Of a stretch of 64,000 bases of DNA, positions 1-64,000 are shown piece by piece. The stretch is taken from positions 62,001 through 126,000 of the IMG/VR virus record IMGVR_UViG_3300046507_000773. The stretch is one strand, 5' to 3'. The position numbers and the translations under genes are program-made. Numbering within the stretch: the first letter of the stretch is position 1; every line of letters begins with the position of its first letter. This DNA comes from a virus. The notes beneath the pieces were generated by a model. That model ran no database searches. It was not told the DNA's origin and was given only the letters and a program-made list of their open reading frames with translations.

Positions 1-874
1 TCATCGGGTTCTTGTGCGACTCCATGGCAGCACGATGGCCACCACTACCCAAAGCCTGCTGGATCTTCTGTTCACGCAAGCGCTGGTTCAAGCGCGGCAC
101 GTTCAGGATAGCAGGGTTGTCGCAGACGGTGATGAACGTCTCTTGTGCTTTACCTTCGAACGCCAGGGAGAGCGTGACGTTCTGATCGATGTTCTGGTGC
201 TTGGTATAGCCACCAAAACTCTCGAGCGAAATACTCGACATCGAAGTCGGTGTCGGCGCTTCTTTAACAACCGGGCCCAGGATCGACAGCGGACGGATGT
301 TGCCTTTGTCGTCGAAATGATCCTTGATCATCTCCATCGAAATCTGGCGACCACCATTGATTACGTCGTCCAGAGTGTTCTCCGGAATAACAGCAATGGG
401 ATAAGCGCCTTCGTCGAAAATTGCTTTACCGAGGATATCGGCGAGCTTCGGCGTTATTTTATAGTCCTTTTCCAGATGGGCTTTAATCGCAGCCATCATT
501 TCGGAGGAAACCTCCGGCGGTAAGAGCCCTTCTGCCGATGTGTAATTCAGCTCGACAGTAACCATGTCTTTCGGTGCCAGGACGGAGCTCACCAGGATTT
601 GCTTGGTGCGTTTCAGGTCCGGCAATACCTGAAGGACGGTTTTAGCATCGATGATGTCTTGTGCTTTCCGCTGGCCAATTTGTTTCAACTGGCTGACATC
701 TGGGGTGTGCGGCGAAAGGTTCCCTTTGTCGTCGTACGTTGCAGAATTATTGCCACGGATTGTCTTACTCAGGATGGCCGCCATTTCCGGGTTTTGTCGC
801 GTGAGCTTCATCACCGGGAAATGTTCACCCTGGTTGGCACTCTGTAAGGCCTGTTTGAAAGTTTCACCAGCCAT
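1..874 (-). CDS. Virion structural protein, partial (portal-like candidate)
   Basis: An open frame starts at ATG 872-874 on the minus strand and runs off the left edge, giving about 290 residues. The start follows a GAGG ribosome binding site. The protein is soluble, with a PKDMVTVEL segment near residue 100, a helical region of alternating charge, and an ISLESFGG segment near residue 215. No catalytic motif is visible. It lies head to head with the structural gene at 907, with only 32 bp between. By position relative to the endolysin and tail fibres it could correspond to the phiKZ portal region (gp129), but that is an inference from gene order and length, not a recognised motif. The C-terminus is missing. 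Confidence 0.6.
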   Translation of the reverse strand, partial: MAGETFKQALQSANQGEHFPVMKLTRQNPEMAAILSKTIRGNNSATYDDKGNLSPHTPDVSQLKQIGQRKAQDIIDAKTVLQVLPDLKRTKQILVSSVLAPKDMVTVELNYTSAEGLLPPEVSSEMMAAIKAHLEKDYKITPKLADILGKAIFDEGAYPIAVIPENTLDDVINGGRQISMEMIKDHFDDKGNIRPLSILGPVVKEAPTPTSMSSISLESFGGYTKHQNIDQNVTLSLAFEGKAQETFITVCDNPAILNVPRLNQRLREQKIQQALGSGGHRAAMESHKNPM

Positions 875-906
875 TATTACAACCTCTTTAGTTTTTAGGG
901 ATAGTC

Positions 907-3339
907 GTGACTACCAACAACAGCTATCAAGACTACATGGATTCGGTGCTACAGTTGGCAGAGACGATTGTTATCAAATCGTCCGCTGCTGCTGAAGCGC
1001 TTAATCAGAAATTGGTAGAAGATTACGGGGCAAGTGTTGTTGACTCCCGCTACCCCTCTACCTGGAAGTATTACCTGAATCTTGCAGGTGAGTACCACCC
1101 CACCGATACCGTAATGACGGTCGTGTCAATGGATACATTGGAAAAAATAACTTTTTCCAAGACGAACCTCAAATTGCACCGAGCGACGGCTCGCGGCTAT
1201 GCGTTCGGTACCCGTCAATACAATTTGTTGGTATCCCAATACCCGGAACAATCTCTGCTCATCAAGGGCATCTTGAACCCGGTGGATATCGACGATGCCA
1301 TCGCAGCCGATGATGGCAAGATCCTTGGATACCCAGTAGGACTCGTAGAAGAAAACGAGTACTCCTTAATTGCCAAACTCCAGACGTGGGTAAATGGTTT
1401 TCGTGCCCGTTACGTGAACGAGCAGTTTAGTATCTCTGATTCCCTCTACACTTCATCGTGGATGGGCATCATGTACATGAACTTACCTGGCGCAATTGCA
1501 GGCTTGCGAAAGGAAGCTTGTCACACGAACGAAGCGCACAGCTACCACGTTAAACAGTACCTGGCAAGTCACGGACACCTGGACCAGTACATGGACCAGC
1601 TGACCACGAAGCAAGCTTTGTGGCTCTACCGTAACATCAGATACCTGCGCAACAACACGGGTAAGCAAGAGAACTTCGAGTGGCTCATAGAGCATATCAT
1701 GACCGAGCGTAACCTGCCCTTGGCAGAGTACAACATGCATCACGATGTCTCGGTAATGGCGGGTCACAGCGATTCGTCCATGATGCGCATGATGGCACTT
1801 GAGGCGCCGGTGGAAACTGGCTCACTCTATCCGGACATCAAATTTAAGAAGGTGCCGCTTAACCTCGGCTACAACTTGACTGACGATGATCCGGTGACGC
1901 TTGGCACCGTACTGGCGAAAGAAGATCGTTTTGCCAGGATGAACGCGAAGATCCGTTCAGTTGCACAGCCCCAGATTCAAGAGGCCATGGAGAACTCGCT
2001 CTCCAACTCGATCAAGACGAAGTTCCTCGAGTCCTCGATGGTTGACCGGAGTAACAACTCCCCGTACACGTTGGCCGACATCTTGCTCAGTCACTGGTTG
2101 TACTTGTCAGTCGAAGGAAACTATCGCGCTTTCATTGGCGTGACAAGCCCTAAAACTGGTGAGCGCATTCCACTGACGGTCAAGGATGCGTACATCTTGG
2201 TGTGGTACGCGTTCTGCCAGTCCAACGGTATCAAGATCGATACGATTCCAAAGGTTATTGCTGAGCGTGTCCAACGTCTGGATTCGCCAAGCGTCGATGA
2301 CCTGATGTCGATGGTCAGCAAGAAATACGTCTCCCGCGATATGGCCGAAGCGATTCTCGCACCGCAGCCAGTCATCGGGGACATCATCTCCACCGAAGCG
2401 TTCTATAACACCTGTCTTGAGATCTTTGACGCAGCCCAAGAGCAGCGCCGTTTGATCGCCTCGCAAGAGCATGCCAAACGTCGAGGCATGGTGTTTAACA
2501 TGGTGTCGCGGGTTTATTCCGATGCCCTCTGTACGCTCGTTGAAGATGGTGACGACGACTCGTATAAGTCCTGGTTTGCAGCCCGTAACATTGACATCGA
2601 TTCCTACTCGCAGACCGAGCTTGGTTTGCTGTATGTGAACCTCGTGCAAGAAGCAACGGGCATGAATCTGGTGACGACCAAGTCGCTCAAGGACTTGCAG
2701 TCTGCGATGGTGAGGATGCTCTCGCAGCTCTCCAGTTACAGTATTCAGATCAACGCCGACATCAACAGCTCGGATTTGCGTCTGTCTGACTGGGGCATGA
2801 TTCGTATCGGTGACGTGAAGTCGGACATGAACGACGAAGCGGCTGTCGAGATCGTGGCAACGGTTCTGAAGGCTTCGTCGCAGCTTAATGACGCAGGCGC
2901 CTTTGACGTCACGCGAGTAACACTTGGCAATGATCCAGTCGTCCAAATGAACGACCAGGTCAAGTACGACATCACAGCCAAGGTATTTGCGGGACGGGCT
3001 GATTCGGATCACGAGGGCAAGCTTAACGCTGCTCCAATTCGGATTCGTCCTATTCCGGCGCCTAAGAAGAACGCACTGGGCATCACGCCGGTGCTTGGTA
3101 TTGACCAGTACATCTTGCTGCCTGAAGAACAGCGAGTGGACTTCAATGACGTCTACGGTAACAAGTACGTGTACACCTACAAGTCCAATGGACCTGTGGT
3201 GACGCTGCCGCCGCTGTCGTCGATTGTCCCGGTCACTATCCTGAACGGCTTGACCTACGTCATTAGTGGCCCGATCCAGCAATCCGAACTGTCCAAGTCG
3301 CTGCGTAATACGTGGCTCGATGGCTTCGATAAAACCTAA
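907..3339 (+). CDS. Large virion structural protein, phiKZ-like, function unknown
   Basis: This 810-residue protein starts at GTG 907 behind AGGGAT; the next in-frame ATG (936) has no ribosome binding site. It has no signal peptide or transmembrane helix and is rich in Ser, Asp and Tyr. The N-terminal two thirds look helical, and the last 200 residues look beta-rich with Pro-Ile-Pro segments, as in baseplate or tail components. I do not recognise a named family. It is the first gene of a plus-strand run of structural genes and is followed by an inverted repeat at 3347-3376. A virion role is inferred from size, composition and neighbours. Confidence 0.7.
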   Translation: MTTNNSYQDYMDSVLQLAETIVIKSSAAAEALNQKLVEDYGASVVDSRYPSTWKYYLNLAGEYHPTDTVMTVVSMDTLEKITFSKTNLKLHRATARGYAFGTRQYNLLVSQYPEQSLLIKGILNPVDIDDAIAADDGKILGYPVGLVEENEYSLIAKLQTWVNGFRARYVNEQFSISDSLYTSSWMGIMYMNLPGAIAGLRKEACHTNEAHSYHVKQYLASHGHLDQYMDQLTTKQALWLYRNIRYLRNNTGKQENFEWLIEHIMTERNLPLAEYNMHHDVSVMAGHSDSSMMRMMALEAPVETGSLYPDIKFKKVPLNLGYNLTDDDPVTLGTVLAKEDRFARMNAKIRSVAQPQIQEAMENSLSNSIKTKFLESSMVDRSNNSPYTLADILLSHWLYLSVEGNYRAFIGVTSPKTGERIPLTVKDAYILVWYAFCQSNGIKIDTIPKVIAERVQRLDSPSVDDLMSMVSKKYVSRDMAEAILAPQPVIGDIISTEAFYNTCLEIFDAAQEQRRLIASQEHAKRRGMVFNMVSRVYSDALCTLVEDGDDDSYKSWFAARNIDIDSYSQTELGLLYVNLVQEATGMNLVTTKSLKDLQSAMVRMLSQLSSYSIQINADINSSDLRLSDWGMIRIGDVKSDMNDEAAVEIVATVLKASSQLNDAGAFDVTRVTLGNDPVVQMNDQVKYDITAKVFAGRADSDHEGKLNAAPIRIRPIPAPKKNALGITPVLGIDQYILLPEEQRVDFNDVYGNKYVYTYKSNGPVVTLPPLSSIVPVTILNGLTYVISGPIQQSELSKSLRNTWLDGFDKT

Positions 3340-3346
3340 GAAATTG

Positions 3347-3376
3347 CATGATGGTAACTTTCGAGCTACCATCATG
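3347..3376 (+). repeat. 10-bp inverted repeat between structural genes
   Basis: A perfect 10-bp stem (CATGATGGTA at 3347-3356 with TACCATCATG at 3367-3376) encloses a 10-nt loop in the gap between the genes ending at 3339 and starting at 3412. There is no T-run after it, so it is more likely an RNA-processing or stability hairpin, or an operator, than an intrinsic terminator. Confidence 0.6.
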
Positions 3377-3411
3377 TGACCCCTCTACAATCTGTTGTTA
3401 AAGGAATTACC

Positions 3412-4275
3412 ATGGAGTACATCACCCGGACCATTTATGGTGCCGCGCTGCAATCGGCGACGTTGCTGGGCAAATCCCCGAAGATCAACCCGCTGTCGAC
3501 GCTGAATACCAAGTTCGGCATCCTGGCCGACACCCTGCCCGGTGTAAATGAAATTCCGATCATGCAATATATGGCAATCGGTATCGGTGGTCACACCTAC
3601 ACCGTGGGCGGCAATGGCGTGCCGAAACCCGAACCGGTCCAGCACCGTTCGCGTGACGCATCCTGCTACAAGCCTCTGCCGTTCGTTCTGCGTGAAGCCG
3701 GTAACGACTTGTCCGACATCGATCGTCGCAAGTACGCCCTGCGCCGTGAAGAGACGCACAATGGTCTGCGTTACTTCGCCTACTACCTGCGCCGTATCGA
3801 TCTGGCAGGTGTTGACGTCGAATCGGAATACGTCACCGTTCAAGACGAGCAAGAAGTCGTCACTCCGTTCACCCCGGATTCGAGCGACCTCAATCCCCAG
3901 CCTCCGACGCTGTCCTCCACGGGTGTCAACACCGTAACTGCTGACTACCTGTCGGCTACGGCTAAGCTGACCCTGTCGCTGGACCCGACGGACGTCTCGG
4001 AACTCGTCAACGTGGCAACCGTCATGTTCAACGATCCGGACCTGGCCATCGTCTCCGAAGTTGCTCTTTGCAGCGGCGTGGACAAGCAAGCAAATTCGCC
4101 TGGTGCGGGTAACAGCCCCATCAGCTTCCTGGAAGCCATTGGCGTGCAGATCGTTTCGCACATCAACGCCTTCTATCCCCTGCGCTTTAGCCCGAACGGC
4201 GTGAACATCCTGCTCGACGCCGGCGCGACTGAACCGCTCTTTACCATTGCTGACGCGAGTGCCGTCGCAGCGTAA
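3412..4275 (+). CDS. Virion structural protein, 287 aa
   Basis: The start is ATG 3412 behind AAAGGA; an upstream extension to 3376 would run through the inverted repeat and lacks a ribosome binding site. The 287-residue product has no transmembrane helix and is rich in Thr, Val, Ser and Pro, with a Pro-rich linker near residue 165. Codon use is strongly biased to C/G-ending codons (for example CTG for Leu), which suggests high expression. It sits between a large structural gene and the resolvase gene. I do not recognise the family; a tail or head component is inferred. Confidence 0.65.
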   Translation: MEYITRTIYGAALQSATLLGKSPKINPLSTLNTKFGILADTLPGVNEIPIMQYMAIGIGGHTYTVGGNGVPKPEPVQHRSRDASCYKPLPFVLREAGNDLSDIDRRKYALRREETHNGLRYFAYYLRRIDLAGVDVESEYVTVQDEQEVVTPFTPDSSDLNPQPPTLSSTGVNTVTADYLSATAKLTLSLDPTDVSELVNVATVMFNDPDLAIVSEVALCSGVDKQANSPGAGNSPISFLEAIGVQIVSHINAFYPLRFSPNGVNILLDAGATEPLFTIADASAVAA

Positions 4276-4306
4276 AGGGTAGCGCACCTTCTTAGGAAAC
4301 TACTAG

Positions 4307-4900
4307 ATGTTGATGATGCCCAGTGGCGCATCACGTATTGCTCGTATCATCGGAATCGACCCTGGAACTAACACTTTCGGGGTCGCCGAGTTAAGCTTTG
4401 ACGTGGTGAGTCTTGAAGTAGTAAATGTGACGGCAGCTACGCTTGTGGCTGCTAAGCACACCAAGGACTTTTGGTCCAACGAGATTCATGGCGATCGGTT
4501 TAGCCGACTGTCCTGGCTCGGGGAACAGCTGCTGGAAATCTTCCACGTCTCGGACCCATTCCGCGTGGCTATTGAATCGCCTTTCTTTAGCCGTTTGCAC
4601 CCGAACGCTTTCGAGCCACTGGTAGAGACCAAATGTCTGGCACGCCGTACGCTGGCACGCTTTACCGCCTGGAAGTCGCTTCACGAATACGATCCACCCT
4701 CGGTTAAGAATGCCGTCGGTGGGAAGGGGAACGCTGACAAGAACAAAATGAAAGAACTTGTCTGCGGTCTTAACTTACCATACTCGGGCAATTGCTCGAT
4801 CAATGAACTGGACGAGCACTCGATTGACGCCATCGCCGTGGCCATCTGCGCTTTCCAGGACATGCTGGAGGAACTATGTTTGAAGCAGCAGCAATTCTGA
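4307..4900 (+). CDS. RuvC-like Holliday junction resolvase
   Basis: This 197-residue protein carries the RNase H-fold motifs of RuvC-type resolvases. They are a first-strand GIDPGTNTFG with Asp18, an AIES motif with Glu90, and a C-terminal DEHSIDAIAVA segment supplying the final acidic pair. The family cleaves four-way DNA junctions, and in large phages it resolves recombination or replication branches before packaging. The start at 4307 follows TAGGAAA; Met3 or Met4 could also be used. The 3' end overlaps the next gene by 25 bp, so the resolvase is co-transcribed with the spanin-like genes. Family assignment is confident; substrate preference is not shown by sequence. Confidence 0.85.
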   Translation: MLMMPSGASRIARIIGIDPGTNTFGVAELSFDVVSLEVVNVTAATLVAAKHTKDFWSNEIHGDRFSRLSWLGEQLLEIFHVSDPFRVAIESPFFSRLHPNAFEPLVETKCLARRTLARFTAWKSLHEYDPPSVKNAVGGKGNADKNKMKELVCGLNLPYSGNCSINELDEHSIDAIAVAICAFQDMLEELCLKQQQF

Positions 4901-5337
4901 AATCCAAGCTTTTCCAGCTTGGTGTCTTGGCGGCCTTGGTCGTCGGGACGATTTTCTTCTTTACCCACCAGGAAAAGAAGATCGACACTCTGAACCAAGA
5001 CCTGGGCGCAGCTCACGTCGTCAACGCGGTTCAGACCGATACCATCGACAAGCAGGACAAGTCCAGTAAAGTCGACGACAAGGTTGTTGCGCACGCAGCC
5101 GAGAAGCAGCAGGTCGCTGTGGAAACCACTCGTGCGCGCAAAGTCGAAACGGCAAAGAAGATCGCCGTCATCGAACAAAAGTACGAAGCCCTTCCCCAGA
5201 CGGAAGACAACACCAAAGCCGAGGTGCGCGAAAAGAGCATTACTCGGTTGGAGTCTCTCCATCAGGCCTACTGCATGACGTCACCGAATATTCAAGGATG
5301 CCCGGTGGTGGAAGATGTCACGATCACGAAGGAGTAA
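4876..5337 (+). CDS. Inner-membrane spanin-like protein (Rz-like)
   Basis: The 153-residue product has one N-terminal transmembrane segment (about residues 11-30, LFQLGVLAALVVGTIFFF). A long charged helical region rich in Lys, Glu, Val and Ala follows, with coiled-coil character, and two Cys lie near the end. This is the topology of an i-spanin: N-in, C-out, with a periplasmic coiled coil. The start at 4876 has GGAGGAA just upstream and lies within the end of the resolvase gene. The next gene encodes a lipoprotein, as expected for a two-component spanin pair that joins inner and outer membranes at lysis. Assignment rests on topology and context, as spanins share little sequence. Confidence 0.7.
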   Translation: MFEAAAILKSKLFQLGVLAALVVGTIFFFTHQEKKIDTLNQDLGAAHVVNAVQTDTIDKQDKSSKVDDKVVAHAAEKQQVAVETTRARKVETAKKIAVIEQKYEALPQTEDNTKAEVREKSITRLESLHQAYCMTSPNIQGCPVVEDVTITKE

Positions 5338-5344
5338 GATCAAA

Positions 5345-5731
5345 ATGCGTCTCTATTACACTGAACCGCCAGTGTCACCCATGGCAGCTAAAGTCATGGC
5401 CGCTATTCCGTCCATTCTCCTGGCTATCCTGATGATTCTCATCGGCGCCAGTGTTTCGGGCTGTGGCACGCAACAACCCATCGTCGTGACCAAGTACGTC
5501 TTGGAAACGCCACCGGATGCTCTGCTGCAAGACTGCCCGGCTGTGCCTCCGCCGGATGAAAGCTTGTACCTGGACAAAGGGTTCGACGGCAAGGAGCAAA
5601 TGTTCACTGATACGTTGTCCGACAACTATCAGGTCATCACCGTGTGCAACATCCACAAGTCGGAGTTGCGGGCATGGAAGAAAGATCAGATCGAGATCTA
5701 CGCTGCGAAGAACAAGCAGGGAGCAAAGTAA
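5345..5731 (+). CDS. Outer-membrane spanin-like lipoprotein (Rz1-like)
   Basis: The 128-residue product has a hydrophobic export signal (about residues 20-39) ending in a VSGC lipobox with Cys40. The mature protein is therefore predicted to be lipidated, with a small Pro-containing domain. The signal is preceded by an unusually long N-region of about 19 residues. The start at ATG 5345 is chosen because AAGGAG at 5329-5334, overlapping the previous stop, is correctly spaced. It follows the i-spanin candidate by 7 bp. Downstream, its TAA shares a base with the next ATG (TAATG). It likely pairs with the 4876 product to fuse the membranes at lysis. Confidence 0.7.
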   Translation: MRLYYTEPPVSPMAAKVMAAIPSILLAILMILIGASVSGCGTQQPIVVTKYVLETPPDALLQDCPAVPPPDESLYLDKGFDGKEQMFTDTLSDNYQVITVCNIHKSELRAWKKDQIEIYAAKNKQGAK

Positions 5732-6198
5732 TGGCTCTGCAGTATCGCATTCTGAAGGGTATTGACGACGTCAAGCCCGTCATGTCGCATTCGTCGGCGC
5801 ACACGCCACTGAACAACCTCATCGCTTCTTACATGAAGCTGGCGGTCCACGACGACAACCTTCCCAACATCACGCAGCTGACAACTGGCGCTGACTTCAA
5901 GGCCGCCATTTCGCTTCTGGACGCAGAGATCTTGATTGATCTTCTGAAAGCCTTCGTGGATGAACAGCGTACCGTTCTTCATGGCTGGCATCCAAAAGAA
6001 AGTGCTGAGAAGGTAGCTGACCGTAATCTCAAGCACTGGCTGATCAAGTTTGGCGCATTCGCTTTCTACACGACCTTCGGTGGCCTGATCTTTGCAGTGT
6101 ACCGCTCCGGCGCCATGGACAATGGCGACGTGGTCAAAGCCATCTTCAGTCGTGCAGTTGACGTGGCCAAACTGATTTTCTCAATCTCGACAAAGTAA
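5731..6198 (+). CDS. Membrane protein following the spanin pair (holin candidate)
   Basis: Translation starts at ATG 5731, one base of which belongs to the TAA of the previous gene; AGGGAG lies upstream. The product has 155 residues: a soluble helical N-terminal two thirds, then a transmembrane helix near residues 110-132 (LIKFGAFAFYTTFGGLIFAV), and a short amphipathic C-terminal helix. Its place directly behind the spanin genes suggests a lysis role such as a holin or lysis regulator. The large cytoplasmic N-domain is atypical of simple holins, however, and a second holin-like candidate lies at 13153-13536. Confidence 0.55.
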   Translation: MALQYRILKGIDDVKPVMSHSSAHTPLNNLIASYMKLAVHDDNLPNITQLTTGADFKAAISLLDAEILIDLLKAFVDEQRTVLHGWHPKESAEKVADRNLKHWLIKFGAFAFYTTFGGLIFAVYRSGAMDNGDVVKAIFSRAVDVAKLIFSISTK

Positions 6199-6207
6199 GG
6201 AAGAAGC

Positions 6208-6243
6208 ATGAAACCATACTGGATGACGCGAGGCTTTAAATGA
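6208..6243 (+). CDS. Short leader peptide overlapping the CYTH gene
   Basis: An 11-codon frame (MKPYWMTRGFK) begins at ATG 6208 behind a strong AAGGAAG site. It ends at TGA 6241-6243, which overlaps the ATG of the CYTH gene (6240-6242) in an ATGA arrangement. This geometry is typical of translational coupling or a leader peptide controlling the downstream gene. The strong site belongs to this small frame, whereas the CYTH start has only GCGAGG inside the leader. No function for the peptide itself is proposed. Confidence 0.5.
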   Translation: MKPYWMTRGFK

Positions 6244-6863
6244 GCCGCCTCGCTTTCCTGCGTGTGGCCCTCGAGGATAACTCGGACGGTCAAGCGCACC
6301 GTGAAATCGAGCACACCTTTTTTGCTCGTCTGGAAAACAAAGACCTCTTGAAAGAAGCCAAGGGGATGGAACACCAGGAGCAGTGGGAGATCCGCATCGA
6401 GAAGACGGACAAGAACGCCGTGACTGGCAAGTTCCGTGTTCGTAAGACGGTGAAGGAAGGCCAAGATCCTGAATACGTCCTGACCTGCAAAACCGCAGGC
6501 AAGGCCGAAGGCTCGATCGAAGTCGGCGTGCCGGTTTCCGAACAGATGTTCACGCAGTTCAAGATGATGGCCGAAGGTGGCATGGTCAAGGACCGCTACT
6601 TCTTCCCCGTGGAAGGTTCGGACCTCGTCTGGGAAGTGGACATGTTCCTGCGCAAGGGTTCGCAGCCGGGTTCCGGCGAGTACGAAGACTGGTGCAAGAT
6701 CGACCTGGAAGTGCCTTCGCTCGACATGGCATTGCCACCGATCCCCCAGGGCTTCTCGGAAGTCATCACGAACCCGTACGGCAAGCGTACCGAAGCGGAA
6801 GACGCCAAGGTGCTGTCCTTGTTCCACAACGAGTTCCTGACCCCGAACCCGTACCTGAAGTAA
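6240..6863 (+). CDS. CYTH-fold protein (triphosphate tunnel metalloenzyme-like)
   Basis: The 207-residue protein follows the CYTH pattern. It has an N-terminal REIEHTFFAR strand (residues 21-30), an RVRKTV segment, an LTCKT strand, a KDRYFF segment near residue 120, WEVDMF, then KIDLEVPS near residue 160. CYTH enzymes bind inorganic or nucleoside triphosphates with metal inside a beta tunnel (class IV adenylate cyclases, thiamine triphosphatases, polyphosphatases). The signature ExExK is here ExExT (residues 22-26), so the last basic residue is missing, which may alter or abolish activity. The start overlaps a leader peptide. A hairpin at 6877-6899 follows. The family call rests on motif order. 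Confidence 0.7.
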   Translation: MSRLAFLRVALEDNSDGQAHREIEHTFFARLENKDLLKEAKGMEHQEQWEIRIEKTDKNAVTGKFRVRKTVKEGQDPEYVLTCKTAGKAEGSIEVGVPVSEQMFTQFKMMAEGGMVKDRYFFPVEGSDLVWEVDMFLRKGSQPGSGEYEDWCKIDLEVPSLDMALPPIPQGFSEVITNPYGKRTEAEDAKVLSLFHNEFLTPNPYLK

Positions 6864-6876
6864 AAGCAGCATAAAA

Positions 6877-6899
6877 CCCCACCCTCACAAGGGGTGGGG
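6877..6899. terminator. GC-rich terminator hairpin with CATA/TATG flanks
   Basis: An 8-bp stem, CCCCACCC (6877-6884) with GGGTGGGG (6892-6899), has a 7-nt loop and sits 13 bp after the CYTH stop. Flanking GCATA (6869-6873) and TATGC (6903-6907) extend the inverted symmetry. It belongs to the recurring terminator family of this genome. Confidence 0.7.
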
Positions 6900-7005
6900 C
6901 AATATGCCGGAAAAGTCGATTCAAAGAAATTACAACAACATATTGTTTCCGTGAGATTGAATAAGTCTCTTTCATTAACTTCATTATGAACGGAAAATAA
7001 TCAAT

Positions 7006-7188
7006 ATGAATATCCATCAGAATGCCCAAGCTTCTTTGAATCTGGCTCGCCAGTTCTTGCAAGAAGATCGCGAAGCTTCTCGCGGTAACTCCCAGAAAGC
7101 CCATGTGAGTGGTTTTCAAGTTATGACGCCTAATCAGCGTGAACTCACCAATACGCTGCTTAACACCCTTAAAGAACTTCGCAACTAA
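7006..7188 (+). CDS. Small unknown protein, 60 aa
   Basis: A 60-residue polar protein rich in Asn, Gln and Leu, without a transmembrane helix, predicted mostly helical. It starts at ATG 7006 with only a weak GGAAAA site. It is the first gene after the terminator at 6877-6899 and opens the accessory block of small genes. The preceding 106 bp is AT-rich and likely contains its promoter. No family recognised. Confidence 0.55.
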   Translation: MNIHQNAQASLNLARQFLQEDREASRGNSQKAHVSGFQVMTPNQRELTNTLLNTLKELRN

Positions 7189-7242
7189 GTAGGACTTAGT
7201 GGCGAGGGCAAGGGTCCTCATCAGTAAGCCTTACTACCAACC

Positions 7243-7257
7243 ATCCTAAGAAGGGAT
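7243..7257 (+). promoter_or_regulatory. Hairpin pairing with the ribosome binding site of the 7264 gene
   Basis: ATCCTAAGAAGGGAT forms a small hairpin (ATCC/GGAT with an extra T-G pair) that covers the GGG of the ribosome binding site. Compared with copies at 10031-10045 and 11202-11216, the outer pair changes from T-A to A-T, which preserves pairing. Confidence 0.45.
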
Positions 7258-7263
7258 AAAATC

Positions 7264-7581
7264 ATGCGCAAACCTGAATCGAAGTTTTTGAAAATGCAAG
7301 GTCCCGAAGCTGGTCCTGTCATTCCGCCGCTGGAAGGTCTTCGGCCCTTCGCTAGCACTAACCCCACTTACCAGATCTTGCTCAGCGGTCAGCAAGCAGG
7401 TAACATCATCATCGCCAAACAGAAAGAAATCCTTCAACAACTGAAGGATGAGAAAATCTCGCACGATCAGTACGATGAATTGTTCGCCCCCTGGAAAGAG
7501 CGCTTCGAGCGCCTGATGAAAGCGCAGGACGATCTGGACAACGACGCGATTCTCGCGATCATCGAAGAGTGCAAGAAATAA
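7264..7581 (+). CDS. Unknown protein, 105 aa
   Basis: The product has a Pro-containing N-terminal 40 residues and then a highly charged helical part (Lys, Glu, Asp, Gln) that could form a coiled coil. There is no signal peptide or transmembrane segment. AGAAGGG precedes ATG 7264. It is the second gene of the small-gene cluster and ends 29 bp before the next start. No family recognised. Confidence 0.6.
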   Translation: MRKPESKFLKMQGPEAGPVIPPLEGLRPFASTNPTYQILLSGQQAGNIIIAKQKEILQQLKDEKISHDQYDELFAPWKERFERLMKAQDDLDNDAILAIIEECKK

Positions 7582-7610
7582 TCAACCCTCTTATGAAAAG
7601 AGAAGCTACC

Positions 7611-7922
7611 ATGAATAACGTCAAAGATATCATCAACCTCATCATCAACGCTTCGGTCATGTCGATCGAGGAACAACTTCTCGAGACCTACCGCCACGAG
7701 GCGGACGTCACGTTGGCCGAGATGGACAAGTGCGCTCGCGCTTACTACAAGCGCTATCCGAACCAGGAAGAGTTCGCGCACAACCAACTCAACATCATCG
7801 AGTGCAGCCTGATGGTTGAGCGCCTGATCGAGCGTAAAGAGATCATCGAATTGGACTGCTTCATCCGCGTGATGGAAAAAGAAGCCTACCGCATGCGCCT
7901 GATGACGCCCCGTCGCCGTTAA
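7611..7922 (+). CDS. Unknown charged helical protein, 103 aa
   Basis: I chose ATG 7611, which has AGAAG at proper spacing; ATG 7593 is in frame but poorly placed. The 103-residue product is strongly helical and charged, with a basic C-terminus (RMRLMTPRRR). It is followed after 15 bp by another helical small protein, consistent with a co-transcribed cluster. No family recognised. Confidence 0.6.
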   Translation: MNNVKDIINLIINASVMSIEEQLLETYRHEADVTLAEMDKCARAYYKRYPNQEEFAHNQLNIIECSLMVERLIERKEIIELDCFIRVMEKEAYRMRLMTPRRR

Positions 7923-7937
7923 TTGAAAGGAAGTATC

Positions 7938-8354
7938 ATGCTTGAGAAATTTGCAAAACTGGTTCTGAAACTTATCTGGTTCGTGAGTCTGGGTAAGGAA
8001 GAACAACCAGGCCGTGACCGTGCAGAAGCGCACGTCAGTTACATCCGCCGCTACTCGAAGGTCAACGACCTGATCGAAAAGTCGGCGCGCCTCTACATCA
8101 GCATCGCCGAGAAGGACGGCCCGAGTGTTCACAATGAGGAGTACTCGATCCTCATGCAGCGCTCCATCGCTCACAAGGCAAAGGCTCAGGAAATGCTCCA
8201 GAGTCTTGACCGCATGATGTTCAAGAAGAAGTTCGACGAAGACGACAAGCGTCGCTGCAATGAAATGATGCAGGAATTCGCAGCATCAGTCGTCGGCCTT
8301 GAACTGGTGTTCAATGCGCTGTCTGCCATGGTTCAGCGCGTGAAGGAGGGTTAA
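7938..8354 (+). CDS. Unknown helical protein, 138 aa
   Basis: It starts at ATG 7938 behind AAGGAAG (the longer frame would need a TTG start). An amphipathic or hydrophobic N-terminal stretch (residues 1-19, LEKFAKLVLKLIWFVSL) could associate with the membrane. The remainder is charged and helical. The stop lies 1 bp before the next ATG, implying coupled translation. No family recognised. Confidence 0.6.
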   Translation: MLEKFAKLVLKLIWFVSLGKEEQPGRDRAEAHVSYIRRYSKVNDLIEKSARLYISIAEKDGPSVHNEEYSILMQRSIAHKAKAQEMLQSLDRMMFKKKFDEDDKRRCNEMMQEFAASVVGLELVFNALSAMVQRVKEG

Positions 8355-8355
8355 G

Positions 8356-8787
8356 ATGTTCGGTGTCTATGTCAACTTCAACGATCCAGAAATCGAGAAC
8401 TGCTGGCTGTTCCACGATGAGATGCCAGCGGGTCGTCACAACTACTATCTCTACGATACGCCGAATCATCCGTACCTGGTCGAGAAGCAGGAGCACGCCG
8501 AAGACATGATTCGTGCGATCGCTACCTTCTTCTCGTTCAGTGGTCCGGACTTCGATGCAGACCTCGTGTATCGTGGTCGCGATGAGCGCGTCTTTACTCC
8601 GAAGGAATTCGATTCGGTGCTCGAACGCCTGAACGAGGAAATTGACGCCATCCTCATCGATGATCCGGAAGCCATTGAAGAAGATGGTTTGGGAAGCGTG
8701 GAAGAACAACGCCAGCAAGCGATCAAGAAGATCGAGTTCACGATCGAGCAGTTCATGCACGTACCGGTGCAGATGTTCACTTTGTAA
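8356..8787 (+). CDS. Unknown acidic protein, 143 aa
   Basis: The product is acidic, with a beta-rich first half (YVNFND, WLFHDE, YYLYDT) and a helical, Glu/Asp-rich second half. GGAGGG in the end of the previous gene serves as ribosome binding site. It is the last gene before two hairpins at 8797-8841 and so closes the first transcript of the accessory block. No family recognised; small acidic phage proteins are sometimes inhibitors, but nothing here shows that. Confidence 0.6.
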   Translation: MFGVYVNFNDPEIENCWLFHDEMPAGRHNYYLYDTPNHPYLVEKQEHAEDMIRAIATFFSFSGPDFDADLVYRGRDERVFTPKEFDSVLERLNEEIDAILIDDPEAIEEDGLGSVEEQRQQAIKKIEFTIEQFMHVPVQMFTL

Positions 8788-8796
8788 GAACGTATC

Positions 8797-8841
8797 GGGG
8801 AGGGCAGGTGCCCTCTCCAATGCGCGTTTATGCCGCATTTT
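8797..8841 (+). terminator. Double hairpin, second one an intrinsic terminator
   Basis: The first hairpin pairs GAGGGC with GCCCTC (8800-8815). The second pairs AATGCG (8819-8824) with CGCATT (8834-8839) and runs directly into TTTTCT, which is the form of an intrinsic terminator for the plus-strand gene ending at 8787. Confidence 0.65.
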
Positions 8842-8869
8842 TCTAACCCACAAAAAGAAAGGCTTTACC

Positions 8870-8998
8870 ATGCAATCCGAATTCCAAATCGCCCAAGCTA
8901 AAATCGATCGTAACAACAAGATCGATTGGCCGCTCGTTGTCATCACCGTTGTTCTGGTTGTTGGCTGCATCTGGAAAGCTGCCCAGTTGATCGGCTAA
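8870..8998 (+). CDS. Small single-pass membrane protein, 42 aa
   Basis: The 42-residue product has a polar N-terminal 19 residues, then one transmembrane helix (WPLVVITVVLVVGCIW, about residues 20-35) and a short tail. It starts at ATG 8870 behind AAAGAAAGG. It lies between the terminator and the BPSL0067-like gene. Small single-span phage proteins can be lysis or superinfection factors, but nothing specific is visible. Confidence 0.6.
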   Translation: MQSEFQIAQAKIDRNNKIDWPLVVITVVLVVGCIWKAAQLIG

Positions 8999-9094
8999 TT
9001 CATTTAACCATTTTTTAAGGAGGTACCCGCAAGCCAACATTGATTCCTTCGATAGTGTCGACAGTTTGTTTGATTACTCGAATGGAGAAGTTTC

Positions 9095-9520
9095 ATGCCC
9101 CATATACTGAAAAACCCAGAAAAATACATAGGCCATGGTTTGGTCGGCGAAGGTAATTGCGTCGACTTGATCAAAGGCACTATCGACGACCTGAAGGAAA
9201 GGTCGACAGCTACTTGGAAGCCGGGTGAACTCGTGCTCGCTTCCAAGGATTTGAAGAAGGGCACCGCAATCGCTACCTTCTTGTGCGGCCGTTATCCCCA
9301 AGACGGCGTCACCGGCAAACATGCCGCAATTTTTCTGAGGTATTGGGGAAAGCCGAATCCCGATGGAACGTATAATTCCATCCTGGTCCTCGACCAGTGG
9401 AAATCTCGAGGAAATGCCATGACCCGCGAACTTCGAAAGACTGGTCGCACCGGCATGGCCTGCAGCGGAGGCATCTACGATGCTTCCAATACCCTAGATG
9501 CTTTCTACGTCATTGAGTGA
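9095..9520 (+). CDS. BPSL0067-family predicted peptidoglycan peptidase/amidase
   Basis: The 141-residue protein matches the BPSL0067 family, an NlpC/P60-like cysteine peptidase fold. It has a YIGHGLVGEGNCVDL start with candidate nucleophile Cys22, a KKGTAIATF segment (residues 54-62), GKHAAIFL with candidate His76, VLDQW with Asp100, and a terminal AFYVIE strand. Relatives cleave peptidoglycan and include type VI secretion amidase effectors. No signal peptide is present. GGAGAA precedes ATG 9095. The next gene, 7 bp downstream, encodes a secreted STY0301-like protein, a partner family that from memory often accompanies it. A lysis enzyme, exclusion factor or effector are all possible roles. 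Confidence 0.75.
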   Translation: MPHILKNPEKYIGHGLVGEGNCVDLIKGTIDDLKERSTATWKPGELVLASKDLKKGTAIATFLCGRYPQDGVTGKHAAIFLRYWGKPNPDGTYNSILVLDQWKSRGNAMTRELRKTGRTGMACSGGIYDASNTLDAFYVIE

Positions 9521-9527
9521 GGTTATC

Positions 9528-9995
9528 ATGAGCTTTCGTCAAATGGTCCTGCTGGTCCTTATCGCTTTAGCTTTGCCCTTTCTGGTGCTTCCCAGGAGCG
9601 CCTGGTCCCAAGAACTGGCACAAGAAGCAGTATCACAATGTCCCGCGGAATATCCGCGGCGCAGCGTCAAACTCCCCGATATGCCGAAAGGCTGGATGGG
9701 GAAGGTCAACTTCGAGCCGAAGCTGCAAAGTGCAGGAATCATCCAGGGCAATCCCTTTGCCCTAGGTGAGCTCGCACCGATTAGCGAGTACAAGAAAGAC
9801 GGGAAGACGTTCGCGTACTTCTCGAATTTCCCGGAAGGCTCGCAGCGCGATGTCTACCTGTCGTGCAACTACGGCTACCTCGGCGAGATCCAGCTCTTCA
9901 AGAAGCTGCCGGTCACCGTCAAGCAATGTACCTTCCAATACAAGGACGACACCGAGAATCATATCCTCGTCCTTGAAAGTCTCACCTGTAGTTAA
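9528..9995 (+). CDS. STY0301-like secreted protein, possible inhibitor of the 9095 product
   Basis: It starts at ATG 9528 behind GAGGT. A signal peptide covers about residues 1-27 (MVLLVLIALALPFLVL core, cleavage near SAWSQ). The mature domain holds conserved Cys residues: SQCPAEYP, LSCNYG, KQCTF and a terminal TC. It also contains a KGWMGK segment and a GNPFALGELAP segment. These features resemble STY0301-family periplasmic proteins, which are found beside BPSL0067 proteins. With the peptidase gene 7 bp upstream, the arrangement resembles an effector and its periplasmic immunity protein. Disulphides are likely in the periplasm. The inhibitor role is inferred. Confidence 0.6.
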   Translation: MSFRQMVLLVLIALALPFLVLPRSAWSQELAQEAVSQCPAEYPRRSVKLPDMPKGWMGKVNFEPKLQSAGIIQGNPFALGELAPISEYKKDGKTFAYFSNFPEGSQRDVYLSCNYGYLGEIQLFKKLPVTVKQCTFQYKDDTENHILVLESLTCS

Positions 9996-10002
9996 ACCCA
10001 TG

Positions 10003-10023
10003 CCCCGCAGTACCCCTGCGGGG
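10003..10023. terminator. Stem-loop after the peptidase/secreted pair
   Basis: An 8-bp stem, CCCCGCAG (10003-10010) with CTGCGGGG (10016-10023), has a 5-nt loop and follows the stop at 9995. There is no long T-run; AATAAA follows. It is probably a terminator or stability hairpin. Confidence 0.6.
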
Positions 10024-10030
10024 AATAAAC

Positions 10031-10045
10031 TTCCTAAGAAAGGAA
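10031..10045 (+). promoter_or_regulatory. Hairpin covering the ribosome binding site of the 10050 gene
   Basis: TTCCTAAGAAAGGAA is a perfect 5-bp inverted repeat (TTCCT/AGGAA) whose 3' arm is the ribosome binding site of the GTG start at 10050. The same 15 bases occur at 11202-11216 in the same position relative to a start codon. Confidence 0.55.
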
Positions 10046-10049
10046 AACC

Positions 10050-10619
10050 GTGTCGCACACTACTTCTATTCGTATCGAAACCGAAGGTCTCGGCCTCGGT
10101 CCTGCTGCAACTATCTTGAACGAAATGCGTGCAGCTTACGGCAACCCGATGCACGCTATCGGTCGCGCCATGAACAACCTCATCAATCGCATCACGAGTG
10201 AGACCCGTGACCCGGTTGCCATCGAACTGCGCTTCGATGAGAAAGGCTCGATCAATGCATTCGAGCAGTTCCGTTTTACCAAGCCCGGTAAGAAGGTCGA
10301 GTTCTACGTCGAATACAACAACGGCGGTGAACACGAATTCGATCGTGAAGTCAACCACAAGTTTATCGGTGGTCAACAATTCGAGACGCGCGCAATCGCC
10401 CTGATCGAAATGGCCAGTGTCGACAGTGATCGTGTCTGCACCGCTGGTATGTCGGCAATGATCCGCGGCTTCATCAACCAAGCATCGGTCTTCGCCCAGA
10501 AGCACTCCATCGCCGTGGACGACGATGGTGTTACGGTGGCTCTGTGGTTCAAGAACGACCGCGAGAAGATCGTCGGTATGATGGGCATCCACTTCCCTGG
10601 CCTGAAGGTGAAAGCGTGA
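10050..10619 (+). CDS. Unknown protein, 189 aa, paralogue of the next gene
   Basis: Translation starts at GTG 10050 behind AAAGGAAA. The 189-residue soluble protein has a helical N-terminus, a beta-rich middle (FDEKGSINAFEQFRF, VEFYVEYNNGG) and a C-terminal DDDGVTVALWF strand followed by a glycine-rich end. The next gene's product ends with a very similar arrangement (KDDKTSTIGLWF), so the two look like diverged tandem duplicates. The stop overlaps the next start (GTGA). No family recognised. Confidence 0.6.
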   Translation: MSHTTSIRIETEGLGLGPAATILNEMRAAYGNPMHAIGRAMNNLINRITSETRDPVAIELRFDEKGSINAFEQFRFTKPGKKVEFYVEYNNGGEHEFDREVNHKFIGGQQFETRAIALIEMASVDSDRVCTAGMSAMIRGFINQASVFAQKHSIAVDDDGVTVALWFKNDREKIVGMMGIHFPGLKVKA

Positions 10620-11155
10620 AGACTCACAACGAGAACCTCAACATTTCGTACGATCAGTTCGAGCCTGACGAACTTTTCTTCGTGTTTGCTCACAACTTCA
10701 TGCGAGCAGGTCTTCCTACCGCCATGCGTCAAGCGCTCGAAGCAGCGGTGGATGAACAGATTTTGCATGAAATGAAAGACCCCGAGTGCAAAATCGGCTA
10801 TCGGGCGACTCGCTCCACCTACGGTAAGGAGCAGCACCTGAACTACTTCGAAGAGTTCATCGTCAACCAGGCTCTGGGTGGTCGCATTCGCATATATGCG
10901 GAGTTTGCCAATGATCCTAATCATCGGATCGATGCAACTAAAAATCACATACTGATTGATGTGGATGAAAAATCATCCGACCAGCTTATGCCAATCATGT
11001 CTGAAATTTACCATACCTACTTGGAGGACATTGCCATGTTCTGGTCAAGTCACGCTGACAGCATCAGCTACGTCAAAGACGACAAGACTTCCACCATCGG
11101 GCTTTGGTTTGAACACGAGCACGGCAGGGCATTGGTGGCCGTAGAAATTAGCTAA
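10616..11155 (+). CDS. Unknown protein, 179 aa, paralogue of the previous gene
   Basis: The start is GTG 10616, overlapping the TGA of the previous gene, with GAAGGTG upstream; the longer frame would start deep inside the neighbour. The product has 179 residues, shares the C-terminal layout of the 10050 product, and contains FVFAHNFMRAG and IRIYAEFAND segments. Coupled translation suggests the two proteins act together, perhaps as a heteromer. A strong intrinsic terminator follows at 11164-11194. No family recognised. Confidence 0.6.
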   Translation: MKTHNENLNISYDQFEPDELFFVFAHNFMRAGLPTAMRQALEAAVDEQILHEMKDPECKIGYRATRSTYGKEQHLNYFEEFIVNQALGGRIRIYAEFANDPNHRIDATKNHILIDVDEKSSDQLMPIMSEIYHTYLEDIAMFWSSHADSISYVKDDKTSTIGLWFEHEHGRALVAVEIS

Positions 11156-11163
11156 GCAGTATC

Positions 11164-11194
11164 CCTGACGGGAATGGCTCTTGTCAGGTTTTTT
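11164..11194 (+). terminator. Intrinsic terminator
   Basis: CCTGAC (11164-11169) pairs with GTCAGG (11183-11188) and is followed at once by TTTTTTC. It closes the 10050-11155 transcript on the plus strand. Confidence 0.75.
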
Positions 11195-11201
11195 CTAATC
11201 G

Positions 11202-11216
11202 TTCCTAAGAAAGGAA
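11202..11216 (+). promoter_or_regulatory. Hairpin covering the ribosome binding site of the 11222 gene
   Basis: TTCCTAAGAAAGGAA repeats exactly the element at 10031-10045 and again places its 3' arm on the ribosome binding site, 5 bases before the ATG at 11222. It may limit initiation until melted by ribosomes or a regulator. Confidence 0.55.
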
Positions 11217-11221
11217 ACACC

Positions 11222-11728
11222 ATGAATACCACCATCAACAATGACGCCGTTGCCACCCAGCGCGAAATCCGTACCGACAGCGATCGTCTGTTTGCGGCGG
11301 TGTATGCCGCAACTGCTTCGATCGAATACAATGCTGAGTGGGCCAACGGCACCGGCTACTTGGGCGGCGCTACGTCGTACGAGAACCGTCACTTGGTTCC
11401 AATCGGCGAAGTGCGTCGTACCATCGATGACTTCGGTCGTCGCATCCTGCTCGTCGGTACTTTCTTCGGTCCGGCAGTCGTGTTCGATCGCTACGGTCCC
11501 AAAGAAAAGAACGGCGCCTACGTCTGCAACGTCAGCAACCAGCTGCGCGCCTGCGGTCTCGTGACTGGCTCGTCGGCATTGTCGTACAACGAGCTGATGG
11601 AAATCATCGGAAGCGAATACGACATCTCCTACGGCAACGTGGGTCAACGTGTCGAGAAGTTCCGTAAAGCAGTCACGCTGTACGAGCGTGTGGATGCTGG
11701 CCTCGAAAAACCCACTCCTCGCATGTAA
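11222..11728 (+). CDS. Unknown protein, 168 aa
   Basis: ATG 11222 follows AAAGGAAA. The 168-residue product is soluble, with mixed alpha/beta character, an N-terminal TDSDRLFAAVYAATASIEY helix and a central beta region (RILLVGTFFGPAVVF). Codon use is clearly biased to C/G third positions, which suggests good expression. It begins a short set of three genes ending at 12384. No family recognised. Confidence 0.6.
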   Translation: MNTTINNDAVATQREIRTDSDRLFAAVYAATASIEYNAEWANGTGYLGGATSYENRHLVPIGEVRRTIDDFGRRILLVGTFFGPAVVFDRYGPKEKNGAYVCNVSNQLRACGLVTGSSALSYNELMEIIGSEYDISYGNVGQRVEKFRKAVTLYERVDAGLEKPTPRM

Positions 11729-11734
11729 AATGCC

Positions 11735-12010
11735 GTGAAGCGCTTTCTTAAGTTTAGCGCTGTCCTCGTGTGCCTACTGCTCGTTGCAGTGGGCATCTTC
11801 GACATAGAGCTTTTGAAGTTAGTTCCTAGCTTCTTGGTTCTTTGGTATTTCTGCCCCCACTTCAACATTCTGGGTGGTAGTTGCGGGGATGAGATCGAAA
11901 TCATCCTGTACTTTATTTTCCAGCTCACGGTAACGGGAATTGGATTTTGGATTATTTACGCCATTTACATGGGAGCATGCGAATGGTGGAATGAAAGGAA
12001 AGTGAAATGA
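11735..12010 (+). CDS. Small membrane protein, 91 aa
   Basis: The frame opens at GTG 11735 without a clear ribosome binding site, so it probably depends on translation of the upstream gene 6 bp away. The product has two or three hydrophobic segments (residues 7-23, about 27-45, and 57-80) and a short basic tail. Its TGA overlaps the next ATG (ATGA). Base composition is more AT-rich than the neighbours. No family recognised. Confidence 0.5.
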   Translation: MKRFLKFSAVLVCLLLVAVGIFDIELLKLVPSFLVLWYFCPHFNILGGSCGDEIEIILYFIFQLTVTGIGFWIIYAIYMGACEWWNERKVK

Positions 12011-12384
12011 AAATCGTTGACCGTAAAACCTTCTTGGCCCTTCCCGATGGGACGGTGTTTCGCCGCTTTCTCGAGGGTACCATTCAGGAGACTCTTGAAG
12101 TCAAGGGAAATACCACCCGCGAAATGACGGATGATTTCGCCGGAGACTTCAACACCATGGAAGTCGGTGGCCGGATCGAGATGGAAGATCCGTCGAAAAG
12201 CGAGCATGTCGCGGCCGAGAAAGCGGCTGAAACCGGTGCGAGCCTTCCCATCATGTTCGACGGATGGGGACGCGACGGCGGCTACGACGAAGAAGAGTGG
12301 TACGCTGTCTACGAAGTCCAGGAGATGGCCGCCATGATCGCGATGCTGACCAAGTGCTATGACCAAGTTATGTTCGGTAAGTAA
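12007..12384 (+). CDS. Unknown acidic protein, 125 aa
   Basis: The start at ATG 12007 overlaps the previous stop and has AAAGGAAA upstream. The 125-residue acidic product begins with a KIVDRKTFLALPDGTVF pattern common to small phage proteins, and its acidic, aromatic middle includes DGWGRDGGYDEEEW. No transmembrane segment. It is the last plus-strand gene of the accessory block and faces the lysis operon across a terminator. No family recognised. Confidence 0.6.
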   Translation: MKIVDRKTFLALPDGTVFRRFLEGTIQETLEVKGNTTREMTDDFAGDFNTMEVGGRIEMEDPSKSEHVAAEKAAETGASLPIMFDGWGRDGGYDEEEWYAVYEVQEMAAMIAMLTKCYDQVMFGK

Positions 12385-12395
12385 TCCGGCATAAA

Positions 12396-12426
12396 GCCCA
12401 GTGACCCCTAACGGGAGTCACTGGGC
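12396..12426. terminator. Bidirectional terminator between convergent genes
   Basis: A perfect 10-bp stem, GCCCAGTGAC (12396-12405) with GTCACTGGGC (12417-12426), is preceded by CCGGCATAAA, the conserved left flank of this terminator family. It separates the plus-strand accessory block from the minus-strand endolysin operon. Confidence 0.75.
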
Positions 12427-12463
12427 GATTCAAATAGTCTACTCGACTATTTTTTTTTGCTTC

Positions 12464-13156
12464 CTACTTGTGCTTCTCAGCCCAGAGCTTGTCCATGGTG
12501 GCACGGAACTTGGGCATGCGAGCGTAAATGCGTCCTGGATATCGGCTGTTGATTTCGCAGAACGATTCACCGTAACCGGCTACCTTGACAGTCGCCTGGG
12601 GGCACTGGGTATCCAGATTACGATCCCAGAGCTTGGGATTGCAGTCCGGTTGTGAACGGCAGAGGCGCTGACGCTTTGCAACACTGCCGGCGCCGCCATT
12701 ATAGGCCGCTCCGTCGCATTTTAAAGCGTTGGTGCTGTCTGCCATCAAGATTGCACAAGAACGGTGCTGAGCCTTGTTTTTGAGGATTACAGCACGCATC
12801 TGGAAACGGACAGCTTGGCAGTCACGCCAGTTCCATTCAGCCAGGTCTTTGCTCAGCCGTTTAGTCTCGGCAAGTGCGTCGAAACGCACGTTACCTTTAA
12901 CGTCAGTGGCGAGCGTGAATTGACCCAGGCCACAACCCAGTTCACGGGAAGTCTTCAGCGTAGCCGTCGGTTTCCAGTTGCTTTCCTGGTCGATGAGGCC
13001 GGCCGGGAAAACGTAGTCTGGAATGTCGGGCCAGTACGTGATGGTTTCTTCCACCAGCTGGGGCAGAAGCTTCGGGGATTCACCGGGAAGCTTGACATCT
13101 GCCAGAGCAGTCGAACTCAGCAGTACGAGGAAGAAAGCGAGAAAAAGCTTCTTCAT
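12464..13156 (-). CDS. Endolysin, lysozyme-like transglycosylase with signal peptide
   Basis: The 230-residue protein starts at 13156 with a clear signal peptide (residues 1-19, LFLAFFLVLL core, ending ALA). It is followed by a lysozyme/SLT-type domain: AGLIDQESNW with catalytic Glu58, GLGQF (76-80) and AAYNGG. It would cleave glycan strands of peptidoglycan. Several Cys residues suggest periplasmic disulphides. phiKZ endolysin gp144 instead has an N-terminal peptidoglycan-binding domain and no such signal. The start overlaps the stop of the upstream membrane protein (ATGA), giving a holin-endolysin-like operon. Export by the host Sec system is inferred. Confidence 0.8.
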   Translation of the reverse strand: MKKLFLAFFLVLLSSTALADVKLPGESPKLLPQLVEETITYWPDIPDYVFPAGLIDQESNWKPTATLKTSRELGCGLGQFTLATDVKGNVRFDALAETKRLSKDLAEWNWRDCQAVRFQMRAVILKNKAQHRSCAILMADSTNALKCDGAAYNGGAGSVAKRQRLCRSQPDCNPKLWDRNLDTQCPQATVKVAGYGESFCEINSRYPGRIYARMPKFRATMDKLWAEKHK

Positions 13157-13536
13157 ACGAACTCGCACAGTTTCATGAGCACCCAGAAGCGCATGACGTA
13201 CAGGCCGATGTTCACCAGGTACACGACGAGGGTTCCGTGTTCGTGCGTCTTGAGGTCGTTGACCATCGCTTGGAAATCGATCTTCGGCGAGACGGCCAGA
13301 CGAATCCACAGCAGCGAGACTTCGAACCAGGTCATGATCGACACGGCGCGGAAGATGATGAGCAGTTCGGGGAACTTGCCCACGATGTCACTGCCACCGA
13401 AACGACCAGCTTGCACCAGCAGCTCGAGACAGAGGCCAGCCATCAGCGTCATGCCGATGAGCCAGAAGGAACGCACAGCGGTGCGCTTGAACATGCTACC
13501 GAATTTGGTAGCGAAGAACTTTTGGAAGAAATGCAT
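13153..13536 (-). CDS. Multi-span membrane protein, holin candidate
   Basis: The 127-residue product has three hydrophobic segments: about residues 22-42, 55-80 and 100-122. There is a basic N-terminus (FFATKFGSMFKR) and a short C-tail. AGGAG precedes ATG 13536, and the stop overlaps the endolysin start. A small three-span protein directly before an endolysin gene is the usual place of a class I holin, which would form the lesion timing lysis. If the endolysin is Sec-exported, it could instead act as a pinholin-like trigger. Identity rests on topology and context. Confidence 0.6.
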   Translation of the reverse strand: MHFFQKFFATKFGSMFKRTAVRSFWLIGMTLMAGLCLELLVQAGRFGGSDIVGKFPELLIIFRAVSIMTWFEVSLLWIRLAVSPKIDFQAMVNDLKTHEHGTLVVYLVNIGLYVMRFWVLMKLCEFV

Positions 13537-13545
13537 GGTGTACTC

Positions 13546-13857
13546 CTAACGGGGTTTAGTTGGGTTGGCAGAAAGCTTGCAATGGTCTTTCTGAAATTCA
13601 TCGAGCAGCTTACAGAGGACACATCCCCACATTCGCTTCTCTTGCATCGCGTAATAAGCGCGAGTGCTGATGTACTCGTTGAAGGAGCCATTGAGCAAGA
13701 CGTTACCCGTCAAGTCAAAGGCCTTGTAGATGTCCCACGCCTTGAGGGGGTTCCACAACGCAGCGCCCACGATCCGCAAAGCGGCCAGTGGGAGACAGGC
13801 GATAATGAACAGTCCCACCGCAAGTGCGACGAGGCGCATGCGAATCGCTTGAATCAT
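13546..13857 (-). CDS. Small membrane protein of the lysis operon, 103 aa
   Basis: ATG 13857 lies behind AAGGAG; the longer frame has no such site. One transmembrane helix (residues 8-30, LVALAVGLFIIACLPLAAL) is followed by a soluble 70-residue part containing a CVLC motif and a basic end. The stop overlaps the ribosome binding site of the holin-like gene. It may be a lysis regulator or antiholin; no family recognised. Confidence 0.55.
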   Translation of the reverse strand: MIQAIRMRLVALAVGLFIIACLPLAALRIVGAALWNPLKAWDIYKAFDLTGNVLLNGSFNEYISTRAYYAMQEKRMWGCVLCKLLDEFQKDHCKLSANPTKPR

Positions 13858-13929
13858 GGCGTTCTCCTTACAAAAAAAATGCCATAAAATGACGGTATTT
13901 TTTCCACCGGGAAATTGAACAGCATAAAC

Positions 13930-13947
13930 GGGGACCCGAAGGTCCCC
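13930..13947 (-). terminator. Terminator after the first tail fibre gene
   Basis: GGGGACC (13930-13936) pairs with GGTCCCC (13941-13947) around a CGAA tetraloop. On the minus strand it follows the fibre stop and leads into GTTTATGCTG, the conserved outer flank of the terminator family. Confidence 0.7.
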
Positions 13948-13952
13948 ATTCA

Positions 13953-16055
13953 TTAGGCCACCTGAACCAGGCGAACCGGACGGCAACGAAGCGTCGTCGT
14001 CTTTGCCGAATAGTTTTCCGTACCAGCCGAGCTCATGAGCTTGGTCTTGGCTTGGTAGTAGTAATCGGTGTGATACGCACCTGGCGTGTAACTCACGACA
14101 CCGTAGGCCTGATACTGGCAAGACCAACGCGTTGTGTTAAGCGAACCAGGCTGACCGTTGGGGCCGATACTGAAGAAGTAACCGACGCTTTGGTTGACTA
14201 CAGTACCTTTGCTGCACGAGGCAGGCGGGCTCGATGGATCACTTGGGCCGTACCAGGCAGACGCCGAGTAAGGACCGTCGGTCTGCGTGTAGTAACCGTA
14301 GTTCGGGGTCGACGCATCCTGGTAGGTGTTACTCCAGTTATACGCCGTGCTCGTCCAGTAGTAACCCGTTTCCAGGAACGCTTCTGCACCACCCGCCTTG
14401 TAAGCAGCCGGAGCCGTCGCCAGACTTGGGCGCATGGTCGTCCAGATGAGTTGCAGAACTTTCAGAGCCGGAACTTGCCAATCATTAAAGCCGCCGATTG
14501 TCAAGCCCTTCACCGTGTTGACCACAGTGCCCGCATTCGAACTTGCCACCAGTGCAGTCGTGTTCGCCGTCGAATCATTGTCCGACGTATTGAACGTCTG
14601 AGCAACGCTGGAAGTGAGCGGGGCGGAAATCTCTGCAGACTTCGGCGCCACGATCACAGCGAAAGTACCCACGCCGATTTGGATGTCACCAGCGTAGAAA
14701 CCACCACCGAACGTTTGACCCACCACGGTAGGACGCGGGTCCCACTTAGCGATGAACGACACATCCGCTGTCCAAGCCGAGTAACCGTACTTCGCACCGC
14801 GATGGCGTGCACGAGCGTAGTACGTTCCGTTTTGCACCAAGATGCCCGGAGCGACATTGATCGTGAGCTTGTTGACCAGATCGTTGACCGACGACCAGAC
14901 ACGCGTGCCAGAACCATTCGGACCCGTCCACACTTCCCAATCCGTTCCTGCATGGGTATCGGTGCTGCCGATGACCGCAAATGCAGTAGTCGTAATGGTT
15001 GGCGTTTCCGTGTTCGTCTGTGCTCCTGGCGTAGGTGCTGTGAGCGACGGTTGCTTGATGCTGATGCTGGCCGTGCTGAACGACGTAGCAACAGACCAAT
15101 CGGACCACACGCCTTCGATGTCCTGATAGCGGCATCGCCAGTAGAACGTCGTACCCGGCGGGAAGAGCGTATCGGGTTTGAACGACAACGCAGCCGCAAT
15201 CGTCTTGTCGTACAGCAGGTTCGAGAAGTCAGGCGTGGTCGATACCTGGAACTGCGCTGCACCTTGCGGTACACCGTAGAGACTCTGGTAGCGATACGTC
15301 ATGAGAGGCGACTCCAACGGCACATTGGAATCACTCGGGATGGGTGAGATGTTCAGCGGCTGACGAACGACTGCCAGTTGTTTTGCCACGTCACTTGCCA
15401 GAGCAAAGGTCGGATGGGGATTCGCTGCATCGATGTGTTGCTGCATCGTACCCGAAGCACCTGCGCCACTTACCGTTTCCGCGTCACTCAACGCCCGCTT
15501 GATGAAGTCCGACAACGCCTGCTGCGCTGCTTGATTGCCGGTTGCGACCGCGACCTTCAAGCGCTTAATGGCTTCCACCAAATGCGCCATGCCGTAGATC
15601 GTGATCGAATGCTGCTTGTGCGCTTTTGGATTAAAGAGCTCAGGCACCCCAACCAGATCAGTGAATGGAATGTCTTCGCCATCGACGTCGACGGAATCGA
15701 CGATTTGAATCAGCGCTCGGCGGGAAGTGCTTTCCTCACCACCCAGAACCTGGTAGGTAAGTTCCACAGGACCCATCACGTTTTCATCCGTAATGAGAAC
15801 GATCGCACAGATCGACTTCCCGTATTTGGCAGTTAAGGCAACGTCCATTTCACTGGGGCGAAATTGCACACCCGGTGTCAAGGGCTGACCAGAGGCAAGG
15901 TCTTTGACATGCATGGTCTTGCCGAAGAACAGGCCGTAATCTGGGAGTACGGCCCGTACCTTCCTACCGTTGAGCGCATGGGATTCTCCTGAGACTTTGT
16001 TGGATGCTTTCACACCCGTTTCGTCCAAGGGATATTTCAAGAGAATATCCGACAT
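13953..16055 (-). CDS. Tail fibre with C-terminal DUF1566/Lcl-like domain (paralogue 1)
   Basis: This 700-residue fibre starts at ATG 16055 behind AGGAG. The N-terminal 150 residues, beginning KYPLDETG..NKVSGE, form the attachment domain shared by four fibre genes here. A helical segment follows (about 160-235), then two fibronectin III-like modules (WRCRYQDIEGVWSDWS and DWEVWTGPNGSG..YYARARH). The C-terminal 240 residues resemble DUF1566/Lcl: FAVIVAPKS, GGFNDWQVP, YYWTSTAYNW and a final CRPVRLV strand. Such domains adopt a C-type-lectin-like fold and probably contact the receptor. Many Tyr, Trp and Asn near the end fit a binding surface. Confidence 0.75.
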   Translation of the reverse strand: MSDILLKYPLDETGVKASNKVSGESHALNGRKVRAVLPDYGLFFGKTMHVKDLASGQPLTPGVQFRPSEMDVALTAKYGKSICAIVLITDENVMGPVELTYQVLGGEESTSRRALIQIVDSVDVDGEDIPFTDLVGVPELFNPKAHKQHSITIYGMAHLVEAIKRLKVAVATGNQAAQQALSDFIKRALSDAETVSGAGASGTMQQHIDAANPHPTFALASDVAKQLAVVRQPLNISPIPSDSNVPLESPLMTYRYQSLYGVPQGAAQFQVSTTPDFSNLLYDKTIAAALSFKPDTLFPPGTTFYWRCRYQDIEGVWSDWSVATSFSTASISIKQPSLTAPTPGAQTNTETPTITTTAFAVIGSTDTHAGTDWEVWTGPNGSGTRVWSSVNDLVNKLTINVAPGILVQNGTYYARARHRGAKYGYSAWTADVSFIAKWDPRPTVVGQTFGGGFYAGDIQIGVGTFAVIVAPKSAEISAPLTSSVAQTFNTSDNDSTANTTALVASSNAGTVVNTVKGLTIGGFNDWQVPALKVLQLIWTTMRPSLATAPAAYKAGGAEAFLETGYYWTSTAYNWSNTYQDASTPNYGYYTQTDGPYSASAWYGPSDPSSPPASCSKGTVVNQSVGYFFSIGPNGQPGSLNTTRWSCQYQAYGVVSYTPGAYHTDYYYQAKTKLMSSAGTENYSAKTTTLRCRPVRLVQVA

Positions 16056-16072
16056 GCAAATGCTCCTAATTG

Positions 16073-17932
16073 TTAAGTGAGGCTCTTGAGATTGATCAAG
16101 CGTACTGCTCGCACAATCTGGCTGGTGGTTTTAACGGCTGGCGTAGGCACGCTGTTGTCCAGCATCGAGTGCGACACGGCCTGGTAAAGGGTCGTGCCAT
16201 TCGATGCCACGTCTTCAGCAGTCGAACTCCAGTAACTCGTTCCCGTTGCCAAGGTTTCAGAACCGCCAGATGCAAACGTCGCTGGGATGCCCGATGCGGT
16301 CGGTCGCAAGAACTCGAAGATCTTCTTGAGAACGCCTTCAGAAGGAATCTGCCAATCCGTGTAGCCGCCCGTTGACAACCCTTTCACATAATTCGCCGCA
16401 GGGGAGTTACCCGCCGTGTAGAACTGCGAAGTGTTGTAGACAGCATCGAGCACCTCGTACGCCGCAATACGCGTATTGACGCTTTGCAGAGCGAGCGAAC
16501 TTTCCGTCGACTTGGGAGCCAGCACGATCGCAAAATCGTTCCGGTCAATGGTGACGGTGCCTGCAAAGAGACCGCCTTGGAAGGCAGTACCGATTGCCGT
16601 TGGCAAGAAGACGTTGGCCGTCATGAAGACGCAGTCGTCGGTCCACTGCGAAGAACCGTTGGCCGCACTGTTGTGACGGGCACGTGCGTAGTACTTGGTA
16701 CTTGCCGCCAGTTTGCTTGCTGCCACCGTGATCGATGTTTTGTTCGTCGTGTCGTTGAGCGAAGAGAACACGATAGTGCCGCTACCGTTAGGACCGGTCG
16801 ATACCTGCCAGTCGGTAGAAGCATGCGTGTCATTCACACCCAGCGTTGCAAATGCCGTCGTTGCCAGAACAGGTGTTGCACCCACGGCGGTTGCATTGTT
16901 ACCTGGACGCGTCATCGAAGGCGACACGATACCCGAAGCAATCGTCACAAAGCTCGTCACTTGCGACCACTCGGACCAAGCGAGTTCTTCGCTACGGTAA
17001 CGGCAACGCCAGTAGTAACGGCGACCCGGATCGAGGACACCAGCAAAAGCCGTCGTGTAACCGGCGTAAGTATTCGTTTTGTCGAACACCACACTCGTGA
17101 AAGCTGCGTCGGTAGCAATCTGGAACTGCGCCCCGTTTTGCTCCTCTTCGTACAGGCCGAAGTACTTGCCGCCGTGCAGATTGATGTTGGTTCGCGAAAC
17201 GTTCGCAGCACCATCGACAGGCGACTGGTTCACCGGAGGACGCACCATCGGCACCGCTTTAGCGATGTCAGCAATGCGAGCGTATTGCGGGTGCACGTTC
17301 GGATCATCCGTGTGCTGTTTGATCTGGACCTGGACCGAGTTACTCGAATCACGAGCAATCGTGTCCGCATTTGTCTTGGCGTAATCCTTGATCGCGTCGG
17401 TGTACTTTGGATCGTAGTCGATCTTGTCGGTAGCCAGTCGGTTGATTGCCATGACGGCGATCTCGTGGCCGCTTACCACACCTTTGTAAAACTGCGGACC
17501 TTCCGTGCTGAGTTGCTCAACAGGAGTTAGCAGAGCCTGCCAATCACTGGAGCGATCGTTCTTCACACGGCGTTTCAAAAGGTCGACGATGTTCTGTGCT
17601 GATACTGCAAAGTCCCCGCCCAATACCTGATAGTTGACAGCCACTTCGTTGATGGAAGTATCCGTCACCACGATAAGACCGGCTACCGTCTTACCGAAAC
17701 GCGCCGAGGGCACATCGTAGCGATACGCCACGTAATACTGCGTGCCGTACGTGAGAGGCAAGCCGTTGGCCGTATTGACCACCGAAATGCCGTCACGAAA
17801 GAAAGCGCCGTATTTAGGAGCGATCACACGCAGCTTCAGATCCGGTGGGAACGGGTAACGCTCCCCTGCCACCTTGTTATTGACGCTGGTGCCCGTGGGG
17901 TCCAGCGGATAACCGAAAGTGTCTGTTGCCAT
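16073..17932 (-). CDS. Tail fibre with DUF1566/Lcl-like domain (paralogue 2)
   Basis: This 619-residue protein starts at 17932 behind AGGAG and shares the domain plan of its neighbours. It has a YPLDPTG..NNKVAGE attachment domain (1-130), a helical linker (130-235), and two fibronectin-like modules with WRCRYRSEELAWSEWS and DWQVSTGPNGSG. It ends with a shorter C-terminal domain containing FAIVLAPKS, GGYTDWQIP and YWSSTAED. It is the shortest of the four long fibres because the loop-rich insertion in the receptor domain is reduced. It lies 18 bp upstream of paralogue 1 and probably shares its transcript. Confidence 0.75.
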   Translation of the reverse strand: MATDTFGYPLDPTGTSVNNKVAGERYPFPPDLKLRVIAPKYGAFFRDGISVVNTANGLPLTYGTQYYVAYRYDVPSARFGKTVAGLIVVTDTSINEVAVNYQVLGGDFAVSAQNIVDLLKRRVKNDRSSDWQALLTPVEQLSTEGPQFYKGVVSGHEIAVMAINRLATDKIDYDPKYTDAIKDYAKTNADTIARDSSNSVQVQIKQHTDDPNVHPQYARIADIAKAVPMVRPPVNQSPVDGAANVSRTNINLHGGKYFGLYEEEQNGAQFQIATDAAFTSVVFDKTNTYAGYTTAFAGVLDPGRRYYWRCRYRSEELAWSEWSQVTSFVTIASGIVSPSMTRPGNNATAVGATPVLATTAFATLGVNDTHASTDWQVSTGPNGSGTIVFSSLNDTTNKTSITVAASKLAASTKYYARARHNSAANGSSQWTDDCVFMTANVFLPTAIGTAFQGGLFAGTVTIDRNDFAIVLAPKSTESSLALQSVNTRIAAYEVLDAVYNTSQFYTAGNSPAANYVKGLSTGGYTDWQIPSEGVLKKIFEFLRPTASGIPATFASGGSETLATGTSYWSSTAEDVASNGTTLYQAVSHSMLDNSVPTPAVKTTSQIVRAVRLINLKSLT

Positions 17933-17957
17933 TCTTTACTCCTGCTTGAATAGAAAA

Positions 17958-17975
17958 GGGAGGCCGAAGCCTCCC
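17958..17975 (-). terminator. Terminator hairpin with CGAA loop
   Basis: GGGAGGC (17958-17964) pairs with GCCTCCC (17969-17975) around a CGAA tetraloop in the gap between fibre paralogues 3 and 2. On the minus strand TTTTCTATTC follows. Confidence 0.7.
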
Positions 17976-17978
17976 CGC

Positions 17979-20147
17979 TTATGACGCATTGGTCACATCC
18001 ACCAAGCGCACTGCACGCACAGTCAAGGCCGTAGTCTTGTCGGTGAGCACCGGTGCTGCCGTACCGCCAAAGGCAAATGCATAACCTTGGTAGTAGTAGT
18101 TGGTGTAGTAATGCGTGACAGTTGGCGTGTAGCCCGAGATGTACGTGTCGTTGACCAGCACACCGCAGGTCCAGCTTGCACTCCAGTAGCCGATGCGGGT
18201 GTCGCCAATCGAGTTGCCTGATGGGCTGAAGCTTGGACCATCCACATTATTCGGACCAGTCTGTCCCGAGCCACACTTGACGTAACCGTTATAGTTGACC
18301 GATTCACCGGTCGGACCATAGTCAAACGAGTGAGACTGCTCCTGGTAGTAGGTATCCGTCTCGTAGATCGGATCGCCACCAGTGGTATAACTGCCTTGCG
18401 TCGTGTAGTCGGATGTCGTCGAGGACCAGTAGTTTGCAGCCGTCGAGAACGATTCCGTACCACTGGACGAGAACGCAGTCGGGACACCAGGCGCACTTGA
18501 ACGCAGATTGGTCCGCACCACAGCCAGCACATCTTTCGACGGCACTTGCCAGTCGGTGTAACCTGCGATGTTCAAACCGCGCACAAATGTCGCTGCTGCA
18601 CTTGCGTTCGTACCGACGAGTGCTGCCAGGCCGTTGGTGTCAGCAATCGAATCGTAGGTCGACACGGACCCCGGCGTTGCCACGAGAGCACCTGCCAGTT
18701 TGGTTGCGGTCTTCTCACCCAATGCCTTCGGTGCCACAATGATCGAATACGTACGACCACCGTAAGTGATGTCACCACCCCAGTAACCACCCTGGAAGAG
18801 TTGACCCATCACCGTCGGACGAAGCGGCCAGATAGCGTAGAACGAAGCGCCAGTGGACCAAGCAGAGTAACCGTACTTGGTTGCTTTGTAGCGAGCACGT
18901 GGATAGAACGTGTTTAAACGCGTCAGGACGCCTTTCGGCACCTTGATTGAGGTCTTGTTGGTCGTGTTGCCAACGGACGTCCACACGAGCGTTCCTGTGC
19001 CATTTGGACCCGACCAGATTTCCCAGTCAGTGCTCTGATGCGTATCCACGTCGCCCACCACCTGGAACGTTGTAGCGGTCAGCGTCGGTTCTTCGGTATC
19101 GGTATTCGCACCGCCCGTTGGGGCAGTGATGATCGGAGCCGTCACACTCACAGCCATGGTGGTGAAAGTGGTCGGGGTGGACCAGTTCGTGACGTTACCG
19201 AATTCATCCGTGTACCGGCAGCGCCAATAGTAGATCTTGGCCGATTCCAACACGTCGCCGTAGTGGAACGAATTGACGTTACCGGTCAAGGTCACATCAA
19301 TTGCTGGGGTGTCAGAGAAGTCGACAGTCTTGGATACCTGGAACTGCAGGCCGGCTTGACCCTGGCGATACAGTGCGTAGAACGCACCGGCTTGCAAGGT
19401 GACATCGAGGGCCACGTCTTTCTGACCGTTGCCAGGCATCACATTGCTGGGAGTACGCAAGGGGGCGATGTACTTGCCGATGTCCACAGTCTTTACGTAC
19501 TGTGGGTGAGCATCTTGGTTTGCGTTGTGCGCTGCCAAAAGGCCTGCCATCGTAGCGGCGCCGTTTTCACTCAGGCTAGCCAGTTCCGAATCCACGAACG
19601 AGTACAACGAGTCGGCACTGATGCGCACAGACAACTGGTGCAACATCCGAAGCCGCTCCATCCCTTGAGCCAGACCATCGAAGTTGTAGAAGTCGCCGAT
19701 GTCGTGGAAGTGCATGCTCGGCGTGAATTCATCCGGGATGCCATCCACATTACCGTACAGCACCGAACGGTTATCGTTCGAGATGCGGGAAGACAGCTGT
19801 ACGACGTCTTCGGAGTGGTTCATGTAAGCACCACCCACGGCTTGGTAAGTCAGGTTCACCGTGTCACTTACCGCAGGGTTCGTAATCACGATGACGCCAT
19901 AAACACCTTTACCGGTGCGCTTGGTAACCATTTGTCGCAGCGAGTCGAAGATGTAGTCCTTACCATGTTCGAGTGGCTTTAACGAATAAGCGTCTTGCAG
20001 CACAACAGTGTCACCGTAGAAGGCACCGTACTTGGGTACGATGGTTCGGCGGTTCTTTGTGTCGAGTTTGCAGACTTCACCAGGCACCCGGTTGTTCCTG
20101 TCCTTACCCGTAGGGTCGAACTGGAAGCGAACAATCGGAGGGGCCAT
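17979..20147 (-). CDS. Tail fibre with DUF1566/Lcl-like domain (paralogue 3)
   Basis: This 722-residue protein starts at 20147 with GGAG upstream. It has the shared N-terminal domain (FQFDPTG..NNRVPGE), a helical linker, and two fibronectin-like modules (WRCRYTDEFGNVTNWS, DWEIWSGPNGTG..YPRARYK). Its receptor domain of about 260 residues includes YSIIVAPKAL, AGYTDWQVP, YWSSTTSDYT and a long Tyr/Gly/Ser-rich insertion before the final LTVRAVRLV strand. The insertion is similar in style to that of paralogue 1 but differs in sequence, which fits different receptor specificities. Confidence 0.75.
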   Translation of the reverse strand: MAPPIVRFQFDPTGKDRNNRVPGEVCKLDTKNRRTIVPKYGAFYGDTVVLQDAYSLKPLEHGKDYIFDSLRQMVTKRTGKGVYGVIVITNPAVSDTVNLTYQAVGGAYMNHSEDVVQLSSRISNDNRSVLYGNVDGIPDEFTPSMHFHDIGDFYNFDGLAQGMERLRMLHQLSVRISADSLYSFVDSELASLSENGAATMAGLLAAHNANQDAHPQYVKTVDIGKYIAPLRTPSNVMPGNGQKDVALDVTLQAGAFYALYRQGQAGLQFQVSKTVDFSDTPAIDVTLTGNVNSFHYGDVLESAKIYYWRCRYTDEFGNVTNWSTPTTFTTMAVSVTAPIITAPTGGANTDTEEPTLTATTFQVVGDVDTHQSTDWEIWSGPNGTGTLVWTSVGNTTNKTSIKVPKGVLTRLNTFYPRARYKATKYGYSAWSTGASFYAIWPLRPTVMGQLFQGGYWGGDITYGGRTYSIIVAPKALGEKTATKLAGALVATPGSVSTYDSIADTNGLAALVGTNASAAATFVRGLNIAGYTDWQVPSKDVLAVVRTNLRSSAPGVPTAFSSSGTESFSTAANYWSSTTSDYTTQGSYTTGGDPIYETDTYYQEQSHSFDYGPTGESVNYNGYVKCGSGQTGPNNVDGPSFSPSGNSIGDTRIGYWSASWTCGVLVNDTYISGYTPTVTHYYTNYYYQGYAFAFGGTAAPVLTDKTTALTVRAVRLVDVTNAS

Positions 20148-20189
20148 TTAGTTGCTCCGTAAAAGGAAATTAAAGGGTTGACGTAATAA

Positions 20190-20226
20190 CTGCCCGTAGC
20201 AGCCCATGTCGGACCGCTACGGGCAG
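20190..20226 (-). terminator. 11-bp terminator hairpin
   Basis: CTGCCCGTAGC (20190-20200) pairs perfectly with GCTACGGGCAG (20216-20226). It follows, in the minus sense, the DUF4376-like gene that ends at 20232, and precedes fibre paralogue 3. Confidence 0.7.
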
Positions 20227-20231
20227 ACGGA

Positions 20232-20876
20232 TTAGCTAGGCCAACCGGTGGTGACGTCGTAAGCGTTGATTTCGTCGACAGTCTTCATGCGCGAGATGTT
20301 GACCGAGTGCTGGGACTCGACTGCGAAGCACTGCTGCACATGGGTCGCCATCTGGAAACCGACGAGTTTCAGTTCTTCGTAGTTCAGGGTCATGAACAGC
20401 CCCGGCGCCGCTTTGAACTGCACCGACTGGATGGACGGATAACGTTCCATGTTGGTCAGGGCAGCGTTGACGCGATCCTGGTCATCCTTTTCTGCCGGGA
20501 AGTACAGCGTACCCTGGAGCACTTGCGTACCCAGGTGACCACTGAAGCCGACGCCTTTCGCTTCGCTCTTTTGACGAGCCAGTTTCAGGTCGTCGTATTT
20601 CTTGTTGCGAGCGATCGTGACGCGGGTCGACATCTCGGCAGCGCGCGCTTCGATGTACTGAACCTGGGTCAGCACTTCCAGAATGCCATGCGTCGTACCC
20701 GGTACGCCGTCGTCGCAGGTGCCGTAGAAGATCGGCTGTTCGGTCGGGTATTGGGATTCGAGTGCGAACCCGAATTGCAGACCAGGGATGTCCGGATTCT
20801 TCGGACCGTGCTTCGACGCTTCGGTCGTGACGGGAATACCGGTCACGGAGTCGATGTAAGTGAAACGGATGAACAT
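20232..20876 (-). CDS. DUF4376-like tail fibre-associated protein
   Basis: The 214-residue protein starts at 20876 behind AAGGA. The last 110 residues fit the DUF4376 pattern: ARNKKYDDLKLARQKSE, a GVGFSG segment, LQGTLYFPAE, helical spacing to FMTLNYEEL, then HVQQCFAVESQH. This domain is common at the C-terminus of tail fibre and tail-fibre assembly proteins. The N-terminal 80 residues are beta-rich (FIRFTYIDSVTG, PIFYGTCDD). It sits between two long fibres and is likely a fibre-attachment or assembly protein. Family recognition is moderate. Confidence 0.6.
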   Translation of the reverse strand: MFIRFTYIDSVTGIPVTTEASKHGPKNPDIPGLQFGFALESQYPTEQPIFYGTCDDGVPGTTHGILEVLTQVQYIEARAAEMSTRVTIARNKKYDDLKLARQKSEAKGVGFSGHLGTQVLQGTLYFPAEKDDQDRVNAALTNMERYPSIQSVQFKAAPGLFMTLNYEELKLVGFQMATHVQQCFAVESQHSVNISRMKTVDEINAYDVTTGWPS

Positions 20877-20897
20877 GTTTTTCCTTAGGAAGAAATT
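20877..20897 (-). promoter_or_regulatory. Ribosome-binding-site hairpin before the DUF4376-like gene
   Basis: On the minus strand TTCCTAAGGAA forms an inverted repeat (TTCC/GGAA) whose 3' arm is the ribosome binding site for ATG 20876. This is another version of the TCCTAAG-containing hairpin seen at 7243, 10031 and 11202. Confidence 0.45.
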
Positions 20898-23203
20898 TTA
20901 ACGCGACGGATTGCACGGACACGAGCAACAGTGTCAGTCACCGAAATCGGACCAGTACCAGCTTGCGTATCGGTATCCACCTTGCGCATGGCCATGCACT
21001 GCTTCTGACCATTCGAGATAATCGAAGAGCTGTAGTAGAAGTTGTCCCCGAACGCTTCGGTGCCTCCCGACATGAACTGGGTCACGGTCGTCTGGGCTGG
21101 ATTGACGGCGGTATAGTTACCCGTCGTCGGAACCGAAATCGTGTTCTGACCGAAATTGGTGTAGTTCAGGTCATTCGTGGGCTTGAGGTTGCGGTAAAGC
21201 ATCTCGAGTTCCATGATCGACGGAATGTACCAATCGCTGTAACCGCCGATGGTCAGGGATTTCGCCCAGGCTGCAGCTTGACCCGAAGTAGCAAGCGTGT
21301 TAGCGCGGCCATCGGTTTGGCTGTTCGGCGTCGTGCTTCCCCATTCCTTCAGGTTTTCACCCGAAGACTTAGGCGAGATGATCAGAGCGAACGTTGCCAG
21401 CTGACCAGTTGCCGGATCGGTCTGCGTCATGCGACCAACGTAGTAGCCACCTTGGTAAGGCGTACCGGGAACGGTCGGCAGGAATGCTGCTGCCGTCGTG
21501 AACTGCACATCGTTCGACCACTGGGAAGCACCCAGGTTAGTACCGTTGTGACGAACACGCGTGTAGTACGTCGTGCTGACGGCCAGGCGACCAGTCGGGA
21601 CAGCGATTGCCGTCTTGTTCTGGGTATCGCCGATCGAAGCGTAGACGCGAGTGCCTGTGCCGTTCGGGCCAGTCCAGATTTCCCAGTCGGCCGATGCTTG
21701 CGTATCGGTTGCACCAGTCACTGCAAAGGCGCTCGACTTGATCGTCATGCCGTCCTGGATGTTGATGTCACCATCTGCCGGAGACGTTACCGAAGGTTTC
21801 GTCACCACACCAGTCGTCGTGAAGACAGCATCGTTCGACCAGGCCGAAGCACCTGCACCGGCTGCGTTATGACGAACGCGAGCGTAGTACGTGATGTTCG
21901 GATTCAAGACACCAGCTGCAACCTGGTAGCTGGTCTTGGCACTGGTGGAACCTGCCACGTTCAGAACACGTTGACCCGTGCCACCAGGTCCGGTCCAGAT
22001 TTCCCAGTCCGAAGAAGCATGGGTATCCGAACCGCCCGTCACACCGAAAGCGGTGGAAGCCAGGTTTGGCGCTGTCGAGATGTTCGTCGAGCCATTGGCA
22101 GGGGACGTCATCGTCGGTTGGTTCACGATGATGGAACCCGTCGAGAATGCAGTCGGGACCGACCAGTCGGACCAGGTGCCTTCCGAATCGCGGAAGCGGC
22201 AACGCCAGAAGTACGCGACGTTGGCAGCGAGAAGGCCCGTGGTCACAGCGAACGAACTCACAGCACCCAGGGTACCGGAGTCGACGACGATGTTGGCCGA
22301 GAAGTCCTGGTTACGGGACACTTGAAATTGTGCGCCGTTTTGTGCCAGGCCGTACAGCGTGTAATACGGACTTGCAGTCAGCGTCGTGGTTTGGCTCACG
22401 TTGGTAGCTGCAGCAGCTGGGGTTACGTTCTTCGGTTGACGAACAGCGCCGACAGCGGTGTTGATCAAGAGACGCGCACGCTCGGCCGTCAGGTACTGGC
22501 TGTGTGGATCTTGGGCGCCCAGGTGGTTCGTGATGGCAGTTGCCACCGTATCGGTAGCCATCTGCTGCGCTTGTGCTTTGGTCGGGGCACCAGTTTGCTG
22601 TGCAGTGACGCGGTGCGGATTGCTGAAGTCGTTCAGGTGGGACGCGAGGTCATCGTTGCTCTTTTGCGAGATGGCCACTTCGATGCTCTGAATACCGGCC
22701 GTCACCTCCTTCATGCCGGTCAGATCGTCGGTATCGTGACTGTGGTCAGCCGACGGGAAAGAAGCAGGCAGGTTCACTACACGGTCCCAGGAGGTAACAC
22801 GGGGGTTGTGTACCTTGTCGGACATGACCTTCGTCCAGGCTGCTTCGTTCAGCGCCCATTGACCGCCCACACACTGATAGCTCAGGGTCACGATGCCTTG
22901 CAGCGCCGTATTGAGGAAGGTGATCGAACCGAAGATGTCGGCAGCAGTTGCGAGTGATGCATCGATGAAACGATGCGAGAACGCGAAGTCCTGGCCGAGC
23001 ACCAGGGGGCGCACGGTACCATCAGTCGTCTTGATCGACGCCGTGAAGCCATTCGCATAGAAAGGAGCGAAGAACGGCACGACGAAATTGAATTGCGTAT
23101 AGTCAGCAGGCAAAACGATTTGCTGCTCACCAATGACCTTGTTGGAAACCGCAGTACCCGTGGTGTCTTCAGGGTAAGTAGCGGTGGGGAAAACAGTTGA
23201 CAT
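20885..23203 (-). CDS. Tail fibre with three fibronectin-like modules and DUF1566/Lcl-like domain (paralogue 4)
   Basis: The longest fibre, at 772 residues, starts at 23203 behind GGAGGG. The N-terminal attachment domain (TTGTAVSNKVIGEQ) and helical linker are followed by WRCRFRDSEGTWSDWS and then two near-duplicate modules (DWEIWTGPGGTGQRV and DWEIWTGPNGTGTRV), so one module has been duplicated relative to the paralogues. The C-terminal domain has FALIISPKSS, GGYSDWYIP, a YYSSS segment and a final RVRAIRRV strand. It is the promoter-proximal gene of the minus-strand fibre array. Module number is the usual way such fibres change length. Confidence 0.75.
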   Translation of the reverse strand: MSTVFPTATYPEDTTGTAVSNKVIGEQQIVLPADYTQFNFVVPFFAPFYANGFTASIKTTDGTVRPLVLGQDFAFSHRFIDASLATAADIFGSITFLNTALQGIVTLSYQCVGGQWALNEAAWTKVMSDKVHNPRVTSWDRVVNLPASFPSADHSHDTDDLTGMKEVTAGIQSIEVAISQKSNDDLASHLNDFSNPHRVTAQQTGAPTKAQAQQMATDTVATAITNHLGAQDPHSQYLTAERARLLINTAVGAVRQPKNVTPAAAATNVSQTTTLTASPYYTLYGLAQNGAQFQVSRNQDFSANIVVDSGTLGAVSSFAVTTGLLAANVAYFWRCRFRDSEGTWSDWSVPTAFSTGSIIVNQPTMTSPANGSTNISTAPNLASTAFGVTGGSDTHASSDWEIWTGPGGTGQRVLNVAGSTSAKTSYQVAAGVLNPNITYYARVRHNAAGAGASAWSNDAVFTTTGVVTKPSVTSPADGDINIQDGMTIKSSAFAVTGATDTQASADWEIWTGPNGTGTRVYASIGDTQNKTAIAVPTGRLAVSTTYYTRVRHNGTNLGASQWSNDVQFTTAAAFLPTVPGTPYQGGYYVGRMTQTDPATGQLATFALIISPKSSGENLKEWGSTTPNSQTDGRANTLATSGQAAAWAKSLTIGGYSDWYIPSIMELEMLYRNLKPTNDLNYTNFGQNTISVPTTGNYTAVNPAQTTVTQFMSGGTEAFGDNFYYSSSIISNGQKQCMAMRKVDTDTQAGTGPISVTDTVARVRAIRRVKISS

Positions 23204-23232
23204 CTACATGCCCTCCGGGGGGTTTCAGTATG

Positions 23233-23261
23233 TTATAGATTCGGACCAGACCGACTATAAT
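23233..23261 (+). promoter_or_regulatory. Possible sigma70-like promoter in a divergent gap
   Basis: A perfect TATAAT (23256-23261) lies 17 bp after TTATAG (23233-23238) in the 94-bp gap between the minus-strand fibre operon and the plus-strand gene at 23298. The -35 is poor. phiKZ-like phages mainly use their own polymerases, so this is only a candidate. Confidence 0.3.
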
Positions 23262-23297
23262 ATTTAAGATTTACTCACTTGAAGGGGGATTTCCCTT

Positions 23298-24542
23298 ATG
23301 TACAGCCTTGTTTCTGCCATTGCGAAGAATATCGACGACGATACTCGCTGGCACAATGTGAATATCGGGGACGTATCTCTCCACGACATCTTCGCAAGTT
23401 ACAGCAAAATCACGGCAACTTTGTCGAACCAATACCTGGATCACAACGTCAGCTACGACTTAGAGCAGATCCGCGTTCAGTACGCTGGCTCGACCAAAAC
23501 GTTTAACCAGTTCCTGGCAGACAATGGTGGTCAAGCCTTGGTAACTTCGGAAGAACTGCCGGTCATCAATACCCGTTACGTCAAGTACGCAGACGCCGTC
23601 CATGCCAAATTCAAGATGACGCCGATGGTGCCTGGCCTGTCGCCAGACGCCGTCATGCCGCCTTCGGACAAAACCTGGCTTCACGTCAAAAAGAAAACGT
23701 CTCAGGCATTTGACTACCACCTGATGTACAAGAGCGTGCTGGCAGTCGTCAATGGCTTCATCCATGCAACCGACGCAGACGACAATGCGTTCTACGTGCA
23801 GGAAGGGGACAAGTCCCGTCAACTGTCGGGCAGTAACATGCTGGGCTTCATGAGCTTCCGTGAAATCGGTGAGCTCTCGTTCATCCCGATCAAGCCGGAG
23901 ATGGTCTACAAACAAAACCCGGCGCAGCAATACCGTTACCAGTGTTTCGTCGACACCGGGGTGGACGTCTCGGAAAAGACGGTGATGCTGGTGTTGGGTG
24001 GCTACTTGCACGTATTGGACGAGGATTCGTTCTTCCGTGTCTCGGACTCGGCCTTCTGCATCAACTTCAACAAGATCCCGCTGATCTACCGTTACTACGA
24101 ATCGAAGAAGTACATCGATCTGTCGTCGATGAAGATCGAAACGAGTTCGTTTAACGAAGAACAGATCGGCATTGCTGAGCTCTTCGGCGACGATGCCATT
24201 CTGGCTTACGTAACGCTCTCCCAGAGCTTTATCGTGGTCTTGGACAACCCGGACATCTTCCTCGACAAACTACCGCTTAAAACGGCTCCTAGCAACGGCA
24301 GCTTCGTCACTGCGGAAACGCCGATCTATCCGATGATCGCCGGGGTGGGCAAACTCGTGAACTACTGGTATCGCTGCGAAGCGGGTCTTTGCGCCATCCA
24401 GGGACACGACACCAACGTGCCGCACTATCTGTTCAGCACGGCCAAGCCCTTGCAACAACGTAGCATTTCGGATTCGGTGGACAGTGAACTGCCGGAATAC
24501 CGTTCCCATGCTTACTTCATGAAACTGGGTACCGACCTGTAA
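23298..24542 (+). CDS. Virion structural protein, 414 aa
   Basis: ATG 23298 is preceded by AAGGGGGA; the site can pair with CCCTT directly before the start (23282-23297). The 414-residue product is soluble and mixed alpha/beta, with an N-terminal VSLHDIFASYSKITATL helix, a central beta domain (MLVLGGYLHVLDEDSFFRV) and a C-terminal GHDTNVPHYLF segment. No family is recognised. It stands alone between divergent and convergent minus-strand structural genes, so a tail or baseplate role is inferred. Confidence 0.6.
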   Translation: MYSLVSAIAKNIDDDTRWHNVNIGDVSLHDIFASYSKITATLSNQYLDHNVSYDLEQIRVQYAGSTKTFNQFLADNGGQALVTSEELPVINTRYVKYADAVHAKFKMTPMVPGLSPDAVMPPSDKTWLHVKKKTSQAFDYHLMYKSVLAVVNGFIHATDADDNAFYVQEGDKSRQLSGSNMLGFMSFREIGELSFIPIKPEMVYKQNPAQQYRYQCFVDTGVDVSEKTVMLVLGGYLHVLDEDSFFRVSDSAFCINFNKIPLIYRYYESKKYIDLSSMKIETSSFNEEQIGIAELFGDDAILAYVTLSQSFIVVLDNPDIFLDKLPLKTAPSNGSFVTAETPIYPMIAGVGKLVNYWYRCEAGLCAIQGHDTNVPHYLFSTAKPLQQRSISDSVDSELPEYRSHAYFMKLGTDL

Positions 24543-24554
24543 AGGCGGCATACG

Positions 24555-24577
24555 GCCCCACCCTTTTGGGGTGGGGC
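24555..24577. terminator. Bidirectional terminator between convergent genes
   Basis: GCCCCACCC (24555-24563) pairs with GGGTGGGGC (24569-24577). The flanks GGCATAC on the left and TTTATG on the right are the conserved outer elements of the family. It separates the plus gene ending at 24542 from the minus gene ending at 24588. Confidence 0.8.
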
Positions 24578-24587
24578 TTTATGACCG

Positions 24588-25550
24588 TTACACGTTCGGA
24601 GCCTGAATCGGTTGGTCCGATACAACCTTTTGGGCATGCAGGGTGTTACCGACACTGACGCCTTTCGTGACGTCCACGTCAGCACCAAAAGTCGCCTTAC
24701 CAGAACCGCCACCGCCCGCTGCTGTCGTCATGTTGCCTTGCAGCGCCAGCATGCCAATTTCAGTGAGATCACCTTGGTGTTGCGTTTTCGATTCGATCGT
24801 CCAGGTATCGTTCTTGGTCGTCATGGTCGAGGTCGCCGTATTGATCTGCTCAGTACCATGCATGTTGATGACCTTGGATTCCATGCTGATCTCGTCGGCA
24901 GCGAAGAGGCGCATCTTTGTTTTCGTAATCTCCACGATCGAGCCATCGGCGTTCTTCATTTCCAGATGGTTCTCTTTCGAGTCCATGCTGATGTAGTTAC
25001 CGATGTTGTCCTTGATCACGACATTGCCGTCGCCACCATTGATCTGAAAGTCGTACGAATACGCTTCCCCATTGGCTTGCGAGGTGTGCAGCGTGATTGC
25101 CTTCTTGTGACTGGACAGTTCCAGGAAGTAAGTGTTCTCAGCCGTGGGCTTGACGTCTTCATCCGGGCAACCCGAGATCGCCAGGATCATGGTTTCCAGA
25201 CGGCGCAGGCTGATGTCACCGATGTCGGTCCAGTAAAGGTTATCCGTGTCGTCAGCGAACTGGAAAACCATCACGGGTTCACCGCGACGTACATCCGGGG
25301 GCAAGAACCGGTTCGAGTTACCGAAGGGCAGCCAAGTGGCCGACAAGGTAATCGTGGTATCGGCTTTGAGTTTGAACTTGCCGCCTAAGGAATCCTCACC
25401 TTCTGCTTCGTAGGTTTGGACGTCATCCGTGATCTCGCCATCGGCTCCCGTTGAAACCTCTGCGGGCCAGAATTCGATACGGATACTGTCGAGTGCTTTG
25501 TTTGCGGCGACCTTTCCGTACGAATAAAAGTGGAACTTAGAAACGTTCAT
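24588..25550 (-). CDS. Tail spike / puncturing device protein
   Basis: The 320-residue protein starts at 25550 behind AAGGAAA. The N-terminal 150 residues are beta-rich and could be an OB-like domain. From about residue 165 there are regular beta-helix style repeats (GNVVIKDNIGNYISMDSKEN, HLEMKNADGSIVEI, KMRLFAADEISMESKVINMH, TATSTMTTKNDTWTIESKT) as in gp5/VgrG-type spikes. A Gly-rich hinge (AAGGGGSGK) is followed by a short tip-like end. It probably forms the trimeric membrane-piercing spike of the contractile tail. The comparison to the phiKZ spike is from memory. Confidence 0.65.
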   Translation of the reverse strand: MNVSKFHFYSYGKVAANKALDSIRIEFWPAEVSTGADGEITDDVQTYEAEGEDSLGGKFKLKADTTITLSATWLPFGNSNRFLPPDVRRGEPVMVFQFADDTDNLYWTDIGDISLRRLETMILAISGCPDEDVKPTAENTYFLELSSHKKAITLHTSQANGEAYSYDFQINGGDGNVVIKDNIGNYISMDSKENHLEMKNADGSIVEITKTKMRLFAADEISMESKVINMHGTEQINTATSTMTTKNDTWTIESKTQHQGDLTEIGMLALQGNMTTAAGGGGSGKATFGADVDVTKGVSVGNTLHAQKVVSDQPIQAPNV

Positions 25551-25612
25551 AACTTTCCTTGTTTAAATTTATCAAGCCATCTCATGTTCTGTACAGATTA
25601 CAAGGTGGCATT

Positions 25613-28159
25613 ATGAAACTCTTGTCAGCGAGGCTGAAGAAATACAATCGGATGAATTTGAATGACATCGAGTTGTTTGCGATTACGCCAACCGAACTCA
25701 TTCAATTGATCCTGGGTACCAATGGCAGCGGCAAGTCCTCCCTGATGGGTGAGTTGACGCCTTTGCCACCAGACGGGGCCGACTTCTATAAAGATGGCGG
25801 CATGGAGAAAGAATTTTCGCACAATGGAAGTCACTACCGGGTGGTCAGTGAATTTCCGAACAAAGCCGGTAAGCACTGGTTCATCAAAGATGGCGTTGTG
25901 TTAAACGATGGCGGCACTGCATCGGTACAGCGTGAGCTCGTGTTTCAAGAGTTCAACATCACGCCAGAGATCCGTGACCTCATCTTGGGTCGTGAGCGTT
26001 TCACTGACATGGGTCCGTCCCGTCGTCGTGAGTGGTTGACTGTTCTGTCGGACAGCAACTACGATTACGCCATCGCTTTGTTCGATCGTTTGAAGGTGGC
26101 TCTTCGTGATACCAAGGGAGCGTTAAAACGCGCTAAGGAAGACTTGGTCAATGAGCGTAACAAACTCATGACTGAGGCCGAACAAAAGCGCCTACGGGAC
26201 GATATCGACGCTCTGCACCGGGAATACAACATCTTGCTGGAGAACCGTGCTCCGCTGGACAAACCAGTTGACCACTATCTCACTAAGCAAGACCAGATGC
26301 TGGCCCTCTTGGCTGAAACGAGCGAGCGTCTCTTGCGTCAACGTTTGATGCTGCCATTTGGTCGCAATCCACTGCGTCCTGGTGAGCGTAACGAATGGGG
26401 CGAGATCGAGCGTCCTTACTTCGAGAGCTTGCAAGAGATCGACGAAGCAACGGACTACCTGCGTTTGCAAGTGGCGCAAAAGGAAGCCCTCGTCAACAAA
26501 GCCATGGCGGACCACAAGAAACATGAGCAAGCCATGGACCTGCTTCGTAAGACCGGCGCTGAAGGGATGGAGCAACTTCAGAACAAGATGATGTTGGCCC
26601 GTAACCGTCGTGATGAGTTCCTCTCTAAGCGTAAGCTGAAACTGGAAGGCATCAGTGGTTCGGTCGGTCTTTATTCGCTGGACTCCACGCAAGAGAGCCT
26701 GATCGAAATCTTCTCGTCCATTCCGATTAACGATGAGCGTCGCTATGGTCAGCAGCAAATGCTCACCTTGCAAGAGAAGGTGCTGGAGCTCAAAGGGCAA
26801 AAGCAAGAACTCACGCAAGAGCTGGCTCGTAAGAACGCCGCTAAGCAGCACATGGAGCAGCACAAGGCCGATGGCGAGACGACCTGTCCGAAGTGCTCCC
26901 ACGTTTGGCACCAGGGTTACGATCCTGTGCGTTATGCCCGAGTGATGGAACTCATCGGTGAAATCGAAGTGAAGGTCGCTAAGATCGACGCCGAGATTCG
27001 TACCAGTGACGAAGAGATCGAAGCCAACCGCACCTACGGCAACTACTACCGTGCATTCATCCAACTGACCCGCAGCTGGCAAGTGTTGCAACCGCTTTGG
27101 GACTACTTGCTTGACAACGAGTACGTCACCAAAAACCCACGCTTTGTATTGCAGGTGTTGGAAACGTTCCGCTTTGATTTGGATTGCACGATTGAAGCGG
27201 ACAAGGCGGACAAGGAAATCGAAGAGATCAAGGCGTTCATTGCTCGGGCTGAAGAGTCGGGCGATACCAGCATTGGTGAAACGCAGAAGCACCTGGACGA
27301 AACCGAAGCGAACATCGAAGAGTACACGGCCTTTATCGTTGAGACCAAAAAGACGATTGGCAAGTACACTTACTTCCGGGGCCAACTGGAAGAAATGATG
27401 AAGCTCTCGGAGCGCGTCAAAGAGCTTCGCCGTCAAACGCAGGATGCCACTGAAGAAGCAGTAGAGATGCTGCGCCGTGAGTCGATCATCCTTTGCACCC
27501 GTCAAGTGCAAACGGCTTTGGCACGTAAGGAAGAGACGCTTGGCTACGTGGATTTACAGCGTGCCATTATCGAGAACCTGGAATCGAACATCCATAAGCT
27601 CGAAGAAGAGCAAGTGGTGCTCGAACACATGGTTCGAGAAATGAGCCCAACCGAAGGTATCATTGCTGAGGGGTTGATGGGGTTCATTCGTGTCTTTACG
27701 AGCCAGATGAATGCGCTCATCAAGAAGATCTGGACGTACCCGCTGATGATGGGTGCTTGCGGCCAAGGTGGTATGCATGGGGCAGAACTTGACTACCAGT
27801 TTCCACTCATGGTGCAAACGAAAGAAAAGTCGCGCAAAGATGTGTCGAAAGGTTCTACGGCGCAAAAGGAAATCATTGACGTCGTGTTCCGTGTGGTGGC
27901 AATGGAATACTTGGGAATGTCCGAGTGGCCATTGTTCTTGGATGAGTTCGCAGCAAGCTTTGATGAAGTGCACAGGAACAGTGCCATGCAGGTCATCAAG
28001 AATCTGATGGAACAAAAACCATTCACTCAATTATTTATGGTATCACACTACGAGGCAAGCTATGGTGCATTGACGCATGCCGAGGTTTGTGTGCTTTGTC
28101 CCGCTAACATTACCATTCCACCATCTTTGACGTACAACAAACACGTCGTTATTTCGTAA
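25613..28159 (+). CDS. Rad50/SbcC-like SMC-family ATPase
   Basis: ATG 25613 has AAGGTGG upstream; the longer frame from 25559 lacks one. The 848-residue protein has Walker A GTNGSGKSS (35-43), long coiled-coil arms, a zinc-hook CPKC (Cys425/Cys428) between them, and Walker B LFLDE (Asp777/Glu778) followed by FAASFDEVHR. This is the Rad50/SbcC/T4 gp46 architecture: an ATPase partner of an Mre11/SbcD-type nuclease that processes DNA ends in recombination-dependent replication. No nuclease partner is recognised in this window. The next gene starts 8 bp downstream. Confidence 0.9.
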   Translation: MKLLSARLKKYNRMNLNDIELFAITPTELIQLILGTNGSGKSSLMGELTPLPPDGADFYKDGGMEKEFSHNGSHYRVVSEFPNKAGKHWFIKDGVVLNDGGTASVQRELVFQEFNITPEIRDLILGRERFTDMGPSRRREWLTVLSDSNYDYAIALFDRLKVALRDTKGALKRAKEDLVNERNKLMTEAEQKRLRDDIDALHREYNILLENRAPLDKPVDHYLTKQDQMLALLAETSERLLRQRLMLPFGRNPLRPGERNEWGEIERPYFESLQEIDEATDYLRLQVAQKEALVNKAMADHKKHEQAMDLLRKTGAEGMEQLQNKMMLARNRRDEFLSKRKLKLEGISGSVGLYSLDSTQESLIEIFSSIPINDERRYGQQQMLTLQEKVLELKGQKQELTQELARKNAAKQHMEQHKADGETTCPKCSHVWHQGYDPVRYARVMELIGEIEVKVAKIDAEIRTSDEEIEANRTYGNYYRAFIQLTRSWQVLQPLWDYLLDNEYVTKNPRFVLQVLETFRFDLDCTIEADKADKEIEEIKAFIARAEESGDTSIGETQKHLDETEANIEEYTAFIVETKKTIGKYTYFRGQLEEMMKLSERVKELRRQTQDATEEAVEMLRRESIILCTRQVQTALARKEETLGYVDLQRAIIENLESNIHKLEEEQVVLEHMVREMSPTEGIIAEGLMGFIRVFTSQMNALIKKIWTYPLMMGACGQGGMHGAELDYQFPLMVQTKEKSRKDVSKGSTAQKEIIDVVFRVVAMEYLGMSEWPLFLDEFAASFDEVHRNSAMQVIKNLMEQKPFTQLFMVSHYEASYGALTHAEVCVLCPANITIPPSLTYNKHVVIS

Positions 28160-28167
28160 GGGAAATC

Positions 28168-29529
28168 ATGGAAGAGAAAGAACAACACATCGGTCCGCAA
28201 ATGCCGAAAGATATCCACGAAGCCGTGGGCCGCGTTTCGGCTTGTCTGCGCCATGCACAGATCGAGTTCGATAACCTGATGGGTTTTCTGATCCAGAAGG
28301 GCTACTACATGCCGCCGGTGCCGGCCGCGATCCTGGACACCATGCTGCTGGATCGGCAGCTGGGCGCATCGCAAGAAGAGCCGGTCCCCGAAGTCCATCG
28401 CATCGAAGCACCGCTGACCATGACTCTTCAGGTCGGCGAAAAGCCTGTCATCTTGCAAAAGGGTGACAAGATTTTCATGCAAGAAGGCCTCGTCATGGTG
28501 CATCGCTACGTGGAAGCCGAAGGGGCGGTAAGCGGCGTTGGCGAGATCGTCGGCACGGGTGAGCCGGATGCGATTCTTGAGCAGTTCAAGGTGGCTTACA
28601 AAGAAGCCACTGGCGAGATCCCGGCACAGTTTCCGAAAGACAGTGACGCCGAGCAACTGGCGGCGCTCATCGCCGAAACCAAAGATCGCACTTCCCAGAG
28701 CGCAGCTGAACTGTATAACACGACGCATGCGCAGCTCCAGGGGCAGTTCGGTGGCATTGGTCGTCGCACCCTGGAAGCCATTCACGGCGTGCAAGAAGCA
28801 ATGGGTGAACTGTCGGATCTCACCGGTCCTGGTCGCAACAACGAGATCGACATCGACACGGCAATCGTCATGAAAGACGGCTTGCCGGACGGCACCGAGA
28901 CGATCATCCGCATGGGCGGCCACGAGTGGGGCATCAGCACGACGCTGGAAAAGAAACCTTCGGGTCCGATTCCGGATGTGGTCGCTGAAGTCGAAGCGGC
29001 AGGCGGTGTCGAGAAGCTGGCCAATACCGTGCACGACGTTCTGGCAATGGACCCGGTGGCTGAAGTACCGGCACCGCAGCGGGCGTTCCAGCGCATGATG
29101 GACAACTTCTTCGCCGAGCACAAAATCGGCATGTTCGAGAAGTTCTTCGACAGTCGCGTGATCGAAGGTGGCCAAGGTAACATCGGCATGGAACCCAAGC
29201 CGGAGAACTGGTACCTGACGCAATACGGTGAAGACATCTTGCGTGTCGGCCCGATCCGTACTGTCAGCTGGCCGCCGGGCATGTATCGTGACTACCGCAC
29301 GAAGGAGAACCAGCTCTTCCTCCGCACCCAGAACTTCTCGTTCGTGGTCACTGGCCTGCCAACCAAACCGGAAGCGATCCTGTACTCGCTCATCCGTAAC
29401 GGTTCGGCATCGAACTTCGAGCACATCAACGAAGCACCGGATTCGGAAAGCGAAATGGCGTTCATCGAACTCCTGGCTCTCCTGTCCGAGCTGAACTGGG
29501 CTTGCAAGACCTCGCAGAAAACGGAGTAA
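28168..29529 (+). CDS. Unknown protein, 453 aa, probably virion-associated
   Basis: ATG 28168 follows AAGGGAAA. The 453-residue acidic, Glu/Ala-rich protein has a Pro-rich N-terminal region with MPPVPAAILDTML, a helical centre, and a C-terminal alpha/beta part with WYLTQYGEDILRVGPI and SFVVTGLPTKPE. Codon use is more biased than in the ATPase gene upstream. It is probably co-transcribed with that gene, but sequence does not suggest a recombination role. It ends at a terminator shared with the convergent structural operon. No family recognised. Confidence 0.55.
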   Translation: MEEKEQHIGPQMPKDIHEAVGRVSACLRHAQIEFDNLMGFLIQKGYYMPPVPAAILDTMLLDRQLGASQEEPVPEVHRIEAPLTMTLQVGEKPVILQKGDKIFMQEGLVMVHRYVEAEGAVSGVGEIVGTGEPDAILEQFKVAYKEATGEIPAQFPKDSDAEQLAALIAETKDRTSQSAAELYNTTHAQLQGQFGGIGRRTLEAIHGVQEAMGELSDLTGPGRNNEIDIDTAIVMKDGLPDGTETIIRMGGHEWGISTTLEKKPSGPIPDVVAEVEAAGGVEKLANTVHDVLAMDPVAEVPAPQRAFQRMMDNFFAEHKIGMFEKFFDSRVIEGGQGNIGMEPKPENWYLTQYGEDILRVGPIRTVSWPPGMYRDYRTKENQLFLRTQNFSFVVTGLPTKPEAILYSLIRNGSASNFEHINEAPDSESEMAFIELLALLSELNWACKTSQKTE

Positions 29530-29541
29530 TCCGGCATAAGC

Positions 29542-29564
29542 GCCCCGCCTCAAAAGGGCGGGGC
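29542..29564. terminator. Bidirectional terminator between convergent genes
   Basis: GCCCCGCC (29542-29549) pairs with GGCGGGGC (29557-29564). Left flank CCGGCATAAG and right flank TTTATGACGCTTATGC match the recurring family. Confidence 0.8.
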
Positions 29565-29574
29565 TTTATGACGC

Positions 29575-30195
29575 TTATGCTGGCTTGATCCCGTTCTTGG
29601 CGATGTAGTCTTCAAGAATTGCGATCTGTTGCTGTGCTGCTTGTAACTGGTTAGCTGCGCTCAAGTACTTGGCGTAATCGGTTTGATTGGCCGCGATAAC
29701 TTGTTGACGTGATGCTTCGATGGCGTCATGCTCGGTGTAGTCCAGCACCGTTGGCGGAGAAGTTACCACCGGAACGATATTGGCACGCACACCTAACGTA
29801 TCGAACACCAAGTCGCCCATTTTCGTTTGCAAGAACGAAAGGTCGAGCGAATCAGGAATGGGAGCCAGATACGCTACCATCATCATCGTCCGATACGGAA
29901 CACCACCGCTGTTCGGTGCGCCACTGATGTAGCTCGATGGGACGGATGCCCAGTTACCCGAATCAGCACGGAACGTTACGATCTGCACACCAGCGTCAAC
30001 ATCCTTCTGGTATTGCTCTCGGGTCAGTTCCTTGGGCTGGTAGTACTTGGTGTACGGATCAGTGCCATCGGCTGCGATCTCTGCTAAGCTACGTACGCTT
30101 TCGCAGTTGTACAAGACGTTGGGGAGAAGGTCGTTATTAAACGGCTCGATAAGCGCGTAACGACCTTTCACCCCCAAAGCAGGAGTGAAGGCCAT
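29575..30195 (-). CDS. Virion structural protein, 206 aa
   Basis: ATG 30195 lies behind AAGGAGAG. The 206-residue product has a Tyr/Pro/Ser-rich N-terminal 140 residues of beta character, including GAPNSGGVPYRTMMM, and a C-terminal helical segment with coiled-coil heptads (about 150-200). It follows the 436-residue structural gene by 9 bp, so the two form an operon. A small tail or head-completion protein is a reasonable guess; no family recognised. Confidence 0.55.
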   Translation of the reverse strand: MAFTPALGVKGRYALIEPFNNDLLPNVLYNCESVRSLAEIAADGTDPYTKYYQPKELTREQYQKDVDAGVQIVTFRADSGNWASVPSSYISGAPNSGGVPYRTMMMVAYLAPIPDSLDLSFLQTKMGDLVFDTLGVRANIVPVVTSPPTVLDYTEHDAIEASRQQVIAANQTDYAKYLSAANQLQAAQQQIAILEDYIAKNGIKPA

Positions 30196-30204
30196 AATCT
30201 CTCC

Positions 30205-31515
30205 TTAGCCCGTGATGAAGTTCTTCTTCGCAGCAACCAGGTAGTTGATGTTCTGATAGTTCTTCACGATGTACAAGACGCCGTTACGGATGGTGCGGGT
30301 GTAACCGGCGGTGGTTGGGATACTGCTGTGCTCGGACATGATTTCAGCCCAGTTGAGCATCTCTTGCAGGATACTCAGGAAACCGCGGGTGGAGAGCGTC
30401 ATGCGGTTGAAGTCCATGCTGGTGGTCGAGACCGGCAGGTAGTCTGGGAAGATCTGCGAGAAGCGATACAGCTGATCGCGATTGTCCGGACCGCCGACAG
30501 CCATGATGGCCAGGCCGTTGTACGAGTGACCGAAGACACTTGCGAACGCATCGAAGACCGACGCCGGGTAGCCCGACACGGTTTGCTTGAACAGCGCAAG
30601 CGCTTCAGCGATCGGTACGTTCTGCGAATACACGCCCTGTTGGGTTTCCTTGTTGGGGATCGCCATGTTGGCCCAGAGCGGCATCAGGACGACTTCGGTG
30701 CGCTTGAAGATGTCCGGCAGGATCAAGGTCCAGTCTTCCCGCGAACGGGTGCTGTGCGAAAGGATGTATTCGACCAGCTTGTCCGAGATCGCATCGATGT
30801 TGTTGCCGGCTTCGCCGTAATGCAACAGACCCCAATTCGATACAGTATGAGCACCGGTGTGCGGATCGATGTAGTCGTATGGCTGCGAAACGAGCACAGA
30901 TTCCGGGTAGCCGTTCTTCGCATTTTGCATGCGCAAGAAGCGATCCGATTCCGTCACACTGGCAAGCAGTGCAGCCACCTCCGTCCCCGTCTTGAAGAAG
31001 TCGTCCAGATTATCGAACGGCGGGACCACCACGATTTCGAATTCGTCGTATTCACTGCGGAAGCTGTCATCGCAGAACCACAGACGGATTTCGTTATCCC
31101 CCAGCGTAGCGTCGGCTACGTTCTTCCACGACACCCACTCGGGCATCCAGTAGCGGCCGTCAGTTACAACCTGGCCGCAGCTAAAACTCTCCGCTTTACC
31201 AGCAAACGTGCCGATAAGATCGTTGAGCAGTTCGTCAGCATAGACTTGCTGACCATTGCTGAGGGTCTGGGCGTAGATGTACTTGGCGATGCCGAGGACA
31301 TGATCCGCCATCGAAGCATCGACCGGCTTTAAGACGCCGTCCTTAGCAGACAGGAACGACACCAGAGTAAGACCCGGTGCAACGTTACTCGTGTATTCGC
31401 CCTTCTCACGGGAGAAGGTTCGGGCGTGAGTCGAGAGCTCCCCGATTTTTGCCACTGTTGCGACAGTGTTGTCGGCAAAGCTGGCATTTGAAATGAAACC
31501 TTTAAGTGCGTACAT
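30205..31515 (-). CDS. Virion structural protein, 436 aa
   Basis: The start is placed at ATG 31515 because AGGAGAG lies 5-11 bp upstream; the longer frame of 537 codons has no such site and its first 100 residues look like shadow translation. The 436-residue protein is mixed alpha/beta, with a GDNEIRLWFCDDSF segment, an EFEIVVVPPFDNLDDFF segment and a helical C-terminal third. No transmembrane helix. It is probably a tail or baseplate protein on grounds of size and neighbours. It forms an operon with the 206-residue gene. Confidence 0.6.
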   Translation of the reverse strand: MYALKGFISNASFADNTVATVAKIGELSTHARTFSREKGEYTSNVAPGLTLVSFLSAKDGVLKPVDASMADHVLGIAKYIYAQTLSNGQQVYADELLNDLIGTFAGKAESFSCGQVVTDGRYWMPEWVSWKNVADATLGDNEIRLWFCDDSFRSEYDEFEIVVVPPFDNLDDFFKTGTEVAALLASVTESDRFLRMQNAKNGYPESVLVSQPYDYIDPHTGAHTVSNWGLLHYGEAGNNIDAISDKLVEYILSHSTRSREDWTLILPDIFKRTEVVLMPLWANMAIPNKETQQGVYSQNVPIAEALALFKQTVSGYPASVFDAFASVFGHSYNGLAIMAVGGPDNRDQLYRFSQIFPDYLPVSTTSMDFNRMTLSTRGFLSILQEMLNWAEIMSEHSSIPTTAGYTRTIRNGVLYIVKNYQNINYLVAAKKNFITG

Positions 31516-31577
31516 CAAACTCTCCTGCGAGTTTAGGGACTCTTCTAGTAAAAAGAACGAAAAGTCAGCATAAAAAG

Positions 31578-31606
31578 TTGACAAGTCGTTCCGGATCTGG
31601 TAAAAC
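31578..31606 (+). promoter_or_regulatory. Candidate sigma70-like promoter before the TM/lipoprotein pair
   Basis: TTGACA (31578-31583), a 17-bp spacer and TAAAAC (31601-31606) lie 30 bp before the ATG at 31637, in the divergent gap with the minus-strand structural operon. This is the best host-type promoter seen in the window. Confidence 0.4.
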
Positions 31607-31636
31607 GATTCTATAAAATAACCAAAAAAGGAAATC

Positions 31637-32086
31637 ATGGGCTTTATCAAAATCCTTACGTTCCTCTGGCCGTTCGTAAAAGAACTGACTCTGGGGGACA
31701 AAACGCTTATCGAAGCGCTTAAGACGAACAAGAAGAAAGTCTTCTTCGCAGCACTGGTAATGCTGTCGTTCGCCATCAACATTTTCGTCGTCCCGAAACT
31801 GGTTGCCATCTCCAACAACCATGTGATTCTTCAACGAGAACACGATGCCTTGAAAGCAAAGTGTGAAGCCCCCAAAACCTCCCCAATCAAAGGAGGAACG
31901 CCAGTGCATGAGGAAGTAGCTCCATCTCGTGCTCCGGTGAAAACTGTCGAGACCCTGCCAACTGTCACGGCGCCAAAAGAAACTCCGAAGAGTAAGCCGG
32001 CTCCCTCTGCTGAGCGTATCACTCGTCTGCGTTCGACGTTTGACGAAATCCGTAAGCAAGAAGAGCAGGAAAACAAGGAAAACTAA
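31637..32086 (+). CDS. Single-pass membrane protein, possible second i-spanin
   Basis: ATG 31637 follows AAAAAGGAAA. The 149-residue product has one transmembrane helix (about 35-55, VFFAALVMLSFAINIFVV). A short coiled-coil region (VILQREHDALKAKCE) follows, then a long Pro/Lys/Thr-rich stretch (about 80-125) able to span the periplasm, and a charged helical end. The next gene, 3 bp downstream, encodes a lipoprotein. This repeats the topology of the 4876/5345 spanin-like pair. Alternatively it is a TonB-like or virion membrane protein. Confidence 0.5.
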   Translation: MGFIKILTFLWPFVKELTLGDKTLIEALKTNKKKVFFAALVMLSFAINIFVVPKLVAISNNHVILQREHDALKAKCEAPKTSPIKGGTPVHEEVAPSRAPVKTVETLPTVTAPKETPKSKPAPSAERITRLRSTFDEIRKQEEQENKEN

Positions 32087-32089
32087 AAC

Positions 32090-32503
32090 ATGAAAAAGTC
32101 CAAAACTATCCCATTCCTGATGCTCATGATTGTACTTGTTGGCTGCAATAGCTTTAACAAGTACGAGCTGAAAGATGACACGTACCACACCCCTCGCTTC
32201 CAAACCAATTGGGACAGGGGTATGACTGCCGATAAACCTGTGGAGGAAACTTCGGGCAGGGACATGGGAACATGCCCCCCTTTCCAAATGCCCGAATTAC
32301 CCAAGCGTCCGGACTTACCGTATCAACTCCTGGCTCAGATCAAGCCGGGGGACGACGCCGCCATCGATGCCGTCTACCAGAAGCACATCATCGACTTGCG
32401 TAACCACGCTATTAACGTGGAACGAACTGTTCGTAAAGCGTACAGTCGCTATACGGAAGATTGCGCCAGTTACATCGCTAAACAAGCGGTGGCAAAGCAA
32501 TAG
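32090..32503 (+). CDS. Lipoprotein, possible second o-spanin
   Basis: The 137-residue product has a classical lipoprotein signal: basic MKKSK, a hydrophobic core, and an LVGC lipobox with Cys19. The mature protein has Tyr/Thr/Asp-rich and Pro-rich (MPELPKRPDLP) segments and a helical C-terminus with a second Cys pair. The position 3 bp behind a single-span inner-membrane protein suggests a spanin-type pair. It is larger than most o-spanins, so a structural or exclusion lipoprotein is also possible. Confidence 0.5.
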   Translation: MKKSKTIPFLMLMIVLVGCNSFNKYELKDDTYHTPRFQTNWDRGMTADKPVEETSGRDMGTCPPFQMPELPKRPDLPYQLLAQIKPGDDAAIDAVYQKHIIDLRNHAINVERTVRKAYSRYTEDCASYIAKQAVAKQ

Positions 32504-32580
32504 TCTTTTTTAACGGGCTGATCTATCTTGTAGTGAAAATTGCTTAGGGCCGATTGGCTCCGTTAAACTAAGGGAAACGA

Positions 32581-34065
32581 ATGAAACAAGGTATCGTACT
32601 TTACACCGACGGTGGTGCACGACCGAACCCCGGCTTTGCTGGTTCGGGTATCCATGGCTACGTCTTCTCGGAAGAGGCGCCCAAAAAGGGAGCAGGTCAG
32701 GGTAGCAACATCTTGACTACCGAAGGTTACGTATTGAAGTCTGAAGTGCCGAACATGGCCATTCAGCCTGTCGAAGTGACGCCCCTCAATTACATTGACG
32801 GCTTCCTGTCCTTCGATCGTCCTGTCACGAACAACGTGGCAGAACTCGTGGGTGCTACCGAAGCACTCATTTACGCCAAGGAATTCGTCGTCGACCGCGT
32901 CTTGCTGCGTTGCGATAGCGAGTACGTGCGTAAGGGCCTGGAGGGTTGGATTCGTCTCTGGTCCAAGAACAACTGGATGCAACGCGACGGCGTGACTCCA
33001 GTCAAGAATAAAGAAGAATGGATTCGTCTGGACGAAGCCCGCAATCTCCTGGAAGCCCGCGGTACGGTTGTCGAAGTCAAGTGGGTCAAGGGTCACAATG
33101 ACGACTTGGGTAACGAGCTGGCTGATCGCCTGGCCACCCTGGGCGTCATGAAGTCTCGCTCCGGCGCTGGCGCATTCCGTGTCATGGAACTCTCGCCTGC
33201 CGACGGTTACTGGAAGTACGACCAGGAACGTCACCCGTTCATCGCTTCGCGTAACATCTACTTCAACACCGGCTACGGTCAGCATAAGCCTGGCACCTAC
33301 TTCACGGGCGACCATGGCACTGAAGACGACATGTTTGCTAAGCGCATCAGCGATGGTGCGTACGCCATGATCGTTCTGAAGGAACCGGACCCGGTCGTTG
33401 AAAAGGTGATTGGCATTCAGCAAGAGATGGCCGAGCACCATGAAAACCTCGTGATGATGCGACTGGACAACCTGTTCCGCGCTGACACGCACAAGGAAGT
33501 TTCGGCCTGGGGTTCGCTTGCCATGATGCGTAACGACGTCGACCGTCTCGACCTGTACTGCCTGGATCACCATCCGGAAGACCCTCGCCCGATGACGCGC
33601 GAGTTCCGTCCGGCGAAGCTGGCTTGGCGCGCAGTTGAAACCACGGCGATGTTAGAAGAGAAATTGAACGACTATCTCAGCAAGAACGGCAAAGTCGAAG
33701 CTACGGATTTGACCGCTATTCTTTATGAGACAAGCGAGAAAGCTCCGAAGAAAGGTGCTGAACTTGTAAAGACAATGAAGTTCAACTCGCAGTTCAACGT
33801 GGGCTTTGCCGCACTGCCGGTAGAAGCGCGGTTCCGTGGCCCCGATGGGGTCCTCAAGACGGCACCTGTGATCCTGTCTCTGGGCATCGACATGTTGCCC
33901 CGCAACCCGCTGAAGCGACTGGAAGAACTCATGCCGGTCGTGACGCTCATCACATGGTCGGATTCCGATGATGTCTTCCGTTACGCAACTGTTATCGAAG
34001 CTGACGGCAACGTCGGCATCTGGGCAGGTGTGTACAGTAACATCCGCGTTATCCAGAAATCTTAA
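32581..34065 (+). CDS. RNase H-type ribonuclease with long C-terminal extension
   Basis: The N-terminal 185 residues are an RNase HI domain: LYTDGGARPNPG (Asp10), NNVAELVGA (Glu88), LRCDSEY (Asp112) and GHNDDLGNELADRL (final Asp182). It would remove RNA from RNA-DNA hybrids, for example Okazaki primers. An insertion at residues 25-80 is longer than in typical bacterial enzymes. Residues about 190-494 form an additional region with no recognised motif, making the protein three times the usual size (about 155 aa). AAGGGAAA precedes ATG 32581. A hairpin and a small gene follow. Confidence 0.85.
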   Translation: MKQGIVLYTDGGARPNPGFAGSGIHGYVFSEEAPKKGAGQGSNILTTEGYVLKSEVPNMAIQPVEVTPLNYIDGFLSFDRPVTNNVAELVGATEALIYAKEFVVDRVLLRCDSEYVRKGLEGWIRLWSKNNWMQRDGVTPVKNKEEWIRLDEARNLLEARGTVVEVKWVKGHNDDLGNELADRLATLGVMKSRSGAGAFRVMELSPADGYWKYDQERHPFIASRNIYFNTGYGQHKPGTYFTGDHGTEDDMFAKRISDGAYAMIVLKEPDPVVEKVIGIQQEMAEHHENLVMMRLDNLFRADTHKEVSAWGSLAMMRNDVDRLDLYCLDHHPEDPRPMTREFRPAKLAWRAVETTAMLEEKLNDYLSKNGKVEATDLTAILYETSEKAPKKGAELVKTMKFNSQFNVGFAALPVEARFRGPDGVLKTAPVILSLGIDMLPRNPLKRLEELMPVVTLITWSDSDDVFRYATVIEADGNVGIWAGVYSNIRVIQKS

Positions 34066-34080
34066 ATCTTAACCTTAGGT

Positions 34081-34102
34081 CCCTACCCACACCAGGGTAG
34101 GG
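34081..34102 (+). terminator. Stem-loop after the RNase H gene
   Basis: CCCTACCC (34081-34088) pairs with GGGTAGGG (34095-34102) around ACACCA. There is no T-run, and the ribosome binding site of the 34116 gene follows within 5 bp, so it may be an attenuator or a processing/stability hairpin. Confidence 0.5.
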
Positions 34103-34115
34103 GTGGAGCTACTAC

Positions 34116-34538
34116 ATGAAACTGAAAAGTCTGCCGACCTCTTTTGCAGCAGGGGTGGTTTCTTTTCTGGGCAGTATCACACTGTCCACGAAAATGAAAC
34201 GTCTGGTTTTGCTGGCTTCGGTTTCGGGTCGTTTGAAAGAGCCAGCAACGTTTAATAACGAAACGTTAGCGAAGCTGAATCAGGTCATGGAAATGGGCAA
34301 GCGTGACGAAGCCCTCATGGTCCCGGTCCAGCTGAGCAAAGCAATCTGGCACGGTCAAACGTCTCTCGAAATCATCGACGACGAACCCAACAGCATCGTT
34401 GCTGACGAAGATCGCATTGTTCGAGCCGCTACGCGAATCTTTGAACGCATGCCCAAATGGTTGCGCTACGGGCCAAAAGAAGTTGTCATGCCCGATCTGA
34501 TCAAGTTACTGCGTGTCCAACCATTTGTCCTGGGCTAA
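34116..34538 (+). CDS. Unknown protein, 140 aa
   Basis: ATG 34116 lies behind GGAG. The 140-residue product has a mildly hydrophobic N-terminal 25 residues (SFAAGVVSFLGSITL), which is weak for a membrane span, then a basic helical part and a C-terminal MPKWLRYGPKEVVMP segment. It is followed by a bidirectional terminator. No family recognised. Confidence 0.55.
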   Translation: MKLKSLPTSFAAGVVSFLGSITLSTKMKRLVLLASVSGRLKEPATFNNETLAKLNQVMEMGKRDEALMVPVQLSKAIWHGQTSLEIIDDEPNSIVADEDRIVRAATRIFERMPKWLRYGPKEVVMPDLIKLLRVQPFVLG

Positions 34539-34556
34539 CATCCCGGTCGGCATACA

Positions 34557-34581
34557 GCCCCGTCCTCACAAGGGACGGGGC
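34557..34581. terminator. Bidirectional terminator between convergent genes
   Basis: GCCCCGTCC (34557-34565) pairs with GGACGGGGC (34573-34581) around TCACAAG, the same loop as at 6885-6891. Flanks are CGGCATACA and CTTTATGAC, with a further TTTATGCCG just beyond. Confidence 0.8.
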
Positions 34582-34592
34582 CTTTATGACGT

Positions 34593-35411
34593 TTATGCCG
34601 TCATCGACTTCTTGAAGTGTTCCAGCGTCTGGTTCACGGTACCGGTCAGTTCCATCATGCGGTAGTAGACCACCGAGAAGAATTCCAGTTCCGAACCCAG
34701 CTGGTAGGCGCCTTCCGAGATCGCCTTGACGACCTGCGGGGAAACCTTTTCCAGTTCGCCGCGTTCGATCTTATCGGCCAGCACCGACAGAAGCTCGACG
34801 GTTTCTTCGATCTTCTTGTTCAGCACCTTGCGGTCGACCTTGGCAAGCGAATTGTTCATGTGCTCGATGAGGCCGATGACTTCTTTCCAGTCGCCGTTAC
34901 GCTGCACCAGGTTGCCGTAGGTGGTGGTCGTGCCGGTGTCGCCTTTCTTGAAGCACTTGCCGATGTTCTCGTAGAGCTTCTCGCGTTCCTTTTCCAGGCC
35001 GCTGAAGCCGCGCTGCAGATCGCTCGAGCTCATCTGGAAGCTGTGGTCGTTGATGAGACGCGAGATGATCATCGTGTAGTCCGGCAGGTAACGATGGAAC
35101 ACGTCAGCTGCACGCTCGACTGCGGGTTTCAGAACTTCCACGTAGTCGACCAGAGGAACGGCCAGGCCGGCTGGTTTGTAGGCGGTCAGATCTGCCACAT
35201 CCAGATAGGTATGTTTCGGCAGTTCGCGCAGCAAGAAGCTTTGCTCGGAGGACAGCGAGACACCCGGTTCATTCGGCGAGAAACGACCGACGAACGACGT
35301 GATGCCTTCGGTGACCGAGGGGAAGACGCGCTTGAGCAGTCCGGCGACATCGCTGATTGCAAAAGCTTCCAGCGAGACGACTTCGCGCTGGTGGATGAGT
35401 TGTTTGTTCAT
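34593..35411 (-). CDS. Helical, highly expressed protein (inner-body or head protein candidate)
   Basis: I place the start at ATG 35411 (MNKQLIHQREVVSLEAF); a longer frame to 35465 exists but neither start has a strong ribosome binding site. The 272-residue protein is almost entirely helical, with coiled-coil character from about residue 135. The codon use is strongly optimised (CTG, ATC, AAG), pointing to an abundant product. The N-terminal SLEAF resembles the small-x-Glu cleavage sites used by T4/phiKZ-type prohead proteases, which fits a processed inner-body protein. That role is an inference. Confidence 0.5.
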   Translation of the reverse strand: MNKQLIHQREVVSLEAFAISDVAGLLKRVFPSVTEGITSFVGRFSPNEPGVSLSSEQSFLLRELPKHTYLDVADLTAYKPAGLAVPLVDYVEVLKPAVERAADVFHRYLPDYTMIISRLINDHSFQMSSSDLQRGFSGLEKEREKLYENIGKCFKKGDTGTTTTYGNLVQRNGDWKEVIGLIEHMNNSLAKVDRKVLNKKIEETVELLSVLADKIERGELEKVSPQVVKAISEGAYQLGSELEFFSVVYYRMMELTGTVNQTLEHFKKSMTA

Positions 35412-35594
35412 TGTGTTGTCCACATAGTTGGTGAAGGAAATCCCCAGGGATATCGAAGGAATCATAAACTGGTAATCACATAAAATTAAACTGAACCCTC
35501 GGATTATCTGAGAAGGTAGAGTTCGCTAACAATTTCGTCTAACTAAACTGCGTACCAAGACGGTGCGTAGCCCATCAATCAACTGGAGAAGTAA
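35412..35594. promoter_or_regulatory. Divergent intergenic region, likely promoter-bearing
   Basis: This 183-bp gap separates the minus-strand helical protein gene from the RecA-like gene. It is AT-rich around 35466-35490 (CACATAAAATTAAAC) and must hold promoters for both directions. I see no convincing host-type -35/-10 pair. A long untranslated leader precedes the GTG at 35595. Confidence 0.4.
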
Positions 35595-37142
35595 GTGTTC
35601 CAACCTCCCGCACTCCGACCCGGCTTTACGCCCGCTACTCCGATTCAGGTCATGATCAACCTGGGTTCCCTCATGGATATTCCGACCGGTACCCCTGTGA
35701 AAGGTGTCCGTGGCGAAACGATCATTAACGGCGGCCTGGGCAATCTGACCGGCGTTGTCGGCATCGGTAACAACTTCAAGTCGACTGTCCTGCACCACAT
35801 GCTCCTGACCGCCATGGGTCGCATGAAGGACTCGTTCGGTAATACCTACGACACCGAAATCAACATCCACGAAACGCACCTGCAAAAGCTCGCCGACCGC
35901 ATCGAAGAGCTGGGTGGCGAAATGGTGTTCGACACGGGTCGCTGGGTCATCACCTCCAAGAAAGAACACTCGGCCGACGAGTGGTACGACATCCTCCGCG
36001 ACTTCCTCGTGCAAAAGCCGAAGGAAAAGAAGATGATGGTCACCACGCCATTCAAGAGCCGCGACAAAGTCAACGCACTGCAAATCCTGCTACCGACCTT
36101 TACCGAGGTGGACAGCCTGTCCGAATTCGTGACGAGGAACGTCATGGAAACCCAAGCGAACAATTCGCTGGGTGACTCGGGCGCCAACATGGTCTACATG
36201 CAACAAGGCCAGCAGAAGAACCGCTTCCTGATGGAAATCCCAGCCCTGGCTGGTGCCGCTTACAACTACACGTTGATGACGGCTCACATCGGTTCCGAGT
36301 TCAACATGGACCCACGCAACCCTGCCCCGAAAAAGCTGCAGCACCTGAAGGGCGGTGTCAAGCTCAAAGGCGTGCCGGAGAAGTTCACCTTCCTGATGAA
36401 CAACTGCTGGCACTGCTACAACGCTGCTCCGCTCATCAACCAGACCACCAAGGCGCCGGAATACCCGCGTGACTCGGACGATGATCTGAAGGGCGACACT
36501 GACCTGAACGAAGTCATCGTGCGTCAGCTGCGTTCCAAGTCGGGTCCGTCGGGCATGGCAGTTACTCTCATCGTTTCGCAGACCGAAGGTGTGCTGCCGA
36601 CCCTGTCGGAGTTCCACCACTGCAAGACGAGCGAGCGTTACGGCTTCGAAGGTAACGACAAGAACTACAACATGGCACTGCGTCCGGAAGTCAAGCTGGC
36701 ACGACACACGGTGCGTGGCAAGATCGATTCCGATGCGCTGCTGCGCCGGGCAATCGAAGTGACTGCCGACATGTGCCAGATGGACCAGCTGTGGCATCAC
36801 CTCGACGAAGGTTTCCTCTGCACGCCGAAGGAACTCTACGACGACCTGATTGCCAAAGGTTATGACTGGGACATCCTGCTCAACAGCCGTCGCTGGTGGT
36901 GCTTGACGGACGATGAGCCGAACCAGTTGCCGTTCCTCTCGACCATGGACCTGCTGTACATGCGTCAAGGCACGTACCATCCGTACTGGCTGGCATCGGA
37001 CAAGCGTACTGTCTTGCCGGGCAACCGTGTTGGCGATGCAGCAGCAGAAGCGACGATCGCAATCGGCAAAGCTGCGAAGACCTCGAAAGTCGTCGTGGCA
37101 CCTGTGAAGGAAGCAAGCTATGTGGAAGTAATCGAAGCGTAA
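35595..37142 (+). CDS. RecA/UvsX-like ATPase
   Basis: Translation begins at GTG 35595 behind GGAGAAG. The 515-residue protein has a P-loop at residues 56-64 (GIGNNFKST), where Phe replaces the usual Gly before Lys. Hydrophobic strands and a TLIVSQTEG segment near residue 330 follow in the pattern of RecA-fold ATPases. Upstream residues (LGSLMDIPTG..INGGLGNLTGVVG) resemble the start of RecA/DnaB-type cores. phiKZ encodes a RecA-like protein (gp152) in a similar place near its beta-C gene, from memory. A recombinase or helicase-type role is likely. Codon use is highly optimised. A T-rich terminator follows. Confidence 0.6.
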   Translation: MFQPPALRPGFTPATPIQVMINLGSLMDIPTGTPVKGVRGETIINGGLGNLTGVVGIGNNFKSTVLHHMLLTAMGRMKDSFGNTYDTEINIHETHLQKLADRIEELGGEMVFDTGRWVITSKKEHSADEWYDILRDFLVQKPKEKKMMVTTPFKSRDKVNALQILLPTFTEVDSLSEFVTRNVMETQANNSLGDSGANMVYMQQGQQKNRFLMEIPALAGAAYNYTLMTAHIGSEFNMDPRNPAPKKLQHLKGGVKLKGVPEKFTFLMNNCWHCYNAAPLINQTTKAPEYPRDSDDDLKGDTDLNEVIVRQLRSKSGPSGMAVTLIVSQTEGVLPTLSEFHHCKTSERYGFEGNDKNYNMALRPEVKLARHTVRGKIDSDALLRRAIEVTADMCQMDQLWHHLDEGFLCTPKELYDDLIAKGYDWDILLNSRRWWCLTDDEPNQLPFLSTMDLLYMRQGTYHPYWLASDKRTVLPGNRVGDAAAEATIAIGKAAKTSKVVVAPVKEASYVEVIEA

Positions 37143-37158
37143 TCGAGCATTACGGATC

Positions 37159-37186
37159 AGCGGGGGCTTCGGCCCCTGCTTTTTCC
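37159..37186 (+). terminator. Intrinsic terminator with TTCG loop
   Basis: AGCGGGGGC pairs with GCCCCTGCT around a TTCG tetraloop (37168-37171), followed by TTTTTCC. It terminates the RecA-like gene. Confidence 0.85.
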
Positions 37187-37220
37187 GCACAACAATAATT
37201 CATTCCAAAAGGGACGTCTC

Positions 37221-37376
37221 ATGAAAATCGTTATCGCAATCGTTGTTGGTCTTGCAGTCATTTGCCTTTATAAGGCATTCAAGAATAAAAATAATTCTGC
37301 ACAGAAAGATTCGTTCAACAATTATGAGAGCGACGATGTTTCGCTCGTTGGATCACTCAATTTTGGCGACAATTAA
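37221..37376 (+). CDS. Small single-pass membrane protein, 51 aa
   Basis: ATG 37221 follows AAAAGGGA. The 51-residue product has an N-terminal transmembrane helix (residues 3-18, IVIAIVVGLAVICLYKAF), then a basic stretch and a polar acidic tail. It lies between the terminator and the 37392 gene, 15 bp upstream of the latter. No family recognised. Confidence 0.55.
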   Translation: MKIVIAIVVGLAVICLYKAFKNKNNSAQKDSFNNYESDDVSLVGSLNFGDN

Positions 37377-37391
37377 AACTCGGAGTTAGTC

Positions 37392-37865
37392 ATGGTTCAC
37401 GCGGATAACCGCTTTGCACAGCATTCGTACGTAGTCAATAACCGGCACAAAGTCTACCGTGTCAAGAATGTTCCCGGCACTTGCTGGGACCCGGTGAGTC
37501 GGAACCCTGCGTACCTGTTGGTGCTCGTCGGTCATCCGGATGAATGCGGAATCTTTGTGGAGAAAGAAGCAGGCCACAAGGACTTCAAGCAATTCGTGCA
37601 AAAGAAGGAAGAGCATACGGAAGCCACTCCGGAACTCTTCAAGAAGGGCGACACGGTACTGCACATCGCAACTGGTGGCACTTACCCGATCACGCATCTG
37701 CCGAGCGAAAACGTGCTGGAGAACAGCCGTCGGCCCGCTTACGGTTATACGTTGCCTGACGGTCGCACCTGCTGGCGTGCTCAGCATGAAATGGAAGACG
37801 GCCGGTTCACACGTGTGGACAGCAGTCTGGCCAAGCTGATGGCGGCCACGAGTTTCCAGCTCTGA
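37392..37865 (+). CDS. Unknown protein, 157 aa
   Basis: ATG 37392 has CGGAG upstream. The 157-residue protein shows a beta-rich layout (VYRVKNVPGTCWDP, AYLLVLVG, GDTVLHIATGGTYPI), which might be a small SH3-like or barrel fold, and a helical C-terminal end. No catalytic pattern visible. It is the second gene of a small cluster leading to the beta-C subunit. No family recognised. Confidence 0.55.
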   Translation: MVHADNRFAQHSYVVNNRHKVYRVKNVPGTCWDPVSRNPAYLLVLVGHPDECGIFVEKEAGHKDFKQFVQKKEEHTEATPELFKKGDTVLHIATGGTYPITHLPSENVLENSRRPAYGYTLPDGRTCWRAQHEMEDGRFTRVDSSLAKLMAATSFQL

Positions 37866-37918
37866 CTCCGAAACAGAATAACTAACGTTGCGCCAATCCT
37901 TTAACTAGGAAGGCTGCT

Positions 37919-38134
37919 GTGTTTAAGTTTATGCAAATGCTAAACGACGAAATAGGTCGTCGGGTAGTGACAGTTGTAGAAGATGTTCGCTTTGACCCTG
38001 CTGCTGGTAAGTTCCGGATTGTGCTGCTCAACTGCAAGACGCGTGAGATCCGAACCGAGTATTACTATAGCAACGAACTCAATGATCGTTTCACACGCTT
38101 TGGCGTCGTGAACTCAACCAAACAAAGGAAGTAA
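37919..38134 (+). CDS. Small basic protein, 71 aa
   Basis: Translation starts at GTG 37919 behind AGGAAGG. The 71-residue product is basic, with alternating beta strands (VVTVVEDVRFD, FRIVLLNCKTREIRTEYYY). It ends 3 bp before the next ATG. Size and charge allow a nucleic-acid-binding role, but no motif shows it. Confidence 0.55.
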   Translation: MFKFMQMLNDEIGRRVVTVVEDVRFDPAAGKFRIVLLNCKTREIRTEYYYSNELNDRFTRFGVVNSTKQRK

Positions 38135-38137
38135 ATC

Positions 38138-38536
38138 ATGTCGGAAGAAACCATCAACGCCAATGCTGACCTGCGCAAAAGCATCTCCAGCGTCTTCGCC
38201 TTTTACGCACAACCGAATCCGGATGCCTGGCTGACGATCCTGTCGCCGGTCGACCACGAGGAAATCGAAAAGGCCATGGCAAGCTGCGACGTCATGTACC
38301 AGCGCTTCGTCATCAACCGCGCCCTGCGCAATGTCCTGGGTCGTGCCCGCCTGGCTGGCATCGATACCTACAACGCCCAGTGGTGCCTGATCGAGAACGA
38401 CACCACCGATCGCTGGCTGCACCTGTTCAAGGACTCGACTGCCAAGTGCATCATCCGTCACTCGCTGTGCGGCATGAGCGCTGAAGTGAACGTCAACGCC
38501 AACCTGATCCCGCGCGAAACCGCGATGGCATTCTAA
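38138..38536 (+). CDS. Unknown, probably abundant protein, 132 aa
   Basis: The 132-residue protein starts at ATG 38138 after AAAGGAAG. It is helical at the N-terminus, with a central CDVMYQRFVINRALRNVLGR helix and a beta-rich end. Codon use is among the most optimised in the window, unlike the adjacent 71-residue and beta-C genes, so a high-level product is likely. No family recognised. Confidence 0.6.
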   Translation: MSEETINANADLRKSISSVFAFYAQPNPDAWLTILSPVDHEEIEKAMASCDVMYQRFVINRALRNVLGRARLAGIDTYNAQWCLIENDTTDRWLHLFKDSTAKCIIRHSLCGMSAEVNVNANLIPRETAMAF

Positions 38537-38612
38537 ATCCCGTGGGGTGATTGCTTTCCTGATCTTATAGTTTTCAAGATCATGCAGCAGTCACCGTCAT
38601 TGGAGAAAAGAA

Positions 38613-39296
38613 TTGAAGAACCGCAAGGAAATCGAGTCCTTCATCCTGAAGGAGATCGACGCTCTTTTGCCGGGTAGCGAGAACAACCAGATCTACAAGA
38701 ACTGGTTGGGCTCCATGTCTGACAAGGAGTTCGATGAGCTTTTGGATCGGCTCGAAAGTGAAGAGAACATTCTGCCGATTATCGCCCCCAATCTGGCTCA
38801 CACCACTGGCGGACCGAAACTGTCGGTAGCACGCAATCTTTTGATTGCAGAACGGCTTGGCCTCAAGCTGTTTGAACGGATCTGGATTGATCCGGGCAAT
38901 GGCGAACCGAAGTACCTGTCCAACGACGAGTACCTCATCATTCCGCTGCCGCTGCGTCGTCAGGCTCAGCTGCTCGTGAAGAAGATGTCGGTGCCAAAAG
39001 ACAACAAGTCCGTGAATGACTTTACCGGCCAGCCCTCAGGCAAGTCGGAAGCTTCCCGTATCTCGTATCCCGAGACGCTGGTCTTGGCTTCCTTCGGCAT
39101 GGAGCAGACGCTCACGGAACTCTTGAAGTATCGTGGTGGCGACATCGACGGCATGCGCGCCATGGATGCTTCCCTGTCCAGAACTGGTGCGGTGAGCATG
39201 AAGTCGCTCGAGCATCTTAACACGAAGCCAGAGTCGACTCGTACGCTGCACAGTCTCTTGACTGGCATGCACTACGATACGACCTTGCTGAAGTAA
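38613..39296 (+). CDS. RNA polymerase beta subunit, C-terminal fragment (phiKZ gp149-like)
   Basis: Translation begins at TTG 38613 behind GGAGAA. Residues about 105-195 follow the C-terminal clamp region of bacterial beta. YLIIPLPLRRQAQLLVKKM is followed by FTGQPSGKSEASR, matching the QQPLGGKAQFGGQR region. ISYPETLVLASFGMEQTLTELL then corresponds to [21 protein letters not shown], and GGDIDGM to the KSDDVNGR turn. It supplies the part of beta missing from the 54710 gene, about 15 kb away. Together with beta'-N it would form the phiKZ-type multisubunit polymerase, probably the virion-packaged one. The phiKZ counterpart is quoted from memory. Confidence 0.75.
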   Translation: MKNRKEIESFILKEIDALLPGSENNQIYKNWLGSMSDKEFDELLDRLESEENILPIIAPNLAHTTGGPKLSVARNLLIAERLGLKLFERIWIDPGNGEPKYLSNDEYLIIPLPLRRQAQLLVKKMSVPKDNKSVNDFTGQPSGKSEASRISYPETLVLASFGMEQTLTELLKYRGGDIDGMRAMDASLSRTGAVSMKSLEHLNTKPESTRTLHSLLTGMHYDTTLLK

Positions 39297-39306
39297 AGGA
39301 AGTTTT

Positions 39307-39807
39307 ATGTCCCAGGGCCTACCCTTAGACGAAATGAAAGTCGTGGGGGCAATCTTCCAGGAGTCGGTCAACTTCTGCCTGGATAACGCTACCACGGACG
39401 AAGAGAAGAACATCCACGAGTTCTTCCTTCACCTCATCATGGAAGTGCAGCCGGAATCGATGCTGACCAAGCAATCGGTATCGGATTTGCAATTGAAGGT
39501 GTTCAAGAACGAACATGTTCGCAACTTCATGATGCGCTTGTCGTACGTGTTCTATTCCCGCTGGGCCTCGTCGGATGAGCAGATCACCGGCCTGGCACAA
39601 AACCTTTCGCGCGGCTTTACCCAAACGCCGTACATCCAGGGGAATCAGGATGCCATGAGTAACAGTGGTGTTCCTGATGACATCATGAAGCGGATGACCA
39701 CACGTTCTGAAGCACTGGCTCGTCTCTCGGCGAACCCGTGGCTCGTTCTCGTGTGCCTGGTGCCGCTTTTCATGTCCAAAGCAACGTACGCTGCCGCTGC
39801 AGCATAA
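39307..39807 (+). CDS. Unknown protein with hydrophobic C-terminus, 166 aa
   Basis: ATG 39307 follows AAAGGAAG, 10 bp after the beta-C gene. The 166-residue protein is helical, with a striking hydrophobic C-terminal segment (about 143-160, WLVLVCLVPLFMS) ending in poly-Ala, as in tail-anchored membrane proteins. It is probably co-transcribed with beta-C; a T-run terminator follows at once. No family recognised. Confidence 0.55.
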   Translation: MSQGLPLDEMKVVGAIFQESVNFCLDNATTDEEKNIHEFFLHLIMEVQPESMLTKQSVSDLQLKVFKNEHVRNFMMRLSYVFYSRWASSDEQITGLAQNLSRGFTQTPYIQGNQDAMSNSGVPDDIMKRMTTRSEALARLSANPWLVLVCLVPLFMSKATYAAAAA

Positions 39808-39810
39808 CGG

Positions 39811-39834
39811 GGGAGCCTACGGGCTCCCTTTTTT
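39811..39834 (+). terminator. Intrinsic terminator
   Basis: GGGAGCC (39811-39817) pairs with GGCTCCC (39822-39828) and runs into TTTTTT. It closes the beta-C transcript. Confidence 0.85.
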
Positions 39835-39848
39835 GCCGATAACTCATT

Positions 39849-40604
39849 ATGACGACCAAATTCAAATACAGTGGCTTCATGGTGCCGCTGGACGTTATCC
39901 TCGATACACGTCTGGGAACCATTGCCAAGCACGACCCCGCTCTTGCTCAAGAGCTTGCTGCTTCGGATTATCGTAACCGCAAGAACGATAACTTCGGCCG
40001 CATGGACAGGAAAACGTTTGCTGAAGCGTACAAGAAGCGTGACAAGGAAACGTTGCAGCATTCTGTCGTAACTGGTATTCTGCCCGTGCTGCGAGACATC
40101 ATCCAAAGTGCAGCGCTGTCCTCCGGTCAAGATAAGAGTGTGCACCCAGAGATGCCTAAGCTCTACATCAACCTCTATCCGTACGTTCTGGACGAAGAGG
40201 AAGAAAAGGAACTGGGCATGATCCTCGTGAACCTCATCCGGACCGACAGCATCGAGATCGAACTCTTCAATGCAAGTCCTGAAGAACTGACGCCGGAGTA
40301 TTGCCTGGAGCGCTTTAACTTCATGGTGATGTACAGCGACTACAACGCCTGGATGGATTTGCACCGGTACGAACTCTTCAAGAAGAAGTACTGCCACATT
40401 GTCCTTTTCGCACCAGCGCTCTTTGACAACGAGCTGCCAAGTGAACAAGCGGTGGTGGACACGGTGAAAAGCGTCGGCCTGCATCCGCTGGAGATGCTCG
40501 AGCAGACTGCGAAAGAACTGATCGACTTGACCTTGATCGACGTCAAGTATTTCTCGATCCGGGAACTGGGCGGCATAAACGAGGACCCGCAGGTCCCCGC
40601 TTAA
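39849..40604 (+). CDS. Unknown protein, 251 aa, C-terminus read from a terminator element
   Basis: The 251-residue protein starts at ATG 39849 without a clear ribosome binding site, 15 bp after a terminator, so it may be made from a leaderless or short-leader transcript. It is soluble and helical, with an acidic EEEEKELG stretch near residue 117. The last ten or so codons (GGINEDPQVPA) are encoded by GGCATAAAC followed by a GGACC/GGTCC hairpin, exactly the sequence used elsewhere as a terminator. It is converged on by the 40606 gene with 1 bp between. No family recognised. Confidence 0.55.
   Translation: MTTKFKYSGFMVPLDVILDTRLGTIAKHDPALAQELAASDYRNRKNDNFGRMDRKTFAEAYKKRDKETLQHSVVTGILPVLRDIIQSAALSSGQDKSVHPEMPKLYINLYPYVLDEEEEKELGMILVNLIRTDSIEIELFNASPEELTPEYCLERFNFMVMYSDYNAWMDLHRYELFKKKYCHIVLFAPALFDNELPSEQAVVDTVKSVGLHPLEMLEQTAKELIDLTLIDVKYFSIRELGGINEDPQVPA
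40583..40596. terminator. Terminator-family hairpin inside the end of a gene
   Basis: GGACC (40583-40587) pairs with GGTCC (40592-40596) around CGCA, preceded by GCGGCATAAAC. It matches the hairpin at 13930-13947 but lies within the last codons of the 39849 gene. Confidence 0.55.
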
Positions 40605-40605
40605 G

Positions 40606-41034
40606 TCAGGCCACTTGCCGCGTTGCACGGCGCGCCATGAATTCCTCCATGGAGTCTTGCTGGGTGCGAATGTCCATCTCGCCCGGCACGATCGACACTG
40701 GTTCGAGGTCGTCAGGCAGCGTTGGGATTTCACGCTCCACAGGTTCACGGGACTGATAGGGTTTGGCACCACCGACGCCAGTGAGAACCTCGGCGATGAG
40801 CTTCGCAGTCTTTGCGTTCTCATTGGCAGCGCGGTCTTCGATGACCAGGCGTTTCTTGTTGATGACTTGTTTGTCGATCCCGTCCAGTGCCTTCAAGGCA
40901 TTGGAGATGTTCTTGGGATCGTTCTGCATGGGATCAATTGCCAGGAGCTGAGTTGCCAGCTTACGACGAGCGCGAAGAGTATAGTCAAGTGCTTCGTCGT
41001 CCGGGTTGATCACCGGAGCTTCTACGGTGGACAT
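40606..41034 (-). CDS. Helical protein, 142 aa
   Basis: ATG 41034 lies behind AAGGAAAC. The 142-residue acidic protein has a helical core (about 20-90) rich in Ala, Lys, Asn and Asp, with KALDGIDKQVINKKRLVIEDRAANENAK, and a Pro-rich, probably unstructured C-terminus ending in a Met/Arg-rich helix. Small helical proteins of this size include terminase small subunits and head-assembly factors, but no DNA-binding motif is clear. It is the only minus-strand gene in this stretch. Confidence 0.5.
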   Translation of the reverse strand: MSTVEAPVINPDDEALDYTLRARRKLATQLLAIDPMQNDPKNISNALKALDGIDKQVINKKRLVIEDRAANENAKTAKLIAEVLTGVGGAKPYQSREPVEREIPTLPDDLEPVSIVPGEMDIRTQQDSMEEFMARRATRQVA

Positions 41035-41190
41035 GATGTTTCCTTGAATAAAACTGTTGGACGAGAAAGGATCGCACTAAGAAAAAATTACGGGACTCGC
41101 TTATAAATTAGTTTGATCACATATCATCAATGTGTACTTCTTCCCGGAGTGCAATATTTTGTTCCCACAAACCTTACATGGAGGGCCTTA

Positions 41191-41700
41191 ATGTGGCTGG
41201 TTAATCTCTACCGCAAGTTCAGGAAGCCGCCGGAAGTACCTGCTAAACCACAACCTGTTGCTGAGCTGACGCCGCGTCTGCAATGCTTAGATACTGTGGA
41301 AAAGCTCAATCCGGATGTCTTCTCTCTGTACGAGGTAGATTCAGGACAAGCGGTTTTCGTCCGTCCACAGTTCGACAACATCGAATTGTACGCAGAGAAG
41401 TTGCGTGAGGCGGCAGTGTTGATTGAACGCAATCGGCCAATCCGAAATGACTGGGTGCCAAAGGAAGGTCAGCGCATTAGCGTCGACGCTTTCTTGGTTT
41501 CAAAGGAAGGCTATTACCTCGATTACTTTAAAGCCGTGGGACGCTTTAAGGAAGCAGCAGAAGCATTTTGCAAGGTAATGGAAAGAACGGATGACGTCTC
41601 GTACGGGGTCCAAGAGCACAACGGTCGAATGCTCTATAAACTCGTGGTCAATGTCAAGGAAGTTTCTGAAGCATTGAACGAAGTGGCTGAAATGAACTAA
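41191..41700 (+). CDS. Unknown protein, 169 aa
   Basis: I chose ATG 41191 because GGAGGG lies 5 bp upstream; the longer frame from 41113 would be entirely upstream leader. The 169-residue protein begins with a basic helix and a Pro-rich spacer (PPEVPAKPQP). A beta/alpha body follows with VFSLYEVDSG and YYLDYFKAVGRFKEA. The 150-bp upstream region is AT-rich, probably a promoter, and includes ACATATCA at 41119-41126. No family recognised. Confidence 0.55.
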   Translation: MWLVNLYRKFRKPPEVPAKPQPVAELTPRLQCLDTVEKLNPDVFSLYEVDSGQAVFVRPQFDNIELYAEKLREAAVLIERNRPIRNDWVPKEGQRISVDAFLVSKEGYYLDYFKAVGRFKEAAEAFCKVMERTDDVSYGVQEHNGRMLYKLVVNVKEVSEALNEVAEMN

Positions 41701-41742
41701 TTCGAAACGTCTTTACGTTAGAAACAATTAAGGGATTTGTTT

Positions 41743-42222
41743 ATGGCAAAGAATCCAATGATGAAACTACTGAGCGCCCCCGATAAGGGCATCAGTCAAA
41801 CGCACGGGCCTAACGGCATCCTCGCACGTCTCTTTCGTACGATCCTGTACGACGAAGACATAACTCCATTTCGTTACATGGATCTCATGGATGCATTTAT
41901 CCGTGAGGGTCAAAGCGGCGTACCTGTCAACCGCGTAGACCTAACCAGCTGGCGAGGCAACCTGACAAAAGAGCTCGGCAAAGAGCAGATGTCATGGAAG
42001 GTGTTTTGCAAGGCCTTACGGTTCTTGCAGATCATCAAGATCGAATTCCAGATCACCGCGTACTGGAAGAAAGGAAAAGTCACCAAGCACGCAACTTGGG
42101 TAGACTTCGGCTCAAAAGAAGCCCTGAATGAACTTAACAAACCTGAGGACGATTCTTCAAGTGACGACAACGCGCAGTACAAACTTCCTCTTGACTACCA
42201 TGGGGACGATGAATACAGCTAA
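41743..42222 (+). CDS. Unknown protein, 159 aa, possible winged-helix DNA-binding
   Basis: ATG 41743 follows AAGGGA. Residues about 40-105 have a helix-turn-helix-like spacing: MDLMDAFIREG, then a helix at LTKELGKEQMSWKVFCKALRFL, then two strands IKIEFQITAYW..ATWVDFG. This could be a winged helix. The C-terminal 30 residues are acidic and Ser-rich. A DNA-binding role is a weak inference. It lies between two unknown or accessory genes and ends 44 bp before the NADAR gene. Confidence 0.45.
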   Translation: MAKNPMMKLLSAPDKGISQTHGPNGILARLFRTILYDEDITPFRYMDLMDAFIREGQSGVPVNRVDLTSWRGNLTKELGKEQMSWKVFCKALRFLQIIKIEFQITAYWKKGKVTKHATWVDFGSKEALNELNKPEDDSSSDDNAQYKLPLDYHGDDEYS

Positions 42223-42266
42223 CCGGACACTTTCGTTCTTCTCGTTAAATCATTGAGGCAGGAATC

Positions 42267-42758
42267 ATGGTAGAAAAAGTTAAACCAGAAATCGACGACA
42301 ACGACGACGGCAAAAAGTTCATCAACATTTATTCGAAAGGACGCACCAAACTCGGTAAGATGCTCTCGCACTTTTACCACTCGCCGTTTGAACACCCGAC
42401 CTTAAAGCATTTCAATTCTATGGAAGGCTTCTGGCACTACGTCGGTGGCGACGTCAAAGACGAACGCCTGCGTACCGTGCCTGGCTGGCAAGCAAAGAAG
42501 ATCGGCAAAGACATCACCAAGAGTTACAAGGCCGACTTCCAGAAGCTCATCATGGAAGGTAACCGCTGCAAGATTGAAGCCAACGAAGAGCTCAAGAAAC
42601 TCTTCATCGAATCCACTTTGCCGTTCGTTCACTACTACGTGGCGGACAACGGCTGGATCGTGAAGCCAAAAGCACAAGAATGGCTCTGCCATGGCTTTGA
42701 AACGCTGCGGAATCAAATGCGTGCGGAAGCAGGTCTTGCTCCGCTGTTTAACACCTAG
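42267..42758 (+). CDS. NADAR-family protein (predicted ADP-ribose glycosidase)
   Basis: The 163-residue protein fits the NADAR domain in order: INIYSKGRTKLGKMLSHF (residues 19-36), SPFEHP, the SMEGFW motif with candidate catalytic Glu53, LRTVPGWQAKKIGKDI (near 70-90), KIEANEELKKLF, and LPFVHYYV near residue 120. NADAR enzymes remove ADP-ribose, including from modified guanine in DarT/NADAR toxin-antitoxin systems. In a phage this could reverse ADP-ribosylation by host defence or by phage ADP-ribosyltransferases. The start follows GAGGCAGGAA. A double hairpin terminates the gene. Family call is strong; the biological target is inferred. Confidence 0.75.
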   Translation: MVEKVKPEIDDNDDGKKFINIYSKGRTKLGKMLSHFYHSPFEHPTLKHFNSMEGFWHYVGGDVKDERLRTVPGWQAKKIGKDITKSYKADFQKLIMEGNRCKIEANEELKKLFIESTLPFVHYYVADNGWIVKPKAQEWLCHGFETLRNQMRAEAGLAPLFNT

Positions 42759-42825
42759 TACTTCATCCGATTCCGGGTGAAGTACTAAAAAGGGAGAGGC
42801 TTCGGCCTCTCTTCTTTTTTTTTTG
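42756..42825 (+). terminator. Double hairpin, second one a strong intrinsic terminator
   Basis: TAGTACTTCA (starting at the NADAR stop codon, 42756-42765) pairs with TGAAGTACTA (42778-42787). Then GAGAGGC (42794-42800) pairs with GCCTCTC (42805-42811) around TTCG, followed by a T-rich tract of about 14 bases. Confidence 0.85.
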
Positions 42826-42839
42826 CTCGGGATAGGATT

Positions 42840-44183
42840 ATGGCCGGACCATTTGCACAAAGTGCGTTCTCAACAGGACCCAATGACGACTACCGTACAG
42901 TAGACGTCTACAAGCAAGACGGTAAGAACGTTATCTCCAGTTATACCGATCGCTCCACGGCTCCGTCGACTTCGGGCCTGGGTAGTCTCTTCGGTAGCAA
43001 TCCACTGCCGAGTTTGAATCTCGACACGAAGACGGCACTGGAAGTATCAAAGAATGCCCTGACATACGGCAAGAGCATTGCAAGCGGTACTGACACCAAG
43101 AGCATGCTAGACCGTGCTGTGGGTGGTTTGGGCATGGCGGGTTCAGCACTTCGTAATGCATCACCCAGTTTGCAAAAGTCGCTTCTGGGTGGCATTGGTG
43201 ATGTGCAAAGCATTTATGCCCAAGTCGGCAATACCGTCTCCCGTATCAAGAGTGGTAACTTGCCCGATATCCGTAGCGTTGCGGATATCATCAACAAAGC
43301 GGCAGGCGCTGGTGCTACTGGCATTCCTCTCATCAACATCAATGACCAGAACTCCACACTGGGCATGGCAGCTGGTCTCATCCAGCAAGCAACGCGTAGT
43401 GGCATCCCTAAGTCGTTTAGCGCACTGACGACGAACCTCATTTCTAACCCGACCCAAATCGCAGGCCTTATCAACAAGGTCTTGCCATCGGTGACGAAGT
43501 CGAGTGACGTCTTCACGCTGAAAGAAATGGCACTGGTTCAGCCGTCTGCGATCAAGCTGGCCAATCCAGACATCTTGTCGGACTTCTCGTTTAACTACAA
43601 GGCAGACGACGGTACGACGCAAGTAGCGAAGATGGAAGCCTTTGGTGCGGTTAAGGAAACCTATTCCGCGATCGATCCGAACTGGCTTAGTTGCCCAGCG
43701 CGTGAAGGTGGCAATGTAGTTGACGTAAGCAAGATTTCTGGTGCTTCGTCTGACTTCAAAGACATGCTTCAAACGGGCGCTCTGAATAGCACCGACATTG
43801 CTGACAAAGTGTTCTTGATGGACACGTCTCCTTCGAAGTACCTGGGGAGCATTGGCGGGTCAGTCGCTAACCAAGGAACGCCTTCGGTGCGGGATCAGCT
43901 CAACACGCTTTTCCCAGCAGCGGCAGTAGGACAAACACGTGCTTCTGAAACGCCTGTGCTCTCTCCTGGTCAAGCCGGCATGAAAGCAGAAGTAGAAGAG
44001 TACGACGTTGCAGCCTACAAGGCTGGTGGTGGAACTTCGAAGATTAAACGTACGACCAATCCCGATGGTAGCTACACCATCGAGACTTCGTACATCTATC
44101 AAGGTTCAGTCAATCACATCACAACTGAAATCTTCGATTCAAGCGGCCAACGCATTTCGAAAACGGAACGCGACCTGGATTAA
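42840..44183 (+). CDS. Virion structural protein, 447 aa, Ser/Gly-rich
   Basis: ATG 42840 follows TAGGAT. The 447-residue protein is rich in Ser, Gly, Thr and Ala, with low-complexity helical stretches (GAGATGIPLININDQNSTLG, LGMAAGLIQQATRSG), and has a beta-rich C-terminus (YTIETSYIYQGSVNHITTEIFD). This composition is common in tail or baseplate proteins. It faces the large minus-strand virion genes across a terminator. By phiKZ gene order it would lie just beyond the gp182 position. No family recognised. Confidence 0.6.
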   Translation: MAGPFAQSAFSTGPNDDYRTVDVYKQDGKNVISSYTDRSTAPSTSGLGSLFGSNPLPSLNLDTKTALEVSKNALTYGKSIASGTDTKSMLDRAVGGLGMAGSALRNASPSLQKSLLGGIGDVQSIYAQVGNTVSRIKSGNLPDIRSVADIINKAAGAGATGIPLININDQNSTLGMAAGLIQQATRSGIPKSFSALTTNLISNPTQIAGLINKVLPSVTKSSDVFTLKEMALVQPSAIKLANPDILSDFSFNYKADDGTTQVAKMEAFGAVKETYSAIDPNWLSCPAREGGNVVDVSKISGASSDFKDMLQTGALNSTDIADKVFLMDTSPSKYLGSIGGSVANQGTPSVRDQLNTLFPAAAVGQTRASETPVLSPGQAGMKAEVEEYDVAAYKAGGGTSKIKRTTNPDGSYTIETSYIYQGSVNHITTEIFDSSGQRISKTERDLD

Positions 44184-44195
44184 TACGGCATATTA

Positions 44196-44216
44196 CCCCA
44201 CCCCAAAAGGGTGGGG
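44196..44216. terminator. Bidirectional terminator between convergent structural genes
   Basis: CCCCACCC (44196-44203) pairs with GGGTGGGG (44209-44216); flanks are CGGCATATTA and CTTTATGCTGC. It separates the genes ending at 44183 (plus) and 44229 (minus). Confidence 0.8.
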
Positions 44217-44228
44217 CTTTATGCTGCT

Positions 44229-46268
44229 TTACCGCTCAGTACCTTTGTAGATCGCGGACCAGAGACGGGCAGGAGGTAAGTCACTTGCAAAGTTCAGCAT
44301 GTGCGTCACAGAGTAAGCACTCTTCCATTCCGCCAGCATCATCGTTGCCCGCATCTTGAGTTTCCTCATGCCATAGATCTGATCTGCAAGACCCACGCCA
44401 GCGATTACGTTCAAGTAGTCGCTAAAGATCGTGTCGTCGTCGAAGAGCTTAGCCACCGACGTAACGGCATTCACCACCGTATCAGCTGCCGCACCCACAC
44501 CAGCACCGACTGCAGCGCCTGCTGCGGAACCTGCTGCGGCGCCAGCGACTGCACCTGGCACACCTGCTGCCACTCCAATCCCCGCTCCTGCAACACCACC
44601 AGCAACAGCACCTGCTTTACCCAGCGTCTTGGCGATACTGAAGTCCAAGCCTTCCGAGATCGGCATGTGCATGATGGAGGAGAGATCCTTCACGCCGAAC
44701 GTGATTTCCATCCCCATCGAGTGACCCAGGTTGTTAAAGCCCAGGTTACCCTTACCGCGAGTGATCGTCATCGAGTCGATAATGCCCAGACGCGTTTGTG
44801 CGCGACCTTGGTCATAGAGCTCAACCAAGAACGGCGACGTGTACGAGTGCTTACCGGCCGACAACGGAAGCGCACCAGCGAGAAGCATGGCGAACGGGAT
44901 GTAGATGTTGATGAGCTGACTGATCGGGTTACCATACGGGCTCACCAGATCGATCGTGTAGTTCATCGTGGGAAGCTGCGCTGCTGACGATTGCCACTGC
45001 TGTGGAATGTCAACGAACGCTGCACCACCGAGAACAGCAAGACCCGACAAGCCCAACTGGTCTGCTGCACCTTTCACCACCGCTTTGGCTGCACCAAAGA
45101 CTGCGCCGAGCATTTGCGATGCGACGTCGTCACTGATGTTACCGTTAGCGAAGTTGAAGTTGGTACTACGAGATGCACTTGCCATGCCATTGATCTTGCT
45201 AGCGATCTCCGACTCACCCGTTTGGCTCGAGAACGATTCACTCACGGTACCGGTGTAGTTCACTCGGAACGAAGCGAACTGGGAGCCGTCGTTAAGCTCT
45301 GCGTCCAAGAATTCAGCAAAGCCAGCGGGAGCCGAGTTACCAACGGCGCCTTCTGCACTGTCACCTGCCTTGGGTGCCGAGAAGTCACTCTCCATCCATT
45401 TGTCGATGTAGGAAGAGAACTGCGGCTTTTGATCCACCAGCATCTGGTTGTGAATGCCCGCCACTTCATTCCAGATGTTGTCGCTCGAGACTTCGTTGAG
45501 CAACTTCTGTCGACGATAGGCAAGCCGCTGTGCACGGTTAGCCAGAGCGTAGACGTCGATCTGTCCGCCTTCGGTGATGATGTCAGGCAGAAGCTTGTGA
45601 AGGCGTGCCAGGGCATTTGCATCGAAGTCGTATTCGCCACCCATGCGGTTACCTTCTTTGTCCGTTGCACTACCCAGACGAGGAATGATACCACGGTTGA
45701 CCGCGATCTGGTTGACCATGGTTTGCACGGCGTTCCAGTAAAGCGGCATGGTGGGTTTCAGATAGTAGAACTTCGTCGAGGGCTTGTTGAGGGCATAACG
45801 AAGAAGCTTACCGGAAATGAACCCGACAGCGAGAAGCGGCCAGAACGAAACTTGTACCACGAGACCGATGGCGCGGCCTACGAGATAGAACGCTTTTTCC
45901 ACACGGCCAGTGCGGGCAAGCTGTCCTGCTTGGCTGTCGTAGAACTCGGTAAAGAACGTACGCAGCGAATTGAATGCGGGGACACCGAAACGCATGTGGA
46001 TGACTTGGCTATTGTCATCGATCGCTTCACTGTAGTAAGCACCCATGCCTTTGCTGCCAGCGAATTTGCCTTGGACCTTTGGGTCAGCGAAGCGCGTAAA
46101 TTGCGGCGGCGGATTGATTGCGAAGTTACCACCGGGTGTGGTGTCGGTGAACTTCAGACTCGCAGTGGTGAACGTGCGGTTGACTTGGTCAATGCCTTCC
46201 AGATTGGTTTGGCTGACCAAGAAACTTTGTCGTAACCACTTCGAGTCCTTTAAAAGAGGTCCGGACAT
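44229..46268 (-). CDS. Large virion protein with glycine-zipper segment (phiKZ gp182-like position)
   Basis: The 679-residue protein starts at 46268 behind GGAG. It has an N-terminal mixed region (1-140), a hydrophobic segment near 135-155 (AIGLVVQVSFWPLLAVGFISG), and a central helical part. A region of about 50 residues near 555-605 is made of Gly/Ala repeats (GAGIGVAAGVPGAVAGAAAG), a glycine-zipper pattern found in proteins that insert into membranes. Such features suit a protein injected or inserted during DNA entry. It precedes, on the same strand, the transglycosylase-bearing protein's 3' end by 52 bp, so both are probably in one operon. Confidence 0.6.
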   Translation of the reverse strand: MSGPLLKDSKWLRQSFLVSQTNLEGIDQVNRTFTTASLKFTDTTPGGNFAINPPPQFTRFADPKVQGKFAGSKGMGAYYSEAIDDNSQVIHMRFGVPAFNSLRTFFTEFYDSQAGQLARTGRVEKAFYLVGRAIGLVVQVSFWPLLAVGFISGKLLRYALNKPSTKFYYLKPTMPLYWNAVQTMVNQIAVNRGIIPRLGSATDKEGNRMGGEYDFDANALARLHKLLPDIITEGGQIDVYALANRAQRLAYRRQKLLNEVSSDNIWNEVAGIHNQMLVDQKPQFSSYIDKWMESDFSAPKAGDSAEGAVGNSAPAGFAEFLDAELNDGSQFASFRVNYTGTVSESFSSQTGESEIASKINGMASASRSTNFNFANGNISDDVASQMLGAVFGAAKAVVKGAADQLGLSGLAVLGGAAFVDIPQQWQSSAAQLPTMNYTIDLVSPYGNPISQLINIYIPFAMLLAGALPLSAGKHSYTSPFLVELYDQGRAQTRLGIIDSMTITRGKGNLGFNNLGHSMGMEITFGVKDLSSIMHMPISEGLDFSIAKTLGKAGAVAGGVAGAGIGVAAGVPGAVAGAAAGSAAGAAVGAGVGAAADTVVNAVTSVAKLFDDDTIFSDYLNVIAGVGLADQIYGMRKLKMRATMMLAEWKSAYSVTHMLNFASDLPPARLWSAIYKGTER

Positions 46269-46292
46269 CTAATGTTCTCCAAATGAAAAGAA

Positions 46293-46315
46293 GGAGGGGA
46301 GGATTGCTCCCCTCC
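46293..46315 (-). terminator. Hairpin after the 2230-residue gene
   Basis: GGAGGGGAG (46293-46301) pairs with CTCCCCTCC (46307-46315) around GATTG. On the minus strand it follows the stop at 46320 and precedes TTCTTTTCATTT. Confidence 0.7.
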
Positions 46316-46319
46316 CCTC

Positions 46320-49300
46320 TTACGGCCAGTTACGGTTCTTGGCTACCGACACAGGTGGTTGTTGAACCTTCTGCGGTGGTGCTTTGAAGTTACTGGTGTC
46401 GACCGGAGTTTGAGGCGCTTCTTCCTTTGCAGGCTTAGCGTCTTTGCCCCCCAGTCCCATGGCGACCAGTTTGCGCAGTTCTTCGAGCATCAGCTTTTGC
46501 GTTTGCAGCTGCTGATTGCCAACCGAAGTCAGCTCGTCGAAGACCTTGCTCGTGGCTTGTGCTTGGAACCTGTTCTGTTCTTCAACACTTGCCGAGCGTG
46601 GCGTCTGGAAGCCCTGACCCATCGCGCGTGCTGCTGCGTTTGGATCGGAGGCTGCTGCATCTCCAGTAGTAGCTGGAGCGGAGGACTTATCCGTTTTAGC
46701 AGGAGCCGCAGGTTGTGGCACGTTGGCATCGCTACCAATTGGCACGCCTGGCGTTTGCTCGGTCACCTTGAAGCTGCCCACAGGGTTACTCGTCATGCCA
46801 GGTACCGACGGCTTAGCCGACTTATCGTCAGCAGGAGGCGTCGGAGGAGCACTGGTAGTCGAGGCGGTCTGGAGTTTCTCCGAACCATCGTCGACACCGT
46901 AGGCTTTGGCCTGTTTGCGCAGACGGGAATTCATCAGCGCGTAGACCTCGCCCACTGTGCGTGGCGTGTTGCCATTCTTCTGGTCGTAGAAGATCGGGAT
47001 GTTAGCCCGTGCAGCTTTTGGCATCACGTTTGCTGCGATTGCGGACGGATCGCTTCCCAGGAAGGTGCGTGCACCACCAGCGCCCAGGAAGTGAGCAAAA
47101 TACAGGTCGGTGTCGGTCAGCTTACGGTTGACACTGCCTTTGATCTGCTCAGCATTCATCTTCAAGAACTCTGCCGTCATCAGCGCATTTGCACGCGCAT
47201 CAGTAGCAGGCGTATCAGGAGAGATGCCGTACTTGGGACCGAACTTGCCCAGCATGGTTTGCCAGGTGTCGTTGATGAACTGCCCCAGGCCAGTGGCTGA
47301 CGACGTACCGGCTTTAGCGTCAGGATTGAAGCCCGATTCGGTAGCCATGATACTGGCCATCATCACCGGGTCCACACCTGTCATCTTGCCGACAGCCTCC
47401 AGCATGGCCTTCATCGATGCGTAAGTGCCTTTGCCCGTAGGCTTAGGAATCGCATTGATGTCACCGCCCGTACCCTTCCCAGGGTGTTCGACTTCGCGGC
47501 CACCGCCAAAGCCTAAGCTTTGAGCAATGCTACTTGCAGCGCCTTTGATACCAGCGCCGATGTTTGCACCCGCGTTGCCAAACCAACCGCTCTTGGTCTT
47601 GTTGCCATCTTCATCGACGTTGTTAAAGAGACGAGCAAAGAAGCCTGACTTCTGGGTGACGCCGTTTTGCACGACATCCGAAGCGCCCTCTTTGGTCAAG
47701 CCAGATTTCCCTGTCTTGCCCGTTTGCTCATCGAGCTTCATCTGCTGAGCGTTATCTTTCAACGCCTGCAAATTGCCATCGATGGATTTGACATCCGTGT
47801 TGAGTTCGTACCCAGGCCACGGTGACTCGGTAATGGACCAAACCGAAGTAGAGGAGCCATTGTAGTCCGTGTTCGTTGTGTAGATCACGGTACCCACGTC
47901 CAGCTGTTGCTGAGCGTTCAGCGTGTCAGCTGCCACCTTCATGTCGTTTTTACGCGACACTTTCTTCAGTGCAGTTAAGTACTTCAGATAAGTTGGCAAG
48001 AAGCGCTTACTAAACCAGGTCAACCAATCCGACGAATTCCCGTTGGTGGAGCCTGCCACACCAAACCAAGGACCTGCCGTATTGATCGTCTCCTCGATCG
48101 AGCCATTCCATGCTGCAACATCGCCACTGGCGAAGGAGACTTGTGCAAGCACGAGGTTCTCCAGTTTCTGCAACATGCGCACCTTATCGATGCTCAAGTC
48201 TTTCAGACCGTACGTGCGCATCCTCATCGCAGCCAGAGCATCCAGACGTCCTGACGACAGAACATCGCTCATGACTTGCGCCGAAGTCACGGTAACCACT
48301 CCAGAACCGCTCAGAACGGCCCCAGAGGCGTCGAACTTGACATCCTTGATGAGTTTCTGCATGTCAGCCGGTGACGCCTTACGGACGCCATCTGCGGACA
48401 GTACAGGTGCAGCTGCGCCAATGGCAGCGGCGGCCGTTGTTTTGGCAGCCTCAGCAGCAACTCCCTTACCACCGTTCTTGTCGTTCTTTGCAATATCATC
48501 CTGAATTGCTTGGATGGCAGCAGTCACTTCTGGACGGCCAGCTTTCAGCTTCGGCAGATCCATGAACGGGGAAGTCAAGTAGTCGTAAGGACCATCGGGC
48601 ATCTTGACCGCATTGAAATACTGCTTGCGTTCTTCGCCTTTCAAGTCCTCCACGTCACCGAGCTTCTTCTTCATGCCAGCGAGCACACTCATGTGCGCCA
48701 GGAAGATAGGCTTAAAGCGAGAGGCGAACCACGTCACCCAAGGGCCACGTTGTTCTTCGTTGGTCGGGTCAAGACCAAAGTCCGAGATCGCCTTTTTGAG
48801 GTCAACCTTGGTTTGGTCAATGGCAGCTTGTCCACCCGTGAACACCACGTGCTCTGCCAACAGGTCTTCAAGGCCGAACACCTTTTGCAAGTGCTCGCCA
48901 TCGTCGTCCTTGGTAAAGCCGTACTGTGCATAACGCAGTGTACTCATGAGACCAAGCTTTTTCCGGGTCAGGTACTTATATCCGAAGTAGGCTCCAGCAC
49001 CCACGGCTGCAACACCGAGAGCAGTTAAGAGAACAGGCGCGGTCAGGATTGCACCGAGACCCGTTGCGATTGCGCCAGCAGCAGTTGCTGCGCCAGCTGC
49101 GATCGACCCTACACTACCGATGGCCCCCATGGCAAGAGCGCCAGCGCCTTCAAGACCCAGTCCACCCAAGGCCAATGCACCACGCCCGCCCCACATAGCG
49201 GCCCGACCCAGCAAGCCTGCACCACGGGCCCCAACACCCAGAGCACCACGACCGAGCGAAGCAGCACCACGACCAAGAGATCCCAGTCGCGTATTTTTAA

Positions 49301-52300
49301 CCGCATTTATTGCACCTCGGCCGAAGCGTCCAATTCCTCGCCCCGCCCTGCCGCCCAGGCGCTTTGCTTTGCCCCAGGCACGACCGGCACGACCACGCGG
49401 TCGCCGACGGGAGTTCCCATCGCGGTCAAGCAAATCGTCAAGACCGAGGCCATCATTTTCTTCATCGTCATCATCCTTGTGTTTGTGTTTCCCGAACAGG
49501 CCACGTGCCGTCTTCCAGGCACTCTTGGCTTTGTCCCCCATTGTGTCGTACAAGTCCTTGCCTTTGGCAAAACCCTTGTCAGCCAGACGCTTAGCGCCGT
49601 CTTTAACGTCACCCGCTTTCTCTTTGAGCTTTTCCCTCTTGCGTTTCAAGTCCTCGTAACTACCGTCACGAATTCCATCGCCGTCAGAGTCACCCTCGAT
49701 CTTGCGTTTCTTGCCCGGCAGTCGGTCATTAAGGATGTTGCGGATGTCGGTCAGCAAGTCCACCGTCTTCTTTGCACTGATGCCCAAGACACCGGTGTTG
49801 AAGAACTCGCCGAGTTTCTTACCCCAGCTAGTGAAGTCCAGCTTGCCCATCACCCAGTCACGAGCAGACTTACCCATGTCCATGACTTTGTTCTTGGCCC
49901 AGGTGAACTTGTCCTTTGCGAACTTCGCTGCACCTACGACCAATTGCAACACCTTCTTCATGCCCGTTACCAGCGGACGACCTTTGCTATCGACCAGGCC
50001 CTTTTTGATGTCCTCTTCCGTCAGGACAAGTTGTCCATTCTGGTCGTAGACAGGCCCGTCAATTTGCGAAGGCTTGGTGATGGTCTTACTTGAGACACGA
50101 GAAGCGTAACCGCCTGCCTTCATCGTGATACCCAAGAGACGGGGTTTGTCTTCCCCTTTGACGTAGACGTCTTGCGCCATGTCCGTCAAGCCCCAGAGCT
50201 TCTCAACCCCCAAGAGTGCTTGCGCGTACACGCCGCCAACACCAGCACGGAACTTCTTTGCCCCCCAAACTCCGAGACCGATTGCACCGTCTTTGAGCTT
50301 GGTAAGCCCAGCCAGTGCTTTCTGACCCATGTTCGTTTTCATGAAGGCATTCTTAGCGTCCTCCAGCGACAGAACGATGTTGCCGTCCTCGTCAATGATG
50401 GCGCCTTTGATGTCCTTGTAGCTGGTGATCACCTTGCCCGTTACCTGGTCACGGTACTTGCCCGCTTCGATACCGGCTTTGGTGATACGTGGGAGCAACT
50501 CACCTTTGACGTAGATGTCATTGATTTCGTTGATCTTCTTCCACGCACTGTCTTTCCAGTTGCCAAGCGTCTTCCACGCATCCTTACCACGGGAGAGACC
50601 TTTGTCCCACTGACGGCTACCGAACTGACGAGCACGGCCGAAGCCGCTCTTTGCTGCACCCCAGAGTCCGCCCGGTACATCGGACAAGCGCATGTTGCGC
50701 CAATCGCGAGGACCTGCCGGATTGCCACCTGGACCAGCTTCGTACAGATGGATGCCATCCTTGATCTGCTGTTCAATGCGCAGCAGTGTCTCGCCCATGG
50801 TCTTAGCGTCGTCCTTGATGGACTGTGCTTTGATTTCATCGACGATACGATCAAAGAGAGACGGGTCAGCTTGCAACGTCATGCCCGATTGAGCAGCGCC
50901 TTGCTGAATGGCTTGTGGGGCCGGAGTGGGTGCTGCTGGAGCTGCACTTGGATGCGGACCACGAGGACCTGCACCACGGCTATTTGGCGTACCACGAGTA
51001 CGAGAGACTCGCACACGAGGCTGCGTCTGGAGGCCACCACCCGATGCTTGAGGAACAGGGCTGTTCTCATCACCGTAGTAATAGTCGTACAGACGGTTCA
51101 TGTCAATCATGCCGTCTTTTACCAGGCCCAGTTCTTCCAGGTATTCTTGGTTGCCAGCATTGACGTGATGCTGGATGTTGGCACGTGAGTCAGAGATCCG
51201 GTTACCCAGGTTACCAAACTCTTGCGCAAACACACGCCGCTTATCGAGAAGCGGGTCTTCCTTGAAGTACTCCTTGAAGATGTCGGCAAACGCTTCACCA
51301 TGCTTGCCGCCGATACCGGCGTACTTGGTCGGGTCCGAGAGTCGATCTACATCGCCACGCTTACCGTCAAGGTTTTCCCGGAGCATGTAGCGGCCAAGGA
51401 TCTTACGCTGTTCAGGCGTAAGCTTTTTGTCCTTGTCCAATTCAGTGACGAGTTTGTCGACTTGTTCTTTCGTGGAAGACGTTTCGCGGTCACCCACGAG
51501 ACTTTCACGAATGTTCTTGCCGATCGTCCTCTTGTCGCTGAACTTGTTCTTCAGGTGATCGTATTCAATCAACTGCGTCGACTCGTCTCCAGTGCGCATG
51601 ATCCGAATCTCACGCCAGATGCGTGCCAGGTAACCTGGAATGATTTCGGTAATGGACTTATTGGTGCGGCGACCAAAGACATCTGGATTGTTACCGTCGG
51701 CCAGTTTGTCTTGGTGCAGGCTAGCATCCGGCCCACTCAAGCTGCCAAGGATGTTGTCCTTGCCAAAACGAATGAGACTATCGAGGAAACCAAAGCCCGT
51801 GTTTTCCCCTTTGTTGCTTTGTGCGAACTCTTTTGCGTGCTGCGGCAAATTGGTTGCGAATTCGCTGATCTTGTTTCCGGTGCGAACGATGCGATCGTTC
51901 TTGTTGACTTTTCCTCGCAGCCACTTACCCAGGCGTTCACCCAGGTTATCTGCTGCAAGACCACCAACAATTCCACCGCCCAGTTCGGAACCGGACATCT
52001 GTGGACCACCGAACTCTGCCTGCATGGCCTGCAAGTCGGCGAGCGAATCCACCATGCCCGCACCCTGCTGAACACTACTGGCAAAGTTACGGGCTTTGTC
52101 CTGGGCAGACATCGCAAGACGCTTACCGAGGTTACCGAGGAATTCACGACGCTTACTAAAGACACTGTCGTTCAAGCCATCGATGAACTTGTTACGCAGC
52201 GCTTCTTTGAGCCGCTCGGAACTCTTGAGCTTAGCAAACTCGGGCAGACCCGTGTTCTTCAGGATGCCTTCCAGGTTCTGGGTAGTAACGGCATTCTGAC

Positions 52301-53012
52301 GTTTCGTTTCTTCCAGCAGGTCCATTTGCAGGAAGTATTGGCGATACGCAATCTCAAGGCTCTTACGCTGATACTTGGCAGTGACTTTGGTGTCAAAGGA
52401 CACACCTTGTTGCAGGGCCATTCGCATCGAATCGAATTGGCCCATTTGATCTTTGTGACGGCGATTCTGGATCGTATCGCGGATCGCATCGGTTGCCCGA
52501 TCTTCAGCGCGATTCTTTTGTTCCAGTTCCGTCTGTGCACCGAAAATCTCCGTCAGGTCTGACTGGAGACCGGCTTCACGCATCTGATCGACACCGGCGC
52601 GAGGGTCAGGTTTCTTCTCCTCTTTGCTCCATTCTCGAATGCGTTCAGCAACTCCTTTGGGGAGGACGCTCTCTACGGACGGCAGGATTTTACCCGTCGT
52701 ACGCTTGATGTCTGTAATTGCTGGCTTTAACTCTTTAGCCGCGGTATTGTATAGATTTCGAAGGCTGCCCACGCCTTGATCTGTCAAATCCATGACTTGG
52801 CCGTAGCCTTTCGGCAACGAGTCACGGACTAATCGACGGATAAATTCAGGGCTGGTAGCAGTATCCTTCGCACCATTCAAAGCACCGGCGGCAAACTTCG
52901 TGACAGGACTCCTGTCATCCTTGGGAGGCGTAAAGTCGAAATCGAATTCCGGCATGTCCATGCCAGAGTCGAAATCGAAATCATCCGTCTCAAGTTTTTT
53001 GTTTTTTGCCAT
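46320..53012 (-). CDS. Giant virion protein with lytic transglycosylase domain (phiKZ gp181-like)
   Basis: ATG 53012 is preceded by AGGAG, giving 2230 residues, close to phiKZ gp181 (2237 aa, a structural peptidoglycan hydrolase). The N-terminal 800 residues are charged and helical. At about 1280-1350 lies a long Gly/Ala-rich hydrophobic zone (GSIAAGAATAAGAIATGLG). At about 1860-2030 is an SLT domain: MASIMATESGF with catalytic Glu near 1893, ATGLGQFI and YFAHFLGAGGA. The C-terminal 200 residues are Pro/Ala-rich with a final coiled coil. Two internal duplications are visible: a YVKGE repeat of about 60 aa and a 140-aa repeat flanking the 1500-1600 region. It would degrade cell wall locally during infection and may also act as tape measure. 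Confidence 0.8.
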   Translation of the reverse strand: MAKNKKLETDDFDFDSGMDMPEFDFDFTPPKDDRSPVTKFAAGALNGAKDTATSPEFIRRLVRDSLPKGYGQVMDLTDQGVGSLRNLYNTAAKELKPAITDIKRTTGKILPSVESVLPKGVAERIREWSKEEKKPDPRAGVDQMREAGLQSDLTEIFGAQTELEQKNRAEDRATDAIRDTIQNRRHKDQMGQFDSMRMALQQGVSFDTKVTAKYQRKSLEIAYRQYFLQMDLLEETKRQNAVTTQNLEGILKNTGLPEFAKLKSSERLKEALRNKFIDGLNDSVFSKRREFLGNLGKRLAMSAQDKARNFASSVQQGAGMVDSLADLQAMQAEFGGPQMSGSELGGGIVGGLAADNLGERLGKWLRGKVNKNDRIVRTGNKISEFATNLPQHAKEFAQSNKGENTGFGFLDSLIRFGKDNILGSLSGPDASLHQDKLADGNNPDVFGRRTNKSITEIIPGYLARIWREIRIMRTGDESTQLIEYDHLKNKFSDKRTIGKNIRESLVGDRETSSTKEQVDKLVTELDKDKKLTPEQRKILGRYMLRENLDGKRGDVDRLSDPTKYAGIGGKHGEAFADIFKEYFKEDPLLDKRRVFAQEFGNLGNRISDSRANIQHHVNAGNQEYLEELGLVKDGMIDMNRLYDYYYGDENSPVPQASGGGLQTQPRVRVSRTRGTPNSRGAGPRGPHPSAAPAAPTPAPQAIQQGAAQSGMTLQADPSLFDRIVDEIKAQSIKDDAKTMGETLLRIEQQIKDGIHLYEAGPGGNPAGPRDWRNMRLSDVPGGLWGAAKSGFGRARQFGSRQWDKGLSRGKDAWKTLGNWKDSAWKKINEINDIYVKGELLPRITKAGIEAGKYRDQVTGKVITSYKDIKGAIIDEDGNIVLSLEDAKNAFMKTNMGQKALAGLTKLKDGAIGLGVWGAKKFRAGVGGVYAQALLGVEKLWGLTDMAQDVYVKGEDKPRLLGITMKAGGYASRVSSKTITKPSQIDGPVYDQNGQLVLTEEDIKKGLVDSKGRPLVTGMKKVLQLVVGAAKFAKDKFTWAKNKVMDMGKSARDWVMGKLDFTSWGKKLGEFFNTGVLGISAKKTVDLLTDIRNILNDRLPGKKRKIEGDSDGDGIRDGSYEDLKRKREKLKEKAGDVKDGAKRLADKGFAKGKDLYDTMGDKAKSAWKTARGLFGKHKHKDDDDEENDGLGLDDLLDRDGNSRRRPRGRAGRAWGKAKRLGGRAGRGIGRFGRGAINAVKNTRLGSLGRGAASLGRGALGVGARGAGLLGRAAMWGGRGALALGGLGLEGAGALAMGAIGSVGSIAAGAATAAGAIATGLGAILTAPVLLTALGVAAVGAGAYFGYKYLTRKKLGLMSTLRYAQYGFTKDDDGEHLQKVFGLEDLLAEHVVFTGGQAAIDQTKVDLKKAISDFGLDPTNEEQRGPWVTWFASRFKPIFLAHMSVLAGMKKKLGDVEDLKGEERKQYFNAVKMPDGPYDYLTSPFMDLPKLKAGRPEVTAAIQAIQDDIAKNDKNGGKGVAAEAAKTTAAAAIGAAAPVLSADGVRKASPADMQKLIKDVKFDASGAVLSGSGVVTVTSAQVMSDVLSSGRLDALAAMRMRTYGLKDLSIDKVRMLQKLENLVLAQVSFASGDVAAWNGSIEETINTAGPWFGVAGSTNGNSSDWLTWFSKRFLPTYLKYLTALKKVSRKNDMKVAADTLNAQQQLDVGTVIYTTNTDYNGSSTSVWSITESPWPGYELNTDVKSIDGNLQALKDNAQQMKLDEQTGKTGKSGLTKEGASDVVQNGVTQKSGFFARLFNNVDEDGNKTKSGWFGNAGANIGAGIKGAASSIAQSLGFGGGREVEHPGKGTGGDINAIPKPTGKGTYASMKAMLEAVGKMTGVDPVMMASIMATESGFNPDAKAGTSSATGLGQFINDTWQTMLGKFGPKYGISPDTPATDARANALMTAEFLKMNAEQIKGSVNRKLTDTDLYFAHFLGAGGARTFLGSDPSAIAANVMPKAARANIPIFYDQKNGNTPRTVGEVYALMNSRLRKQAKAYGVDDGSEKLQTASTTSAPPTPPADDKSAKPSVPGMTSNPVGSFKVTEQTPGVPIGSDANVPQPAAPAKTDKSSAPATTGDAAASDPNAAARAMGQGFQTPRSASVEEQNRFQAQATSKVFDELTSVGNQQLQTQKLMLEELRKLVAMGLGGKDAKPAKEEAPQTPVDTSNFKAPPQKVQQPPVSVAKNRNWP

Positions 53013-53028
53013 CGACAACTCCTAGCAG

Positions 53029-53052
53029 AGGGGGAGCACTAAAAGGCTCCCT
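53029..53052. repeat. Inverted repeat in the divergent polymerase/virion gap
   Basis: GGGAGC and GGCTCCC flank ACTAAAA in the 75-bp gap between the giant virion gene (minus) and beta' (plus). TTCATAGTTTTACG follows. It could terminate read-through or be a regulatory site for the two divergent genes. Confidence 0.4.
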
Positions 53053-53087
53053 TCATAGTTTTACGTTTTTTACCGAGAAAGATCCCC

Positions 53088-54707
53088 ATGGAGCGCTCAA
53101 AAATCCCATTTAACATCAGCATCTTGCGACTAACCGCAGATCGCTTGAACGGCTTGCGACCAGTCAAGGTGCTGGATATCTTCGATGGCGCAACTGGTAA
53201 CTTTCACGATGACGGTCTGTTTTCCACTCTGACCTTTGGTAAGGTAGGCGACACGCGTCGTAACTACCGTTTCTCCTACATCGACATCCGCGTACCGATC
53301 TTCCACCCGGTGATCTATCGTACGCTGGTGAGCCTCAAACGTCTTTATGCCGGAATTTTGGCAGGCACGGAATACGCCATCTGGGATGACCAGATCAACG
53401 ACTTCGTGGCAAGCAACGCCATGGAAGGCAAAACTGGCTACGATTATTTCGTCAAGCACTGGGAGAAGATCGTCTTCACCGAGAGCTCGTCCTCGCGTCG
53501 TGAGCAGAAGACTTTGCTCGTGGCTAAATACAAAGAGCGGGCACTGACGGACAAGATCGTCGTGATCCCTGCCGGTCTTCGTGACGTGGAAATGGGTGAC
53601 GATGGTCGCCCTCGCGTTGACGAGATCAACAACATCTACAGTACGCTTCTCTCCATTAGTAATACGGTGTCGGAAGCTGCTGTCAAGAACAACCCTGATA
53701 TCATCAACTTGTCGCGTTTCCGTTTGCAGACCGCGTTCAACGATCTGTACACGCTGATCGAGTCGATGATCGAAGGCAAGAAAAAGCTGTACATGGGCGG
53801 CTGGGCATCGCGCGGTATCTTCAATGGTACGCGTAACGTGATTACGGCAATGGATACGAGCACTGCTTACTTAGGTAAAGCGGGCTCGGTTCAGTTTAAC
53901 AATACCGTGATCGGCCTCTACCAGCTCATGAAGGCCATGATGCCGGTGTCGCGCTTCTTGGTGAAGAGTGGATTCCTCTCGAAGGTATTTACTTCGCCTG
54001 ACGCCCCAGTTAATCTCGTGAACAAGAAAACGTTGCAGATGGAATCTGTCCGTCTGTCACCGGCTTACTTTGATCGCTGGATGACCGATGAAGGCATCGA
54101 AAAGGTCATCACGAGTTTTGGCGAAGAGGGTCTGCGCGATAAGCATCTGGAAATTGCCGGATACTACGTCGGCCTGATCTACAAAGGCCCGGACGGCACC
54201 TTCAAGATTTTCCAGGACATTCGTGACCTGCCCGAGCACCGTTCCAAGGATGATGTCTCTCCGCTGACGTTCTGTGAGCTGCTGTATCTCTCTGGCTATC
54301 TTAACTGGAACAGGTATCCGATCTTCGTGACTCGCTACCCGATTGCGGGTGTGGGCTCGATCTATCCAAGTAAGGTCTACGTCAAAACCACGATCAAGTC
54401 CGAAGTGCGGCGCGAGCTTTCGGATGTCTGGTCGGAGATGAGCGATGCGCATACGGCCTACTCCTTCCCAAGGGGCGGCGCCTATGTTAATAGCTTGGTT
54501 CCGCACTCGGCAAAGCTTGAGCGTCTCGTGGCTGACTTCGACGGCGATACTGCTTCTGGTAACGTGACCTATACGGACGAGTCGATTGAAGAAGTCGACA
54601 AGCTGCTCTCGCAGCGCCGTGCTTATGTGGGTAGTGACGGCAAATTCATTTCCAGTACCGCAGTGTCTACCGTGAACCTGGTACTGCACAATCTGACCGG
54701 CGATTAA
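53088..54707 (+). CDS. RNA polymerase beta' subunit, N-terminal part with catalytic Asp triad (phiKZ gp180-like)
   Basis: The 539-residue protein contains the hallmark of multisubunit polymerases, ADFDGDTASGN with Asp483, Asp485 and Asp487 chelating catalytic magnesium. Upstream, KKLYMGGWASRGIFNGTRNVI (near 225-245) matches the GKRVDYSGRSVI region, and TRYPIAGVGSIYPSKVYV (near 415-430) matches NRAPTLHRLGIQAF. The bridge helix and trigger loop are absent and must be encoded by another gene outside the window (the phiKZ gp80 equivalent). The beta gene starts 2 bp after its stop. It is probably part of the virion-packaged polymerase that transcribes early genes. Confidence 0.85.
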   Translation: MERSKIPFNISILRLTADRLNGLRPVKVLDIFDGATGNFHDDGLFSTLTFGKVGDTRRNYRFSYIDIRVPIFHPVIYRTLVSLKRLYAGILAGTEYAIWDDQINDFVASNAMEGKTGYDYFVKHWEKIVFTESSSSRREQKTLLVAKYKERALTDKIVVIPAGLRDVEMGDDGRPRVDEINNIYSTLLSISNTVSEAAVKNNPDIINLSRFRLQTAFNDLYTLIESMIEGKKKLYMGGWASRGIFNGTRNVITAMDTSTAYLGKAGSVQFNNTVIGLYQLMKAMMPVSRFLVKSGFLSKVFTSPDAPVNLVNKKTLQMESVRLSPAYFDRWMTDEGIEKVITSFGEEGLRDKHLEIAGYYVGLIYKGPDGTFKIFQDIRDLPEHRSKDDVSPLTFCELLYLSGYLNWNRYPIFVTRYPIAGVGSIYPSKVYVKTTIKSEVRRELSDVWSEMSDAHTAYSFPRGGAYVNSLVPHSAKLERLVADFDGDTASGNVTYTDESIEEVDKLLSQRRAYVGSDGKFISSTAVSTVNLVLHNLTGD

Positions 54708-54709
54708 GA

Positions 54710-57700
54710 ATGAAATTCTACAACGAACTGTATCAAAACTTTGGAGTGAGGAAGGCGGATCAGCTGGCAAGTCCGCCGCATCCGTCGTTCCAAAAATTCG
54801 AGTTCCCTCGGGAATCGATTTACCACTACTTCGGTAGTGACGACCTGGATAAAGCACCGCACGCAAACGAGCCGATGTTTGCCAAGATCACCCATCCGAT
54901 TTACATGTCACATGTGACGGAGATCGGTGACAAACTTGGCAACCCGCGTCGTCTTCCGATTGTGGTCGGTGCCGCTATTCGTCAGTACCACATCCAGAAC
55001 CGCCGTTATAAACAGATGACGAATCTGGAAGCGGTGTCGAAAGACCAATCGTCGCTCGTCATCTTCAACTACGGTTTCATCAACGGCCTGTATTCGATGT
55101 TCCGTAACTCGTACACTGGCTACTACTCGTGGTGGAACCGCCGAGCTGCGATGTGGGACAAGATCAGTGAAGTGGCAAAGGAATCGGATCGCCATCAGTT
55201 CATTCTGGTGAACATCCCCAAGAGCATTCCGGCGCTGTCTGATCTGGCCCTCGTTGACGGACAGATGACGGCAAACGCACTGAAGAAGTTCCATACCGCA
55301 GACGACTTCGCAATCGTGGAACTGTGGAAGTGGTTCGGTGCACTGCGTCAAGAAAGCTTGATCAGCCGCCTGCCGAAAGAAAAGCTCGACAAGGTGAACA
55401 TCATCTTCGTGGACCACGGCCGTTGGTTCATGGTGAATCTGGGCCGGGTGGAAGGCTTCCGTAAGGCTACGAAAGAAGAACTCAAGGCCGACAAGGACGC
55501 GAACACCAAAGGCATCGAAGCAGCGCAAATCCAGCGTCGTTTCCTGCACGCCCTGCACGTCATGGCTGACCTGCGCTCCGAAGTCAAACTCGACGAGAAG
55601 ACCGAAGAGAAGGCCACGGGTAAAGCGACACCGGTGCTGAACCAGGCAACTGGTAAAGTGGAAATGCGCGCTGAACTGTTGCTGCCTGAAGAAGGCGGCC
55701 CGGTTCACGTTGAAAACGAAGGCTCCATTGAAATCAATGGGGAACCGGATTACGACGATGCACATGATCCTGACCTGGATACCAAGATCGAAGAGAAGCT
55801 TGCCAAGATCGACCAGGTCACGGACGTCATTAAGAACGTCGAGAAAGCACAAACTGATGCAGCAGAAGCCGACGTGCTCTTGCTGCCCACGGTGGCCACG
55901 CCCGAAGACGGCATTGCCAAAGTGTGTGCACGTCTTGCCGAACAAGATGCGATCTCCGCTTCCGAACTCGTTCGTTACAACAAACTGTCGTCGGCGTACA
56001 AAGACATCGTGGCGCCTGATGGCAAAACGAAGTTGGACAAGTTCATCCAGGTCCCGCAAGAAGCCCTCGCCATTCCTGAGTCGCCTTCGATTCCGGACAT
56101 CGCAACTGTGGTGGATAAGTCGATGCTCAAAAGCTCGCTCCACCATTACGACGCCCATTACGTCAAACACGTCTTGCCCCGCCACATTGCCTCGATGGTG
56201 ATGAGCGTTCAGCAAGCGGGTATCGCTGTGACGGAATACGAAGTCGAGCGGGTCGAAGACGCCATCGGCAAGTTCGATGCTCTCCGGGTCAAACTGGTAC
56301 CAGTCGTGGGCAGTCCGTCGACCGTGCACATCAAGGTTCCGACTTTGGAAGAAGACGGCACCTACAAGGCCAACGGTATCAAGTACAACCTGCGTAAGCA
56401 GCGGGTGGATTTGCCGATTCGCAAAGTGTCGGCTGACCTCGTGGCGTTGACGAGTTACTTCGGCAAGGTGTTCGTGCAGCGTAGCGCTAAGCGGCCGAAC
56501 AACTACAACGAGTGGCTCTGCAATTCGATCATGGCCAAAGGCCTGGACGAAGGCGACCATGTTGTGCAAGAAGTCAACCCAGGCGACGTGTTCGATAACG
56601 AATTCGATAGCCCGAAAGTATTTAGTGCTTTGTCCCAGCGCTTCCGTAGTTTCAAGGTGGCAGGTTTCCAAGTCACCTTGGACCGCGTCAAGAAGGAAGA
56701 ACGTGAAGAACTCTACGGTGCGGATAACATCGCCAAGTTCGAACGTGACGGCGCAGTCATCCTGGGCATCGCAATAGCACAAACTCGCACCATCGGTACG
56801 CAAGGGAAGATCCTCTTGATCGCCGACAAGGACAGTGCTCTCTACACGTTCCACCCTGGCGTCGATAAGGACCTGGTGCCGGCTGGGACGATCGAAACGA
56901 TGGCTCATCTGGAAGTCTCCAAGGCTCCCATTGAGTTTGCAGAAGTGCGTGTGAAGGATCGCCATATTCCAGTGGGTTTTATCCTGGCATTTGAATTGGG
57001 CTTTGATCGCCTGTGCAAAATGCTGAAGGTAGAGCCTCGTCGTGTGCAAGCTGGCACGCGCACGAACATGGACATCAATGAGTACGCCATCGTATTCAAA
57101 GATGAAACGCTCATCTTCTCCAAAGAGGATCGGGCGGCGGCAATGATTCTGGCAGGCTTTAACGAATACCATCGTTACATCCGCGACTACGACGCGTTCC
57201 TCTTTAACAAGCGGGATGTGTTCTTGAACGTCCTGGAAGGCGAAGGGCCTGCTGCACGCTACCTGCGCGAGATCGACCTGATGTACCAGATGTTTGTCGA
57301 TCCAATCACCAAGAGCCTGCTTGAGCGCATGAAGGAGCCGACGGATTTCCGTGGCCTCTTGCTGCGCAGCTGCGAACTGCTACTGAAAGACCAACACCCG
57401 GACGAATACGACACCCGCTATCAGCGCTTCCGTGGCAATGAACGAATTGCCGGTGCCGTGTACTCCGAGATGGTGAAAGCCATCCGACTTCATGACGGCC
57501 GCGCTGGTCGTTCGAAGTTGCCAATCGATTTGCATCCGTACGCAGTGTGGAAGCTGATCGCGACTGACTCGTCCAATGCCTTGGTGTCGGAGATCAACCC
57601 GATCCAAAACCTCAAGGAAATGGAAGCAGTCACAACTGGTGGCGTGGGTGGCCGTAATAGCCGCTCCATGACCAAACGGACCCGAGGCTACCCGAAGCAT

Positions 57701-59008
57701 GACATGGGTGTGATTTCGGAGTCTACCGTCGACAGTGGCGACGTGGGTATCAACACTTACACCAGTGCTGACCCGCAGTTCGATTCTGTACTGGGTACGA
57801 CCAAGGGATACGAGATCGGTAAGACGGGTGCTACGGCACTCTTGTCGACCTCGGCACTTGTGTCGCCGGGTGCGGATATCGACGACCCGAAGCGCGTGAA
57901 CTTTATCGCGATTCAGCACAGTCACGGTATCGCCTGCAAGGGCTACCACCAGATGCCGGTTCGTACCGGTTACGAGCAAGTGATCCCTCACCGTACTGGC
58001 GACCTGTTCTGTCAGACGGCAAAGAAACCTGGTCGGGTGATTTCGATTACTGACCGTGGTATCGTCGTGCAGTTTGAAGGCGACGATGAACCGAAGGGTT
58101 ACGAGCTCGGCCGTCGTTTCGGTAACGCTGCGGGTCTCACGATTCCGCACGATGTCGTCACGCCTTTGAAAGAAGGTGCGAAGTTTAAAGAAGGCGCAGT
58201 CATCTGCTACAACACTGGCTTCTTCGAGCCGGACATTTTGAATCCGGGCCAAGTCGTCTACAAGACGGCAACCCTGGTCAACGTGGCACTGTTGGAGTCG
58301 ACGCTGACGCTGGAAGACTCTTCGGCGATTTCGCCGCGTGTCGCTGAACTGCTCACTACCAAGACAACCAAGGTCAACACGATCGTTGTCCGCTTTAATC
58401 AGAAGGTCAGCAAACTTCAGAAAGTGGGCTCGGAAGTCGAGGCAGAGAGTATTTTATGCATAATTGAAGATGAGGTAACGGCAACGTCCGACCTCTTCGA
58501 TCAAGAAACGATCGACACGTTGAGCATGCTCTCGTCCATGGCGCCCCAGGCTAAAACCAAAGGCCGGATCGAAATGATCGAGGTGTACTATCACGGCGAG
58601 AAAGAAGACATGTCTGAATCCATCAAGGCGATCGCTGATGCTAGCGACCGTGACATGGCGAAGCGTCTGAAATCTGCTGGTAAGAAAGTCTTTACCGGTA
58701 GTGTTGACGAAGGCTTCCGCGTGGAGGGTAACCCCTTGATGCTGGATACGTTGGCCATCAAGATCTACATCACTGGCGATGTTGCTGCTGGTGTTGGCGA
58801 TAAGGGTGTGTTCGCTAACCAGATGAAGACGGTGTTCGGTGAAGTGCTGCCAGGAGAAGTCCACACGGCTTCTGGCTTACCAATCGACGCTATCTTCGGT
58901 CAGAAGTCGATTGACGACCGTATCGTGGGCTCGCCTGCTCAGATCGGCACCACCACTGCAATCCTGCGGCATATCGGTAAGATGGCTGCACGGATGCGTA
59001 AGAAGTAA
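54710..59008 (+). CDS. RNA polymerase beta subunit, large fragment (phiKZ gp178-like)
   Basis: The 1432-residue protein aligns by motif with bacterial beta in its last third. KGYHQMPVRTGYEQVIPHRTGD and KPGRVISITDRGIVVQF lie near 1070-1115, and VTPLKEGAKFKEGAVI..YNTGF near 1145-1170. A GDKGVFANQMKTVFGEVLP segment near 1363 corresponds to GDKMAGRHGNKGVV, and GLPIDAIFGQKS with GSPAQIGT follows as in the PLDIVLNP/GVPSRMNIG region. The C-terminal clamp portion is missing and is supplied by the 38613 gene. Residues about 290-400 are an acidic linker-like insertion. It starts 2 bp after beta', the reverse of the cellular rpoB-rpoC order. Confidence 0.8.
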   Translation: MKFYNELYQNFGVRKADQLASPPHPSFQKFEFPRESIYHYFGSDDLDKAPHANEPMFAKITHPIYMSHVTEIGDKLGNPRRLPIVVGAAIRQYHIQNRRYKQMTNLEAVSKDQSSLVIFNYGFINGLYSMFRNSYTGYYSWWNRRAAMWDKISEVAKESDRHQFILVNIPKSIPALSDLALVDGQMTANALKKFHTADDFAIVELWKWFGALRQESLISRLPKEKLDKVNIIFVDHGRWFMVNLGRVEGFRKATKEELKADKDANTKGIEAAQIQRRFLHALHVMADLRSEVKLDEKTEEKATGKATPVLNQATGKVEMRAELLLPEEGGPVHVENEGSIEINGEPDYDDAHDPDLDTKIEEKLAKIDQVTDVIKNVEKAQTDAAEADVLLLPTVATPEDGIAKVCARLAEQDAISASELVRYNKLSSAYKDIVAPDGKTKLDKFIQVPQEALAIPESPSIPDIATVVDKSMLKSSLHHYDAHYVKHVLPRHIASMVMSVQQAGIAVTEYEVERVEDAIGKFDALRVKLVPVVGSPSTVHIKVPTLEEDGTYKANGIKYNLRKQRVDLPIRKVSADLVALTSYFGKVFVQRSAKRPNNYNEWLCNSIMAKGLDEGDHVVQEVNPGDVFDNEFDSPKVFSALSQRFRSFKVAGFQVTLDRVKKEEREELYGADNIAKFERDGAVILGIAIAQTRTIGTQGKILLIADKDSALYTFHPGVDKDLVPAGTIETMAHLEVSKAPIEFAEVRVKDRHIPVGFILAFELGFDRLCKMLKVEPRRVQAGTRTNMDINEYAIVFKDETLIFSKEDRAAAMILAGFNEYHRYIRDYDAFLFNKRDVFLNVLEGEGPAARYLREIDLMYQMFVDPITKSLLERMKEPTDFRGLLLRSCELLLKDQHPDEYDTRYQRFRGNERIAGAVYSEMVKAIRLHDGRAGRSKLPIDLHPYAVWKLIATDSSNALVSEINPIQNLKEMEAVTTGGVGGRNSRSMTKRTRGYPKHDMGVISESTVDSGDVGINTYTSADPQFDSVLGTTKGYEIGKTGATALLSTSALVSPGADIDDPKRVNFIAIQHSHGIACKGYHQMPVRTGYEQVIPHRTGDLFCQTAKKPGRVISITDRGIVVQFEGDDEPKGYELGRRFGNAAGLTIPHDVVTPLKEGAKFKEGAVICYNTGFFEPDILNPGQVVYKTATLVNVALLESTLTLEDSSAISPRVAELLTTKTTKVNTIVVRFNQKVSKLQKVGSEVEAESILCIIEDEVTATSDLFDQETIDTLSMLSSMAPQAKTKGRIEMIEVYYHGEKEDMSESIKAIADASDRDMAKRLKSAGKKVFTGSVDEGFRVEGNPLMLDTLAIKIYITGDVAAGVGDKGVFANQMKTVFGEVLPGEVHTASGLPIDAIFGQKSIDDRIVGSPAQIGTTTAILRHIGKMAARMRKK

Positions 59009-59015
59009 AGGAGTC

Positions 59016-59036
59016 GGGGCGCTGTCATGGCGCCCC
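59016..59036 (+). terminator. Stem-loop after beta, enclosing an alternative start
   Basis: GGGGCGC (59016-59022) pairs with GCGCCCC (59030-59036). The loop contains ATG 59027, an in-frame upstream start of the next gene. AAGGAG precedes the hairpin. It may attenuate transcription or modulate initiation. Confidence 0.5.
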
Positions 59037-59077
59037 TGGTTCTTGGGAAGAATTTTAACTGTTCTAATGGGACGAAG

Positions 59078-59275
59078 ATGAACACTCAACAAACCGCACT
59101 GAGCATGGTGACCCTCGCCAATGCCTCGGACCTGGTTGCCAACATTGTGCTTGGCACGATGGGTAACGGTGTGGCTGAAACCTTCAACGGTTCGCCGCTC
59201 ACCAAGCAAGCGCTCTACGAAATGTCCCAAGTGACGTTCCAGGGTGCCCTGACCAAACACATGGGAGGCCGCTAA
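59078..59275 (+). CDS. Small protein, 65 aa
   Basis: The likely start is ATG 59078 behind GGGACGA; ATG 59027 in frame would add 17 residues but lies in a hairpin loop. The 65-residue product is mildly hydrophobic and helical (LANASDLVANIVLGTMGNGVAE), but too polar for a sure membrane span. Codon use is optimised. It ends 2 bp before the next start, within the polymerase/protease block, so it is probably a small virion protein. Confidence 0.55.
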   Translation: MNTQQTALSMVTLANASDLVANIVLGTMGNGVAETFNGSPLTKQALYEMSQVTFQGALTKHMGGR

Positions 59276-59277
59276 TC

Positions 59278-60714
59278 ATGCTGAGCAAACAAGCACTGCA
59301 AACTGCGCTTCCACTGGCTGATGTCCTGGAGTCCGCTCGCGTCTACGTCGAACCGGCACCGGGCTCGCTGCTCGAAGCACTGGTACAAGCCACCCGCACT
59401 CCGTTCGGCGGCATGGACCCGAAATACGTCCCGTCGATCGAAGACGTCGAATACCTGGCCAACATGCAGGATTCGACCACCGGCATCTGCCAGCACGACA
59501 TGGTGATGGACGAGATCTCGGCCAAGGGTATCGAAGGCGTGCAAGCGCTCTTGACCCATGCCCGTACCGTCGTGGCACCGGCTGTCATCAGCCTGGTCAA
59601 GAAGGTCGAAGCGGAACTGGAAAACACGACCAAGAGCGCGCTGGGCGCCATGGAAGTGATCGCCGTTCACTACCCGGCCGTCGTCTACGTCGACTCGTTC
59701 AAGCGCGAAGTGCGCAAGTACGACGAGATCGCTTTCGATGATCCGGATCTGGCAATGCGTTGCCCGACCGTTGCGACTTCCGACATCCGTGAACTGATGA
59801 AGACCGGTTCCGGCCAAGCCGACGGCGCTGTCGAAGAATGGCTCGCCTCGAAAGGCGAATCGTTCCTGATCGATGTCTGGGAAAACATCTTCCAGATCAA
59901 GCAGTCCGGCCTGAACGAAGCGACCACCCGTCGTCTGCGCAGCTACATCGACCATCCGGAACACGGCATGGACTGGGCCATTGCGGTCTACCTGATCGCG
60001 CGCAAGCTGCTGGACCAGGGTCCCCTGGACGACACCGACATGGCGATCTCCCGTTTCGAAGCACTGATGGGCGCTTACCGCGATCAAGCAGCGCTGGCCC
60101 TGTGCCGCGAACTGGACAAGCTGGAAACCGCAGCCAAGACCGGCCGCCTGGTGATCCGTGCGACCGAGCAAAAGGTCTGGGTCGATTCGGCCATCTACGA
60201 CGCATGGCTCGAAGCCGGCGGCGAGATCGAAGTCCTGTACGGCAACCTGCTGGACGGCAACAACCGCCTGACCACGCAGCAGCTGGACGAAGGCGCCGCT
60301 TTCCTGAAAACCCTGTGGATGCGTCACGAAAGCATCACCAAGGTGGCCGATGAAAACAAGCGCTTCTCCCGCGCCCTGAACTTCATCGACGCTTACTTCC
60401 GCGCCTCGGTTGCCGAGATGACGGACGAAGAGCGTCTGAAGGTCACGCCGGAAGCCGTGATGAACATCTTCGCGCAAGAACTGCGCAAGGTGCAAACCTC
60501 GGATCTGGACTGCCTGTACACCACCTGCCTGAAGCTGGTGTGCCGTGCGCGCTTCCCGTACAGCGACGCTGAAGAGCTGCTCGCTAGTTCGACGGCGATC
60601 CAGAAGAAGAACCCGACCATGGACCCATCCGAAGCCATGCTGATGGCCAACCTGCAATACGTGGCGAAGTGGATGACCGAACAATTCGTGGTCAAGCCAT
60701 TGTCGCCGATCTAA
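59278..60714 (+). CDS. Abundant virion protein, 478 aa (phiKZ gp177-like position)
   Basis: ATG 59278 follows GGAGG. The 478-residue protein is almost all helical, acidic, and has an extremely optimised codon set, the strongest of the long genes here. An N-terminal LEALVQATRTPFGG region is followed by long helices, with IDHPEHGMDWAIAVYLIARKLL in the centre. No catalytic motif is seen. Its position between beta and the protease matches a phiKZ virion protein, and the codon bias implies many copies per particle. A head or inner-body component is inferred. Confidence 0.6.
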   Translation: MLSKQALQTALPLADVLESARVYVEPAPGSLLEALVQATRTPFGGMDPKYVPSIEDVEYLANMQDSTTGICQHDMVMDEISAKGIEGVQALLTHARTVVAPAVISLVKKVEAELENTTKSALGAMEVIAVHYPAVVYVDSFKREVRKYDEIAFDDPDLAMRCPTVATSDIRELMKTGSGQADGAVEEWLASKGESFLIDVWENIFQIKQSGLNEATTRRLRSYIDHPEHGMDWAIAVYLIARKLLDQGPLDDTDMAISRFEALMGAYRDQAALALCRELDKLETAAKTGRLVIRATEQKVWVDSAIYDAWLEAGGEIEVLYGNLLDGNNRLTTQQLDEGAAFLKTLWMRHESITKVADENKRFSRALNFIDAYFRASVAEMTDEERLKVTPEAVMNIFAQELRKVQTSDLDCLYTTCLKLVCRARFPYSDAEELLASSTAIQKKNPTMDPSEAMLMANLQYVAKWMTEQFVVKPLSPI

Positions 60715-60729
60715 GCTTAAAGGAGCAAC

Positions 60730-61455
60730 ATGGACGTTTCCAAGTTGATTCGCGACAAGGACAAGGTCCGTGCTTGCGTCAAGCTGATGCCTGATCGCAG
60801 TCTCGTAGCGCTGAAGGGATGCAAGATCTATATCCCCACGCGCTACGCCGAGCGTGGCTTGGCCGAGATTGGGATTAAGACGTACACCATCGGCATCATG
60901 GCCTGGACGGTGGATGACAAGTATTACTCGGTGTGGGAAATCAACGCCATGTGTCAGTTGACTCCCACCTCCACCGTCAAGACCTGGATCAATGACGATG
61001 AGTACTACGAGTTCTATTTCGAACCCGGTAGCACCGTACTCAAAAGCATCGACCTCGTCAAAGTCGACACATTGACATTTAAGATCTACGACGAAATGTT
61101 CTCCAAAGGACGTATCCCGTGGTTCTTGTCGTACGACGACATGGGCATGATCTTCGACACTGCTGATAAGCACGCAGGCGCTAAGGTGGGCAAGAACCGT
61201 GAAGTTACCGAACTCATGGTTTCGCTCATCGCTCGTCAGCCGCAGGACCGGCACATGCTCTACCGGCATGTGAAAGGTACCCTGGCGGAGATGAAAAAGA
61301 CCCTCCCCGCATTTATCGCTTTACGTAACGTGACGTATTCGGCGACCAACACTGTCAACAAGCTTGGAGGTAGTTACTTCGAGCAAGGCGTGATCAGTGC
61401 GCTCAATTCCCCGTCACAACGCGTGGAGCCCATTGAAGACCTTTTGAGGCGTTAA
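60730..61455 (+). CDS. Virion or assembly protein, 241 aa (phiKZ gp176-like position)
   Basis: ATG 60730 lies behind AAGGAG. The 241-residue protein has an N-terminal helix, a beta-rich middle (CKIYIPTRYAERGLAEIG, YYEFYFEPGSTVLKS) and a helical C-terminus. The stop lies 2 bp before the protease start, so translation is coupled. It may be a scaffold or head protein processed by the protease, but no family is recognised. Confidence 0.55.
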   Translation: MDVSKLIRDKDKVRACVKLMPDRSLVALKGCKIYIPTRYAERGLAEIGIKTYTIGIMAWTVDDKYYSVWEINAMCQLTPTSTVKTWINDDEYYEFYFEPGSTVLKSIDLVKVDTLTFKIYDEMFSKGRIPWFLSYDDMGMIFDTADKHAGAKVGKNREVTELMVSLIARQPQDRHMLYRHVKGTLAEMKKTLPAFIALRNVTYSATNTVNKLGGSYFEQGVISALNSPSQRVEPIEDLLRR

Positions 61456-61457
61456 TC

Positions 61458-62240
61458 ATGGCAAGTTCCGTTCGTTTTGTCTGTCAGTCCCTGGCTGGCG
61501 TGAACAAGGTCGGCAACCTGAAGCAAGATGAAAACGGTTACTGGACCGTGGTCATTGGTGCTCTGGGTGCCTACAATTCCGCCGGTCACTTCTACGAATA
61601 CGAGTCCGCCAAGGCTCTGTTCGAATCCTCCAGTTCGCTCATGCGCCGTGTCTCCCGCGGCTCCCTGCGTGGCGAATACGGACACCCCCGTCCGGAACGC
61701 GGCCAGTCCGAGGCCGAGTTCGCCAACCGGATCATGTCGATCTGGGAAACGAACACCTGCTGCCAGTTCAAGGAAATCTGGCTCGACTTCGAATCCGTCA
61801 AGGACGAGAAGGGTAAGCCTGTCATCGCCATCATGGCGAAGGTGATTCCGTCCGGTCCCCATGGCCCGGTACTGGAAAAGCAGCTCCAGAACAAAGACGA
61901 GAACGTCTGCTTCTCGATCCGCGCTTTCACCGACGACTACATGGAAGGTGGCATTCGTCACCGCGTCCTGAAGACCGTCGTGACGTTCGACTACGTCAAC
62001 GAGCCTGGCATGTCGGTTGCGAACAAGTACAAGTCGCCGGCGCTGGAAAGTCTGGAAGAAGTGACCATCACTCGCAATACGCTGAACCAAAGCGTGAAGT
62101 CGGTAGCCGGCGTTGCAGCGATGGAATCGGTTTCCATCTCGCTCGAAGAACTCTTCGACAGCATGAACTGGAAGCGTGAGAACGCTCCCAAGCGTAGCGC
62201 TCAACCTGCATGGGTTGGCTGGGCTACCAACGAGCAATAA
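61458..62240 (+). CDS. Prohead maturation protease (T4 gp21-like, S80)
   Basis: The 260-residue protein has the T4 gp21/phiKZ gp175-type serine protease layout. LRGEYGHPRPE gives catalytic His76, NVCFSIRAF gives nucleophile Ser153, and VTFDYVNEPGMSVAN follows as the conserved post-nucleophile strand. The enzyme cleaves scaffold, capsid and inner-body proteins after small-x-Glu sites during head maturation. Residues 200-260 may be a regulatory tail removed on activation. It closes the polymerase/virion operon and is followed by a GCATAA-flanked terminator. Confidence 0.8.
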   Translation: MASSVRFVCQSLAGVNKVGNLKQDENGYWTVVIGALGAYNSAGHFYEYESAKALFESSSSLMRRVSRGSLRGEYGHPRPERGQSEAEFANRIMSIWETNTCCQFKEIWLDFESVKDEKGKPVIAIMAKVIPSGPHGPVLEKQLQNKDENVCFSIRAFTDDYMEGGIRHRVLKTVVTFDYVNEPGMSVANKYKSPALESLEEVTITRNTLNQSVKSVAGVAAMESVSISLEELFDSMNWKRENAPKRSAQPAWVGWATNEQ

Positions 62241-62258
62241 CTGCTGAGCAGCATAATG

Positions 62259-62279
62259 GCCCTCCCGTCCTGGGAGGGC
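62259..62279. terminator. Terminator of the polymerase/protease operon
   Basis: GCCCTCCC (62259-62266) pairs with GGGAGGGC (62272-62279). Flanks CAGCATAATG and TTTATGCCG match the recurring terminator family. Confidence 0.8.
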
Positions 62280-62409
62280 TTTATGCCGTAGTTTCAAAAA
62301 GTTTTTAACGACATATCACGAAGGTGTCAATGGTATTGGCATTAAGTGATTTTCTTACAGAATACTCTTTTAGTTATAGCCCTTTCCCCCAACCTCCTTA
62401 GGAGACTAG

Positions 62410-63069
62410 ATGAACAAGAATACCGGCGTTGTGATGCAATTCGCAGGCGCCAAATATGACCTGGCGAAACTGATGGCCTTGCTGGGTACTTGCCCCAAGG
62501 TGAAGATCAATGAACTGGAACTGAACGGTCCAGCCAAAGACGAGAAGCAAGCGAACGATCCTGTGTTCGCTGCCAACCGTCAAGACCAGATCGTGACCTA
62601 CCATGGCCAGCCTGCTGAATACCCGCAGTGCGTGATCCTCGTGAAGCAGCACGGCAAGTACACCGTCCTCTACGGTGACTCGATCCGTGACGCTGTCGAA
62701 GAAGCTTACCTCGTGACCTCGCACACCCTCAAGAAGGTGCGTTACGAGCAAAGCCAACCGGCAACGGCTGAACGTGTCCTGACCTCGACTACCACCGGCC
62801 AAATGGCGGACAAGTTCCAGGCAGCGTTTCGCGGCAGCCGTGAGCCGGTTTCGGTCAAGGTGCAAAACGCCGGCGTATCGGGTGCGCATGTCGGTCGCGA
62901 CTGGGCAGGCCATCATCGTGCACAGCAAGATACGTTGACGAGCCAGGTCCGTGGTGAGAAGATCGAGAAGAACACGACCTTCGGCCGCCATGGTTCGGCA
63001 AGTGACGTCCAGCGTGGTACGCACAAGTCGCCCCAGTATCACAGCGGTGCTCGTCGCCGCGAGCAATAA
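62410..63069 (+). CDS. Unknown protein with basic C-terminus, 219 aa
   Basis: ATG 62410 follows TTAGGAGA. The first 115 residues are mixed alpha/beta (GVVMQFAGAKYDLAKLMALL, QCVILVKQHGKYTVLYGD). The last 80 residues are polar and basic, rich in His, Arg, Gly and Ser, and probably disordered. Such tails often bind nucleic acid. The 130-bp upstream region is AT-rich and likely carries its promoter, including ACATATCA at 62311-62318. No family recognised. Confidence 0.55.
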   Translation: MNKNTGVVMQFAGAKYDLAKLMALLGTCPKVKINELELNGPAKDEKQANDPVFAANRQDQIVTYHGQPAEYPQCVILVKQHGKYTVLYGDSIRDAVEEAYLVTSHTLKKVRYEQSQPATAERVLTSTTTGQMADKFQAAFRGSREPVSVKVQNAGVSGAHVGRDWAGHHRAQQDTLTSQVRGEKIEKNTTFGRHGSASDVQRGTHKSPQYHSGARRREQ

Positions 63070-63119
63070 GTCAATCTGTGGTTTTTTAACAGAAGACTAA
63101 CAAAGCTATGTACAGAATC

Positions 63120-63163
63120 GATGAGCGCAGTCTGAGCCCATCAAAGCAATTACCGCGATTGCT
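63120..63163 (+). promoter_or_regulatory. Structured 5' leader of the 63215 gene
   Basis: Two stem-loops lie upstream of the start at 63215: GATG/CATC ends around 63120-63142, and AGCAAT (63145-63150) with ATTGCT (63158-63163). They may stabilise the mRNA of a gene with highly optimised codons. Confidence 0.4.
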
Positions 63164-63214
63164 CTTGCAGTAATCAGACAAACCAACCTCTTTAACAACC
63201 TGAAGGAAAAAGTA

Positions 63215-63736
63215 ATGGCAACCGCAACCGAAAAAGACGTCCTGAAAGCTGAAGCGAAAAAGACCTTCGACGACCTGTCGCCGGAAGTCAAGAAGACCGT
63301 CGAAGCTGCCCGCGGCTACGTCACCATCTCGAACGAAGGCACCCCGGCCGTCGACCCCGCCACCTACGAGCGCCTGCTGGAACTGAACAACTCGAGCAAG
63401 GAAGCCTACATCGGCGTCCAGGAAGCCAATGCCGTCATCTACCCGGCACTGGCCTACGTGTTCGGCGAAAAGGGCATCCCGGTCATGGCCGAGAACGCTG
63501 ACGTCAAGCAGATCACCGGCGTCGTCCCGTGCTTCGGCAAGGACACGATCTCGGTCGGCCTGAAGCGTTCGTCGCCGTACACCCTGCGCGATTCCGAAGG
63601 CACCGTCACCGGCACCGGCACGAGCTTCGGCACCATCAGCGTCGACCACAAGATCTACGCCACCAAGACCCGCGGCGAACTGGCCAAGGTGAAGAACCTG
63701 ATCGGCGAACTCGGCGCAGCTAGCCTGTCGTCGTAA
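63215..63736 (+). CDS. Abundant unknown protein, 173 aa
   Basis: ATG 63215 lies behind AAGGAAA. The 173-residue product starts with a charged helix (TEKDVLKAEAKKTFDDL) and has a beta-rich body (GKDTISVGLKRSSPYTL, GTGTSFGTISVDHKIY). No membrane span or enzyme motif. Codon use is nearly maximal for C/G-ending codons, indicating one of the most abundant proteins of this phage. The tandem RNA array begins 6 bp after its stop, so it may share this gene's strong transcription. A decoration or other structural protein is a guess. Confidence 0.55.
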   Translation: MATATEKDVLKAEAKKTFDDLSPEVKKTVEAARGYVTISNEGTPAVDPATYERLLELNNSSKEAYIGVQEANAVIYPALAYVFGEKGIPVMAENADVKQITGVVPCFGKDTISVGLKRSSPYTLRDSEGTVTGTGTSFGTISVDHKIYATKTRGELAKVKNLIGELGAASLSS

Positions 63737-63742
63737 AGCATC

Positions 63743-64000
63743 GGCGCGCGTCGCCGTAGGGAGCTAGCTTCCCCTGTAGCTGCTTGACGTCCGTGCCTTT
63801 GTGCGAGAGTGACGTGGCTGCTCAAATCTTGCCCCCATCGTGGAGCGTGTAAAAGTTAGGAAGCCGTCCGATGGCCGGTTCCCGTAAAGGAAGTTAGCTT
63901 CTCCTGATATCGCCAGCGCTTAGCCTTTGTGCGAAGAAGCGCTTGCGGGGCAAAGACCACAAGGTCAAAGTTAGGGTCTGGGTGACAACGCCCGGACCCG
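63743..64000 (+). ncRNA. Tandem array of a structured RNA module (at least two copies)
   Basis: Two homologous units follow the 63215 gene. Each has TAGCTTC-CCTG (63765-63776 and 63895-63906), a hairpin presenting GCCTTTGTGCGA in its loop (63795-63806 and 63923-63934), a small hairpin, AAAGTTAGG (63852-63860 and 63967-63975), and a closing bulged hairpin (63859-63882 and 63974-63999). Stems are kept while bases differ: ACGTC/GACGT versus AGCGCTT/AAGCGCT around the loop, and GGAA-CCG/CGG-TTCC versus GGGTC-GGG/CCC-GACCC at the end. A GGCG/CGCC hairpin before the first unit suggests the array starts at 63743. The last base fits the start of a third unit beyond the window. It is not tRNA-like. 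Function unknown. Confidence 0.7.

Follow-up and report, generated by a model that had tools for sequence, protein, structure and literature searches.

Genomic setting of the RNA pair

The stretch of DNA analysed here (the window) comprised 64,000 nucleotides, G000:C1:62001-126000, within a virus record of 226,810 bases. Sequence past its right edge was read from the segment L002 (G000:125000-140000), in which a position plus 62999 gives the window position. Two tandem units of a structured RNA, each of about 115-125 nt, were located at the right end of the window on the + strand, between a 173-aa gene and a 105-aa gene without annotated function. To the left of the pair were genes for a phiKZ-type RNA polymerase beta-like protein (1432 aa), two proteins with matches to phrog_3841 and phrog_2926, and a head maturation protease (phrog_3014, E 2e-84), in an order that agreed with annotated relatives. 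The nearest cultured-phage match to the head protease was that of Burkholderia phage FLC9, at only about 51% identity, indicating that this is a phiKZ-like jumbo phage to which nothing in the collections is closely related. None of the two genes on each side of the units matched toxin families in Pfam or PHROGs; the ToxI-like repeats of type III toxin-antitoxin systems are about 35-50 nt long.

The 173-aa gene (63215..63736, + strand; phrog_9746, function unknown), whose 3' UTR the pair would form, had the strongest codon bias in the window. Its effective number of codons (ENC) was 25.6, the lowest among 69 window ORFs, which agreed with the extreme bias that an earlier note on this DNA had ascribed to the gene upstream of the RNA and suggested heavy expression. 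Given this bias and the position of the units, high-level expression of the RNA pair is plausible as well. The second strongest bias (ENC 30.3) was found in a 478-aa gene of unknown function at 59278-60714 (phrog_3841), which probably encodes another abundant protein.

Architecture of the two units

Unit 1 (63759..63884, + strand) carried the ordered blocks that it shares with unit 2. It opened with a local hairpin, P0 (GGGAG-CUAG-CUUCC, 63759..63772), which includes the conserved TAGCTTC at 63765-63771. The next hairpin, P2 (63787..63815), was formed by ACGTC at 63787-63791 and GACGT at 63811-63815 and enclosed the conserved loop CCTTTGTGCGA at 63796-63806. The conserved block AAAGTTAGG followed at 63852..63860 and was able to pair with the CTAGCTT of P0 over 7 bp (helix P1). 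The unit ended in a bulged terminal hairpin (GGAAGCCG...CGGUUCC, 63859..63882) with no U-run after it.

Unit 2 occupied 63889..64000 on the same strand, with its final base at 64001, one past the window edge. Its P0 (GGAAG-UUAG-CUUCU, 63889..63902) contained TAGCTTC at 63895-63901 and differed from that of unit 1 by two one-sided changes, with pairing retained. P2 (63915..63943) consisted of AGCGCTT at 63915-63921 and AAGCGCT at 63937-63943 around the same conserved loop CCTTTGTGCGA, here at 63924-63934, and the shared block AAAGTTAGG lay at 63967..63975. The terminal hairpin (GGGTCTGGGTG-ACAA-CGCCCGGACCC, 63974..63999), with a stem of 11 bp, is a presumed intrinsic terminator; it was followed by the spacer GCCCCTA and then by T6 at window-equivalent positions 64007-64012 (L002:1008-1013). 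A strict terminator scan did not call this hairpin because of the 7-nt spacer ahead of the U-run. TATGCCG or TGTCG was present after terminator U-runs at L002:1008-1020 and in the relatives L006, L007, L008 and L010, and in several relatives was partly complementary to an upstream GGCATA; these motifs could make the terminator hairpin longer, or a phage TATG promoter might overlap them.

Similarity of the units and compensatory change

The segments GGRAGYTAGCTTCYCCTG, GCCTTTGTGCGA and AAAGTTAGG were common to both units in the same order, and alignment of the units placed TAGCTTC, GCCTTTGTGCGA, and AAAGTTAGG with the G-TA/CCCG link in register. The local-alignment score was 25.5, whereas dinucleotide shuffles gave a mean of 10.7 (sd 2.0) and a maximum of 20.0 (n=2000), so the similarity of the units was far above chance. 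All four blocks that had been described as occurring twice in identical order were recovered. Spacing between the blocks differed by 2 and 13 nt across the units. These differences are not multiples of 3, which ruled out a coding reading of the units. Divergence was very uneven: the 12-nt and 9-nt blocks were identical, and the stems had turned over with compensation, showing that the exposed single-stranded blocks and the loop were better conserved than the stems in the alignment of the two units.

The P2 stems surrounded the same invariant loop GCCUUUGUGCGA in a shared register, at distances of 3 and 4 nt. In this register five pairs were present in both units, three of them with changes on both sides. 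A shared-register 5-bp stem arose in shuffled flanks at a frequency of 8e-5 with Watson-Crick pairs and 0.019 when G-U was allowed, supporting the proposal that ACGTC/GACGT and AGCGCTT/AAGCGCT had changed with pairing kept. Covariation had also been proposed for the terminal stems; these gave no base-by-base alignment between the units and their homology was not demonstrable. The evidence for covariation comes from a single 5-bp stem shared by two paralogues, and formal covariation statistics require more than two sequences.

RNAalifold applied to the core alignment gave a z of -2.9, with 5 of 300 shuffles equally low. Unit 2 alone (z -3.4) and the whole 283-nt stretch (z -3.0) folded more stably than shuffles, and P2 of unit 2 had a pair probability of 0.94-0.97 across six of its seven pairs. 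Unit 1 alone was no more stable than shuffles (z -0.26); its P2 was not part of the minimum-energy fold, being 3.2 kcal/mol worse, with a pair probability of about 0.01.

Alternative helices

The helix P1, formed by (C/U)UAGCUU and AAGUUAG, closed the core of each unit with 7 bp and was nearly invariant between the units, though weakly beyond chance (shuffle p 0.035). P1 and P0 are mutually exclusive, and in unit 2 P0 was favoured by about 6 kcal/mol. A pseudoknot of 7-8 bp, in which the CUUUGUGCG loop pairs with the segment ahead of AAAGUUAGG, could form in both units; it was unsupported against shuffles (p 0.2-0.3) and was set aside.

Copy number and search for homologues

The window edge had been taken to suggest a further copy. 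Extension to the right revealed only the remainder of the hairpin, GCCCCTATTTTTT and then the next gene, and no third unit was found beyond the edge or anywhere in the 226.8-kb record, giving two copies in total. Rfam 15 produced no match at the gathering threshold in the window, and a search at E<=1 of the surrounding 3.3 kb returned one unrelated sub-threshold match only (L002:1658-1734). ARAGORN found 0 tRNA or tmRNA genes in the window and in L002. The description in the earlier note of a previously unrecognised structured RNA array therefore stands for the structured RNA and its lack of an Rfam match; what was expected to be an array growing on is a pair closed by a terminator-like hairpin.

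In six related phages the 173-aa gene has orthologues, with 21-24% identity for the five of six that were aligned; behind each came one terminator only and no unit, and the same held for two more phages with a gene at the same place. Since a single terminator comes right after the orthologous gene in the relatives, the units represent extra sequence between gene and terminator. A covariance model built from the units (R1), a check that the earlier note had proposed for other jumbo phages, gave nothing significant against 21 related jumbo-phage records. The best match among them (L053, E 0.2-0.7) fell in an RNA between gp49 and the DNA polymerase in G007; homology was rejected because it was this matching part that G007 and its close relative G011 had conserved least. 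Exact-pattern scans of IMG/VR and 84,980 GTDB genomes yielded chance-like matches within reading frames and none with the blocks plus the stem, and DNA searches of phage and plasmid collections returned no match to the units. With no homologue found, covariation could not be extended past the two units. The RNA pair appears to be an orphan and lineage-specific as far as the collections show, from which records very near this genome may be omitted.

Interpretation of the RNA pair

Homology of the units, conservation of their loops, compensation in a stem and a location with a stop codon on one side and a terminator-like hairpin on the other are established at the level of sequence. Only 22 bases separated the stop codon of the 173-aa gene from unit 1, leaving little room for a promoter of its own, and unit 2 closed with a hairpin and U6; a co-transcribed 3'-UTR RNA is therefore the simplest reading. 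We favour, at an even level of confidence, a tandem-duplicated structured non-coding RNA that forms the 3' UTR of a probably very highly expressed gene and is likely processed to one or more stable RNAs. The units would be transcribed by read-through from the 173-aa gene, the transcript would end at the hairpin and U6 behind unit 2, and host or phage RNases would trim it to stable small RNA(s). Loops that are exposed and invariant, together with stems free to change if paired, indicate recognition of the loops by a protein or other RNAs; the CCUUUGUGCGA loop, UAGCUUC and AAAGUUAGG may be the segments that make this contact, and with two copies each transcript would offer twice as many binding sites. 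The units probably arose by duplication within the lineage of this phage, with the 3' hairpin of unit 1 possibly a former terminator.

A complementary site was noted at window positions 7597-7613 (AAAGAGAAGCTACCATG), where the 9-nt GAGAAGCTA (7600-7608) could base-pair with the conserved UAGCUUCUC of unit 2 and overlaps a Shine-Dalgarno-like site just ahead of an ATG. This candidate target may be due to chance.

The same elements could instead act in cis, as tandem riboswitch-like or put-like antitermination elements that set read-through past the unit 2 terminator from the 173-aa gene into the 105-aa gene. Both units lie directly ahead of a terminator-like hairpin and a downstream gene, aptamers typically combine conserved loops with variable stems, and within each unit AAAGUUAGG can form 7 bp with UAGCUU (shuffle p 0.035), in competition with P0; judged by eye, a pairing of AAAGUUAGG with CCUAUUUUUU behind the terminator stem is possible too. 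However, unit 1 has no U-run and is not itself terminator-ended, neither P0 nor P1 is involved in the 11-bp terminator stem of unit 2, and P0 is energetically preferred to P1 in unit 2. The downstream gene has no annotated function and no other genome searched uses the element. We regard regulation in cis as rather unlikely. A hallmark of tandem riboswitches, an aptamer recurring across species beside genes of one pathway, was not seen, with no homologue in the GTDB and IMG/VR scans or the 21 phage records. The HK022 put RNAs and tandem riboswitches also place two structured elements ahead of a terminator, but put RNAs are located in early leaders and not after a structural-type gene, and the units showed no sequence or family match to either. 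A new phage RNA device, in which two tandem, independently evolving switches (P0 versus P1, with a 12-nt recognition loop) would sense a ligand or phage protein and set termination or processing downstream of the most codon-biased gene, is a speculative idea to which we assign little probability.

Several strong hairpins, placed after the gene whose codon usage is most extreme, might also serve simply to hold back 3'-to-5' exonucleases and make a very abundant mRNA longer-lived, with no role in trans. One terminator suffices in the relatives, however, and hairpins of this kind need no invariant 12-nt loop or invariant single-stranded blocks, which here were conserved above the stems; invariance of the loops speaks against a plain stabiliser, and we consider this explanation unlikely. 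That the units occur in one genome only, and that tandem duplication is common, would fit a recent non-functional insertion or repeat, such as the end of a mobile element or duplicated debris, with recent duplication alone behind the shared blocks. Debris would diverge evenly, though, and the pattern of identical 12-nt and 9-nt blocks beside compensated stems argues against it, as does the absence of more copies in the genome and of any plasmid or prokaryote-genome match; this origin is improbable.

For the favoured 3'-UTR RNA, the closest known counterparts are RNAs that share a transcript and terminator with an mRNA. Small RNAs derived from bacterial 3' UTRs resemble the pair in this respect and in their link to a highly expressed gene; the units here differ in being tandem, diverged and two in number. 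A Grad-seq study of phiKZ reportedly named two ncRNA candidates. The phage phiKZ makes an RNA of about 100 nt, seen by Northern blot and assumed to be a processing product of the PHIKZ298 3' UTR, with two stem-loops of which the second is a possible terminator (PMC8545117). That RNA comes from the same broad jumbo-phage group and likewise sits behind a stop codon and ahead of a terminator hairpin, but it belongs to another gene and is single copy as described; the likeness is drawn from its description, and the units here are predictions from sequence. The non-coding RNAs that nucleus-forming jumbo phages make have received little study, and a duplicated structured RNA beside a highly biased gene offers a concrete, testable candidate.

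A structured RNA upstream of the DNA polymerase

Following up the rejected R1 match in L053 drew our attention to the gap between the orthologue of phiKZ gp49 and the DNA polymerase (gp50 orthologue). This gap spans about 300-450 nt, with no evident gene and an intrinsic terminator at its end. In G000 it lies outside the window, at C1:155817-156155 (L120:1897-2228), with a further small ORF between the RNA and the polymerase. The sequence was also present in G001, G002, G005, G007, G008, G010, G011, G013, G014 and FLC9 (loci L123, L121, L119, L112, L113, L114, L115, L116, L122 and, for FLC9, L106). In FLC6, SURPRISE13, pVa-21, Eowyn, LucasX and 201phi2-1 the gap was short or otherwise occupied, and Rfam had no match near threshold for the gap RNA. 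Alignments of three subgroups compared with column shuffles gave z values of -4.9, -7.2 and -4.8, and double-sided changes occurred in 13 of the 84 predicted pairs of subgroup A3. We consider this gap to hold a strongly structured RNA gene that is better supported than the RNA pair. About ten related jumbo phages share this gene, the cultured Burkholderia phage FLC9 among them. It may matter more than the pair, and as a second RNA it suggests a wider uncatalogued set in this phage group.

In phiKZ-type phages the gap contained a much shorter sequence, bounded by two terminator-like hairpins, as seen in fnug (phiKZ species; L124:2780-2980) and phiHQ (L127:2798-2980). The two gaps shared a stretch resembling GUAAGUUGAUGUGCUACCUCUCAAU, which is possibly a small RNA.
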